Shown here: piece after piece, positions 1 through 43,232 of the stretch
Layout: each line of letters begins with the position of its first letter
Numbering within the stretch: position 1 is the stretch's first letter
Origin: a virus
Virus record (IMG/VR): IMGVR_UViG_3300040801_003453
Coordinates: 1 to 43,232 of that record
Reading direction: 5' to 3' (one strand)
Length of the DNA: 43,232 nucleotides
Notes under the pieces: model-generated
Database searches by the model: none
Seen by the model: the letters and a program-made list of their open reading frames with translations, nothing else
Told to the model about the DNA's origin: nothing
Program-made: the position numbers and the translations under genes

Positions 1-146
1 CCGACCGCCGAGCGGGCCTGATCCGTCCCCCAGGGCTGGACCCAGGGCAGGCGCCCGGCTTCAAGCTCGGCGATGATGCGGTCGGTGATCTCGGAATACA
101 GGGTGGCGCGGTCGCCCGTGGACCGCCGTGCGGATGTGCGGGACAT
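1..146 (-). CDS. ardC: ArdC-like antirestriction protein, N-terminal part (cut by window edge)
   Basis: The first 48 codons are visible and the rest lies left of the window. After a short basic leader the protein reads LYSEITDRIIAELEAG then LPWVQPWG, the hallmark start of the ArdC N-terminal ssDNA-binding domain. ArdC proteins are carried by conjugative plasmids and ICEs; they bind incoming single-stranded DNA and protect it from host restriction, and many have a C-terminal zinc metalloprotease-like domain, which cannot be checked here. The ATG at 146 is preceded by a GGGGAGAG ribosome-binding site. It follows the FseA-like gene on the same strand by 97 bp, which fits an ICE backbone. Family assignment is good despite the short fragment. 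Confidence 0.72.
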   Translation of the reverse strand, partial: MSRTSARRSTGDRATLYSEITDRIIAELEAGRLPWVQPWGTDQARSAV

Positions 147-243
147 GGCGTCTCTCCCCGACGGGCGGGCGGAAGGCCACTCCCTCCACCATCCAGACCC
201 GTCGCGGATCCCCCACCGGCCCTCCGCCTCCAAAGGCCGGCGG

Positions 244-1060
244 TCAGCGCAGAAGGTCGCGGTAGCCGCCGCCGACCATCCGGTCGCCGGCCCGCACGAG
301 GCGTTGCACACGCAGCCGCAGATAATCCGAGGTGCCGGCCCAGTCGTCGCGTACCCGCTCCGGGCCGAACAGGGCGGCGGCGATGTCCCGGTGGGAGGCT
401 CCCGCCGACCGGGCATCGTGGGCACGCAGCATGTCGGCCCAGCGGAGCGCGCGCCGTTCGGGCCGGTAAAACTGATCGGGCAGTGCGCCGGCGGCGCGCA
501 GGTGCAGGAACCGGCGCAGGGCGAGCACGCGCGGTTCGTCTTCCGGCGGCGGCCACACCGGAATGAGCAACCGGACCGGATCGCGTGACAGGCGGCTCGC
601 CATGACCTCGATCTGCAGGCGGCGGGGGCCGTCCAGGATCAGCAGATGCAGGCGCCCGTCCGGCTGGCGCAGCATGGCGATGGGCAGGGCCAGCCGGCGC
701 AGGTCCAGGGTCTCCGGGCCGTTGGCCTGGGCTTCGCTGGCGATGGTGGTCAGCACGATGGGCGCCTCTGCACTCGACCAGAACACCAGATCCTCGGTCT
801 CGTCCGCGAAACAGGACACCCCAGCGGGGGTCCAGCAGCGGCGTCGGCGTCACCGCCATGCGGGGCGCCGGATGCGGCCCCGGAAGCCGGCGGAAGCGCC
901 GGCGTCCCTGATGGGTCGATGCAACAAACTCGGGATTGCGTTTCAGCCACTGCCAGGCCCATGCGGCGCGGTCGAGGGACAGCAGGGGGTGATACGTCTT
1001 CGCGTTGCGCCAGTCGGGTGGCGGGAAGGGGCGTGGGGGAAAGCGTCTCGTCTCCGACAT
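244..1060 (-). CDS. fseA: FseA-like ICE excision activator (DUF6499 + DUF2285), read through a +1 ribosomal frameshift
   Basis: The ATG at 1060 has a strong AAGGAGG site 8 nt upstream. Frame 0 encodes an 84-residue DUF6499-type segment with DWRNAKTYHPLLSLDRAAWAW at about residues 16-36 and RWGVLF at the end. The protein then continues only in the +1 frame (stop at 244-246), giving FADETEDLVFW and a 187-residue DUF2285 domain; the fused product would be 271 residues. In Mesorhizobium ICEMlSymR7A the equivalent genes msi172 and msi171 are fused by +1 slippage of tRNA-Phe from UUU to UUC to make FseA, which turns on the excisionase gene rdfS. The same TTTC sits exactly at this junction (811-808). 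I therefore annotate one gene. The alternatives are a true frameshift mutation or a sequencing error. Neighbours ArdC and a tyrosine integrase fit an ICE. Confidence 0.72.
808..811 (-). other. Predicted +1 programmed frameshift site (TTT C) in the fseA-like gene
   Basis: Reading the minus strand, frame 0 is TGG GGT GTC CTG TTT CGC. Slipping tRNA-Phe by one base from TTT onto TTC makes the next codon GCG, so the protein runs WGVLF-ADETEDLVFW, which joins the two domains with no gap. This is the slip (UUU to UUC) reported for Mesorhizobium FseA. Frame 0 stays open beyond the site to the window edge, so the unshifted product has no visible stop in the window. Confidence 0.65.
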
Positions 1061-1487
1061 GGAACAGTCCTCCTTGCGATCCGGACCAGACTCCGCCCTG
1101 CCCGGCGCGCCCATGCGCGCAAGGGATCGAGTACGGCGGAGAGTCTTGGGGTGCGGCCGTTCTTGGCTGATGCGGCCCTATCGATAGTTTTCTATAGGGT
1201 CGTCAAGGATGGCTTCCACAAAACGCTGGTCTCTTGCCTCTTTCGCGGCGAAACGATACGGCACTTCAAAAAGAAACAAGTGTTTCATTCAAATATACGC
1301 AAATATATATAAAATACGAAGTCAACGCGGCTTGTCATATATCAATGGACATCGCCTTTCTTCATGCCAACATCAAAACTGGAGACGATGCCGGTTCGCA
1401 ACCGGCGTCAAGGTGTGTCGGCTGTTGGCGCGCAGAGAGCCGACGAGGGAGGGGGCATCGACCACCTGTGCTTTGGAGGCGAGTGCC
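1061..1487. promoter_or_regulatory. Divergent control region between the fseA-like gene and the AraC-family gene
   Basis: This 427-bp gap has no convincing gene. It is markedly AT-rich around 1265-1330, unlike its surroundings. It holds an inverted repeat CCCTAT...ATAGGG at 1176-1199 (containing the perfect palindrome CTATCGATAG), the dyad GAAACAAGTGTTTC at 1273-1286, and a direct repeat CAAATATA at 1290 and 1300, exactly one helical turn apart. A run resembling a -10 box (TATATAAAAT) lies near 1305-1315. The signals fit promoters and operators for the two divergent genes. No match to a canonical TraR box was recognised. Confidence 0.45.
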
Positions 1488-2366
1488 ATGCCCGAGAGTG
1501 TGCTCATCGATCTGGAAGAAAAGCCGTCGGCCTTATGCGATAGTACGGCCGAACGTTTGGTCGGCGACGGCCTGATTGTTTGTCGGTGTCGGTTCCCACC
1601 GCAACAGGAAGCCTGGATTTCGGTTCGCCAGACCATGGTGGTGCGGCCGGCGGCGCCCGTGACCGCTCGTTGGCGCCAAGTGGAGGACGAAGCCAATAAG
1701 GCGGTTCGAATGACACGCCAAGCGCTGCATCTGATTCCTCCGGGATCAGCGATCCGGGTCGAATGGGTTGGGGGTGGCCGGGCGCTGGTGTTGGCTCTGA
1801 CGGCGACGTTCCTGGACACGCATGTTGCCCCAGTGTTCGATGGCCGGGTGCCGCGCCTCGCGCCCCAGGCCATGATCCGGGATGCCGCGCTGGTCGGGAT
1901 GATGACGTGCTTTGAAGCGGCGCTCGACGGGTCGGAAGCTGCTGGCGTCCGTTCGTTGGGCCTTACAGGCGCCGCCTTCGGCCTGCGACTTTTCGACGTA
2001 TACGGCGAGGAGGAGGGCGGCGGCGGGTACACGACCGGCGGTCTTGGGGCATCCCGGCAGAGGCGGATCACGGCGTTCATCGACGGCAACCTGGATAGGC
2101 GGGTGTCATTGAATGAAATGGCGGGCGTCGTCGGCCTGGGGGCGTCGCATTTTCGGACTGTGTTCCGCGCGACCTTCGGCCAGTCTCCGTCCCGGTACCT
2201 GCATGAACGCCGGATCGAAAAGGCCAAGACGCTGCTGCTCGATCCGAACCGCACCATCGTCGACATCGCGCTGGAGGTCGGATACTCCAGCCACGGCCAT
2301 TTCACCACCGTGTTCCGCAAGGTGACCGGGACGACGCCGTCGCGGTTCCGGCTGGACCGATTGTGA
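1488..2366 (+). CDS. AraC-family transcriptional regulator
   Basis: The protein has 292 residues. The C-terminal 100 residues are a classic AraC/XylS double helix-turn-helix: RRITAFIDGNLDRRVSLNEMA, then GLGASHFRTVFRATFGQSPS, RRIEKAKTLLLD and DIALEVGYSSHGHFTTVFRK. The N-terminal 190 residues match no ligand-binding domain that I recognise. I chose the ATG at 1488 because GGAGG lies 8 nt upstream; the frame stays open further upstream but through an AT-rich promoter-like stretch. It is transcribed away from the fseA-like gene with a shared control region, so it may regulate the ICE or the defence cassette downstream, but nothing in the sequence fixes its target. Confidence 0.85.
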   Translation: MPESVLIDLEEKPSALCDSTAERLVGDGLIVCRCRFPPQQEAWISVRQTMVVRPAAPVTARWRQVEDEANKAVRMTRQALHLIPPGSAIRVEWVGGGRALVLALTATFLDTHVAPVFDGRVPRLAPQAMIRDAALVGMMTCFEAALDGSEAAGVRSLGLTGAAFGLRLFDVYGEEEGGGGYTTGGLGASRQRRITAFIDGNLDRRVSLNEMAGVVGLGASHFRTVFRATFGQSPSRYLHERRIEKAKTLLLDPNRTIVDIALEVGYSSHGHFTTVFRKVTGTTPSRFRLDRL

Positions 2367-2832
2367 TGGTGCTACGACGAGTGGGGCATAGGCCGGGGCG
2401 TCGCGGGAAAACGGTTGGTGCGAATGCAACCAATGGCCTCCGAGTCGGCCAGGTTAGTCAGAGATTGCTCAGGATATGACGCAATCGGGTCCACCGCCGC
2501 CGCCCAGAGGCATTCCGAACGGCGATGGCGACCGCCTTGCGCGGCGCGGATACGGGACGACGCCGGGGGTGTCCTCCTGGCGCCATCGGAACTGACCGTA
2601 CCGGCGCCGATGCCGGACACATCGCCGACGGATTTTCCGTGACTCGCAGGGGGCTCGCCGTGGTTTCGTGATGAGCGTCCGCTCCCCCGACACGACATTT
2701 TGGGCGGAAGCGGCTCTTTGGTGCATCTTCGTGCGCAACTGTGTAAGATCTGAACTGGCGTGATCAGGTGATCGTGTGTGCCCGGGGCGACGGAGGTGAA
2801 GCGTTTAACGGTGTAACCTGAGTCGCGGGCCT
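2367..2832. other. Gene-free stretch upstream of the defence cassette
   Basis: These 466 bp hold only short, unsupported reading frames on both strands. A strong Shine-Dalgarno-like run (GGAGGTGAAG, about 2790) is followed only by a 6-codon frame. The repeat GTGATC occurs twice around 2760-2771. A promoter for the defence operon is expected here, but I cannot place -35/-10 boxes with confidence. Confidence 0.3.
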
Positions 2833-3066
2833 ATGAAGAGATTGGCAAGATCGCAGAATCACAGCGGCCGGCGCACTCGCCATTACGTCGTCCGGTACGT
2901 CCTTGAGAAATTCTTGGAAGGGCATGAGGAACGCCACCTCACGCTGAAGCTAAAAGGGGTTAAGCGCAGAGTGAACACCGAAAGGCATATTACTGGGAAC
3001 TGGCCAGAGCAGGCCGGCAAAGCCGGCGCTACGGCCATCGGGATCGCGGGGGGGATTCGCCGATGA
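2833..3066 (+). CDS. Small basic protein of unknown function (uncertain)
   Basis: A 77-residue frame whose TGA overlaps the ATG of the methyltransferase gene (ATGA at 3063-3066). It is rich in Arg, Lys and His, with a possible amphipathic stretch HYVVRYVLEKFLEGHEERHL at residues 17-36. I recognise no family, and there is no helix-turn-helix like that of restriction-modification controller proteins. The ribosome-binding site before the ATG is weak. The overlap argues for translational coupling; the odd composition argues for a chance frame or a leader. It could also be a remnant of an older gene. Confidence 0.3.
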   Translation: MKRLARSQNHSGRRTRHYVVRYVLEKFLEGHEERHLTLKLKGVKRRVNTERHITGNWPEQAGKAGATAIGIAGGIRR

Positions 3067-5258
3067 GCATCGAAACTCGCTTCGATGTCCCCTTTGTCGC
3101 GGGGCTGGCGCTGCGCGAGAAGCAGATTCAACAGAATTATCGCCCCATCATTGCTGTCCACAAATGGTTTGCTCGGCGGCCTGGCAGCCTGTTCCGTGCC
3201 CTCGCCTTGGCCGAGTTCGGTGAGGCGCCGCTTGTCGATCTCTACTTCACCGGCAACGATTTTTCTGAACGCAAGGTCGCCGACCCCTTTATGGGCGGCG
3301 GCACACCCTTGATCGAGGCAAACCGCGTCGGCTGCGACGTGACCGGTTTTGATATCAACCCAATGGCCGCTTGGATTGTCCGCGAGGAAATCGAGCACCT
3401 GGACCTTGTCGCCTACAAAGCTGCGGCCGAACGCCTGCTCGCAGAGCTGCGCCAGGAGATCGGCCACCTTTATCTGACGGACTGTCCGCACTACAGCGAC
3501 ACTGATGTGCCGGTGAAGTATTTCCTTTGGGTAAAAGTGCTCGATTGCGCAGCATGTGGGAAAGAGGTCGACCTCTTCCCCGGCTATCTGGTGGCTGAAG
3601 ATTCCCGCCATCCCAAGAATGTCCTGGTCTGCCCCGCCTGCGGCGATCTTAACGAAGTAGACGACCGGTCTGCGCCAGGCGCCTGCCGTAGCTGCGATGC
3701 CGAGCTGCGCACCGAGGGGCCGGCTGGGCGGGGCCGGTGTGCTTGCCCACACTGCGGTCACGAGAACGAGTATCCGCGTGCCGGCGAAGGTCCACTGCGC
3801 CACCGTCCGTTCGCGATGGAGTATTATAACGCCAACCGCAAGACAGAGCACAAAGGCCGCTTTTTCAAGAAGCCGGATGCAAAGGATCTTGCGCGCGTCG
3901 CCGAAGCCGAGCGGCGGTGGCGGGAGGCAAATGCACGTTTCGTTCCCGAGCAAGAAATCTTGTCCGGTGATGAAACCGATCGGCTGCATCGCTGGGGCTA
4001 CAGCCACTATCGGCAAATGTTCAGCGCCCGCCAGCTTCTCGGTCTTGAGTTGAGCTGCCGGTTCATTTCGCAGATTGAGGATGAGCGCGTGCGCCGCGCG
4101 CTTGCAACGAACCTTTCAGACCTACTGCGGTATCAAAATCTTCTGTGCCGCTATGATACGTGGGCGCTTAAGTCTCTCGACATCTTTTCCGTGCACGGTT
4201 TTCCGGTGGGTCATGTACAGTGCGAGTCCAACCTTCTCGGGATCGTCAACGGCAATGGCACCAATGTCGGCTCGGGCGGCTGGACGAACATCATCGACAA
4301 GTACGCGAAGGCCAAGCGCTATTGCGACGCGCCGTTTGAGGTGAAGCGGCAGGGGTCGCGGAACGTTCAGGTTCCGGTGAAGGGCGAATGGATCGGCGAG
4401 AAGCTCAATGGCAGCCGGCGACGCAGTATTGCGATCCACTGCGCCGATGCGACCACCGTCGAACTCGAACCGAACAGCCTTGATGCGGTCTTCACCGACC
4501 CGCCATACTTCGGCAACGTGCAATACGGCGAGCTGATGGACTTCTGCTATGTCTGGCTGCGTCGGCTCGCTGGCGATGAGTCCGAAGGTTTCTGGCGGCC
4601 GTCTACGCGCACGGAGGAAGAGCTGACCGGCAATGTCACGAAGTCGCGGGGCCTTGCGCATTTCGCGGAAGGACTTGCGCGAGTCTACCGGCATATGGCG
4701 GTAGCCCTAAAGCCTGGGGCGCCGCTCGCGTTCACCTACCACCACAACAAGCTCGACGCTTATTCCGCTATCGGCGTCGCTATCCTCGACGCCGGATTGA
4801 CTTGCTCAGCCTCGTTTCCGTGTCCTGCGGAAATGGGCGGTTCCATCCACATTCACGGCACTGCTTCGTCGATCATTGATACCGTCTTCGTCTGCCGGGA
4901 CACCGGGGAAACGCCCGGCCAATGGCTGTTCACGTCGGGAGATGAACTCGCGCCCATCCTCGCCAACGACCTTACGCAACTAACCGACGCCGGCCGCAAG
5001 CCGACTGCGGGCGATACACGTTGTATCATCTTCGGCCACCTGACGCGCATGGCGATCTGGAACCTCCGGGAGGGTTGGGATGTCGCCTTGCCCACCGACG
5101 AAAAGCTTGAGCGATTCTCTGAAGCCGTGCGCCGCCTTGCTGATCCCGAAGAGCTGCTAGGCAGGCTGACAACCGGGCCGGTGACGCACCCGCCGGCCGG
5201 ACCGCTCTTCTCGGCTGCGATCACACTGCAAAGGGCCAGCAATGCCGTTGCGTTTTGA
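3063..5258 (+). CDS. Zn-ribbon DNA methyltransferase (COG1743/DUF1156-like), adenine- or N4-cytosine-specific
   Basis: The 731-residue protein starts with a conserved block NYRPIIAVHKWFARRPGSLFR (about 25-45), as in DUF1156/COG1743 methylases. The SAM-binding motif ADPFMGGGTPLIEA lies at 73-86 and the catalytic DPPYFGN at 479-485, so the order (SAM motif first) is that of gamma-type amino-methyltransferases. Between them are four CxxC pairs (C162/C165, C190/C193, C208/C211, C228/C231), consistent with two zinc ribbons, which probably aid target binding. It should methylate an exocyclic amino group in DNA to mark self. It overlaps the next gene, a PD-(D/E)XK nuclease, by 17 bp, which points to a restriction-modification pair. 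No BREX genes (pglZ, brxC) are present, so it is unlikely to be PglX. Confidence 0.85.
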   Translation: MSIETRFDVPFVAGLALREKQIQQNYRPIIAVHKWFARRPGSLFRALALAEFGEAPLVDLYFTGNDFSERKVADPFMGGGTPLIEANRVGCDVTGFDINPMAAWIVREEIEHLDLVAYKAAAERLLAELRQEIGHLYLTDCPHYSDTDVPVKYFLWVKVLDCAACGKEVDLFPGYLVAEDSRHPKNVLVCPACGDLNEVDDRSAPGACRSCDAELRTEGPAGRGRCACPHCGHENEYPRAGEGPLRHRPFAMEYYNANRKTEHKGRFFKKPDAKDLARVAEAERRWREANARFVPEQEILSGDETDRLHRWGYSHYRQMFSARQLLGLELSCRFISQIEDERVRRALATNLSDLLRYQNLLCRYDTWALKSLDIFSVHGFPVGHVQCESNLLGIVNGNGTNVGSGGWTNIIDKYAKAKRYCDAPFEVKRQGSRNVQVPVKGEWIGEKLNGSRRRSIAIHCADATTVELEPNSLDAVFTDPPYFGNVQYGELMDFCYVWLRRLAGDESEGFWRPSTRTEEELTGNVTKSRGLAHFAEGLARVYRHMAVALKPGAPLAFTYHHNKLDAYSAIGVAILDAGLTCSASFPCPAEMGGSIHIHGTASSIIDTVFVCRDTGETPGQWLFTSGDELAPILANDLTQLTDAGRKPTAGDTRCIIFGHLTRMAIWNLREGWDVALPTDEKLERFSEAVRRLADPEELLGRLTTGPVTHPPAGPLFSAAITLQRASNAVAF

Positions 5259-6261
5259 TATCGATTACGACGACCCCGGTATTGCGTGGGAGCCGCTGGT
5301 CGATGAGGTCTTTGGCGAGCTGAGATCCAGCTTCCTTGAAATGCCGAAGGGCGAAGGCTTCATAGACTACCCGACCTTTGAAAAAGGCTATCAGGCCATT
5401 AGGCGCCATACGGACTCCTTCGCCGCTCTCACGGCCGAGAATGTGCTCTCCGCCGTTCACAACGTGCCGATCGCCTTTATCGTCTTTCGGTGCATCCTTG
5501 GATTTTCCCCGCCCGAGTGGGCTTACATCACGACCGAGATGACCGGCGTCGGCGTAGATCAGGGCGCGGCGAGGTCTATTGACCGCAAGTTCCGCATGAA
5601 CCCTTTGGGCTCGGCGAGCGCGGGCACTGGTGTGACGGCCACCCGCATCCGCGCAATGATTGACGCAGGCGTACGCACGATTCACCAGGGCGCAGGAACG
5701 GTATCTCCCGGCATCGTCCACCGGCTGGACAAGGCAGACACCGCCAAAGGGCAGCCCAGCCTGCAAAGCATCGCTGATCTTGGCGCGCCCTATCCTGTGC
5801 TTCTTTACGAGCGCTACCTGGGGCGCCCCTATGCAACCCACCGCGATTCCGTAAGCGAACTTGTGGGGGAAGTGGTTGAGGTCGCAGTCAAGAACGTGCT
5901 CTCCGATGCGAAGGTCAGTTTTCGGGAGACGAAGCGAGCAGAGCGCATTCCCGGCTTCGACCAAGCTCCGGACTTCATCGTTCCCGATGAATTCACCCCG
6001 GTCGCATTGATTGAGGCGAAGCTGACCGAGGACGACGGTACGGCGCGGGATAAGGTTGCCCGCGTTCAGCGGCTGCGAACGTTGCGCGATGCCGAAAGCA
6101 AAGATTACGATGTGATCGCGTGTATCGCCGGGCGTGGCTTCAAGGTCCGCCGTGAAGACATGCGCCGCCTTCTTCAGGCGACGGACGGCAAGGTATTCAC
6201 CCTCACCACCATGCACTTTTTGATCGACCATACCCGTATTCGGGAGTACCGTGTCCGATGA
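5242..6261 (+). CDS. Putative restriction endonuclease, PD-(D/E)XK fold
   Basis: The 339-residue protein has a C-terminal nuclease core: a helix with E210 (SELVGEVVEVAVKNVL), then D243 in QAPDFIVP, then E258-A-K260 in ALIEAKLTED, followed by basic residues (RDKVARVQRL). This is the D-(E)xK arrangement of restriction enzymes and Holliday-junction-like nucleases. The N-terminal 190 residues resemble no domain I know and may bind the target. The start at 5242 has AAGGG a few bases upstream and overlaps the methyltransferase stop, so the two are co-translated. The natural reading is the cleaving partner of that methylase, cutting unmodified DNA. The name is inferred from motifs and context; there is no recognisable named family. 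Confidence 0.7.
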   Translation: MPLRFDIDYDDPGIAWEPLVDEVFGELRSSFLEMPKGEGFIDYPTFEKGYQAIRRHTDSFAALTAENVLSAVHNVPIAFIVFRCILGFSPPEWAYITTEMTGVGVDQGAARSIDRKFRMNPLGSASAGTGVTATRIRAMIDAGVRTIHQGAGTVSPGIVHRLDKADTAKGQPSLQSIADLGAPYPVLLYERYLGRPYATHRDSVSELVGEVVEVAVKNVLSDAKVSFRETKRAERIPGFDQAPDFIVPDEFTPVALIEAKLTEDDGTARDKVARVQRLRTLRDAESKDYDVIACIAGRGFKVRREDMRRLLQATDGKVFTLTTMHFLIDHTRIREYRVR

Positions 6262-6306
6262 AGAGGCTTATGTAGAAAACCTGTCTCGCAGCGGAACCGG
6301 GGCGCC

Positions 6307-7521
6307 ATGTCGGAGGCACAGAAAGTCCATAGTGCGGCGCAATCCGCTGCTGGCTATCTGTACCAAGCCCGCCTCGCGCTGGCCGAGGCACTTCGCTACG
6401 CCAATGCCGATTCGGGTATCGAAATTGCGGTTGAGAAACTCGACGACGTATCCTTCGAGAAGGATGGAAGTGCGCTAGAGCTTCTGCAGACCAAACATCA
6501 CCTCAAGAAATCAGGCGACCTGACCGACGGCAGCGTCGATCTTTGGAAGACTCTGAGGGTCTGGGCTGACGCGACAAAAGCCGACCCCTCTCTCACCGGT
6601 CGCACGCGCTTTGTGCTGGTTACGACCGCGCAGGCGCCTGCCGGGTCGGCCGCATCGTATCTGAGACCCGCCGCCGCAGGCGGCCGCGATCCTATTGCAG
6701 CTGAGAACCTCCTGGTGAAGGCGGGCGTTGCTTCGCAGAATGCCGCGCTTCTCAAAGCGATTGCCGCCTTCATGGCGCTGACGGAGGAGATGCGCAGAGC
6801 TCTCATCGACGTCACCGAAGTCATCGACGGCGCGCCGCTGATAGCCGATATGGAGGCGCTGATCGAAAAGCGGCTGCGCTTGATTGCTCCGCGCGGACAA
6901 GTAGCGCTTGCGCGCGAGCAGCTTGAAGGCTGGTGGTGGCCGCGGATTTGTACGGCGCTACAGTGTGAGACGCCCGGCACGATTCCCATTCTCGAGGTTG
7001 AGCAGAAGCTCGATGACATCCGCGACAGCCTCAAGCGCGACGCCCTGCCGTTCGACATGGAGCATGTGGATCCGCCGCAGGACGCACTCGATACGCTGGA
7101 TGAAATGCGATTCGTGCGCCAACTTCAGTGCGTTGGAGTTGGCGCGATGCGCTTGCAATTCGCGAAGCGCGACTTCTACCGAGCATCGGCGCAGCGCTCG
7201 CATTGGGCGCGCAAGAATCTGCTCTTTGACGAGGAAGTTGGCCGGTTCGACAAGACGCTGATCGAGGAATGGCAACCGCGTTTTGCGCAGATGTGCGACT
7301 GTCTTGGCGACGCTTGTGACGAGCCGCCAGTGCGCGAAGCCGGCCAGAAGCTCTATGGCTGGGTTGAGACCGACGCGCGCTTTCCGATCCGCGCGACGGT
7401 AAGTCGGTTCCTCAATGTCGGTACCTACCATATCCTCGCCGATGACCTCCGCGTAGGCTGGCATCGCGACTACCTATCCTTATGCTGCGAACCGGATGGC
7501 GGGGGCTCCAATGGCGGATGA
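6307..7521 (+). CDS. ABC-three-component (ABC-3C) system effector: nuclease-like N-terminus plus ABC-3C C-terminal domain
   Basis: The 404-residue protein opens with a restriction-endonuclease-like segment: D47 in EKLDDVSFEK and E58-LLQ61-T-K63-HH, the QxK variant of PD-(D/E)XK seen in several defence nucleases (compare the Cap4/DUF4297 type). The C-terminal part has the ABC-3C hallmark FYRASAQRSHWARKNLLF then FDKTLIEEWQPRF (about 296-338). ABC-3C systems pair such an effector with a small middle component and an SMC/RecN-like ATPase; those two follow directly, with 11- and 4-bp overlaps. It probably cuts nucleic acid when the ATPase senses invading DNA. The 45-bp gap after the restriction gene contains no terminator, so it is likely part of the same transcript. 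Confidence 0.75.
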   Translation: MSEAQKVHSAAQSAAGYLYQARLALAEALRYANADSGIEIAVEKLDDVSFEKDGSALELLQTKHHLKKSGDLTDGSVDLWKTLRVWADATKADPSLTGRTRFVLVTTAQAPAGSAASYLRPAAAGGRDPIAAENLLVKAGVASQNAALLKAIAAFMALTEEMRRALIDVTEVIDGAPLIADMEALIEKRLRLIAPRGQVALAREQLEGWWWPRICTALQCETPGTIPILEVEQKLDDIRDSLKRDALPFDMEHVDPPQDALDTLDEMRFVRQLQCVGVGAMRLQFAKRDFYRASAQRSHWARKNLLFDEEVGRFDKTLIEEWQPRFAQMCDCLGDACDEPPVREAGQKLYGWVETDARFPIRATVSRFLNVGTYHILADDLRVGWHRDYLSLCCEPDGGGSNGG

Positions 7522-8026
7522 AACCCGTTGGAGCGTCCCCTGGGCTGAGCGTCCACCGGAGGAAGCCCGGATTTTCAATCCGGCGTTTTGCGGCGAGCTG
7601 ATCGGGCGTACCGTCTGCGAGTACCATCGAACCCGGCAGGCCGCACTTGGCGTGACGACCGCATTTCTCGTTCTTCCTCTGACGTTGCACAGGCCTACTC
7701 GCGACGCCCTGCCGGGGCGGGCGAACACGGCTTTCGCAGGCTGGGTCGCTCAACATGCAGCGCTGCTGGCTGAGCTACCGGAGCTTGCAAGACGTCTGAG
7801 GCCTGTCAGTCGCGAAGGGTTGATGTTCGCCGTCCATCAGCGGTTTCTCGCGTTTGCAGATGACGGGCTTGTGCCGGGCGTGCGGCCGATTCGCGCAAGT
7901 GCCCGATTTGTTGCAACCACCGATGAAGTGAATGCGGCCCGCAACGCCGCAGGCCTTCTTGGCCGCTGGTTCGCCGGTCAGGGGACGCAAGCCTCTGTCC
8001 TGCAAGGGATGGGGGTCGCACCATGA
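7511..8026 (+). CDS. ABC-three-component system middle component
   Basis: A 171-residue protein with the family's typical features: EEARIFNPAFCGELI near the start, then FLVLPLTLHRPTRDALP, an AFAGWVAQH helix and a Leu-rich stretch. Middle components link the ABC ATPase to the effector. I prefer the ATG at 7511, 6 nt after a run of five G, over the ATG at 7496. It lies inside the end of the upstream gene, and its stop overlaps the ATPase start (ATGA), so all three subunits are translationally coupled, as expected for a fixed-ratio complex. Confidence 0.8.
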   Translation: MADETRWSVPWAERPPEEARIFNPAFCGELIGRTVCEYHRTRQAALGVTTAFLVLPLTLHRPTRDALPGRANTAFAGWVAQHAALLAELPELARRLRPVSREGLMFAVHQRFLAFADDGLVPGVRPIRASARFVATTDEVNAARNAAGLLGRWFAGQGTQASVLQGMGVAP

Positions 8027-9966
8027 CGCTACAGATTCGCTCGATCTCCGTCTATTCCCGCAATGGCGAGCGCCGGGACGTGAATTTCAGGCTTGGCGCA
8101 CTCAACATCGTTAGCGGCGCGTCAAAAACGGGAAAATCTGCCCTACTTGATATCGTCGATTATTGCTGGGGCCGCGAAGAATGCACCGTGCCTGAAGGCG
8201 AAATTCGCAGAAGCGTTTCCTGGTTCGCCGTCCATTTTGACAGAGATGGCGAGGGCATAGTGATCGCCCGCAAGAACCCTGGACCGGCGGGGCGCGCAAG
8301 CGAAGAAGTTTACTTCGCGCGCGGCGTGGAGGAACTGCCACGCGATGCGAGCACATTCCAGAAGAACATCACCGGCGAGGGGCTCAAAGCGCAGCTTTCG
8401 GCGACTCTTGGGATATCAGAAAACATCCATGTACCCGAAGAGGGATCGACACGGCAGCCGCTCAGAGCCTCAGCACGGCACGCCATTCTCTTCTGCCTGC
8501 AAGCACAGGACGAGATCGCCAACCGGAGGCTGCTCTTTCACCGGCAGGGAGAGCAGTTCTTGCCGCAGACAATTCGCGACGCGCTGCCCTATTTTCTTGG
8601 CGCGGTCGATGAAGACCATTTCCTGGCGCTGAAGCGCTATCAAGACGCACGGACCCGGTTGCGGCGGCTTGAGCGCGAGCATGCGGAGTCGCAGGCGCTC
8701 ACACGCGATTCCTCCGTGTCCGCTCGCGCCCTCCTGACTGAGGCGCAGCGCGCCGGTCTCGTTCCGGCGGATGCGCTGGCCGAAGATGCGAGCGGCGTTC
8801 GCCAACTCTTGCGCAGGGCTGCCGGCCCGCTCCCGGTGTCCTTCTCGCCGATGGACGATCCGGAAGCCGATCTCACGGTGCTTGACGAACGTCGCCGTTC
8901 TCTCCTGGGGCAGCTTCAGGAACTCCGAGAAGAGATCGCAGACGTCACACGCTTGAGCCGTGAGGCCTCTGAGTTTGAAGCTGAAGCCCGGGAGCAAGAG
9001 GCGCGGCTTGCATCCATCGGGCTGATTGCGGGGGCGGACGAGGATGTACGCGACACCTGCCCCTTATGCGAAAGTCATCTCGCAACTCCGATCCCAAAAG
9101 TCACTGAAATCAGAGCTTCGCTCGCAAACGTGCAAACGCAGCTTCGCTCCGTGCGGCGCGATGCACCACGCCTTCAGGAGCGGCTGGCCGGACTAGAGTC
9201 GCGTCGATCCGACGTGAACGAGCAGCTCCGAAACGTCCATTCCGACATAACAAAGCGCATCCAGGACAACGAGCGTCTTCGGCTCGAACAACATCAGTTC
9301 GCGGAGCAGGCGCGCGTTGCCGGGCGAATTGCCTACTATCTTGAGAATGTAACAGTCGTCGCCTTGGACAGCGATCTTTCGCGCAGACTTGAGCAACTTC
9401 GCGCCGAAGTCAAGGAACTTCAGGCCGTGCTCGATGACGATGCCACGCAGGAGCGGTTGATGACTGCCCTTAGTCTGATTGGACGTGACCTGACCGACTT
9501 GGCGACGGAACTCGGGCTTGAGCACGGGGAGAACCCGCTCCGGCTCGACCTCAAGCATCTTACCGTGGTGGCTGATAACGATGACGGTCCGCTCTCACTG
9601 GCCCAGATGGGTAGTGGCGAGAACTGGGTCGGCTACCATGTCGCTGCGCACCTGAGCCTGCACAAGCTTTTCCGCCGTCGGAAACGCCCAGTTCCCGGTT
9701 TCCTTATGCTCGACCAGCCCTCACAGGCGCACTACCCGCCCGAGCGTGATGAGGGGGGACGTATCGACGGGCTTCCCGACGAAGACCAAGCTGCCGTGCG
9801 TCAGTTGTTCAGGTTGCTGTATCAGTACTGCACTCAGCGTGCGCCGGGCATGCAAATCATTGTTGCCGATCACGTTGAGCTTCTCGACGACTGGTTCAGG
9901 GAGTCGATTGCCGAGCTCTGGCGCGACGGCATTGCTTTGATACCGCAACATTGGTTTAGGGAGTGA
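8023..9966 (+). CDS. ABC-3C system ATPase, DUF3732 family (SMC/RecN-like)
   Basis: The 647-residue protein has a Walker A motif GASKTGKS at 32-39, long charged coiled-coil arms, a Rad50-like CPLC hook at C346/C349 (DTCPLCESH), a signature-like MGSGENWVG near 530, and a Walker B FLMLDQPSQ at 560-568. The residue after the Walker B Asp is Gln (D564-Q565) where most ABC ATPases have the catalytic Glu. This is characteristic of the DUF3732 family rather than a defect. It is the presumed DNA-end or structure sensor of the ABC-3C complex and would control the nuclease effector two genes upstream. It ends 130 bp before the Gabija-like pair. Confidence 0.85.
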   Translation: MTLQIRSISVYSRNGERRDVNFRLGALNIVSGASKTGKSALLDIVDYCWGREECTVPEGEIRRSVSWFAVHFDRDGEGIVIARKNPGPAGRASEEVYFARGVEELPRDASTFQKNITGEGLKAQLSATLGISENIHVPEEGSTRQPLRASARHAILFCLQAQDEIANRRLLFHRQGEQFLPQTIRDALPYFLGAVDEDHFLALKRYQDARTRLRRLEREHAESQALTRDSSVSARALLTEAQRAGLVPADALAEDASGVRQLLRRAAGPLPVSFSPMDDPEADLTVLDERRRSLLGQLQELREEIADVTRLSREASEFEAEAREQEARLASIGLIAGADEDVRDTCPLCESHLATPIPKVTEIRASLANVQTQLRSVRRDAPRLQERLAGLESRRSDVNEQLRNVHSDITKRIQDNERLRLEQHQFAEQARVAGRIAYYLENVTVVALDSDLSRRLEQLRAEVKELQAVLDDDATQERLMTALSLIGRDLTDLATELGLEHGENPLRLDLKHLTVVADNDDGPLSLAQMGSGENWVGYHVAAHLSLHKLFRRRKRPVPGFLMLDQPSQAHYPPERDEGGRIDGLPDEDQAAVRQLFRLLYQYCTQRAPGMQIIVADHVELLDDWFRESIAELWRDGIALIPQHWFRE

Positions 9967-10096
9967 GCCCCAGTTAAAGTAAAATTAAGTTAAGCCGAAC
10001 CGGATAGATCGCGGTGAGGGAATTATACGGCGCCATGCGCAGCATTCTCCAATTTCTTCACAATAGTCCCCACGATACCATAGTCAAAGGTGGCAT
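9967..10096 (+). promoter_or_regulatory. AT-rich gap, likely separate promoter for the Gabija-like pair
   Basis: The upstream genes overlap or nearly abut, but here there are 130 bp of visibly AT-rich DNA (GTTAAAGTAAAATTAAGTTAAG near 9973-9994, plus TTATAC near 10023). AAAGGTGG lies just before the ATG at 10097. The break in coupling and the composition suggest that the next two genes have their own promoter and joined the cassette as a separate unit. Exact -35/-10 boxes were not resolved. Confidence 0.4.
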
Positions 10097-12082
10097 ATGA
10101 TAATTGAAAAGATAGGTTTAACAAATTTCCGTTGCTTCGGTCCGAAGGGGACGACGATCAGGCTTCGCAGATCGGTCACAGCGTTCGTGGGCGCCAACGG
10201 CTCCGGAAAAACCGCCGCGTTTCAGGCTCTATCGCGGCTTTTTGGCGTCTCGTCAACGCAGCGTGCAGTGCGGCGGCAGGACTTCCATGTGCGCGCTGAC
10301 CAGGATGAGCTTGAGTCAGGAGCCACCCTGTCAATTGAAGTTTTGTTTTCGTTCCCCGAGCTAAAAGGGCTCAACAAGGATGATGCCGAAGACGCTGTTC
10401 CGGAATTCTTCCAACAAATGGCCGCTTCCGCACCCGGCGCTCCCCTCAAAGCGAGGATGAGACTTCAGGCGATTTGGATCGACGACGGCACCCCGGACGG
10501 GAGCATCGACGAGGATCTCCGCTGGATCACAACGCTTGAAGACGAATTCGAGTGGGATAAATGTAAGCGGGTGCAGGCGGTGGAGCGCGGCTCGATCCAG
10601 CTCATATATGTCCCGGCCGCCCGAGACGCAGCGGCGCAGGTGACGTCATTGCTCAAGGGGCGGCTTTGGCAGGCGGCACGATGGTCAGATAAATTCCGCG
10701 ATGATAGCGCGGCAAGCGCCCAAAGCATTCAGCAGCTATTCGAACGCGAGAAGCCCGCACAGTTTGTCATCGAGCGGCTCACCAAGCGCTGGCGGCAGGT
10801 CCATGAGGCTGATACAGACACAACGCCTGTTCTTCGCCTGGTCGAAAGCCGGTTCGAGGAACTGGTCCGCAAAGCTGAATTCGCGTTCTCTCCCGATGAG
10901 ACCGGGCGGGAACGTGGGCTCGCGGACCTGAGCGATGGCCAGCGCTCGCTCTTTCATATTGCGCTTACCGCAGCGACTTTGGAAGTCGAGAAGGACGTGT
11001 TTGCGCAGGCCGCCGACGAAAGCGCCTTTGATCAGGACAAGCTGCGGCGGACCAGCCTCACCTTCCTTGCAATCGAGGAACCGGAGAACAGCCTTTCGCC
11101 ATTCTTTCTCTCGCGCATCGTCGCGCAGGCGAGAGAAATCGGCGCGCTTGCATCGGCTCAGGTCGCCCTGTCAAGCCACTCGCCGGCGATCCTCAGCCGT
11201 ATCGAACCTGAGGAGGTGCGCTACTTTCGCCTGAACCGCCGACGGCGCCTCACCTTTGTCCGGCGGATCACGATGCCGGAAGGAGACGACGAGGCGAGCC
11301 AGTATGTGCGGCTCGCCATCAGAGCATATCCAGAGCTGTACTTCGCCCGCTTTGTCATCCTCGGCGAGGGAGATTCCGAACGTCTTGTGATCCCGCGCGT
11401 AGCAGAGGCGATGGGCGTTCAGCTCGACCCTTCTTTCGTGCCGATCGTGCCGCTCGGCGGGCGGTATGTCGGCCACTTCTGGCGGCTTCTCAATGATCTT
11501 GGCATTCCCCATGCGACCCTGCTGGACCTCGATCTTGGCCGTGGACACGGTGGCGCGAACCTTATCGCCGATCTCGTGGAAAAGCTGAACGAGATTGACA
11601 ACGATCTGAGCGAGAATTCGCTGGTCGAGGCCGGCACCATCGATCCCGGCGAGTTGGATGATGTGGCGGACAACGATCTGCTGGACGATGGGGGGAGCCA
11701 CGACTGGCTGCAAGCGCTCAGGGAAGAGGGGATATTCCTTTCGTTTCCGCTGGATATCGATTTTGCCATGCTCAGCGCTTTCCCGAAAGCCTATCAGTAT
11801 CCGAATCCCGAAGGCCGTGGGCCGCGCGGCGGCGCTTCGATCCGGGACAAGAAGGCTGTCACCCTCAAGACAGGCGGCGATCCGGACCTGTACGACGATG
11901 ACTATGATGATGAATTCAAGTGGTATCCATACCTCTTCCTGAGCAGAAGCAAGCCCGAGACTCATATCGCCGCGCTTGCGCGTATAAAGAAGGATGATCT
12001 TTCCAGAAACGCACCTGCCGAGATCAAGGCGCTTATTGGGCATGTAAAGCAGGCGCTCGGCCTTGAGGACGGCGATGCATGA
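10097..12082 (+). CDS. gajA: Gabija GajA-like OLD-family nuclease (ABC ATPase + TOPRIM)
   Basis: The 661-residue protein has an N-terminal ABC ATPase: IGLTNFRCFG, Walker A GANGSGKT at 32-39, signature LSDGQRSLFHIAL near 276, Walker B with AIEEPENSLSP (E327/E328) and a switch-like SSHSPAIL. A TOPRIM nuclease follows: ILGEGDSER (E424, D426) and LLDLDLG (D477/D479), the acidic residues that bind metal in class 2 OLD nucleases. GajA of Gabija is an ATP-inhibited, sequence-specific nickase that becomes active when nucleotides fall during infection. It is directly coupled (ATGA) to a UvrD-like helicase, the Gabija arrangement. It is somewhat longer than the characterised GajA, so a neighbouring class 2 OLD subgroup is possible. 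Confidence 0.8.
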   Translation: MIIEKIGLTNFRCFGPKGTTIRLRRSVTAFVGANGSGKTAAFQALSRLFGVSSTQRAVRRQDFHVRADQDELESGATLSIEVLFSFPELKGLNKDDAEDAVPEFFQQMAASAPGAPLKARMRLQAIWIDDGTPDGSIDEDLRWITTLEDEFEWDKCKRVQAVERGSIQLIYVPAARDAAAQVTSLLKGRLWQAARWSDKFRDDSAASAQSIQQLFEREKPAQFVIERLTKRWRQVHEADTDTTPVLRLVESRFEELVRKAEFAFSPDETGRERGLADLSDGQRSLFHIALTAATLEVEKDVFAQAADESAFDQDKLRRTSLTFLAIEEPENSLSPFFLSRIVAQAREIGALASAQVALSSHSPAILSRIEPEEVRYFRLNRRRRLTFVRRITMPEGDDEASQYVRLAIRAYPELYFARFVILGEGDSERLVIPRVAEAMGVQLDPSFVPIVPLGGRYVGHFWRLLNDLGIPHATLLDLDLGRGHGGANLIADLVEKLNEIDNDLSENSLVEAGTIDPGELDDVADNDLLDDGGSHDWLQALREEGIFLSFPLDIDFAMLSAFPKAYQYPNPEGRGPRGGASIRDKKAVTLKTGGDPDLYDDDYDDEFKWYPYLFLSRSKPETHIAALARIKKDDLSRNAPAEIKALIGHVKQALGLEDGDA

Positions 12083-13938
12083 GCCGAGTACGTCCCAAAG
12101 ACTGGAGGCCCCAAGGCGTCGATGACCTTGAACCGCGTGCATGGGAGGCGCTGCGACAGACCGAGAGGAGCGTCCTGGTCACGGCGGGCGCGGGCGCTGG
12201 AAAGACAGAATTCCTTGCGCAGAAGGCGACCTATCTTTTCCAGACCGGCCTCTGCCCTGCCCCCAAACGCATCCTTGCGATCAGCTTCAAGCGCGACGCG
12301 GCCCGCAATCTCGCGGAACGGGTTGCCAGGCGCTGTCCGCCCGAGCAGGCGCGCCGTTTCAACTCCTACACCTTTGACGCATTCGCGAAGAGCCTTGTGG
12401 ACCGGCTTCGTGCGGCGATTCCCGCCCCTTTCTGCCCTCCAGTTGGTTACCGCGTAGTGATGCCGCGCGGGCAGGATTTCAGTCGTTTTCTGGACACGCA
12501 AAATTTCCGAAGCGTAGACGTCAAGCAGTTCGAGCGCGCTATCGCCCGGACACGATTGCCAATCGGCAATGACGGTTCAGCCCTTAAACGCGCCGTTGCC
12601 GCGTACTGGGACGCTCAATACAATGATCAGCACGATGTTCTGCTCTCGTTCCCGATGATCAACCGGCTTGTCGAATTGCTCATACAGGAAAACCATTCAA
12701 TTCTGAAGGCGCTGCGCCTCACCTATCCCGTCGTATTTCTCGACGAGTTTCAGGACACCACTTTTGCACAGTTTGAGCTCCTGTGCACAGCGTTTGACGG
12801 CAGAGAAGCCATCTTCACGGCGGTCGGCGATGATAAGCAAAGGATCATGGTCTGGGCCGGAGCGATGCCGGACGCCTTCGCGCAGTTTGAGCAGCACTTC
12901 GCGGCAGAGCGCATATCACTGGTCTGCAACCGGCGCTCGCACGAGGATCTCGTGCGGATTCAGCATGTCATCGCGAGCAGGATCGACCCCAACGTCGAGG
13001 AGCCGGAAGCACGAGCCGATCGGTTGGTCGACGGCGAAGTCGCGGCCATTTGGGAATTCGCGACGAAGGAGGATGAAAGCAATTGCCTCGCGCAGTGGAT
13101 CGAGCGCGAGGTGCAGGCTGGCCGCGTCAAGCCGCACGATATTGCAATCCTTGTGCGCATGCACGCCAACGAAGTGGAGGGCCAGCTCTCTCCGGCATTC
13201 GCCAACCGGGGGCTGCGACTACGGAATGTAGCGCGAAACGTGGGCGATATTTCCATTCAGGACTTGCTTAGTGAGGACATGTCCCAAATCCTCCTTCGGC
13301 TGTTGCGCCTTGGCGCTACCAGCCGGAGTCCCGAGGACTGGAACGCTGCTCTCCTCGATTTGCAGTTTCTTGAAGCCGTCGATCCGGCCGACGACATGGG
13401 ACAGCAGCATATACAGGAGCGCCTTCAGAGGTTTGTACGAGAGATGCGGCGAACCATGAGACTGCTTGACCCGGTCCCAGAATCCGCATGCAAGGCATCC
13501 CAGGCGGCTCTTGATTTCATTGGAGCCGAAGTTCTGCGCCGGGCCTTTCCCTCTTACCAGCGACAACCCGATTTTGATCGCGTCAAGAACGGGTTCACGC
13601 TGCTCCTCCAGGAGTCCCTCCTGCATGCGCAATCCTGGTCAGGCGCGCTCGAGGAATTCGAGGGCGTCGGTCAGATCACCCTCATGACGATCCACAAGAG
13701 CAAGGGGCTTGAGTTCCATACGATCATTTTCTGCGGGCTCGATAACCAGACGTGGTGGAGCCTCACGCCCAATCGCGGCGAAGAGCTAAACTCTTTCTTC
13801 GTTGCCTTTACACGTGCCAAGCAACGGGCCTTCTTCACTCTATGCGCTGAGCGTGGACAGCGTGTTGCCTGGATCGAAAACCTTCTTGCACCGGCTGGCG
13901 TCTGCCGCATTGGTGTAGAAGAGTCGGAGGGTGAGTAG
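12079..13938 (+). CDS. gajB: Gabija GajB-like UvrD/Rep-family helicase
   Basis: The 619-residue SF1 helicase carries Walker A TAGAGAGKTEF (36-43), motif II FLDEFQDTT (D222-E223-F-Q-D), motif III GDDKQRIMVWAGA, an Arg-rich motif (CNRRSHEDL), motif V LMTIHKSKGLEFHTIIF and motif VI FFVAFTRAKQR. All core helicase motifs are intact. Its ATG overlaps the stop of the OLD nuclease gene. In Gabija, GajB binds GajA and is thought to respond to DNA ends or nucleotide use. There is no RecB-like C-terminal nuclease. It ends 79 bp before the convergent integrase gene. Confidence 0.8.
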   Translation: MSRVRPKDWRPQGVDDLEPRAWEALRQTERSVLVTAGAGAGKTEFLAQKATYLFQTGLCPAPKRILAISFKRDAARNLAERVARRCPPEQARRFNSYTFDAFAKSLVDRLRAAIPAPFCPPVGYRVVMPRGQDFSRFLDTQNFRSVDVKQFERAIARTRLPIGNDGSALKRAVAAYWDAQYNDQHDVLLSFPMINRLVELLIQENHSILKALRLTYPVVFLDEFQDTTFAQFELLCTAFDGREAIFTAVGDDKQRIMVWAGAMPDAFAQFEQHFAAERISLVCNRRSHEDLVRIQHVIASRIDPNVEEPEARADRLVDGEVAAIWEFATKEDESNCLAQWIEREVQAGRVKPHDIAILVRMHANEVEGQLSPAFANRGLRLRNVARNVGDISIQDLLSEDMSQILLRLLRLGATSRSPEDWNAALLDLQFLEAVDPADDMGQQHIQERLQRFVREMRRTMRLLDPVPESACKASQAALDFIGAEVLRRAFPSYQRQPDFDRVKNGFTLLLQESLLHAQSWSGALEEFEGVGQITLMTIHKSKGLEFHTIIFCGLDNQTWWSLTPNRGEELNSFFVAFTRAKQRAFFTLCAERGQRVAWIENLLAPAGVCRIGVEESEGE

Positions 13939-14017
13939 AGAATAGGGCGCTTGGCCAGAAGGTCAGCGACCAAGCCGGAGGCCTCAGCTGACCGCTGGAC
14001 CAGCATCAGGGCCAGGG

Positions 14018-15265
14018 TCACGTTGCGACGAGCATCATGACATGCGCGGCCCACCGCTCCAATGCAGCGCGACGATCTGGCATGTATGCTGCCCAGTTAT
14101 AGGTTCCTGCGACGCCGGCCTTGGCACCACTAATATGATTGATCGTCGCTTCAACCACATGAGGCAGGATGCCTAGCTTGTCGTGCATGTGCGTGCTCAT
14201 CGTGCGCCGAAGGTCATGCAGCACGAACGCCGGCATGGGGTCTCGACTATCGGCCTCGCGCCGATCCGCAATCGCCGCGTCCAAGCGCGCCTTGCCCTTG
14301 GAAAACCCGGTGACGGACGTTCGGCCGGTCGTGGTCCAGACGAACGCCGATGCCGCCATGCGCGGCACCGCCGACAGAATCTCGACCACGGGAGCGGTCA
14401 GGGGCACGACATGGGGCAGACCGTTCTTGGTCCGGTTCGCGGGCAGGTGCCATTCCGGGGCCTCGCCCTTTAGGTCCTTGATCTCTGACCACTGCATACC
14501 GGCCACCTCGCTTTCACGCTGGCCCGTCAGCAGCATGACGCGGAACAGACCACCGAACGGATGACCGATGGCCTCGCACCCTCCCCACACGTCCGCGATC
14601 TCTGTGTCATCAAGCCATCGGTCGCGCCGGACGTTTCGGGTCGGCGGCTTCACGCGGTCGGTCGGCACCACCTCAATGATACCGCGTTCCGCTGCCCAGC
14701 CAAAAAACCGTTTCAGGTACGCCAGGGTCCGGTTCGCCATCGTCTCGGCGCCCCGGTCAACCATGCGGTCCAGCAGGTCGTGAACGTCGCGCCGGGTGAT
14801 GTCGGCGAGCGGTCGGCCTCGCCACGCTTCCACATCGGCACCCTGGAGGGCGCGCCGGTATTCCTTGGCCGTCGCAGGTCGGCATTGCCGCGCCACATAC
14901 CGATCAAGGAACTTATCGGCCACAACGCCGAAGGTGTTGGCCCGTGTCTCTTGTTCGGCCTCTTTCTCTGCTTCTCGGATCTGGCGCGGGTCGCCGCCGG
15001 CCGCCGCGACCTCCGACCACTCGCCGGCCTTGGCGCGGGCCTCGGCCAGCGTCAGACCGGACCCGCCTCCGACCTTGGCCCGGCCGAGCGACAGGCGCGT
15101 CAGCTTGCCGTTGATCCGCACGAACATGAAGTAGGTCTTGGTCCCGCCCCTGGAGACGCGGACGCCGAAACCGCCCATCACGGTGTCGAACACGTCGGCC
15201 TGTAGCTTGTCGGTCGGCGCCTTCAGGGCCTCAACCGCCTTGGCGGTCAGCTTAACCTTCGCCAT
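14018..15265 (-). CDS. int: Tyrosine integrase, P4/DUF4102 family
   Basis: The 415-residue protein begins with the DUF4102 arm-binding domain (LTAKAVEALKAP, GGFGVRVSRGGTKTYF), followed by a SAM-like core-binding domain (ANTFGVVADKFLDRYV) and the catalytic domain: R in LLTGQRESEVAGMQW, K in NRTKNGLPHVVPL, LHDLRRTMSTH, INHISG and the nucleophile in GTYNWAAY. All catalytic residues are present. I prefer the ATG at 15265 (GGAG 9 nt upstream) to an upstream TTG at 15292. It lies 170 bp from the tRNA-Lys att site and is transcribed away from it, so it is the likely recombinase of the island to its left. Such enzymes typically recombine at tRNA 3' ends. Confidence 0.9.
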   Translation of the reverse strand: MAKVKLTAKAVEALKAPTDKLQADVFDTVMGGFGVRVSRGGTKTYFMFVRINGKLTRLSLGRAKVGGGSGLTLAEARAKAGEWSEVAAAGGDPRQIREAEKEAEQETRANTFGVVADKFLDRYVARQCRPATAKEYRRALQGADVEAWRGRPLADITRRDVHDLLDRMVDRGAETMANRTLAYLKRFFGWAAERGIIEVVPTDRVKPPTRNVRRDRWLDDTEIADVWGGCEAIGHPFGGLFRVMLLTGQRESEVAGMQWSEIKDLKGEAPEWHLPANRTKNGLPHVVPLTAPVVEILSAVPRMAASAFVWTTTGRTSVTGFSKGKARLDAAIADRREADSRDPMPAFVLHDLRRTMSTHMHDKLGILPHVVEATINHISGAKAGVAGTYNWAAYMPDRRAALERWAAHVMMLVAT

Positions 15266-15431
15266 TGTCAGCCGCTCCGAAATAGGTAACAAATAGGTAA
15301 CGCCTTGGGCCGAGAATGGCCGTTACCTAATGTTATGCCACGATAGGCAGGAGCGTCGCAACGCCTTGTTCTGCATACAGTTATGCCGGTTCGGACGTGC
15401 TGATATGATATGCGGCGATAATGTTTTTTGA
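15266..15431. promoter_or_regulatory. Integrase promoter and attachment-site arm region with AGGTAAC repeats
   Basis: Between the integrase start and the tRNA fragment, ATAGGTAAC occurs twice in direct orientation (15282-15290 and 15293-15301, 11 bp apart). TAGGTAACG (15294-15302) is matched by a perfect inverted copy CGTTACCTA at 15321-15329. GTTATGCC also occurs twice (about 15332 and 15380). Iterated short repeats beside an att core are what integrase arm sites or excisionase sites look like, and the first pair overlaps the expected int promoter. Confidence 0.45.
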
Positions 15432-15480
15432 CTGACTCTTAATCAGCGGGTCCAAGGTTCGAGTCCTTGTGCGCCCACCA
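15432..15480 (+). other. att site: 3' end of a tRNA-Lys(CTT) gene
   Basis: Visible are most of the anticodon arm (loop CTCTTAA, anticodon CTT at 15438-15440, 3' stem TCAGC), the T arm (CAAGG-TTCGAGT-CCTTG, 15453-15469), the acceptor 3' strand TGCGCCC, discriminator A and encoded CCA. The 5' acceptor strand and D arm are absent, and the first anticodon-stem pair is already mismatched (A31-C47 by window position 15431/15447), so identity starts near 15432. This is a duplicated tRNA 3' end left by site-specific integration, not a working tRNA gene. Its orientation puts the integrated element on its left. Confidence 0.8.
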
Positions 15481-15488
15481 ATGAAAAC

Positions 15489-15521
15489 AAGGGGTTGCGG
15501 GGTTTCCTGCAACCCCTTTTT
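15489..15521 (+). terminator. Intrinsic terminator downstream of the tRNA-Lys 3' end
   Basis: AAGGGGTTGC (15489-15498) pairs perfectly with GCAACCCCTT (15509-15518) around a 10-nt loop and is followed by a T run. It sits 8 nt after the CCA, the usual place for a tRNA gene terminator, which suggests that the DNA right of the att site is the original downstream flank of tRNA-Lys. Confidence 0.75.
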
Positions 15522-15648
15522 CATGTCTGGCTCCCTGCTGGGTACCGGCTGGGTAACGGTGTTTCGAGGCGCTCCCGCGTGAGGATGAAGCCCGCCCGCG
15601 GCCAGCGACGATCCTGAACCGCGCCCTCCCTCTGTAGCGCGGCGGGCC

Positions 15649-15679
15649 ATTTCGGACAATTCGGCGCCGATTTCGGACA
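15649..15679. repeat. Direct repeat ATTTCGGACA, two copies 21 bp apart
   Basis: ATTTCGGACA occurs at 15649-15658 and 15670-15679, exactly two helical turns apart, with the palindrome TCGGCGCCGA between them. Repeated ends of this sort occur at transposon termini and regulator sites. No transposase gene or second end is visible here, so it could be a relic of a mobile-element end or an operator. Confidence 0.4.
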
Positions 15680-15777
15680 GACACCCACGTCAATTTAATC
15701 GGGCGCTTTAGGCAGGACATCGCATAGGGCGTGTGGCAGGATCGGCGGTATCGACACTCATGCGGGGAGAGACCGTC

Positions 15778-16128
15778 ATGCACATCCGAACAGTCGCTTG
15801 CGCTGGCTTGGTGGCCCTGACCCTGGCCGGCTGTGGGGAAGAGCCGCAGAGCGTGCAGGACCTCAGTCCTGGTTACACAGTCGCCGAGGCCACGACCGCC
15901 GTGATCGATGCCTACGGCAACGAGGGCATGCGCCGCACCCTGGATCTGGCCATGGACCGAGCCACGATGGAGCGGATCAACTATGACCGCATCACCATAT
16001 GGGGTCTGCTGAACCTGACGACCCCGACGATCCACCACCCGCTGGGGCAGCAGATGATCGCGGAATATTGTCAGGATGACGACGCACGACGGTACTCGAC
16101 CGATTTCTGCCTGGGTGCGCTGATGTAG
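15778..16128 (+). CDS. Small lipoprotein of unknown function
   Basis: The 116-residue protein starts with a lipoprotein signal: MHIRT, a hydrophobic stretch and lipobox LAGC, so Cys19 would be lipidated. The rest is mildly acidic and contains two further Cys (in AEYCQDD and DFCLGA) that could form a disulfide. The ATG at 15778 follows GGGGAGA by 8 nt. It faces the phage tail genes, ending 5 bp from gene D, and is the only plus-strand gene near the phage module. It may be a prophage cargo gene (for example a surface change or superinfection exclusion) or a host gene beside the insertion. I recognise no family. Confidence 0.6.
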   Translation: MHIRTVACAGLVALTLAGCGEEPQSVQDLSPGYTVAEATTAVIDAYGNEGMRRTLDLAMDRATMERINYDRITIWGLLNLTTPTIHHPLGQQMIAEYCQDDDARRYSTDFCLGALM

Positions 16129-16133
16129 GATCA

Positions 16134-17297
16134 TCACGCCCCCGCTGCCTGGGCGGTGGCGGCGGCGTCCAGGGGCGCGCCGTCCAGACCGATGACCTGC
16201 ACACCGTCCTCGGTCTCCACCACGCGCCAGCCGGGGACGGCGGCGGCGCCCGGCGTGGTGGTGGCGGGGCCGGCGGCGGTGGTGGCCGGGGGTGGGGTTT
16301 CGGCCTCCACCTCTGACCGGAAGCCCGAGGCGTCGATGCGGTGCGTGACGCTCTGAATGGCCCAGCGGCCGTCGGCCGCGTCTCCGAACCCCTCCAACAT
16401 CAGATCGCCGCCGGCCATCAGGGCCGGGCGGCCCTCGACGGTCAGGCGCAGGGTCTCCTTACGGCGCCCGGCCTCCTGCGCGGTGCCGGCGGCGCGCGCG
16501 GCGGCCTGGGCGGGGCCACGGGCACCGTGGCGCACCTCGACCGGGGGGCCGTCGCCGGTGCCGGTGACCACCTCCCAATAGGTCACCCCCGCATCCAGGT
16601 CGTGGCGCGGCGCGGACACGCTGGCGGCCATCTCGCGGTCCTGAGCGGTGATCCACCACGTCAGGGCCTCGTCATGACGGATGACCATCCCGTCCAGCGG
16701 CCGGCCGGTGCCGGCGCTGGTGCCGGCCCCGACGCGGGTGACCACCAGACGGCCATCGGCGACCTTCAGCGCCGCGCCCAACGGCGTGGCGTGGCGGGCA
16801 ATCAGGTGCAGGTCGCTCTCGGCCGCCTGATCCACATGGCCGATGGTCAGGGCCGCCAAGTCGGGCGCGACCACCGCCGTCAGGCCATTGTCGGCCGCGA
16901 TGCGCCCGACCAGGTCGCCCAGCGTGGCAGCCCCGAACGAGCGCGAGCGGGGGGCGCGCAGCGGACCGCGCAGATCGGCGGCCCGGCCCCGGATGGTCAT
17001 GGTCAGCCCCTGGCCCTGGTTGCCGTACTGGACCTCATCGACCACGAATGCCGGCATATCCACCAGCCCGGTTTCCAGCCAGCCCAGCGCCACCCGCAGG
17101 GAGGCGCCCCGGCGCGGCACGGCGATGGCGCGGTCGCGCCAGTCCAGGCGCAGGTCCAGTTCGTCGCTGTCGGCCTTCAGGTTGTCGGTCACCGACAGGC
17201 TGAGCAACACCGGGCGCACGCGCGGCGTGATGTCCTGATCGCCGACGGTCAGGCGCCAGTCCGGGGTCCAGCGGGGGCGGTCGAGTGGTCCCGGCAT
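16134..17297 (-). CDS. D: P2 gpD-like tail hub protein (late control gene D family)
   Basis: The 387-residue protein has the gpD-type pattern: an N-terminal WRLTVGDQDITPRVRPVLLSLSVTDNL, then a LDLRLDWRDRAIAVPRRGASLRVALGW block, and GLTMTIRGRAADLRGPLRAPRSRSF. This family forms the base of the contractile tail tube (T4 gp27-like hub). The C-terminal 60 residues are a Pro/Ala/Thr-rich tail. It is last in the tail operon, after U and X, the P2-like order. The ATG at 17297 is 4 bp past the gene X stop; the longer frame upstream is a shadow of gene X. Confidence 0.85.
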   Translation of the reverse strand: MPGPLDRPRWTPDWRLTVGDQDITPRVRPVLLSLSVTDNLKADSDELDLRLDWRDRAIAVPRRGASLRVALGWLETGLVDMPAFVVDEVQYGNQGQGLTMTIRGRAADLRGPLRAPRSRSFGAATLGDLVGRIAADNGLTAVVAPDLAALTIGHVDQAAESDLHLIARHATPLGAALKVADGRLVVTRVGAGTSAGTGRPLDGMVIRHDEALTWWITAQDREMAASVSAPRHDLDAGVTYWEVVTGTGDGPPVEVRHGARGPAQAAARAAGTAQEAGRRKETLRLTVEGRPALMAGGDLMLEGFGDAADGRWAIQSVTHRIDASGFRSEVEAETPPPATTAAGPATTTPGAAAVPGWRVVETEDGVQVIGLDGAPLDAAATAQAAGA

Positions 17298-17301
17298 GGT
17301 C

Positions 17302-17514
17302 TCAGTCCCACAGCCGGACGACGGGGTGGCGCGGCGGGTCCGACGGCGGGTCGGGCAGGCGGACGACGGTGCCGGTGGGCAAGATCGGCCCCAGCGCCGC
17401 GAGGCCCCGGTTGATGTCGAGCACGGCCGCCACGTTCTCCGCCGTCTCATGACCATAGGCCCGGCGGCAGATCAGATCCACGGTTTCGCCCTGCTGGCTG
17501 CGCAGCTCGATCAT
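17302..17514 (-). CDS. X: Tail protein X (LysM-like)
   Basis: The 70-residue protein has the short P2 gpX-like fold: RSQQGETVDLICRRAYG followed by AAVLDINRGLAALGPILPTGTVVRLPD, a LysM-like pattern. It belongs to the tail-completion group and overlaps the upstream gene U by 4 bp (ATGA). The start at 17514 is set by that overlap. Confidence 0.85.
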   Translation of the reverse strand: MIELRSQQGETVDLICRRAYGHETAENVAAVLDINRGLAALGPILPTGTVVRLPDPPSDPPRHPVVRLWD

Positions 17515-17933
17515 GATGGCCCCTCGCTGCCGTAGTGCGCCAGTTCCAGGCGGAAGTCGATCTTGCGGGCCGCGCCGCGCCACCCGACGGCCTGGGTTTC
17601 CTCCACCTCTGTAATACACCACCAGCCCAGCACCTCGCCCAGGCCGGAGGTCATCAGCAGCGGCGCGCCGGCGGTCGCCACGGCGCGCATGCGGGGGACC
17701 TGGTCCCAGCCGTCGCCGGCGGGATACAGGCGCACGTCCAGGGGGTAGATGACGCCGTCCAGCGTGATGGTCTCCGTCCCCGGACCCATGAACTGGCGGG
17801 CCGGCCGCACGCCCAGGCGGTCCTGCTGGGGCCAGCGGTACTCGGCGCGGCGGCGCAGCGTCTGGTGGGCGGCGGTGGCGACCGAAAAGCGGATGTCGTC
17901 GCCCAACCCGAGGAGCACATCAGTCAAGGTCAT
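17511..17933 (-). CDS. U: P2 gpU-like tail completion protein
   Basis: The 140-residue protein resembles P2 gpU: RRRAEYRWPQQDRLGVRPARQFMGPGTETITLDGVIYP near 28-65, then MRAVATAGAPLLMTSGLGEVLGWWCITEV and a C-terminal FRLELAHYG. gpU caps the tail tube at the head-proximal end. It overlaps the tape measure gene by 14 bp and gene X by 4 bp. The start at 17933 has a run of six G about 5 nt upstream. Confidence 0.82.
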   Translation of the reverse strand: MTLTDVLLGLGDDIRFSVATAAHQTLRRRAEYRWPQQDRLGVRPARQFMGPGTETITLDGVIYPLDVRLYPAGDGWDQVPRMRAVATAGAPLLMTSGLGEVLGWWCITEVEETQAVGWRGAARKIDFRLELAHYGSEGPS

Positions 17934-20718
17934 GGAGCGCCCCCCGCTGACGGCGTTCCAGTTCGCGCGCCACGGCGGCGGCGATGGCCGACACATCGCT
18001 GCCCGGCGGCACGGTCACGGACACGACCGTGCTGTTGTCCACGTTTTGTGTCGTCGGCCCCATCGGGAATGGTTTCAGGCCGCCGGCACCGGCCGGCGCC
18101 GGGCCGCCGGCGGGCACGGGCTTCAGCGCGTCCAGCATGGCGGCGGTGTCGATCGGCGTGGGAATGGCGGCATAGGGCTGGCGCCCCTCGAAACGCGACG
18201 GTACCCGCACCGGCTGCCCCTGGGCGTCAGGCTCGCTGTCGGGCGCCGCGCGCTCATCAGTTGAACCGTCGGCTTCGCCCCCTGGCGTGAAGCCCAGCTT
18301 CTCCTGCAGCCAGTCGGGCAGGAACCCCACCACATCGCGGATCCGGTCCTGCAGCCACGCCTTGAGGTCCGCCAGGGCCTCGCGGAAGCCCTCGCGCAGG
18401 GTCTCGATCCAGTGAGCGGCCAGTTCGCCCAGGTCGATCCCGAACAGCCATTGCAGCAGCCCGTCCCAGGTGTCCCACACGATCCGCCACGGGTTGAACT
18501 CCGCCAGCAGGGCGGCAAGGCCGGAGCCCAACCCCTCATCAAAGGCCGCTTTCACACGGTCCAGTTTGCCTTGAAACCACGCCCCGATCTGGTCCCAGTT
18601 CTGATAGATCGCATAGGCCGCACCCGCCAGCGCCATCGCCGCCAGCACCGCCCAGCCGAACGGTGTCGTGACCAGGCCGACGGACACGGCGCGGAGTGCG
18701 CCGACCACCAACGGCCCGGCCCCGGCCACCGCGCGCAGCGCGCCACCCAACCCCCGCATTCCGCCGGCCGCCAGCGGACCCGCCGCGCGCCCCAGCCAGC
18801 CCATGACGCCACCCAGGCCACGCAGGGCGGTGCCCAGCAGGCCCCCCTTGATGCCCAACGTCGTGGTGGCCCAGCGCATCGCGGCCAGGGGGATCAGCAC
18901 GCCACCGGCGGCCGTGGCGAGGCCGCCGACGCCGGTCACCACCAGCGCCGCCGTGGCGGCCACGGAGCCCAGGGTGGATGTCAGTTCGGGATTGGCCTTG
19001 GTCCAGTCGGTGACGCCGTTCAGGACACTGGTGAGTCCCTGCGACACCGACCGCAACACCGGGTCCATGGCTTCGCCGGCAGCGGAACGGAAGTCATCAG
19101 CCGCACTCTGCAGCGCGGCCACATCACCTTTCAGGTTGTCCTTCATTTCGCCGGCCCGCCGCTGCGACCAGCCCTGCCCCTGCCCGATCTCCGCCGTCAG
19201 CGCCGCGACCTGGTCCAGCACGGACAGCAATTCCGTGCCGGCCGACATGGCTTCTGTATCCAGCAGCGTTTTAAGAACGGACGTGCGGTCAGCGGTACCC
19301 ATGCCCTGCATGGCCATGGCCAATTGCTGCAGGATCAATTCCTGGGCCAGAAGGTTGCCGTTCTCATCTTCGATCACCACGCCCAGCCGCCGCAGTTCCT
19401 TTGCCGCCGCTGATGTGGGCGCGGACAGGCGCTGCATGATCGCGCGCAGGGCAGTCCCCGCCTCGCTACCCTGGATGCCGACGTTGCCAAGCAGGCCGAC
19501 CTGGGCGGCCGCGAACTCCATGGAGATGCCAAGCGATTGCGCCAGCGGCGCGACGTACTTCATGCTCTCGCCCAACTGCGAGATGTTCACGTTCGTCTTG
19601 TCGTTGACGATTGTGAGCGTATCGACCACGCGCCCCATCTGGTCGGGGTCGAACTTGAAGGCCGAGAGGATGTTGGAGGCGATGTCGGACGCCTGCCCCA
19701 GATCGATGCGCCCGACCAGCGCGAGGTTCAGCGTGTCTGCGATGGATGTGTTGATGGCGTCCGCGCTGAACCCGGCAGCGCTGAGAAAGTCCATGCCCTG
19801 GCCGACCTGGGTGGCGGTGAACGCGGTCGTGCGGCCAAGGGCGGCCGCGCGTTCGCGCAGGGCCTGGGCCTCCGCCTCCGATGCGCCGAGACGGGACGCC
19901 ACGGCGTCCATCTGGGCGTCAAACTCCATCCATGTGTTCGCCAGCCCCAGCCCCATCCGGCCAGCGTGCATCATGCCATACCCCGCCGCACCGATGCCGG
20001 CGGCGCGCATCATGTCGCGGCCCAGGCGTTCGCGGGCGCGGGTCAGGGCTTCGGTGCGGCGCTGGGCGGCGGCGGCCTGTTCGGCCTGTCGGGCCAGGGC
20101 TTCGGTCGCCTCGCGGGTGCGGCGGGTGACATCGCGCTGGGCATCGGCGAGCCGATCCGCCGACAGGTCCAGGTCCTTCAGGCCGCGCCGGGCCTGTTCG
20201 GTGCGTTCGGCCAGCGACCGGTGCGCATCGCCAGCGCGACGGGCGCCTTCGCGGGCCTGCTCCAGGCCCTTGTCCAGTTTGGTGATGGCCGCGTCCGTCT
20301 CGCGCAGTTCGGCCGCCAGTTCCCCGGCCTGAGCCTCGGCCGCCGCAAAAGCGCGCTTGAGGGCATCGGACGGCGCTTTGGTCGCCTTCATCTCCTGGCC
20401 GAGGCGGTCCACCTCCCGCCGGGCCAGATCCAGTTGCAAGCCGAGGTCCTGGCTGCGCCGCCGCTGCTGGGCCAACTCCCGCCCCAGCCCCTCGGCCCGC
20501 GCCTTGGTGTCGCGCATGGCGGCGCCAGCCTGATCGAGCCGCTCTTTCAGCCGGCGGAACGCATCAATGGCGCCCTGCTGCTGTTTCAGGCGCCCCAGGT
20601 CGCCGCCCAGGTCCTCTGTCCGGCGCCCCAGCCCCTGCATGGCACGCCCGATGCCCCGCAGCGGGGCGGTGGCACGGTCCATCAGGCGGATGGTCAGGGC
20701 TAGGTTCAGATCGGACAT
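17920..20718 (-). CDS. T: Tail tape measure protein (P2 gpT-like)
   Basis: The 932-residue protein opens with IRLMDRATAPLRGIGRAMQGL and about 220 residues of coiled coil. The conserved TP901/P2 tape-measure core follows (ASRLGASEAEAQALRERA, GQGMDFLSAAGFSADAIN, VGLLGNVGIQGSEAGTALRA), then a hydrophobic Gly/Ala-rich region with several possible membrane segments (about 575-700). At roughly 1.5 angstrom per residue it would set a tail of about 140 nm, near that of P2. The C-terminal 120 residues are proline-rich. It follows the E/E' chaperone pair, as in P2. Confidence 0.9.
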   Translation of the reverse strand: MSDLNLALTIRLMDRATAPLRGIGRAMQGLGRRTEDLGGDLGRLKQQQGAIDAFRRLKERLDQAGAAMRDTKARAEGLGRELAQQRRRSQDLGLQLDLARREVDRLGQEMKATKAPSDALKRAFAAAEAQAGELAAELRETDAAITKLDKGLEQAREGARRAGDAHRSLAERTEQARRGLKDLDLSADRLADAQRDVTRRTREATEALARQAEQAAAAQRRTEALTRARERLGRDMMRAAGIGAAGYGMMHAGRMGLGLANTWMEFDAQMDAVASRLGASEAEAQALRERAAALGRTTAFTATQVGQGMDFLSAAGFSADAINTSIADTLNLALVGRIDLGQASDIASNILSAFKFDPDQMGRVVDTLTIVNDKTNVNISQLGESMKYVAPLAQSLGISMEFAAAQVGLLGNVGIQGSEAGTALRAIMQRLSAPTSAAAKELRRLGVVIEDENGNLLAQELILQQLAMAMQGMGTADRTSVLKTLLDTEAMSAGTELLSVLDQVAALTAEIGQGQGWSQRRAGEMKDNLKGDVAALQSAADDFRSAAGEAMDPVLRSVSQGLTSVLNGVTDWTKANPELTSTLGSVAATAALVVTGVGGLATAAGGVLIPLAAMRWATTTLGIKGGLLGTALRGLGGVMGWLGRAAGPLAAGGMRGLGGALRAVAGAGPLVVGALRAVSVGLVTTPFGWAVLAAMALAGAAYAIYQNWDQIGAWFQGKLDRVKAAFDEGLGSGLAALLAEFNPWRIVWDTWDGLLQWLFGIDLGELAAHWIETLREGFREALADLKAWLQDRIRDVVGFLPDWLQEKLGFTPGGEADGSTDERAAPDSEPDAQGQPVRVPSRFEGRQPYAAIPTPIDTAAMLDALKPVPAGGPAPAGAGGLKPFPMGPTTQNVDNSTVVSVTVPPGSDVSAIAAAVARELERRQRGALHDLD

Positions 20719-20795
20719 GGTTTTGGTTTCCTATCGCCCCAGTTAGGCCCACCAACCCTGGCGATGACACACACGATCCGGCGCGACCGCGCCGG

Positions 20796-20835
20796 CGGCC
20801 CGAAGGGCCGGAGCCGCGCGAGGCCCGCAAGGGCC
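20796..20835. other. Two short hairpins in the gap before the tape measure gene
   Basis: In the 152-bp gap between the E' stop and gene T are CGGCCC-GAA-GGGCCG (20796-20810) and GGCCC-GCAA-GGGCC (20822-20835). A T-rich run (minus strand, about 20846-20860) lies before them in transcription order rather than after, so they are not ordinary terminators. They may shape the late mRNA. Confidence 0.35.
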
Positions 20836-20870
20836 AAGCTGCGGCGATAAAAAACAAAAAACTCACCCTC

Positions 20871-21092
20871 TCAGGCGCCTTTCACAAGGATCACCGGCAC
20901 CGGCCACGCTCGCCGTTCGACCGCCCGCGCCCGCCAGTCCAGCAACTCCCACAGGGTCAGGCGTTCCAGGTCCGCCAGCCCCCAATGCCAGCACGCGGCC
21001 ACGTCGGCCATCAGGTCCTCTATGTGCTCGACGGGCTCCCCGCCCCCGCCAGAGCCTCCAGGTCCAGCCCCATCTCCGGGGCCAGATCGGCG
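20871..21092 (-). CDS. E': gpE' extension of the tail assembly chaperone (reached by -1 frameshift)
   Basis: In the -1 frame relative to gene E the sequence encodes EHIEDLMADVAACWHWGLAD then LERLTLWELLDWRARA, the characteristic P2 gpE' helix pair. No good ribosome-binding site fits an independent start, and the frame is entered at the slippery heptamer 21098-21092, giving 73 extra residues after 101 residues of gpE (174 in total). In P2 and most contractile and siphophage tails the ratio of short to extended chaperone guides tape-measure folding and tail-tube assembly. Confidence 0.8.
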   Translation of the reverse strand, partial: RRSGPGDGAGPGGSGGGGEPVEHIEDLMADVAACWHWGLADLERLTLWELLDWRARAVERRAWPVPVILVKGA

Positions 21093-21394
21093 AAAAAACC
21101 CCCGACCGTGCCCGCAATCGCCAGCGTGGCGCCCAGGTCCAGCCCGCCCCACACATCCGGCGGCAGGCGCGGGGTGTGGATGCGCGATCCGATCTCCATC
21201 AGGGGGCCGATCTGCGACGTGGCCAGGTCCACCAGCGAGACCCGGTACAGGTCCCGCGCCACCGGCGGGCGCAGGGTGAGTTCGGTCACCCGACCGATGC
21301 CCTCGACCGTTACCGGCCGGGGCAGCTTGACGGTGCGGGTGCCGTCATCGGCCGGGGCTGGATCGGGCGCGTCGGTCTTTTTCGTGTCAGCCAT
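21020..21394 (-). CDS. E: Tail assembly chaperone gpE
   Basis: The 124-residue protein corresponds to P2 gpE: an acidic leader, then VKLPRPVTVEGIGRVTELTLR, VARDLYRVSL, and a Gly/Leu-rich end (GATLAIAGTVGGFFADLAPEMG) before the TAG at 21020. It lies between tail tube (FII) and tape measure (T) genes, as in P2. A fraction of ribosomes should shift at 21098-21092 and make the longer E+E' form. Confidence 0.85.
   Translation of the reverse strand: MADTKKTDAPDPAPADDGTRTVKLPRPVTVEGIGRVTELTLRPPVARDLYRVSLVDLATSQIGPLMEIGSRIHTPRLPPDVWGGLDLGATLAIAGTVGGFFADLAPEMGLDLEALAGAGSPSST
21092..21098 (-). other. -1 ribosomal frameshift slippery heptamer T TTT TTC
   Basis: Frame 0 of gene E reads GGT TTT TTC GCC. 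The heptamer T TTT TTC allows both tRNAs to re-pair after a one-base backward slip, after which translation continues CGC CGA TCT into E'. P2 uses the closely related T TTT TTG. The zero-frame stop lies 22 codons further on. Confidence 0.75.
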
Positions 21395-21400
21395 GTCCGA

Positions 21401-21910
21401 TCACTCCAGCCCGAGGTTGCGACGGCGCGCCGCCAGAACATCCGTCCCGCCCACCTTGCGGACACCGTTCAGGACATCGATCTCGATATCCGCCTGACCG
21501 TTGATCTCAACCCGGTAGTAATGCAGCGACATGGTCAGCTTGCAGGACGTGGCGTCGCCGGCTTTCCAGCCGCCGGGGTCGATTTCGGTGACCATGCCCC
21601 GGCAGGTCAGCAGGACCGGTTCCTCGTTCGCGCCGTGGCCCTGCGACCCGCGCAGGGTGCAGGCGACCTCCTGCCCTTCGCTCAAACCCCACTGGCGCCA
21701 CAGGGCGCTGTCGTACTCGCCGACGCTGGCGTCCAGGGTCAGCTTCTCCTGCCCCATGTCCAGGTCCACCGGCGCGTCCATATCGCCGGCGCGGTATTCC
21801 TCGGTCTTGAGGGTCAGTTTGGGCGGCGTCAGTTCATCGACGCGCCCGGCATAGCCCTGCCCGTCCAGGAACAGGGTGAACGCCTTCAGCTTCTTGGCCA
21901 GTTGGGCCAT
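21401..21910 (-). CDS. FII: Major tail tube protein (P2 gpFII-like)
   Basis: The 169-residue protein matches the P2 tail tube family: KLKAFTLFLDGQGYAGRVDELTPPKLTLKTEEY near the start, then APVDLDMGQEKLTLDASVGEYD and a C-terminal DVLNGVRKVGGTDVLAARRRNLGL. It polymerises into the inner tube under the sheath. I prefer the ATG at 21910 with GGAGG 7 nt upstream to one six codons earlier. It directly follows the sheath gene. Confidence 0.9.
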   Translation of the reverse strand: MAQLAKKLKAFTLFLDGQGYAGRVDELTPPKLTLKTEEYRAGDMDAPVDLDMGQEKLTLDASVGEYDSALWRQWGLSEGQEVACTLRGSQGHGANEEPVLLTCRGMVTEIDPGGWKAGDATSCKLTMSLHYYRVEINGQADIEIDVLNGVRKVGGTDVLAARRRNLGLE

Positions 21911-21960
21911 GCTCAGTCCTCCGTTCATCCGGCGCGACCGCGCCGCCGCCGATCAAAACA

Positions 21961-23391
21961 TCACGCCGCTTCGCGGATCACCGCGTCCACGAGTTCGGTG
22001 TAGTAGCCCGCATCGCGATGCGCCCGGAACGTCAGGCGTTCCATCGGCGCCGGTGGCTCGATGTCGAAGTCGAGCGTCAGGTGCCCGGCCATCAGCTCGG
22101 CCGGGGTGTTCAACTCGGGATCGAGCCAGCACCGCCCGCCCAGGATCGCCCCGCGTGCCTTCAGCGTGCGCAGGTAGGCGTTGACACTCTCCTGGATATC
22201 GAGCACGAGCTGCGGCGACAGCGGCCGGTCCATGGCCCACAGGAACGCAGCCTCGACGGCCTCGTACACCATGTCGGCTGTGCGGCGGACGGACAGGAAC
22301 GCCCACTGCGGATCGGCGCTGGTGGTGCGGTTGCCCCACAGCCGGAAGCCCTCGCGCCGGATGATGGTGGTGATCTCGCGCTCGTTCAGCCAGTTGGCCT
22401 CGCTGTGCGGATCACCGATGCTCCAGCCCACCGGCCGCGACGTTCCGACGATGCCATTGATGACCTGGTTGGACGGGCTCCACCAAAAGCCCTTCTCGTG
22501 GTCCATGCGACTGATCACGCCCGCGACCCGCGCACTGGCCGGCTGGTCCACGGCGCCGTCAATGTCGGTGTCCCAGACCTGCACATACGGATCGACGATA
22601 TAGACGCGATCACTGCCCCAATCGCCCCGGTAGGTCGCCGCGTCTTCCAGCGTGGTGTTGGGGCCATCCGCGATCACCACGGCCCGCAGGCGGGGCGCGA
22701 TGCCCAGCAGCTCGGCGACCACCGGATTGCCGACGGTGCCGACGGTCGCGGTGGCCGTGCCGCCCGTGCCGTCGCCGGCGATGGTCACCGTGGGCGGCGC
22801 GGTATAGCCGATGCCGGCGCGGGTGAGGGTGATGCCGGTGACCGCGCCGTCGGTGACCACGGCCACCGCCTCGGCGCCCGTGCCGGTGGTGTCGCCGGCG
22901 GCCGGTGTGATCGTGACCGTGGTCGTGGCGGCGGCATAGCCCGACCCGCCGGCATCGACGGCGATCCCCGAAACACCCGTCGGCCGCACGCCCGTGTAGC
23001 CCGGCGCGACCAGGATACGCGGCGTCGTGGCGACCACGCTCTGCGCGGCCATGAACGCGTGGACCCCGGTCTTCAGCGCGCGGTCGCCGATCAGGTTGCT
23101 GATCGTGGCCGCCTGATCCACGCCTTCTTCGACCCGGACCACGACGACGGTCGCGCTGCCCTGGTCCCAGATGCCGTCGAGCGCATCCTTCAGGGTGCCA
23201 GCATCGCCCAACAGCGCGGCCTTGCGCGGCTGACCGATCAACAGAACAGGGGTGTCGAGCGGAAAGGCGTCGGCATCGGCCTCCGGCGCGGTGCCAATCA
23301 GGCCGATGACAGACGACGCCGGCGTGCGGATCGGCCGCAGGCCGTCGGAGACCTCCAGGACCTCGACGCCGTGAAGAAACTGCATGCCCAT
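21961..23391 (-). CDS. FI: Contractile tail sheath protein (P2 gpFI-like) with an inserted repeat domain
   Basis: The 476-residue protein shows the sheath signature: FLHGVEVLEVSDGLRPIR, SSVIGLIGTAPEAD, TPRILVAPGYTG (about 123-134), LRAVVIADGPNTT, and the C-terminal GGRCWLDPELNTP and LTLDFDIEPPAPMERLTFRA. It contracts to drive the tube into the cell. Compared with P2 (396 residues) it has an extra segment of about 80-90 residues at 135-222, made of two GGSGY/GIGY-type beta repeats, placed between APGY and the following helix. The start at 23391 has GAGAGG upstream. Confidence 0.92.
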   Translation of the reverse strand: MGMQFLHGVEVLEVSDGLRPIRTPASSVIGLIGTAPEADADAFPLDTPVLLIGQPRKAALLGDAGTLKDALDGIWDQGSATVVVVRVEEGVDQAATISNLIGDRALKTGVHAFMAAQSVVATTPRILVAPGYTGVRPTGVSGIAVDAGGSGYAAATTTVTITPAAGDTTGTGAEAVAVVTDGAVTGITLTRAGIGYTAPPTVTIAGDGTGGTATATVGTVGNPVVAELLGIAPRLRAVVIADGPNTTLEDAATYRGDWGSDRVYIVDPYVQVWDTDIDGAVDQPASARVAGVISRMDHEKGFWWSPSNQVINGIVGTSRPVGWSIGDPHSEANWLNEREITTIIRREGFRLWGNRTTSADPQWAFLSVRRTADMVYEAVEAAFLWAMDRPLSPQLVLDIQESVNAYLRTLKARGAILGGRCWLDPELNTPAELMAGHLTLDFDIEPPAPMERLTFRAHRDAGYYTELVDAVIREAA

Positions 23392-23404
23392 AGGGTACCT
23401 CTCA

Positions 23405-23576
23405 GGTCAGGTCGTGGGGGTGGGGGCGGGCTCGACAAATAGCCTGTCGTGGACGAAATCGCCGAAGCTGTAGAGCCCGAGCACGTGGAGCATCGCCATC
23501 AAGGGGTGCCCAACGAACGAGTGAAGGAAATGGCTGACGATCATGCTGCGCTTCCGGTCAGGTCGTGGGGGTGGGG
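23405..23576. repeat. 21-nt direct repeat flanking a small tail gene
   Basis: An identical 21-nt run starting GGTCAGGTCGTGGGGG occurs at 23405-23425 and 23556-23576. Each copy encodes, on the minus strand, the last codons of a gene ending in Pro-Thr-Pro-Thr-Thr and its TGA stop. The two copies bracket the 45-residue gene at 23407-23544, so this looks like a duplicated 3' end that can act as a recombination point. Confidence 0.7.
23407..23544 (-). CDS. Small tail-region protein of unknown function, 45 residues
   Basis: The frame starts at an ATG with GGAAG 7 nt upstream and encodes MIVSHFLHSFVGHPLMAMLHVLG, an amphipathic and hydrophobic helix, then SFGDFVHDRLFVEPAPTPTT. It sits between the tail fibre cluster and the sheath gene. 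The last five residues and the stop codon are shared with the next gene upstream through the 21-nt repeat. It may be a fibre-related or membrane-interacting protein; I recognise no family. The good ribosome-binding site and tight fit between neighbours favour a real gene. Confidence 0.55.
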   Translation of the reverse strand: MIVSHFLHSFVGHPLMAMLHVLGLYSFGDFVHDRLFVEPAPTPTT

Positions 23577-24037
23577 CGGGTGCCGGCGAGGATTTCGGCG
23601 GCGCGGGCCGCCGTCAGCAGGGGCGGGTCGGTGGTGGTGAGGTACTGGATCGCCTGGATCGTGCCGGCGTCGGTGCGATCCACCGACGTCAGGCGCGGGT
23701 CCTCGACGAGCCGGAGGAAGTCATCGACCACCGCGTCGGTGGCGCGGGCGGCGCGGATGGCGATGCGCTCCGGCGCCGTGAACATGGAGGCCATGAATTC
23801 CGGCGGGGTGTAGGTGGTGGGCGCCGGCGCGGGATCGGGGTGCGGCGCGGGGTCCGGATCGGGCGCGGGCGGGGGCGCGGTCCAGGTGTCGGTGTCCGGG
23901 TCGTGGCGCCAGCCGGCGCGCACGTCGTCCGGGCCGGTCACGAACTCCGCCGCGATGGTGGGGTGGTACGCGGTCGCCGGGTCGGCCGTGGTCACGTCCA
24001 CGGCCACGGTGTTGATGATGCGGGCGTATGTGGGCAT
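23558..24037 (-). CDS. Tail fibre-associated protein of unknown function
   Basis: The 159-residue protein starts MPTYARIINTVAVDVTTADP and continues with AAEFVTGPDDVRAGWRHDPDTDTW, a pattern common in small proteins encoded next to phage tail fibres. A proline/aspartate-rich linker follows (about 52-75), then a helical part (MASMFTAPERIAIRAAR). It may be a fibre assembly factor or minor tip protein. AGGAGG lies 7 nt before the ATG at 24037, which decides the start; an upstream ATG at 24055 lacks support. Confidence 0.6.
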   Translation of the reverse strand: MPTYARIINTVAVDVTTADPATAYHPTIAAEFVTGPDDVRAGWRHDPDTDTWTAPPPAPDPDPAPHPDPAPAPTTYTPPEFMASMFTAPERIAIRAARATDAVVDDFLRLVEDPRLTSVDRTDAGTIQAIQYLTTTDPPLLTAARAAEILAGTRPTPTT

Positions 24038-24048
24038 GGTGTTTCCTC

Positions 24049-24837
24049 CTACCACTCGATAATGACGAGGCCGCCGCCGCCCAATCCGTATACGGTGTTG
24101 GTGGTCCCCGTGTCGGCGCCGCCACCGCCCGGGAAACCGCCGTGCCCGCCGCCGTTGCCGCCACCGCCGCCGTTGGCGCCAGCGCCCCCAGAATTGACGG
24201 CGGTGCCGGCGCCGCCCCCACCACCCGTGGCGATGTAGTCGATATCGTCAACGATGCCGGGGTCCCCTCCCGCGTCCACGGCACCCCCCGCGCCGGAAAA
24301 CCCCGCTCCACCGGGGTCGCCACTCTCGCCACCGTGCCCAGCGCCCCCCGAGTGGGGGCCATAAACCGTGTCGCCGTATGGCGGCTCTCCCCCGCGCCCG
24401 AACAGCGAGGCGGCTCCACCGCCCCCGCCATTGCCGTTCAGGCCGCCGGTGTGGTTGATGTCGCCCCCGACGCCGGAGCCGGCCGTGCCATGGACCCCAC
24501 CGGTCGCAGAGACGTGCGCACCGAATGACGACGTGCCGCCGGTCGGGGTGGTGGAGTTGCCGCCGCCCCCGACGGTGACGGTGATGGCGGCCATCGGCGC
24601 GACGTCGCAGACCCGCAGTGCGAACCCGCCGCCGGCGCCGCCGCCAGAGGACGTTCCGTAGCCCCCTCCGCCCCAGAGGCGCACGCGGACCTGAGACACG
24701 CCGGCCGGCACGGTCCAGGTCTTGCTGCTGGTGATGAACTCGACACGGCCAGAACCAAAAATGCCCGTCACCGACCGCTTCGCGCTGGTGGCCGCCAGAG
24801 CGGCCGGGTCAACCGGCGTGCTGAGATACCGTCCCAT
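24049..24837 (-). CDS. Glycine-rich tail tip/adhesin-like protein
   Basis: The 262-residue protein has a short N-terminal part (RYLSTPVDPAALAATSAKRS), a beta-rich WTVPAGVSQVRVRLWGGGG block near 60-80, and then about 180 residues dominated by Gly, with runs such as GGGGG. It ends in YGLGGGGLVIIEW. Such glycine-rich domains cap the tail fibres of many phages and can fold as packed polyglycine-II helices that carry the host-range loops. Its position right after the fibre gene H fits a receptor-binding role. The start overlaps the preceding stop (TAATG). Confidence 0.75.
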   Translation of the reverse strand: MGRYLSTPVDPAALAATSAKRSVTGIFGSGRVEFITSSKTWTVPAGVSQVRVRLWGGGGYGTSSGGGAGGGFALRVCDVAPMAAITVTVGGGGNSTTPTGGTSSFGAHVSATGGVHGTAGSGVGGDINHTGGLNGNGGGGGAASLFGRGGEPPYGDTVYGPHSGGAGHGGESGDPGGAGFSGAGGAVDAGGDPGIVDDIDYIATGGGGGAGTAVNSGGAGANGGGGGNGGGHGGFPGGGGADTGTTNTVYGLGGGGLVIIEW

Positions 24838-25154
24838 TATGCCGCTCCCTCAAAGCCGTGGACGCGATAGGTGCAGGTGCCCACGTCATCGCGGACGATG
24901 ACGGCTTCGCCGGCCCCAGCCACCAGGGCGGATCGCTCCAGCACGCCGGCCGCCGGGATCGTGGCGTCATACTCGACCCAATCGGCGTCGGTCGGCGCCG
25001 CACCCCCGGGCGTGATCGCCACGCGGACCTTTGCCGTGGCCGCGCCGCGATTGCAGGCGGCAATGTTGAGCGTCGCCACCGTGCCCGCTGGCACGGTGTA
25101 GACGGTGGTGTCGGTGTCGGCCGCCGGTGCGGCGGTCCCCAGGCGTCCAGACAT
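24837..25154 (-). CDS. Small tail-fibre-region protein of unknown function
   Basis: The 105-residue protein is predicted beta-rich (TVYTVPAGTVATLNIAACN, AKVRVAITPGG, VLERSALVAGAGEAVIVRDD), like a small immunoglobulin-like or fibre-head domain. It lies between the fibre gene H and the glycine-rich tip gene, overlapping the latter by one base and directly abutting H. It probably belongs to the fibre assembly, but I recognise no family. Confidence 0.6.
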   Translation of the reverse strand: MSGRLGTAAPAADTDTTVYTVPAGTVATLNIAACNRGAATAKVRVAITPGGAAPTDADWVEYDATIPAAGVLERSALVAGAGEAVIVRDDVGTCTYRVHGFEGAA

Positions 25155-25808
25155 TTACAGTTGCCCCCACCAGTAGAGGTCGGCGCGGATGGCGCCCATG
25201 CGGTCGGTGACGTGCGCGGCCAGCCCCTCGGGCGTGACGGCGCGTTCGGTATCGGTACCCGCGACGGCCTCGGCGGGCGTCGCCAGCTCGACGATGCCGG
25301 CCTGTTCGGTCGTGGCGTAGCCGACCGGATCGGGCAGCACCGCCATCACCCAAGCCTGGCTGGCCAGAATGACGGCCGGGTCCACCATCAGGGTCACGGC
25401 CGACTGCGCGGTGCGCTCCACGACAACGCGGATGATGAGGTCTTTCGAGGAGCCGTCGGCCAGGACGGGCTTCACCGTCGCCGGGAAATTGCCGTGGGCG
25501 TAGAGCAGGCCGCCGGCGGCGATGACCCCCACCTCGCGCACCGTCCATCCGCCGACGTCGGCGGGCACGATGGCTTCGATCACCAACCATGTCGGCTCGG
25601 TCTCGTGCACATAGATGCGGTGCAGCGCGACGCGGTGGACCTCGTTGACCAGGGCCGAGGCGGCCGGGTCCGGCGTGACGTCGGCGCCGCCGCCGTCGCC
25701 GATGGCCATATGCGTGAGCGTGACGCCGTCGCCGAGCGACTGTGCGTTCGTCTCCAGGGCGCGGCCGATGTCGGTGACGACGGTGTAATAGGTGCTGGGC
25801 TCGGCCAT
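25155..25808 (-). CDS. H: Tail fibre protein (P2 gpH N-terminal/DUF3751 type)
   Basis: The 217-residue protein carries the DUF3751 tail-collar domain (YYTVVTDIGRALETNAQSLG, LTHMAIGDGGG, RVALHRIYVHE), which attaches fibres to the baseplate. It then has a fibre repeat of the form ATTEQAGIVELATPAEAVAG followed by TDTERAVTPEGLAAHV. It is short compared with P2 gpH (669 residues), so the shaft and tip appear to be split into the next genes. It follows gpI in P2 order. Confidence 0.82.
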   Translation of the reverse strand: MAEPSTYYTVVTDIGRALETNAQSLGDGVTLTHMAIGDGGGADVTPDPAASALVNEVHRVALHRIYVHETEPTWLVIEAIVPADVGGWTVREVGVIAAGGLLYAHGNFPATVKPVLADGSSKDLIIRVVVERTAQSAVTLMVDPAVILASQAWVMAVLPDPVGYATTEQAGIVELATPAEAVAGTDTERAVTPEGLAAHVTDRMGAIRADLYWWGQL

Positions 25809-26438
25809 CTATGCGGCCTCCGGCATGACGGTGACGGTCTCGGCGGAATAGGTGGCGGCCGCCAGATACAGCGGGCCTGCCGACATGATCGCGCCGGCGA
25901 TCCAGGGCCGCACCTCGACCAACTCGCCGGATGTGGTCGCGGCGACCAGATACAGGGGGCCGGCGACCTGGCCGACCAGATCCAGGCGGGTCAGGTGGCT
26001 GCGGACGTTCTTGGTCGCCAGGGCGACCGCCTCGGCATCGCGCTGGGCGGTGGCGTCGGCGCCTCGGTCTGTCACCGCGACCTCGACGGCGAAGGTGAAC
26101 GGATCGCCGGGCGGATCGGTCTGGAACCATTCGACGATCCGCGCATCGAAGCCGGCGGCGTCGAGCGCCATCCTGACGGCGGCCGGGGTGCCTTTGATGC
26201 GGTGAATGGCCGGCGCGGCCGCGATCACCGCGCGGCGCTGGGCCTCGGTCAGGGTGGCGGTCCAGGTGTCCACCGACCGCTCCCACGCCAACCACGGTAG
26301 CAGGTGGGCGGGACATGTGGCCGGGTCCTTGAGGTGGTGGAGCGGCGAGAAATCCACGCCCTCGACGCGAGCGCCGGCGGCACCGTCGAAGGCGGTTTCA
26401 AGCGGGGTGGCGTTCGGTGGGAGAAGGTGATCGGTCAT
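25809..26438 (-). CDS. I: Baseplate/tail protein gpI
   Basis: The 209-residue protein has the P2 gpI pattern: LLPPNATPLETAFD, CPAHLLPWLAWERSVDTW, HRIKGTPAAVRMALDAAGFD. The C-terminus carries two copies of a short GPLYLxAAT motif. gpI forms the outer baseplate wedge with J and W. The start at 26438 overlaps the gpJ stop (ATGA) and has GGAGGG just upstream; the longer frame is not supported. Confidence 0.88.
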   Translation of the reverse strand: MTDHLLPPNATPLETAFDGAAGARVEGVDFSPLHHLKDPATCPAHLLPWLAWERSVDTWTATLTEAQRRAVIAAAPAIHRIKGTPAAVRMALDAAGFDARIVEWFQTDPPGDPFTFAVEVAVTDRGADATAQRDAEAVALATKNVRSHLTRLDLVGQVAGPLYLVAATTSGELVEVRPWIAGAIMSAGPLYLAAATYSAETVTVMPEAA

Positions 26439-27280
26439 GATCCCTCCACCACCACGGCGGCAGCCGCGCAATACGGCGCCTGATGGGCCTCGGCCGCAAT
26501 GCCGGCCGTCGGATCGGTCAGGGTGACCGACTGAACGCCCTCGACATGCAACGCTGCATAGAGCGCGGACAGGCTGACCAGGCCGCCCAGGCGGTGAGCG
26601 GCGGTCACGGTCTCGGCCAGACGGGCGGCGGCGGTGGCGCGCACGACCTCCGGGTCCGGGCCGTCGGCGATGGTGAGCGTGGCCGCGACCGTGTAGGGCA
26701 GGGGCGCGGCGGACTGGACGGTGACGGTATCCGTCAGGGGGCGGACGTCATCGGCGGACAGCCGGGCCTCGACCGCCGTGATCAGGTCGGGCGGCGCCGA
26801 TCCGTCGTCGCTGGTGGACAGGATCGTGACCAGCACGTCGCCGGGGATCGGGCTGGTAACGGAGACGTCCCGCACGCGGGGATCGGCCGAGAGGGCATGG
26901 TAGACATAGGCGCCCTCCGGCCCCGCCGTACTCAGCGCCTCCCATGCCAGTTGGGCGCGCGCCCGTAGGCTGTCGTCGGTCTCGCCGGGCTGGCGCGCCG
27001 TGCCCATGGCGGCGGCGATGTGGTCGAGCGTGCTGCCGGTCGCATAGGCCAGCATCAGGCCGCGCGCGCCGTCGTTCCATTCGGCCATCTTGATCGTCAG
27101 GCGATACGCGACCGCCTCCGCCAGCTTTTGCGCGGGATCGCTTTCCAGCACTGCGGTCCAGTCGGGATACCGGACGGTCAGTTCCGCGACCAGCGCCGAA
27201 AGTTCGCTCTCGAAATCCAGAACCTGCAGGATGTCGGGCGGCGGCAGATCGGACAGGTTGATGGCGTCGAAACGGCTCAT
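26435..27280 (-). CDS. J: Baseplate protein gpJ
   Basis: The 281-residue protein shows LSDLPPPDILQVLDFESEL at the start, then VRYPDWTAVLESDPAQKLAEAVAYR, and GSTLDHIAAAMG, all typical of the baseplate J family (T4 gp6-like wedge). It overlaps gpW by 4 bp upstream and gpI by 4 bp downstream. I chose the ATG at 27280; the arginine-rich extension in the longer frame is a shadow of gpW. Confidence 0.9.
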   Translation of the reverse strand: MSRFDAINLSDLPPPDILQVLDFESELSALVAELTVRYPDWTAVLESDPAQKLAEAVAYRLTIKMAEWNDGARGLMLAYATGSTLDHIAAAMGTARQPGETDDSLRARAQLAWEALSTAGPEGAYVYHALSADPRVRDVSVTSPIPGDVLVTILSTSDDGSAPPDLITAVEARLSADDVRPLTDTVTVQSAAPLPYTVAATLTIADGPDPEVVRATAAARLAETVTAAHRLGGLVSLSALYAALHVEGVQSVTLTDPTAGIAAEAHQAPYCAAAAVVVEGS

Positions 27281-27627
27281 GCGGCGGCCCTCCCTGTCGG
27301 GACCTGGATCACGGCGGTCTCGCCGGTGGTGGTCAGGCGGCCGATCAGGGTGATCTCGACGGTGCCGTCCGCGCCGGCCCGGTCCAGCCGCAGGCGGTCG
27401 AGGCGATAGCGCGGCTCCCACCGCTCCAGCGCTGTGGCGACGGCGGCGGTGACGTCCACCAGCACGCGCTGGCCGATGGGCGCGTCGATCAGATCCGGCA
27501 CGCGCGAGCCATAGGTGCGGCGCATCACCCGACTGCCGACAGGCGTCAGGATGATGTCGGCGATGGACTGGGACAGATGCCCCAGCCCGTCCAGCGCGGA
27601 CCCGGTTTGCGCGTGCACGCCCAGCAT
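27277..27627 (-). CDS. W: Baseplate wedge protein gpW (T4 gp25-like)
   Basis: The 116-residue protein has the GPW/gp25 signature: LSQSIADIILTPVGSRVMRR and YGSRVPDLID, then AVATALERWEPRY. gp25-like proteins join the sheath to the baseplate wedge, and a conserved EPR motif (WEPR here) is visible. It sits 6 bp downstream of the small gene and overlaps gpJ. Confidence 0.9.
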   Translation of the reverse strand: MLGVHAQTGSALDGLGHLSQSIADIILTPVGSRVMRRTYGSRVPDLIDAPIGQRVLVDVTAAVATALERWEPRYRLDRLRLDRAGADGTVEITLIGRLTTTGETAVIQVPTGRAAA

Positions 27628-27633
27628 GGTGGA

Positions 27634-27840
27634 TTAGGCCTCCGTGGTGTCGGTCTTGGCGCGGGGTTTCGGACGCGGCGCCGGGGCCGGGGCCGGCGTG
27701 CCCTCGATCAGGGCGCCGGCGCGCAGGTGTGCTGCGGCCTGTTTGGGATGCAGCGCGACGGTGGTGCCGGGCTTGTGCATCCGACCCAGGATGGCCAGCG
27801 GCTGGTCGGTGACGACGGTGTAGGTCTGGCGGTCGGACAT
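27634..27840 (-). CDS. Small beta-rich phage protein, unknown function
   Basis: The 68-residue protein reads YTVVTDQPLAILGRMHKPGT then HPKQAAAHLRAGALIEG and a Pro/Ala tail. The pattern resembles the 54-residue protein at 30035-30199 (YxVL, PPGQTVDL, AAELLAVGAI, Ala/Pro tail), so the two are probably distant paralogues with a small SH3-like fold. It lies between gpV and gpW. The ATG at 27840 follows GAGG; the long frame upstream of it is a shadow of gpV. Confidence 0.65.
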   Translation of the reverse strand: MSDRQTYTVVTDQPLAILGRMHKPGTTVALHPKQAAAHLRAGALIEGTPAPAPAPRPKPRAKTDTTEA

Positions 27841-27848
27841 GGCGCGCC

Positions 27849-28445
27849 TCAGTGCGAGTGGTGGTTGGTGTTGCCGCCGGCGTCGATGATGCTGCCGCTG
27901 GCGTTGATGCTGCCGGTCACCTGGACATCCCCGACGATGGACACACCGCCCGCGTCGAGGCGCAGGCTGGCGCCCCCCACGGTCAGGGTGATGGCGTCGG
28001 GGGCCAGTTCCAGGATAGCCGGCCCGCTGGTGACGATGCTGCGACCACTGCTGGCGGTCAGGTCCAGCAGATGCGCATGGGCGGCGCGGTCGTATTCGTG
28101 GATGGTGCCATCCTTGAACACCGTCCGGCGGACGTCGGCCGTGTCGCCCGGCGCCGGGTGGCGGGTCTGGTACAGGCCGGGCACGACCACGGCCTGGTCG
28201 AGTTCGCCCGAGGGCGCCAGAAGCAGCACCTGTTCGCCCGGCTCCGGGGCCGCCCAATCGCGGTCGGGGCCGGCGCGACCCGTGGTCCAGGGCAGCCAGG
28301 TCGTGACGTTGCCGCCGGTCTGGACCTGGACGCGGGCATTGGGTGCGTCCAGCGCCACCACGCGCCCCAGACGCACCACGTTGCCGAGGCGCCGGCTGGT
28401 CTCGGCCTGCGTGAACCCGCGCTGACCGCCCAGGGGATCAGCCAT
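27849..28445 (-). CDS. V: Baseplate spike protein gpV
   Basis: The 198-residue protein has the gpV OB-fold (RLGNVVRLGRVVALDAPNARVQVQ) with LPWTTGRAGPDRDWAAPEPGEQVLLLAPSG split over 49-79. A repetitive beta-helix stem follows (SGPAILELAPDAITLTVGGA, GDVQVTGSINASG), and the tip is NTNHHSH. The HxH tip is known to bind iron in P2-like membrane-piercing spikes. It overlaps the head completion gene by 8 bp. Confidence 0.9.
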   Translation of the reverse strand: MADPLGGQRGFTQAETSRRLGNVVRLGRVVALDAPNARVQVQTGGNVTTWLPWTTGRAGPDRDWAAPEPGEQVLLLAPSGELDQAVVVPGLYQTRHPAPGDTADVRRTVFKDGTIHEYDRAAHAHLLDLTASSGRSIVTSGPAILELAPDAITLTVGGASLRLDAGGVSIVGDVQVTGSINASGSIIDAGGNTNHHSH

Positions 28446-28977
28446 TGTCGGCCTCCCCGAAGGTCTCGGTTTCCCCACCCGCCGGCCCACGCATCGTCAC
28501 CTGGGTCAGCGCCCCCGGCCACGTCTCGAAAGCGGAGGTGCCGACCCGCAACTGCTGGTCAAACCCGACCTCCCAGACCATCAGGCCCGTCCGCCCGACG
28601 GACCCGGAATAGGCATTGACCGCATCAATCGCCTCCGGCTCACCCGCCCACTCCAAGCCCCAGGGATTGGTGGGCAGCATCACCATCAGATGATCCAGCA
28701 AGGCCACGGCCTGGCGCTCGCGCGGGCCGTCGCGGCCATCGCGCGTGATGATCGCAATACCAGCGCGCAGGATCAGGTCGCGGGTGCCGTCGGCCACGGC
28801 CTCATTCCGCTTGATGGCGGCGGCGGCGATGCGCAGGGCGGGCACCTCGAACGACGACGCGGCCAGTTCCTGGCCGGTGTAGCGGCCGCGCCCCACCTCG
28901 GCAGTGCGCACATCTGGCACAGCCGACAGGACCGTGGCGGCCACATCCAGAAACGCGGTGATGGACGGCGTGGTCAT
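28438..28977 (-). CDS. Mu gp37-like protein (DUF1834)
   Basis: The 179-residue protein resembles the DUF1834 family: an N-terminal helix (FLDVAATVLSAVPDVRTAEVG), RDLILRAGIAIITRDG with RERQAVALLDHLMVML, and a C-terminal region with VWEVGFDQQLRVG. In Mu-like phages this gene follows gp36 and gpG and likely serves at the head-tail connection or tail terminator. It overlaps gpG by 4 bp and gpV by 8 bp, so here it forms the junction between the Mu-like head genes and the P2-like tail genes. Confidence 0.78.
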   Translation of the reverse strand: MTTPSITAFLDVAATVLSAVPDVRTAEVGRGRYTGQELAASSFEVPALRIAAAAIKRNEAVADGTRDLILRAGIAIITRDGRDGPRERQAVALLDHLMVMLPTNPWGLEWAGEPEAIDAVNAYSGSVGRTGLMVWEVGFDQQLRVGTSAFETWPGALTQVTMRGPAGGETETFGEADNG

Positions 28978-29438
28978 CGTGCCCCCCCGATCACGGCTTG
29001 CAGATGATCTACGACGATGCTTTCGGCGGCGTGGGCATCCTCGCTCGGCAGGCCCAGATAGGACCGCTTGGGCATGGTGATGATGACGTTGCCCCTCTGG
29101 ATCACACCGCCGAACTGGTGGATGGCGCCATAGACCACGTTCGTGCCCACCTGCACGCTGTATCGATCCGCACGATGCGTGATGCTGTGCCGCAGGTGCC
29201 CCCTGTCGGTCAGGGTCTGGCCGTTTTCCGCTTCGGCGCGGGCGCTTTTCAGCCAGGACAGACCGTCGGGATCGGTCTGGTCCTCGAACCGCTGCAGGGT
29301 GGAGGTCACCAGCATTCCGCCGATGTCGTCCATGGCACCGGACAGATCCACGATACGGGCATCCAGCGCCTTCAGGATGGCCAGCGGCGCGTCGATATCC
29401 AGATCATCAACGGCCATGTCCAAAAGACTGCCCACCAT
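28974..29438 (-). CDS. Virion morphogenesis protein gpG (Mu-like)
   Basis: The 154-residue protein has the phage virion morphogenesis pattern: DIGGMLVTSTLQRFEDQTDPDG, SWLKSARAEAENGQTLTDRG, LRHSITHRADRYSVQVGTNVVYGAIHQFG and PKRSYLGL split over the C-terminal half. Family members help join head and tail. I place the start at the ATG at 29438, with five G 8 nt upstream; a GTG at 29444 overlapping the previous stop is possible. Confidence 0.82.
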   Translation of the reverse strand: MVGSLLDMAVDDLDIDAPLAILKALDARIVDLSGAMDDIGGMLVTSTLQRFEDQTDPDGLSWLKSARAEAENGQTLTDRGHLRHSITHRADRYSVQVGTNVVYGAIHQFGGVIQRGNVIITMPKRSYLGLPSEDAHAAESIVVDHLQAVIGGAR

Positions 29439-29440
29439 GC

Positions 29441-29863
29441 TCACATCCCCCGCAAGGTGGCAGGGTCGAACACCATGCCCGGTCCATCGAAGGCGATCAG
29501 GCCGGCCCCGCCCGGTGCGGCGGGATCGGCCGTGGGCAGGTCCAGGACCATGCCGCCGGATCGAACGTCTTTGAGAGCCAGCCGCGCGGCCTTGGCGCGT
29601 TCGGCGATCAGGTCAGAGCCCGCCGCGCCACTGGACGGCACCATGGCCAGGGCAATGTCGATCACCCACCGCCGCACGATCAGCGGCACGGGCGACAGCG
29701 GCAGGGCGTACCGGCCGCGCAGGGACATCTCGACCTCGTCCGTGGCATCGGCCAGCGCGCGGTCCACCTTGGCCGCATCCACGCCGCCGCTGCCGTCGCC
29801 GGCCAGGCCGTAGAGCAAGTCCTCTCCGTACGTGCTGTCGATGTCTGCGTGGGTGGCGTACAT
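29441..29863 (-). CDS. Mu gp36-like head-tail connector protein (DUF1320)
   Basis: The 140-residue protein matches DUF1320: YATHADIDSTYGEDLLYGL, DRALADATDEVEMSLRGRY, LPLSPVPLIVRRWVIDIAL and AERAKAARLALKDVRSG. In Mu-like phages gp36 follows the capsid gene and is a likely neck or adaptor protein. It lies downstream of a strong hairpin and abuts gpG. Confidence 0.85.
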   Translation of the reverse strand: MYATHADIDSTYGEDLLYGLAGDGSGGVDAAKVDRALADATDEVEMSLRGRYALPLSPVPLIVRRWVIDIALAMVPSSGAAGSDLIAERAKAARLALKDVRSGGMVLDLPTADPAAPGGAGLIAFDGPGMVFDPATLRGM

Positions 29864-29904
29864 GGCTTGGCCCTTGTTCGTCGGTTCAGTGCCGGGGTCT
29901 CGGT

Positions 29905-29933
29905 CCCCGCCGGGGCCGAGTGCCCCGGCGGGG
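29905..29933. other. Perfect 12-bp hairpin between capsid-side and neck genes
   Basis: CCCCGCCGGGGC (29905-29916) and GCCCCGGCGGGG (29922-29933) pair fully around the loop CGAGT. No T run follows on the minus strand, so it is not a standard terminator. It lies in the 171-bp gap after the abundant capsid genes and may stabilise or process that mRNA. Confidence 0.55.
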
Positions 29934-30034
29934 TGGCCGGCGTCCGCCCGCCGGCGAGCCTACTCCCCGCGCTCGCCACCCAGCCCGTCATCCGCGAGCA
30001 TCTGGGTGGGTCGTCACGCGGGTTTCGCGTGGGA

Positions 30035-30199
30035 TTACTTGGCCGGCGCGCCCTCTTTCCTGGCGGGCGCGGAGGCCGGCTTGATGGCGCCGACGGCCAG
30101 CAGTTCGGCCGCGCGCGCGTCGTCGAGGTCCACGGTCTGGCCGGGCGGCACACGCTCGCCGGCCAGCTTGATGGGGATCAGCACCTGATAGCGGGACAT
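30035..30199 (-). CDS. Small phage protein, 54 residues, unknown function
   Basis: The ATG at 30199 overlaps the stop of the capsid gene (ATGA), and the frame encodes RYQVLIPIKLAGERVPPGQ then DDARAAELLAVGAIK and an Ala/Lys tail. The short beta-rich layout resembles the protein at 27634-27840. Small genes of this kind commonly follow the major capsid gene in Mu-like heads. Coupling to the capsid gene supports expression. Confidence 0.65.
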   Translation of the reverse strand: MSRYQVLIPIKLAGERVPPGQTVDLDDARAAELLAVGAIKPASAPARKEGAPAK

Positions 30200-31146
30200 C
30201 ACGCGGCCCCCTGGATCAGGAAGCCGGCGGCCGGCCCGACCATCTCGACGGACAGTTCGTCGTTGACCGGATACATCCAGCTATCGTTGTCGCGGCTGAA
30301 CCAGGCCTGCAGGACGTAGGGATGGTTCTCCAGGTGATAGGTGTAGCCGTACGACGGCACCGCCATCTGGCGTTCGCCGGCCGTCGGCACATAGGCCAGC
30401 ACGGCGTCGGCCCCCCAGACGTCCGTGAACGGATCGTCGTCGGCCGCATCCTCCGGCAGGTACACCGCCCCGCCCACCTTCACCGTCTCGACGTTGAAGT
30501 ACCGGGCCAGCATCTCGGTCGTCAGGCTGTCCGAGCTGGTGTACTTGAACCGTTCGCGCAGCACGGGGTGTTCCTGCAGCCCGGCGAAGACGCCCGGGCC
30601 TATCACCATGGTGTTCGGGTATCGCCCGATGGTGCTGCGGACTGCCTCCTTGGCCGCCAGGACATCCTGGGCCGGATTGGACGTGCCAGTATGATCCGAC
30701 CATTTGTCGGCACCCGACAGGGCCAGCTTGTGGTTGGCGTCGTACAGGGCGGCGTTGCGCGCCAGGGTGCCCTGGCTGACTTCGCGGTTCAGGGAAATCA
30801 CGCTCAGCACCGAATTGACCGCGTTGCGGCCCATGTCGATGTTCGGGACCTTCTTGGCCTCCTGCATGGTCTCGATCGGGACCTTGCCGGCCAGCGAGTG
30901 CTGGTCGAGTGCGACCGGATGACCCTGGTGCCCGAACTGGACGGCCTTGCGCGTGGCGCCAGGGGCACGGCGGGTTGAATACAGGCGGAAGGCTTCCTTG
31001 CCGAACTCGATCCGGCGCATCCCGCGCACGGGCATCGGGACGGGAGGAAACAGCACGGACCCGACGTGCTCCGCGTTGGTGTACCCGCGCGCGTGGTTCG
31101 TCAGGATGGGGTCGATGACGCGCGCCTGTTCGGCGGACATGTTCAT
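30199..31146 (-). CDS. Major capsid protein
   Basis: The 315-residue protein shows a capsid pattern: ILTNHARGYTNAEHVGSVLFP, RRIEFGKEAFRLYSTRRAPG, ASNP-like middle part (GTSNPAQDVLAAKEAVRSTIG), NTMVIGPGVFAGLQEHP, RFKYTSSDSLTTEMLARYF and a C-terminal YTYHLENHPYVLQAWF. It fits an HK97-fold, major capsid protein E-like group used by many Mu-headed phages. The position after the protease/scaffold and decoration genes is the standard head order. No leading scaffold is fused, consistent with the nested scaffold in gene I. Confidence 0.85.
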   Translation of the reverse strand: MNMSAEQARVIDPILTNHARGYTNAEHVGSVLFPPVPMPVRGMRRIEFGKEAFRLYSTRRAPGATRKAVQFGHQGHPVALDQHSLAGKVPIETMQEAKKVPNIDMGRNAVNSVLSVISLNREVSQGTLARNAALYDANHKLALSGADKWSDHTGTSNPAQDVLAAKEAVRSTIGRYPNTMVIGPGVFAGLQEHPVLRERFKYTSSDSLTTEMLARYFNVETVKVGGAVYLPEDAADDDPFTDVWGADAVLAYVPTAGERQMAVPSYGYTYHLENHPYVLQAWFSRDNDSWMYPVNDELSVEMVGPAAGFLIQGAA

Positions 31147-31158
31147 GGCAGGGCTCCG

Positions 31159-31497
31159 TTAGCGCAGCAGGACTTCGATGGGGCGGCCGGGACCGACGGC
31201 GGGCATCAAGGCGTCGGCAAAGACCACCTCGCCAGCGTTGCCCGGCGCAGTGATGGCGCGCCCCTCGGCATCGACCACCAGGTCATCACCCCGGGCGACG
31301 GCGCCGCCGCTGTCGATGATCGCCGTGCCCTTCGCCACGACGGGCATGGGCGCACCGTCGGACACGGTCATGTCGGCGACACCCAGGACCTTCTGCCCCG
31401 GTGCGGACGCCTGGGCGCCGTCAAAGCCGACGGCGCGACGGGCGGCGACGGCGCCCACGGCGACGACGGTTTCAGTCAGGAGGGCATGGTTCTGCAT
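31159..31497 (-). CDS. Capsid decoration protein (DUF2190-like)
   Basis: The 112-residue protein is beta-rich and Gly/Ala/Val-dominated (TVVAVGAVAARRAVGFDG, KVLGVADMTVSDGAPMPVVAKG, AIIDSGGAVARGDDLVVDAEGR, ITAPGNAGEVVFADALMP). This matches the DUF2190 group of capsid cement proteins that bind the outer capsid as trimers. It lies between the protease and the capsid genes, the usual place. Confidence 0.75.
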   Translation of the reverse strand: MQNHALLTETVVAVGAVAARRAVGFDGAQASAPGQKVLGVADMTVSDGAPMPVVAKGTAIIDSGGAVARGDDLVVDAEGRAITAPGNAGEVVFADALMPAVGPGRPIEVLLR

Positions 31498-31508
31498 GGG
31501 GACGCCTC

Positions 31509-31994
31509 CTAGCGGCCGGACACCGCCTTGACGGCGGTGATGTAATCGACGTTGGCGTTTGCGTGCTGGTAGGCGACGGCCTTCCGGTGCAGGTCCAGGC
31601 CGGCGGCATCCACCGACAGGCCGTCCGGGGCCGCGAACGCCACGGTCTCGGCTTCGCCCTCCGGCGCCGTCAGCTCGGCGAACTCGACGATCTTGGGCAG
31701 ACCAGACAGCAGGTCCTTGAAGGCGGCCCGCTGGCTGGTCTTGACGGTCTTGCCGCCCTCGGCGAACTCCAGGCTGCCGTCGGCGCCGTCCAGGCGGGCC
31801 ATGAAGGCGATGCAGCGGTCGCGGTCCTTGGGCAGCACTTTGCCCTCGGCCACCAGGGCGTCGATGGCGGTTTCGGCATCGCGCCGCGCTTCCCGTTCGG
31901 CGAAAGCCGCTTCCTGTTCGGCGATCTTGCGTTCGCGTTCGTCAAGCGCCGCCGCGTCAGGCTTCGGCGGCTGGGCCTTGGTTTTGTCCGTCAC
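31509..31994 (-). CDS. Nested scaffold protein (Mu gpZ-like internal start)
   Basis: Inside the protease gene and in the same frame, a GTG at 31994 has GAGGAG 6 nt upstream. Starting there gives 161 residues (VTDKTKAQPPKPDAAALDER onward) that make up the coiled-coil scaffold alone. In Mu the scaffold Z is made from an internal start in gene I, so an excess of scaffold over protease can be produced from one gene. Confidence 0.6.
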   Translation of the reverse strand: MTDKTKAQPPKPDAAALDERERKIAEQEAAFAEREARRDAETAIDALVAEGKVLPKDRDRCIAFMARLDGADGSLEFAEGGKTVKTSQRAAFKDLLSGLPKIVEFAELTAPEGEAETVAFAAPDGLSVDAAGLDLHRKAVAYQHANANVDYITAVKAVSGR

Positions 31995-32693
31995 GGAGGT
32001 CTCCTCGGAATAGGCGGGGGTGGGGTCGGCATCGCGCGCCGCATCGGCCATGCCCTCGATCTCGCCAGCGATGGTGCCCAGCCGTTCGACGTCCCAGGGC
32101 TCCAAAGTCCGGTCCGCCGTCTCGACACCTTCGGCCTCGATCAGGCGGTCCCGCAGACCGCTGGCGATCCGGGCGATGGCGCGGAAGCCCGAGGCCACGC
32201 GGTAGGCCAGCGACCGGCCATCCACTTCGCTGAAGGCCACTTCCACCGTGACCAGGTCATCAGCGCCGTCGTTGAACGTGACCGGCTTCAGACCCTTCAG
32301 GCTGGGCGGTTGCGCCCCAAGGAAGCCGACGTGACGCAGGTAGTAGGTGCCGGGGACAGGGTTCGCCTTGGCGTTCGGCGGATAGAAGGCAGCGGACAGT
32401 TTCTTGAAGGCGCCCTGCCGGACCAACTCCGCGAACTCGGCATTGACCTGGTGCGGGATCGCGGACAGGCGGTCACCTTCGGCGTTCAGGCTTTGCACCC
32501 ACCCATAGGCGGGGCCGTCGTGCTTCGGGTGCCCGACCACCAGCGGCGCTTCATGCACGGCCGGGTCATAGGCGGCGGCCGTTGCGGCCAGATCGGCTTC
32601 GCTGAACGACAGTTCCGCGCCGGCGGCCGTGGTGTGCGTGCCGGCGGCGAAGATTTCGATCGGGTGTGTCGGTGCGTGATGTCGGGGCGCCAC
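31509..32693 (-). CDS. Mu gpI-like head maturation protease and scaffold
   Basis: The 394-residue protein starts with the Mu gpI-like protease domain: IEIFAAGTHTTAAGAELSFS, APLVVGHPKHDGPAYGWV, FKKLSAAFYPPNAKANP and GTYYLRHVGFLGAQPPS. The C-terminal half (about 234-394) is a charged coiled coil (DERERKIAEQEAAFAEREARR) typical of scaffolds. The start is a GTG at 32693 with GGAG 8 nt upstream, and that GGAG lies in the stem of a hairpin. A second start inside the frame (31994) would make the scaffold alone, as with gpZ of Mu. Confidence 0.85.
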   Translation of the reverse strand: MAPRHHAPTHPIEIFAAGTHTTAAGAELSFSEADLAATAAAYDPAVHEAPLVVGHPKHDGPAYGWVQSLNAEGDRLSAIPHQVNAEFAELVRQGAFKKLSAAFYPPNAKANPVPGTYYLRHVGFLGAQPPSLKGLKPVTFNDGADDLVTVEVAFSEVDGRSLAYRVASGFRAIARIASGLRDRLIEAEGVETADRTLEPWDVERLGTIAGEIEGMADAARDADPTPAYSEETSVTDKTKAQPPKPDAAALDERERKIAEQEAAFAEREARRDAETAIDALVAEGKVLPKDRDRCIAFMARLDGADGSLEFAEGGKTVKTSQRAAFKDLLSGLPKIVEFAELTAPEGEAETVAFAAPDGLSVDAAGLDLHRKAVAYQHANANVDYITAVKAVSGR

Positions 32694-32700
32694 GGCGCGG

Positions 32701-32727
32701 GCTCCATCGCAACGGGAACGATGGAGC
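32701..32727 (-). promoter_or_regulatory. Hairpin that would hide the protease ribosome-binding site
   Basis: GCTCCATCG (32701-32709) and CGATGGAGC (32719-32727) pair perfectly over 9 bp around a 9-nt loop. On the mRNA, the GGAG that serves the GTG start at 32693 is part of the 3' arm, so folding would block ribosome binding. This could be a switch that delays or limits protease synthesis. Confidence 0.5.
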
Positions 32728-32758
32728 GATCCTGCCTGTGTCCGTCAGGCGGAATAAG

Positions 32759-32774
32759 ACGGACAGGTGTCCGT
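32759..32774 (-). promoter_or_regulatory. Predicted Mor/C-type activator site before the protease gene (PI-like)
   Basis: ACGGACAGGTGTCCGT is a dyad with 7-bp arms around GG. The core GGACAGGTGTCC is shared with 41127-41138 before the endolysin. The dyad centre is about 73 nt from the protease start, matching the 70 nt seen at the other site. Confidence 0.55.
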
Positions 32775-33084
32775 GGGGCGACCTTGGGACGGGGTGATTT
32801 CGAGCCTGGACCCGAGGGCCGGCGCGGTCAAGGTCGGTCGCCGGATCCCGTGCGCGCGTATCGTTCACGCTAACGGGGGACTAACGGGGGCAGGATGCGC
32901 GGCAAGCCCGGACTTTGGGGCATGAACCAACCCCGTGCCCGATGCCGCTCCTGGACGCCCTGTTGCGGTTTCGAGCGCGGCGGATTATTCTGAAGGCAAG
33001 AGGTAGCGGATCGCTTGAACCGGCCCTGGTTTCCCAAGAGCGATCCGTGGACATGATCGAGAGGCGCCCTCGCCATGTCCTGCC

Positions 33085-34362
33085 TCACTCTCCCCCAGAC
33101 CGCAGATACAGCAGCACACCGGTTCGCTGGCGTTCAAGGTACGGGGCGGTGCGGCTCTGAAACAGGGTGACGCCCCGCCACCCGGCGGTGGTCCATTCCA
33201 GCATGGCATACATCCCGGCACCCTTTTCCATCTGGGACAACTTGGGCAGGCTCAGCGCCGTCAGATACCGTCGGCGCAGCACGGGCGCGCCGGTGTGGTC
33301 ACTGGCCCAGTCCACCCAGATTTCGTCAGGGTCCTTCAATGCGTCGGCCAAAACGCGCAGGAACCTGTGGCGGCCCTGGCTGTCCACCTTCCACGCCCCG
33401 TCCCGCCGCTTGAACAGATCCGCGTCGATGCCGAGCACATGACCGGCGGCATCGCGCCACATTACGCCCTGGTCGGCGCTGGCGCCGAACTCCTTGAGGA
33501 ACGCGTTCGCATACGCCTCGGGCTCCAGCCCGGCCGGGAGGATCCGCGATGCCGGCACAGCGCGCGGCGCCGGCAGGGGCGGCAGGTCCGACGGTGCCGG
33601 CAGGGGCATGGGCGCGTCGGGCAGTGGCTGCTGCAGTTCGCGCGGCACAGCGCCGCGTAACCAGCTTTGTCCGACACTGTTCCCAAAGCCCGTGTCGATG
33701 CCCCGCGGCGTCTCCCAGACCTCCTTGGTGCCGTCCGCCAACGTCACGGTGCGGCGCTCCATCACTACCGGCGGAACCTTGTCGTCCGGTGTCGGCGCAT
33801 AGCCATACCGCTTCAGATCCGCCTCGGTCAGCATCTGGATGGTGCACCGGCACATCCAGCCGTTCGGCGGCTGATGACTGGCCCACCACGGGTGACCGAC
33901 CGGCAGAATGGTCCCGTGCCATGCCTTGTGCGCCGGGCGCGTGCGGTCATCCAGGACCGCCATGTATCGCGCGTACAGGGTGCGCCCGCGCGTGGTCTCG
34001 CGTGCCGCCCGTCGCTCGATCTGTGCCCAGCGTCCGGCGGCGCGGGCGGTCCGCATGTTGGTGTCATAGATTACCCTGGATCGCCAATTGCGCCCGCCGG
34101 TATGCTGCCATCCGTGCCGGGCAACAATGGCGTCGAAGTCCTTGCGGAACGCCGCCAGCGTGCGCCCCTCCGCCAGGGCGCGTTGCAGCGCGCCGTGAAA
34201 GTCCGCGACCAGCTCATCCCGCATGGCGCCGGCGATGACCAAGCTGCGGGCATGGGCGCCCTCGCGGATGTCCGTCCAAGCGCGTGACGGCAGGCGGACC
34301 TTCTGAGCCAGGAAGTCGATGGCCTCCTGGAACGGAAGATCGCTGGCAACGACCTCAGCCAT
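33085..34362 (-). CDS. Mu gpF-like minor head protein fused to a PBECR-type nuclease domain
   Basis: The 425-residue protein has a gpF/SPP1 gp7-like head morphogenesis domain (about 1-190): RNWRSRVIYDTNMRTARAAG, MAVLDDRTRPAHKAWHG, and HQPPNGWMCRCTIQML with the CRC motif. A Pro-rich linker (240-275) leads to a separate C-terminal domain (about 280-425): GVMWRDAAGHVLGIDADLF, RHRFLRVLADALKDPDEIWVDW, LEWTTAGWRGVTLFQ, and RQRTGVLLYLR. This matches the phage-Barnase-EndoU-ColicinE5/D-RelE (PBECR) nuclease group, toxin-like RNase domains carried by phage head proteins, which are thought to enter the cell with the DNA. The ATG at 34362 overlaps the portal gene; an upstream ATG at 34386 is less likely. 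Confidence 0.82.
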   Translation of the reverse strand: MAEVVASDLPFQEAIDFLAQKVRLPSRAWTDIREGAHARSLVIAGAMRDELVADFHGALQRALAEGRTLAAFRKDFDAIVARHGWQHTGGRNWRSRVIYDTNMRTARAAGRWAQIERRAARETTRGRTLYARYMAVLDDRTRPAHKAWHGTILPVGHPWWASHQPPNGWMCRCTIQMLTEADLKRYGYAPTPDDKVPPVVMERRTVTLADGTKEVWETPRGIDTGFGNSVGQSWLRGAVPRELQQPLPDAPMPLPAPSDLPPLPAPRAVPASRILPAGLEPEAYANAFLKEFGASADQGVMWRDAAGHVLGIDADLFKRRDGAWKVDSQGRHRFLRVLADALKDPDEIWVDWASDHTGAPVLRRRYLTALSLPKLSQMEKGAGMYAMLEWTTAGWRGVTLFQSRTAPYLERQRTGVLLYLRSGGE

Positions 34363-35809
34363 CGTCCTCGTCCATCTCAACGGCACCCCCCAGGTGCGAC
34401 AGGATCATGGCTTGGCCCATGACCTCGGCCAGTCGCTCGGGCGGCGGCCCGGCCGTCAACGCCAGCAACTCGCGCTGGACCTCGGCGAAGTCGGCGCCGG
34501 TGGCGATGGCCCGGTCCAGGATCGCGCGCATCTGGTCGTACAGGCCCTCGATCGCCGGCGCCGCCAGCGTCCCGACCTGATCGACCAGGTCATCGGTTGC
34601 GTCGCGGACGCCTTCGTCGAACTCTGGTGAGGCCGCGCCCTGGGCGGTGGCGGCCGGCGTGGCTTCCCACTCTCCGCCGAAGGTGTCGTGCACATAGCGG
34701 GCGGTCGGGCGCAGGCCCGTCGTCTGTGCGATGACCTGGTCCCGCTTGGCGCGGTCGGTCAGGTCCTCTTGTTGTTCGACCCGGCGCCACACGCGCGGCG
34801 GACGCGCCGTCGGGAAATTCCATGCCGTCAGCCACCGCACCGGAGACCGGTTGAAGCTCTCGCACAGCAGGTCCGCATCCGCCTTGGTCACATCATCAGC
34901 CACGTCCTGGTGGACCTCAGCCTGGGCGCGGCTACTGCCGTCCTCTGTGGTCATGGTCTGGGACAGGATGATCTTCGTGATCGCCGCGTCCCAGTACCGC
35001 ATCCATCGCTCGTGGTCGCCGCCCGAGGTGCGCACGGCTTCCAGCAGCTTGTATTCAAACCCGGCCGGGAACGCGACGGCGCTGGATCCGTGGATGGCCC
35101 GCAGCGCCGCCAGCAGGTTGGTGACGGACTGCGGATCGTCGGCCCCCTCCGGATAGGTGCCGACGGCTGTCGGCATCCCGAACTTCTCCAGCGCCGTGGC
35201 CCAGAAGACGGCGCCATTGCGCTTCAGGAACACGGGCCAGTAGAGCCAGTGACACAAGCCCAGGCCGTGCGGATCGTCATCGTTGTCGCCGTCGGCCGCC
35301 AGCACCCAGAACTTAGCCGGCGGCACCGGCGCGCCGGCATCGCCGGGATGCCGCAGGTACCGCAGATTGCCATCCACATCGAAGCCGAACCGCTCCTGAC
35401 GACGGACCTTGATGGCGTCCAGGGCCACGCGCTGACCGTCGCGGGCGTACAGGCACTCACCCACCGCATAGCCGTACATCTGGGCGTGCGCCATCTTGGC
35501 CGTGACGGCGTCCCAGCGCAGACCGTGCAGGGTCTCCCGCAGCCAGTCGGCGGCCATCTTGTCGGCCGTGCTGGACCCGCCCGGCTCCACATCCCATTCG
35601 GCGGACGTCACCGCGCGGATGCGTTGTTGCCAGCAACTCTTGACCTGGTGGTCCCGCAGCAGGCGGCGGTATTCGTCCAGGTCCCCGCCCAGCCCCCGAA
35701 GCACCGGGTCATGCGTCCCGATGATCTCGCCCACATAGCCCGCGAACATTTCGCGATCGCGGCTGACTGCGATCTCCCGAAAATCCGGCTTCTTGGGAAT
35801 GTCGGCCAT
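34355..35809 (-). CDS. Portal protein, Mu gp29-like (DUF935)
   Basis: The 484-residue protein fits DUF935: LRDHQVKSCWQQRIRAVTSAEWDVEPG, WDAVTAKMAHAQMYGYAVGE, FWVLAADGDNDDDPHGLGLCHWLYWP, WATALEKFGMPTAVGTYP, and ITKIILSQTMTTEDGSSRAQ. The dodecameric portal is the DNA gate of the head. The start at 35809 overlaps the terminase stop (ATGA); the longer frame upstream is a terminase shadow. The C-terminal 100 residues are helical. Confidence 0.92.
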   Translation of the reverse strand: MADIPKKPDFREIAVSRDREMFAGYVGEIIGTHDPVLRGLGGDLDEYRRLLRDHQVKSCWQQRIRAVTSAEWDVEPGGSSTADKMAADWLRETLHGLRWDAVTAKMAHAQMYGYAVGECLYARDGQRVALDAIKVRRQERFGFDVDGNLRYLRHPGDAGAPVPPAKFWVLAADGDNDDDPHGLGLCHWLYWPVFLKRNGAVFWATALEKFGMPTAVGTYPEGADDPQSVTNLLAALRAIHGSSAVAFPAGFEYKLLEAVRTSGGDHERWMRYWDAAITKIILSQTMTTEDGSSRAQAEVHQDVADDVTKADADLLCESFNRSPVRWLTAWNFPTARPPRVWRRVEQQEDLTDRAKRDQVIAQTTGLRPTARYVHDTFGGEWEATPAATAQGAASPEFDEGVRDATDDLVDQVGTLAAPAIEGLYDQMRAILDRAIATGADFAEVQRELLALTAGPPPERLAEVMGQAMILSHLGGAVEMDEDDG

Positions 35810-37521
35810 CAATAGCCCTCCATGCCGTAGCCGCTGGGCACCGCATGAAATCCGCCGCCCACCTGACGGACCGTCGGCCGCTCGCCGGCGCCCAGCGCGA
35901 TGTCGGCGGCAATGCGGCTGCCGCTGGACCCGAAGTGACCGGCGGCGAGGCCGGCATACTGCACGGCGCCGGACCACAGCATCTCCAGGCAGTCCGGCCC
36001 GTCGTCGTGATCGCCCTGGGGCCAGGCGTGCAGTTGGGCCAGCAAGACCGACTGGCTGGCGTGCAGACGGATCAGGCCGGCGTCCATCGGCGGCTGCAGG
36101 CTTTCGATGCGTAGATCCTTGTCCGTGTTGGGGATCACCGCTCGGGCCGGCAGGCGCACGCCCTCGCGCGCCGCCTGGGCCATCAGCTGCGTGCGCAGGA
36201 ACTCCTGGAACTGGACGGACTCCACGAACCACAGCGCGCAGTTATGACGGCGCTGCATCGCGATCACGTCGCGGATGATGACCGTCGGCAAGCGGCGGCG
36301 GATCGACGCCTCCACCACGTCCAGGCGCGGCTTGTCCCGCCAGAAGGCGCCGACCAGGATGGCCGACGGATCGCGGGCGCGGTTGTTCTTGCCCAGGCTG
36401 GGATCCAGGGCGCCGAAGTAGACGGGCTTGGGGTCCAGGTGAACCCAGAACTGCACGGCCGTGAACGTCGCGTCCTCGGCCATCGGCGCGTTCTGGTATT
36501 CACTGCTGAAGGCCGATGACTTGACGCGCGCCCGGATCAGCATCAGGCGCGACAGGGGTTGGACCTCCGGCCACAGCACCTCGGCGCCGGCCTCCATCTC
36601 CTCCGCGTTCTCCTGCCGGAACGCTTCGGCCGCGTCCTGACCCTCGTTGCGGAGGAGTTCTTCCCATTCCTCCCACAGGTCCATGCGATCCGGCCACCGG
36701 ACGATGGCCTGGAAGGTCACGGCGCGCCAGGTCGGATCCTTCAGTTTCCGGGCCAGGACGCTGTCGGTGTGCAAAACCGTGCCCACATAGACGATGTCCA
36801 TGGACCCATCGGGCGGACCCAACGGTTCGACGGCCTTGTCGATCCAGGCTTCCAGCTTGTCGCGCTGGTCCGGCGACCGCACGTTCTCGTCATTCTCCAG
36901 GTCATCCAGAATAACCAGGTCGGGCCGGTGGGCGCCGTGGCGGGCACCGCGAATGCGCTTCTTCGCACCGCCGCACTGGATCTTCGCCCCGGACCGCGTC
37001 ACCACCACGCCCACCTGCCAGACCGGGCCGGTGCCGACGGCGTCCGGGAAGTCCACCGCCAGACGCGGATTGATTTCCAGTTCGGTTTTGATGCCTTCCA
37101 GCATCATCGCGGCCACCTCGATCGCATCCGACAGGATCACGGGGTAACGACGGCGGCGGAACAGCACGCACCACAACGGATACAGCTCGCTCCAGTACGT
37201 GGACTTCGCGTTGCCGCGCGGCGCAGCCACCACCAGGCGCTCGCCACCGGGGCCTTCGGCGATCCGCCTGCCTTCGGCGAAGATCCACGCGTGAAAGGCG
37301 CTGGGCTGGGCGCGCCCCCGGTGCGGAAAATAGGTCTGGCAGAAATAGCCGTAGTCCTCTTTGGCCCTGGCCTTGCGCTCCCGCACCGCCTCGGCATCGC
37401 GGCTGAAGTCCCCCAGCGAGGCCGCCTCGGCGATCTCGTCGCGCAGGGCCTGTGTGAACTCGGCGATCTCCTTCAGGAAATCCTCGGAGCCGAACTTCGC
37501 TTTGATCGTCGGCCGGCCCAT
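35809..37521 (-). CDS. Large terminase subunit, Mu gp28-like
   Basis: The 570-residue protein has an ATPase with Walker A APRGNAKST (100-108) and Walker B LVILDDLEND (D206/D207), and a C-terminal RNase H-like nuclease with acidic residues in FGALDPSLGKN, WFVESVQF and HDDGPDCLEML. It cuts and pumps phage DNA; in a Mu-type cycle that is headful packaging from integrated copies. The ATG at 37521 lies 5 nt after the DUF1804 stop. It is the first gene of the portal/terminase block with clear coupling. Confidence 0.93.
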   Translation of the reverse strand: MGRPTIKAKFGSEDFLKEIAEFTQALRDEIAEAASLGDFSRDAEAVRERKARAKEDYGYFCQTYFPHRGRAQPSAFHAWIFAEGRRIAEGPGGERLVVAAPRGNAKSTYWSELYPLWCVLFRRRRYPVILSDAIEVAAMMLEGIKTELEINPRLAVDFPDAVGTGPVWQVGVVVTRSGAKIQCGGAKKRIRGARHGAHRPDLVILDDLENDENVRSPDQRDKLEAWIDKAVEPLGPPDGSMDIVYVGTVLHTDSVLARKLKDPTWRAVTFQAIVRWPDRMDLWEEWEELLRNEGQDAAEAFRQENAEEMEAGAEVLWPEVQPLSRLMLIRARVKSSAFSSEYQNAPMAEDATFTAVQFWVHLDPKPVYFGALDPSLGKNNRARDPSAILVGAFWRDKPRLDVVEASIRRRLPTVIIRDVIAMQRRHNCALWFVESVQFQEFLRTQLMAQAAREGVRLPARAVIPNTDKDLRIESLQPPMDAGLIRLHASQSVLLAQLHAWPQGDHDDGPDCLEMLWSGAVQYAGLAAGHFGSSGSRIAADIALGAGERPTVRQVGGGFHAVPSGYGMEGY

Positions 37522-37525
37522 GATG

Positions 37526-38032
37526 TCACCCGTACTTCCGGGCAACGTGGACGCTGAAGCGTTCCAGGATATCGATCACCGCCGTCGTCATCTCCGCGCC
37601 CAGGCGTTCGTCGCGGACGAACAGCGCCAGGTCCTGGATCAGCTCGTTGGCCACGGCGAACCGCCCCAGCTCTGGCGCCGCGCGGGCAGCCGCGTTCATC
37701 GTCTTGCTGAAGGCATCGGCGAGGCGCGACATGGCCTCGGCGCGGGCCAGCGGGGGCACGTCCTTGGCGTCGTTCAGGCTGTCCACGGTGGCCTGATGCA
37801 GGGTCAGAAAATCCGCTACCACCAGCTGCGCGATGGTATTGGCGCCGCCATGCGACAGTGAGGCCGCCGCCCGCGCCCGATCCCAGTCATCGCCATCGGC
37901 CGCCGCCGCGCTCTTCCACCGGCGGGCCGTACCGATGGGCACGCCGATCTTCTCCGACGCTGCCTCCAGGCTCAGGCGGTCGTGGATGTAGGCCGACCGC
38001 AGTGCCGAGCGGGTCTCCGGGGGATGTGCCAC
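37526..38032 (-). CDS. Small terminase-like protein (DUF1804)
   Basis: The 168-residue protein starts AHPPETRSALRSAYIHDRLS and continues LEAASEKIGVPIGTARRWKS, a helix-turn-helix that would bind the packaging site. The C-terminus (AEMTTAVIDILERFSVHVAR) is helical and could mediate oligomerisation. It precedes the large terminase directly. The start is a GTG at 38032, one base after the previous stop, with five G 7 nt upstream; no ATG fits better. Confidence 0.8.
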   Translation of the reverse strand: MAHPPETRSALRSAYIHDRLSLEAASEKIGVPIGTARRWKSAAAADGDDWDRARAAASLSHGGANTIAQLVVADFLTLHQATVDSLNDAKDVPPLARAEAMSRLADAFSKTMNAAARAAPELGRFAVANELIQDLALFVRDERLGAEMTTAVIDILERFSVHVARKYG

Positions 38033-38033
38033 G

Positions 38034-38633
38034 TCATGCCCCCAAGGCCGACCGCGCACCGGTCGCGGTCAGGCGCATCATGGTTTCGTGGCTGACGTCC
38101 TTCACGCCGTCCGCGCGGTCGCGGCCCATCGCCACGTCGCGCCCCTTGGCCGTTAGCGCGACCAGGGCGCCGGACCCGTCGCTAACGCGGATCAGACCAG
38201 CACCCCGCAGCCAGTCAATGTAGGCATCCAGGTCCGAGCGAGGCACGGACAGCGCGATGGCGTGCAGGCCATCCTGCACCCACGGCACGCTGGGCAGCGG
38301 CGCCACCCCGGGCACCACGGCACGTCCCTCCACCACCTCGCGGCCACGCGCCAGCAGAATGGCGGCCGCCACACCGCGCACGGTGTGATAGGCGACCAGC
38401 CCCTGTTCCGCCAACCACCCCAGATCGGTCATAACCTGATCGCGGGTCGGCGGCGGCGCGACGTCGCCAGCGGCCTCGTGCAGCAGCGATGCCGTCAGCC
38501 CCCCGCCAGGGGCCTGAGCCAGGGCCAGCAGCAGACACAGCCGCCGCCGGTCGGTCTCCGGCGGCTCGATCAGCCGCAGCAGCACAGCCAGGCGCACGTG
38601 CGCCGCGTACCTGTCCGCGAAGGCATTGGTCAT
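38034..38633 (-). CDS. VpaChn25_0724-family phage protein
   Basis: The 199-residue protein has LAVLLRLIEPPETDRRRLCLLL then GLTASLLHEAAG, DLGWLAEQGLVAYH, and the family signature GREVVEGRAVVPGV. The layout suggests a winged-helix fold. Members occur between gp25-like and terminase genes of Mu-like phages; their job is unknown, but a DNA-binding packaging or regulatory role is plausible. It overlaps the upstream gene by 4 bp. Confidence 0.75.
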   Translation of the reverse strand: MTNAFADRYAAHVRLAVLLRLIEPPETDRRRLCLLLALAQAPGGGLTASLLHEAAGDVAPPPTRDQVMTDLGWLAEQGLVAYHTVRGVAAAILLARGREVVEGRAVVPGVAPLPSVPWVQDGLHAIALSVPRSDLDAYIDWLRGAGLIRVSDGSGALVALTAKGRDVAMGRDRADGVKDVSHETMMRLTATGARSALGA

Positions 38634-38998
38634 GACCCGTTCATCTCCCGCTGCACCAGCATGGTCACCTGGTCCTGCAGCCCCGACATCGACCGCATCA
38701 ACGCCTTCACGTCGCTAGAGGTCGCCCCCAGCGCGGCCGCCAGTTGCGCGATATCCTCCCGCGTGGGCAGGTGCTGCAACTGTGTCTCGATCCGGGCGAA
38801 CCGGACGGCCCCTTCCGCCAGGGCCGTATCGACGGCGTCGTGGTCTTCGGCATGGCGCATCTTCCAGGTCTCGAACTCGACCCGCGTGACCAGGTCGTGC
38901 CGCGCTGACCATTTCAGCCAGGCCCACAACATGCTGGCGAGCCCCGCCAGCAGCAGTCCGATCTTCCATGCGACGTCCAGGTATGCGGCCCATTCCAC
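38630..38998 (-). CDS. Mu gp25-like membrane protein (DUF2730)
   Basis: The 122-residue protein has one transmembrane helix near the start (VAWKIGLLLAGLASMLWAWL, about 9-28) and then a charged coiled coil (TRVEFETWKMRHAEDHDAVD onward), typical of DUF2730. The Mu equivalent sits in the same place before the packaging genes; its function is unproven and may relate to lysis. Confidence 0.78.
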   Translation of the reverse strand: MEWAAYLDVAWKIGLLLAGLASMLWAWLKWSARHDLVTRVEFETWKMRHAEDHDAVDTALAEGAVRFARIETQLQHLPTREDIAQLAAALGATSSDVKALMRSMSGLQDQVTMLVQREMNGS

Positions 38999-39013
38999 GG
39001 CGGGGTCTCCGGT

Positions 39014-39748
39014 TCAGCCGGATGCGCGGTTCAGCGCATCGGCATAGGTGTCAACGTCATGGTTCCGCATGGGCCACACGCCGCGCCACCCGCGCGTCAG
39101 GATTTGCGTGCCCTCGGGCGCCGGCAGGTGGATGGCCGGCGCCGGGTGCGTCAGGCCGGGGATCGGGGGCCAGTGCGGTGCCAGATCGCCGGCGATGACG
39201 TAGCGCCGGACGGGGCAGCCAATGACGTCCGACGCCACGCGATCGATGGACTTGGGGGCGCCGAAGGTGACCACCTCGGCGACCGCGCACTGGCCCAGGC
39301 TGAAGGTCCGGCGCCACCACAGGCGCGCGGCCAGCAGTGTGGCCAGCGCCCCACCCATGCTGTGCCCGGCCACTGTGATCGGCCTGACGCTCCATTCCAG
39401 CGCATAGGCCACCCGGTCCAGGATGCGATCGAGCTGGCGGACGTATCCTGTGTGGGTACGGCCGGGGCCGGCCCAGGGGCTCGGGATGCCGAGATTGGCC
39501 AGCACGTCCCGCCACTGTCCCTCGGATGCCTCGGTGCCCCGGATGACGAGCGCGTCAGCAGGGCCGCCATAGGGTCGATCCACGCCCACGCTGATCAGCG
39601 CGGCCTCGCAGCCGCCCCATTCGATCCACTGCCGGACCTCGCACCCCAGGCCCTCGATCACGGCCTCGCGCGCGGCGCGGTCGCGCTCATAGACCGCGCT
39701 GCACAGTCCCGCCAGCACGGCGTCATGAGCGACGGTCGCGGGGGTCAT
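39014..39748 (-). CDS. Class 3 lipase/esterase encoded in the lysis module
   Basis: The 244-residue protein is an alpha/beta hydrolase of the lipase class 3 type: VIRGTEASEGQWRDVLANLG (oxyanion-hole region, 68-87), nucleophile elbow TVAGHSMGGALATLLAAR (Ser130), then FGAPKS, D188 in IAGDLAPHW and H230 in MRNHDVDTY, a complete triad. There is no signal peptide. It overlaps the upstream signal-bearing gene (ATGA at 39748) and is followed by DUF2730. In this position it may attack membrane lipids at lysis, or be a cargo enzyme that changes the host. Confidence 0.8.
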   Translation of the reverse strand: MTPATVAHDAVLAGLCSAVYERDRAAREAVIEGLGCEVRQWIEWGGCEAALISVGVDRPYGGPADALVIRGTEASEGQWRDVLANLGIPSPWAGPGRTHTGYVRQLDRILDRVAYALEWSVRPITVAGHSMGGALATLLAARLWWRRTFSLGQCAVAEVVTFGAPKSIDRVASDVIGCPVRRYVIAGDLAPHWPPIPGLTHPAPAIHLPAPEGTQILTRGWRGVWPMRNHDVDTYADALNRASG

Positions 39749-40350
39749 CGCGCACCCCCGGCCTTGGTCAGGCAGTCGCGAGCCGCGCCGGCGGTGTCCA
39801 TCACCGCGTCCCACTCGGTGGCGGTCGGGTCGCGCTGCTCGGCCACCATCGCCGCCAGATCACCGCGCATCAGGGCGAGCGACGTCCGCAGGTGAACGTA
39901 GCCGACGGCGACCTGGAGTGCGCGCTCCGTCGCGTATCCCGCCAGCCCGCCGGCGCTCATGTCCGGGGCGTCGATACTGACCTCCAGCGCCTGGGCAGCC
40001 AGCGACGACAGCGTACCGCTCAGTGCCGCCAGGCCGGCGATGCTGTCGCTACCGAATGCCGCATAGGCGCGGGCCTCCATCAGCGCGTCATAGGCCGCGT
40101 CGGCCGCCTGTCCCAGCCGTGCCGAGGCACCGGGCACGGCCGCCGGCGTCCCCACGTACTCGCAGGCCAGACCGCCCACGACGCCGTAGATCCCGGCCGC
40201 GCGATAGACGCGCTGTTGGGTGGTCTCCACCGGCCCGACGTAGCGGTCGGCCGGCGAGGCGCAGGCGGTGGGCCACACGGCCAGACCGGCGACCAGGAGG
40301 ATCACCCCGACAGGCCAGCCCCAAAGCCGCCACAGCAGTCGATCAAGCAT
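39745..40350 (-). CDS. Signal-bearing protein of the lysis module, unknown function
   Basis: The 201-residue protein starts with a hydrophobic segment (WPVGVILLVAGLAVWPTACAS, about 12-32) that reads as a signal or anchor; C30 sits in a lipobox-like but non-canonical context. The rest is helical and Ala-rich (LGQAADAAYDALMEARAYAAF). The gene starts 3 nt after the stop of the small membrane protein and overlaps the lipase gene. A spanin-like or envelope role is plausible from position; no family is recognised. Confidence 0.62.
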   Translation of the reverse strand: MLDRLLWRLWGWPVGVILLVAGLAVWPTACASPADRYVGPVETTQQRVYRAAGIYGVVGGLACEYVGTPAAVPGASARLGQAADAAYDALMEARAYAAFGSDSIAGLAALSGTLSSLAAQALEVSIDAPDMSAGGLAGYATERALQVAVGYVHLRTSLALMRGDLAAMVAEQRDPTATEWDAVMDTAGAARDCLTKAGGAR

Positions 40351-40353
40351 GGA

Positions 40354-40491
40354 TCAGTCCCCCATGATGAGTGCGTGCCCAATGTCGAGCGCGGTATCGA
40401 GCGGGATGGCGCCGGCGGTCACGCCGGCGCCGGTGGCGAGGATGGCCGCGATGGCGACGGCCACCGCGCCACGGGTCCAGGTCATACGCAT
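40354..40491 (-). CDS. Small membrane protein, holin-like candidate
   Basis: The 45-residue protein has one hydrophobic stretch (AVAVAIAAILATGAGVTAGA, 9-28) after a positively charged N-terminus and ends in an acidic tail. AGGAG lies 9 nt before the ATG at 40491 and overlaps the endolysin stop codon, so the two genes are coupled. Size, single membrane segment and position right after an endolysin suggest a holin, antiholin or pinholin, but the assignment is positional. Confidence 0.55.
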   Translation of the reverse strand: MRMTWTRGAVAVAIAAILATGAGVTAGAIPLDTALDIGHALIMGD

Positions 40492-40502
40492 GATGGCCGC
40501 TC

Positions 40503-41063
40503 CTACGAATACGCGCGGTTCAGCCAGCCGCGCCGGTACGTCTCGAACCGGGGGCGCGCCGCGATCAGGGTGCGATAGAACCCGGCCGCCTCGGACCGGA
40601 GCGAGAGGATCAGGCATTCAGGCCGGATGGCCGCCACCGCCGCACGGGTTGCGGGGCCGATGATGCCGTCGTCTTCAATGGCGTGGCCGCACGCGCGGCA
40701 GGCGCGCTGCAGCACACGGTGCGCCTGTCGGGCGCCCATGTTGACCGCGAGGTCGAAGACCTTGGTGCCAATCGTCAGATGGAAGTCACCGTAGCCGTAG
40801 CGATCCCACCAATGGATCCGGTACAGCTTGGCGGCATCGTCACGCGACATCGCGCGGATATCATCGATATCAATGTCGCCGTCGAGATCCAGGTCACCGT
40901 CCGGCAGGCCGTCGCCGTCCAGATCCAGCAGCCCGACGTCCCGCAGCCAGCGCAGGGAGACACCGAAGTTCGTGGCGCCACCAGGGTCGTTCGGGTCGTT
41001 GACGAAGCCGCCCTCGTGCCGCAGCACGGTGCGCAAGGCGTGATCGAATAACGGGTCGTGCAT
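40503..41063 (-). CDS. Endolysin, GH108-type N-acetylmuramidase
   Basis: The 186-residue protein has the GH108 start VLRHEGGFVNDPNDPGGATN (14-33) with catalytic Glu17, followed by FGVSLRWLR and KLYRIHWWDRYGY. A peptidoglycan-binding-like C-terminus follows (GARQAHRVLQRACRACGH, DDGIIGPATRAAVAA). Between them is DLDGDGLPDGDLDLDGDIDI (47-66), a calcium-binding EF-hand/dockerin-like loop pair. It has no signal peptide, so it needs a holin-type exit. It is the first gene after the Mor-type activator and lies about 70 nt from the predicted activator site. Confidence 0.9.
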   Translation of the reverse strand: MHDPLFDHALRTVLRHEGGFVNDPNDPGGATNFGVSLRWLRDVGLLDLDGDGLPDGDLDLDGDIDIDDIRAMSRDDAAKLYRIHWWDRYGYGDFHLTIGTKVFDLAVNMGARQAHRVLQRACRACGHAIEDDGIIGPATRAAVAAIRPECLILSLRSEAAGFYRTLIAARPRFETYRRGWLNRAYS

Positions 41064-41125
41064 GGGGAACCCCTCACGGAAACATGGTTCCCGCAGAGTG
41101 CCCGCCGATATGATGGTCGTCCTGG

Positions 41126-41139
41126 TGGACAGGTGTCCA
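41126..41139 (-). promoter_or_regulatory. Predicted Mor/C-type activator site before the endolysin (Plys-like)
   Basis: TGGACAGGTGTCCA is a dyad with 6-bp arms around GG, in the 85-bp gap between the activator gene and the endolysin. The core is identical to the dyad at 32761-32772. ATCATAT lies about 10-15 bp further downstream and could be a -10. In Mu, late promoters with a C site sit at this place. Confidence 0.55.
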
Positions 41140-41148
41140 AACGCTGGG

Positions 41149-41547
41149 TCAGAACCCGAACTGACCCTGGCTCGATACAGAGGAATTGTCCTGTAGCGCG
41201 CTCTGGTGGCGCCGGACAGTCCGCTCATGGCACTTGGCCAGTCGGACAATCTCATTCACCGGCCGCCCTTCCTTCAGGAGCGCCCGAATGAACTGGATGC
41301 GTTTACGGTAGCTGGAATGCGGTCCCAAGGGAACGACCGTGGGACGGCCGGCGCGGCGTTCCACCAGCCAAGCCAGGAACGGTTCGCCCATCGTCTCGGC
41401 GATGGCGGCGCCGCCTTTCACGGTCTGCGGGACGTAGGTGACCGTTCCGCCGAACCGTTCCGCGAACTTGATCGCGGTATCCAGGTCCCAGTCGTCACGG
41501 ATCTCCCGCAACAGGTCCGGCAGGAAACGGTCGGTATCAGTGCTCAT
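41149..41547 (-). CDS. mor: Mor/C-family transcription activator
   Basis: The 132-residue protein follows the Mor pattern: an N-terminal dimerisation part (LLREIRDDWDLDTAIKFAERFG then GGTVTYVPQ) and a C-terminal helix-turn-helix (KRIQFIRALLKEGRPVNEIV, RLAKCHERTVRRHQSA). Mor and C of Mu are paralogues that turn on middle and late promoters by binding dyads as dimers. Only one copy is visible here, directly before the lysis genes, so it may act on late promoters itself. It overlaps gemA by 11 bp. Confidence 0.87.
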   Translation of the reverse strand: MSTDTDRFLPDLLREIRDDWDLDTAIKFAERFGGTVTYVPQTVKGGAAIAETMGEPFLAWLVERRAGRPTVVPLGPHSSYRKRIQFIRALLKEGRPVNEIVRLAKCHERTVRRHQSALQDNSSVSSQGQFGF

Positions 41548-41974
41548 TGCCGCCGGCCCCCACCCGACGCAACCACGCCTTCAGGGCTTCGATCAGCAGG
41601 GTCAGATCTTCGTCCGCCAGAATGTCCGGGTCCAGCAACACGTCGGTCCCCGGCTGGAGCTGCCGGCCGGCCCACGCCCGCAGGGCCTTGCGCCGATCCG
41701 CCGGAGAAGCCCGCACGACCCCCAGCCGGCACAGCTCTCCCCACTGGGCGTGCACCTTCCGCGCCAGCGGATTGCGGGCCGACTTCCAGCGCTTCCGGCC
41801 GCCGCGCAAGCGATCATACTCCGCCAGAACCGCATGCAGCTGCGCGTCCGTCATGTCCTTGGCGGAGCGCCGGCCCGTGACGCGCGCCATCACATCGCGC
41901 CGTTCGTCGTCCGACAGCCCCAGTTCCCGCGCGCCTGCGTGAATGGCTTTGAGGCTTCCGGCCCGGTCCGTCAT
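41537..41974 (-). CDS. gemA: GemA/gp16-like regulatory protein (DUF1018)
   Basis: The 145-residue protein has the DUF1018 pattern: LKAIHAGARELGLSDDERRD, VMARVTGRRSAKDMTDAQLH, AVLAEYDRLR, then a helical C-terminus. In Mu, GemA is an early/middle protein linked to changes in host gene expression and DNA supercoiling. It lies just before the Mor gene as in Mu. It overlaps both neighbours. Confidence 0.85.
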   Translation of the reverse strand: MTDRAGSLKAIHAGARELGLSDDERRDVMARVTGRRSAKDMTDAQLHAVLAEYDRLRGGRKRWKSARNPLARKVHAQWGELCRLGVVRASPADRRKALRAWAGRQLQPGTDVLLDPDILADEDLTLLIEALKAWLRRVGAGGNEH

Positions 41975-42258
41975 TGCCCATCCCCCGTATCACAGAACCG
42001 CAGGCGACTGATCGCCGCGACCAGGTCCTGGTGATCCCCACCCGCCTCGTAGTACAGGCGGACCAGGGGTTCGGGGTCGGGCCGCCCATCCAGGGTCACG
42101 GCAGGCGCTGGGCGTGGCGGCGCCAGGGTGACCATCGCCCGACTGAGAGCCACCCGCGCCCGACGCTGCAGTCGTGTGCGCTTCGCGCGGCACAGCGGCT
42201 CAGTCGCCAGCACCACCGACAACAAGGCATCCCGCGTATCCATCGCTTGGCGGACCAT
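41971..42258 (-). CDS. Small early phage protein, unknown function
   Basis: The 95-residue protein is basic in its first half (RAKRTRLQRRARVALSRAM) and acidic at the end; I recognise no family. It overlaps both neighbours by 4 bp (ATGA), which sets the start at 42258 and supports translation. A nucleic-acid-binding role is only suggested by charge. Confidence 0.6.
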   Translation of the reverse strand: MVRQAMDTRDALLSVVLATEPLCRAKRTRLQRRARVALSRAMVTLAPPRPAPAVTLDGRPDPEPLVRLYYEAGGDHQDLVAAISRLRFCDTGDGQ

Positions 42259-42485
42259 CACACGCGCTCCCGCCAGTCTTTACAGGCCCTGGTGCCGTCC
42301 CAGATCGGATGGAGTTGATCCGGCGTCAGCCCCACTTTGCGGGCTGCTTCCGCACACACTCCGAACCCCAACTCCTGCCTGACGAAATGCCAGCAACCCC
42401 GACACGTCTGGCCGGCCGGCCCCTGACCGGGAATGTGGCTGTATTGGATGCGACTGCGCGCCGGTCGGCGCTGACGCCTCGCCAT
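42258..42485 (-). CDS. Cys-rich small protein, probable zinc binder
   Basis: The 75-residue protein has a basic leader (ARRQRRPARSR) and Cys residues in QTCRGCWHFV, FGVCAEAARK and RACKDWRE, a CxxC...C...C set suited to one zinc ion. Similar short Cys4 proteins occur in early regions of Mu-like phages. The start at 42485 overlaps the stop of the ASCH gene. Confidence 0.65.
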   Translation of the reverse strand: MARRQRRPARSRIQYSHIPGQGPAGQTCRGCWHFVRQELGFGVCAEAARKVGLTPDQLHPIWDGTRACKDWRERV

Positions 42486-42853
42486 CACTCAGGCCCTCCG
42501 ATCAGTCCAGCCGGCAGGTCCGGCCGGAAGAACCCCAGCGCGCCCTGGCAGGGCGTGAACGGCAGCGGGCGCGGATTGCGCAAAACCCAGCCCCACGGCC
42601 CCGACCACCACCGGCTGTCGGAGCGGGGCACGCAGTCCACGATCTCCACCGATCCGACGATGCCCCCCAGCGGAAGACCAAGGCGCCGGATCGTCTCCGG
42701 GTCTTCGACTGTCGTGCGGCCGGTGTGGATCAGGACCCGGCCGCGCCGCTTGGTCGGCCATGTGCGGTTCTCGACGTCCTTGCCGCTATGCAAAATATGA
42801 TGCGCCCAGGGCTGGCGGATGGAGATGGCCCACATGTCCGGATCGTTGGTCAT
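42485..42853 (-). CDS. ASCH-domain protein
   Basis: The 122-residue protein starts with the ASCH (PUA-like) core: WAISIRQPWAHHILHSGKDV, ENRTWPTKRRGRVLIHTGRT, GIVGSVEIVDCV, and WVLRNPRPLPFTPCQGALGFF. ASCH domains bind RNA or modified bases, and some (YqfB) hydrolyse N4-acetylcytidine. The phage form is common in early operons but lacks a proven role. It overlaps both neighbours by 4 bp. Confidence 0.8.
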   Translation of the reverse strand: MTNDPDMWAISIRQPWAHHILHSGKDVENRTWPTKRRGRVLIHTGRTTVEDPETIRRLGLPLGGIVGSVEIVDCVPRSDSRWWSGPWGWVLRNPRPLPFTPCQGALGFFRPDLPAGLIGGPE

Positions 42854-43107
42854 GGCTCACCCCCATCAGCGCCGTTTTGCCGCGACACATTCCATTCCGT
42901 GATGATTTCGATCCACCGCGCACGCTCCGGCGGCGCGGGCGCCCGGTCGTGCGGGCGGTGTCGTAGCCATCCGCGTAGCTCACGCGGACCTCGCGGCAGC
43001 GGGGCCATATCCGCGTGACCTCGCCTTCCGACGCGCACCTCGACCGTGTCGTGCAGCTCCACCGCATAGACGTCGTCGTCATCGCCGTAGTGCAGATCGT
43101 CGCTCAT
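42850..43107 (-). CDS. Small early phage protein, unknown function
   Basis: The 85-residue protein starts with an acidic stretch (SDDLHYGDDDDVYAVELHD), then basic segments, and ends WIEIITEWNVSRQNG. I recognise no family. ATGA overlaps on both sides support it as part of the early operon. Confidence 0.55.
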   Translation of the reverse strand: MSDDLHYGDDDDVYAVELHDTVEVRVGRRGHADMAPLPRGPRELRGWLRHRPHDRAPAPPERARWIEIITEWNVSRQNGADGGEP

Positions 43108-43232
43108 CGCCCCAGCCCCACGTCATCGTCGGCCAGCATCGCGGCGGTCACACGCACGTGCGCCCAGCGGATGGCCGCCTCCGCCTCCGCGACCGCGACG
43201 GCCTGCCGGCCGGCCCGGATCGTCTGGGCCGC
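43104..43232 (-). CDS. C-terminal end of an early phage gene (cut by window edge)
   Basis: The last 42 codons of a gene are visible: AAQTIRAGRQAVAVAEAEAA, then IRWAHVRVTAAMLADDDVG, with TGA at 43104-43106 overlapping the next start (ATGA). It is helical and Ala-rich. The 5' part lies outside the window, so no function is assigned. Confidence 0.5.
   Translation of the reverse strand, partial: AAQTIRAGRQAVAVAEAEAAIRWAHVRVTAAMLADDDVGLGR

Follow-up and report, generated by a model that had tools for sequence, protein, structure and literature searches.

A two-frame fseA gene with a predicted +1 frameshift site in a Roseospira/Rhodospira-type element that carries Lamassu and Gabija defence genes

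The fseA locus and described relatives

The activator FseA (msi172-msi171) of ICEMlSymR7A from Mesorhizobium japonicum is encoded as DUF6499 and DUF2285 parts that lie in two reading frames and are joined by a +1 shift. Conserved +1 programmed frameshifting in FseA has already been published (PMC10359603, PMC5882170), with 4709 homologues described, approximately 61% of them divided by a conserved +1 site, and with such genes occurring across the alpha-, beta- and gamma-proteobacteria (PMC10359603). The frameshift described here therefore belongs to a known type, and the possible variant is a branch of these genes that appears to be without QseM and linked to an AraC-family gene. RovC of Yersinia (PDB 6xz5), a regulator of a type VI secretion system (PMC10359603), has by sequence the same two-domain architecture as joined FseA, but no role as a frameshifted activator of excision is known for it.

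The window, that is, the whole stretch of 43,232 nucleotides that was analysed, is a virus-collection record that comes without a host genome. When its fseA locus (Table 1) is read with C808 skipped, the minus strand encodes an FseA/RovC-like product of 271 amino acids, which matches PF20109 over residues 16-84 (E = 5e-10) and PF10074 over residues 180-271 (E = 3.7e-23) and has RovC 6xz5 as its top PDB match (E = 6.7e-8). The AWQWLKRN segment of the N-terminal DUF6499 domain corresponds to the AWEFLRRN-like helix of FseA-type activators. With DUF6499 at the N terminus, DUF2285 at the C terminus and a +1 offset after WG(L/V), the predicted product classes as an FseA-type activator, in agreement with the sequence-only reading.

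Table 1 Features of the window
Feature	Positions	Strand	Remarks
ardC-like gene start, 3' of fseA, cut by window end	1..146	-	ArdcN + MPTase-PolyVal in L009
fseA 3' half (middle region + DUF2285 / PF10074 RovC DNA-binding domain)	244..807	-	+1 frame, GCG 807 to TGA 246-244
Shift site TGG GGT GTC CTG TTT CGC	806..823	-	TTT = 811-809, skipped base C808
fseA 5' half (DUF6499 / PF20109)	809..1060	-	frame 0, ATG 1060 to TTT 811-809; 84 aa
Shine-Dalgarno AAGGAGG, 8 nt 5' of fseA ATG	1069..1075	-	unchanged in L009 and L011
Palindrome CCCTATAGAAAACTATCGATAGGG upstream of fseA	1176..1199	-	unchanged in window, L009 and L011
AraC-family regulator, divergent from fseA (start uncertain)	1488..2366	+	similar DNA in same place in L009 and L011-L014
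Adenine methyltransferase-like gene	3063-5258	+	
Gene without family match	5242-6261	+	
Lamassu-type defence genes	6307..9966	+	LmuA 6307-7521, LmuC/MC3 7496-8026, LmuB 8023-9966
Gabija defence genes	10097..13938	+	GajA 10097-12082, GajB 12079-13938
Tyrosine integrase (Arm-DNA-bind_3 + Phage_integrase)	14018..15292	-	
tRNA-Lys(CTT) gene 3' half, adjoining integrase	15432..15478	+	attachment-site fragment

In this locus CTG 814-812 and TTT 811-809 belong to frame 0, while the +1 frame is closed on the 5' side of the site by TGA 852, its nearest upstream stop, so that a shift must take place 3' of TGA 852. Homology places it at TTT-C, the junction column being common to the window and the other aligned split homologues. 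The locus is thus predicted to be one gene kept in two frames and joined by a +1 skip at TTT-C, and the earlier claim that halves in different frames join at TTT C was right in both coordinates and site. Automatic annotation would split or miss genes of this type.

No frame-0 stop was found 3' of the slip up to the window end: frame 0 is open across the whole DUF2285 half (244-808) and into ardC, which lies directly downstream of fseA, unlike in ICEMlSymR7A. This frame is long in relatives too, and ribosomes that did not shift would add a long arginine-rich tail to the product of the 5' half. In the Mesorhizobium homologue L007, in contrast, frame 0 stops 7 codons past the slip. Selection for an open frame 0 was considered and rejected, since frame 0 lacks conservation and would be free of stops with P = 0.10 in a synonymous-codon simulation; we therefore take it as a by-product of base composition.

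Conservation of the +1 site and selection on both halves

No relatives of the window were found among the viral contigs searched and no near match among phage records. Its closest relatives are Roseospira and Rhodospira genomes, at 95% (L009), 94% (L010), 92% (L011), 60% (L012), 59% (L013) and 54% (L014). All six loci show TGG GGN GTC CT(G/C) TTT CGC with the frame changing after TTT; TTT CGC is constant in Roseospira and Rhodospira, and the adjacent codons differ (GGT/GGC, CTG/CTC). The proposed identity with the Mesorhizobium site was borne out as well, L007 carrying TGG GGN NNN NNN TTT CGC and sharing TTT CGC with the window.

A wider sample of homologues was assembled from PF10074 matches in 15 of 73 genomes in one draw and 14 of 240 in a second, together with matches on plasmids. 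Throughout 20 split loci, the window included, the second half lies in +1 relative to the first, never in +2, and TTT stands at one alignment column; breakpoints are accordingly not random. The only +2 case in the set of split loci is the decayed L020. Hand checking added six split loci, five with TTT C (L002, L021, L031, L049 and L053) and one from Azospirillum with TGT C (L008), which brings the intact split loci to 26, all of them +1 and none +2. Of these 26, 25 have TTT as the shift codon, with C next in 24 and T in one, L008 being the sole intact split homologue without TTT at the junction. TTT accounts for 82 of the 286 Phe codons in window genes, and clustering at 50% identity reduces the 20 aligned split loci to 11 groups, so that the chance of TTT throughout is 0.287^11, or about 1e-6, a rough value because the codon usage of the window stands in for that of all loci. 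Homologues fused in one frame also exist (for example, L029, L032 and L035), in line with the published account, and in some fused homologues the halves meet at the same place as in the split ones. L038, a near-copy of L051, has the same TTT CAC site with the DUF2285 half back in frame 0, and its middle would be misread.

The same alignments bear on whether the locus could instead yield two separate proteins, the DUF2285 half being initiated internally, for instance from GTG 819-817, which follows the GGGG of the WG codons, and pairing with the DUF6499 half. Such a GTG does stand 8 nt 5' of the slip, behind a G-rich stretch, in the window, L016, L017 and L018, but it is missing in L012/L019 and L014, where GGC replaces GGT, and in the split loci L046, L047 and L048 the +1 frame contains no ATG, GTG or TTG between the upstream stop and a point 120 nt beyond the slip. 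With this GTG lost in some relatives and no start codon close to the junction in three split ones, internal initiation is very unlikely, and the existence of homologues whose halves are fused in one frame at the same place argues further against it.

Both halves of the gene are under purifying selection. Comparison of the window with L016 (R. navarrensis) gave dN/dS of 0.19 for each half, the first being read in frame 0 and the second in +1; for the first and second halves, comparison with L018 gave 0.21 and 0.24, and comparison with the more distant L019 gave 0.42 and 0.23, whereas reading the second half in the abandoned frame gave ratios above 1.7 in every pair. These values point to constraint on both fseA halves (approximately 0.2 against close relatives) and not on the abandoned frame. 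On a tree of 28 proteins, three changes suffice to explain the split or fused state; with so few changes, the split is old and has been kept.

Truly decayed relatives exist, with a second frameshift in L014/L020, an in-frame stop in L004 and a missing 5' part in L010/L015, and they raise the possibility that the window gene is itself a pseudogene, broken by a one-base change, whose halves persist by chance or shared ancestry. The damage in these copies lies elsewhere than at the shift site, however, and 26 intact homologues shift in the same direction, 25 of them at the same site. Taken with the strong ribosome-binding site and with dN/dS of about 0.2 for each half when close relatives are compared, this makes decay highly improbable and agrees with the earlier proposal that the split is retained by selection. 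A sequencing or assembly error, conceivable for a window that is one virus-collection record, has a negligible probability and is refuted for the family, since the independent assemblies L009, L011, L012 and L013 are split at the same base. In Rhodospira trueperi, two damaged fseA copies occur in one genome, L014 with its second frameshift and L010 without its 5' part.

Predicted target, inputs and mechanism of FseA

The published FseA box is a sequence of 28 bp with two inverted hexamers 16 bp apart (PMC10359603). An rdfS-like gene was found in four relatives (G001-G004), and its promoter carries in each a perfect CTCGAAAAC-N10-GTTTTCGAG repeat of 28 bp with 16 bp between the hexamers, which ends 67-68 bp 5' of the rdfS ATG and has arms that are constant and a spacer that varies between genomes. 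This repeat fits the published box and is a predicted FseA site; it lies on a different contig from fseA in all four genomes. Open reading frames resembling traF, msi107 and rlxS follow rdfS in G001 and G004, and in G004 an S26 peptidase of TraF type and a DUF3363 protein, which we take as the putative relaxase, were confirmed by Pfam together with trb genes. The relatives of the window thus resemble ICEMlSymR7A in that a 28-bp inverted repeat precedes an operon of rdfS-traF-msi107-rlxS type. Many other alphaproteobacteria carry an rdfS-like gene directly 3' of fseA, often with a repeat of 27-29 bp. Neither an FseA box nor a recognisable rdfS was found in the window, so the target of FseA is known from its relatives only.

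The inputs to fseA appear to differ from those of ICEMlSymR7A, in which traR/traI2 lie beside fseA and the circuit includes the antiactivator QseM. A search model was built from QseM-like proteins, which consist of DUF2285 alone; it detected a match in each of 10 other FseA genomes, and five of these had played no part in building it. The same model found QseM in none of five Roseospira/Rhodospira genomes and not in the window, an absence that is provisional because the genomes are drafts, which may be incomplete. No traR/traI was met adjoining fseA in the window or L009, where an AraC-family gene stands instead; similar DNA and open reading frames occur in L012 and L013. Plasmids of Sphingomonas and Sphingobium have a LuxR gene and an AHL synthase gene in the place of this AraC-family gene.

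The AraC-family gene is a candidate input to fseA, and the palindrome CCCTATAGAAAACTATCGATAGGG may be an operator of fseA. We raise tentatively, as a reading that could well be wrong, that the Roseospira/Rhodospira circuit has been rewired, with QseM and the quorum input gone, the AraC-family regulator in charge and the +1 frameshift as the main remaining brake on excision of the Lamassu/Gabija element. The apparent absence of QseM offers a natural system in which to test the role of the frameshift alone, and if the circuit has indeed been rewired, this brake could be studied apart from QseM. A 36-codon open reading frame upstream of fseA (1178-1288) ends in the palindrome and is probably not a gene, since its ATG is not kept in L009.

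In the mechanism that we propose, translation would begin at ATG 1060 and yield the DUF6499 half; on TTT 811-809, with CGC in the A site, the P-site tRNA-Phe would move forward by one base (UUU to UUC), and the minority of ribosomes that shift would proceed in the +1 frame to yield full-length FseA, a RovC-like transcription activator. FseA would be expected to bind the 28-bp inverted repeat before rdfS-traF-msi107-rlxS and so start excision and transfer, the frameshift acting as a translational brake on the activator. We consider this whole explanation, from one two-frame gene and a slip at TTT to activation at the FseA box with the frameshift as brake, to be very probable. Its basis is what can be read from the genomes, namely the split, its site and conservation, the purifying selection on both halves, and the rdfS operon and repeat in close relatives; from these we infer shifting in this organism, its rate, the movement of the tRNA and the standing of the window element as a transferable ICE.

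The release factor RF2 (prfB) is autoregulated through a +1 programmed frameshift at CUU UGA C, where a stop codon occupies the A site. Like RF2, fseA has two frames that would be joined by a +1 shift during decoding, but its A site would hold a sense codon, CGC, with no stop close by. No RNA structure beyond that of shuffled sequences was found 3' of the slip (z = +1.05), which counts against the mechanism, as do the missing frame-0 stop, the lack of TTT at the L008 junction and the lack of an FseA box in the window. The G-rich TGGGG before the shift site is common to other FseA genes, and such a stretch may stall translation, as suggested in 2023 (PMC10359603).

The element and its defence genes

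The Lamassu and Gabija genes sit between fseA and the integrase, in a region that varies among relatives. There is good support for viewing the window as a mobile element that has an FseA switch. The more specific claim of the sequence-only reading, that the gene lies on an ICE, stood in part: an integrase and a tRNA-Lys attachment fragment are present, whereas the window yielded neither an rdfS nor an FseA box, and no relaxase or type IV secretion system was found among the window genes scanned. Trb type IV secretion genes, the DUF3363 protein and the S26 peptidase lie on contig C36 of G004, with homologous DNA on C141 of G001 and C24 of G002, and these contigs are separate from those with fseA. 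The element may be an ICE whose transfer would spread the defence cassette, with the frameshift setting the rate of spread. These observations extend a documented frameshift switch to Roseospira/Rhodospira-type elements with anti-phage genes.

Two elements probably meet in the window at a single tRNA site; no second copy of the tRNA-Lys fragment was found there. Within 15432-15564 an element end with AACAAGGGGTTGCGGGG...TGGGTAACG repeats comes after the tRNA-Lys fragment, and the same element end (AACAAGGGGTTGCGGGG...TGGGTAACG) also follows full tRNA-Lys(CTT), tRNA-Lys(TTT) and tRNA-Thr genes in relatives. To the right of the junction (16134-41255) lie Mu-like phage genes, mostly on the minus strand, for portal, F-like head protein, sheath, tail, baseplate J and lysis functions. 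A tRNA-Pro call at 16113-16205 overlaps a phage gene and was taken as false. Around fseA in L009 (4791-20095), other candidate defence genes are found, including those for a PDC-S06-type ATPase, an HNH nuclease and a RecD2-like helicase.
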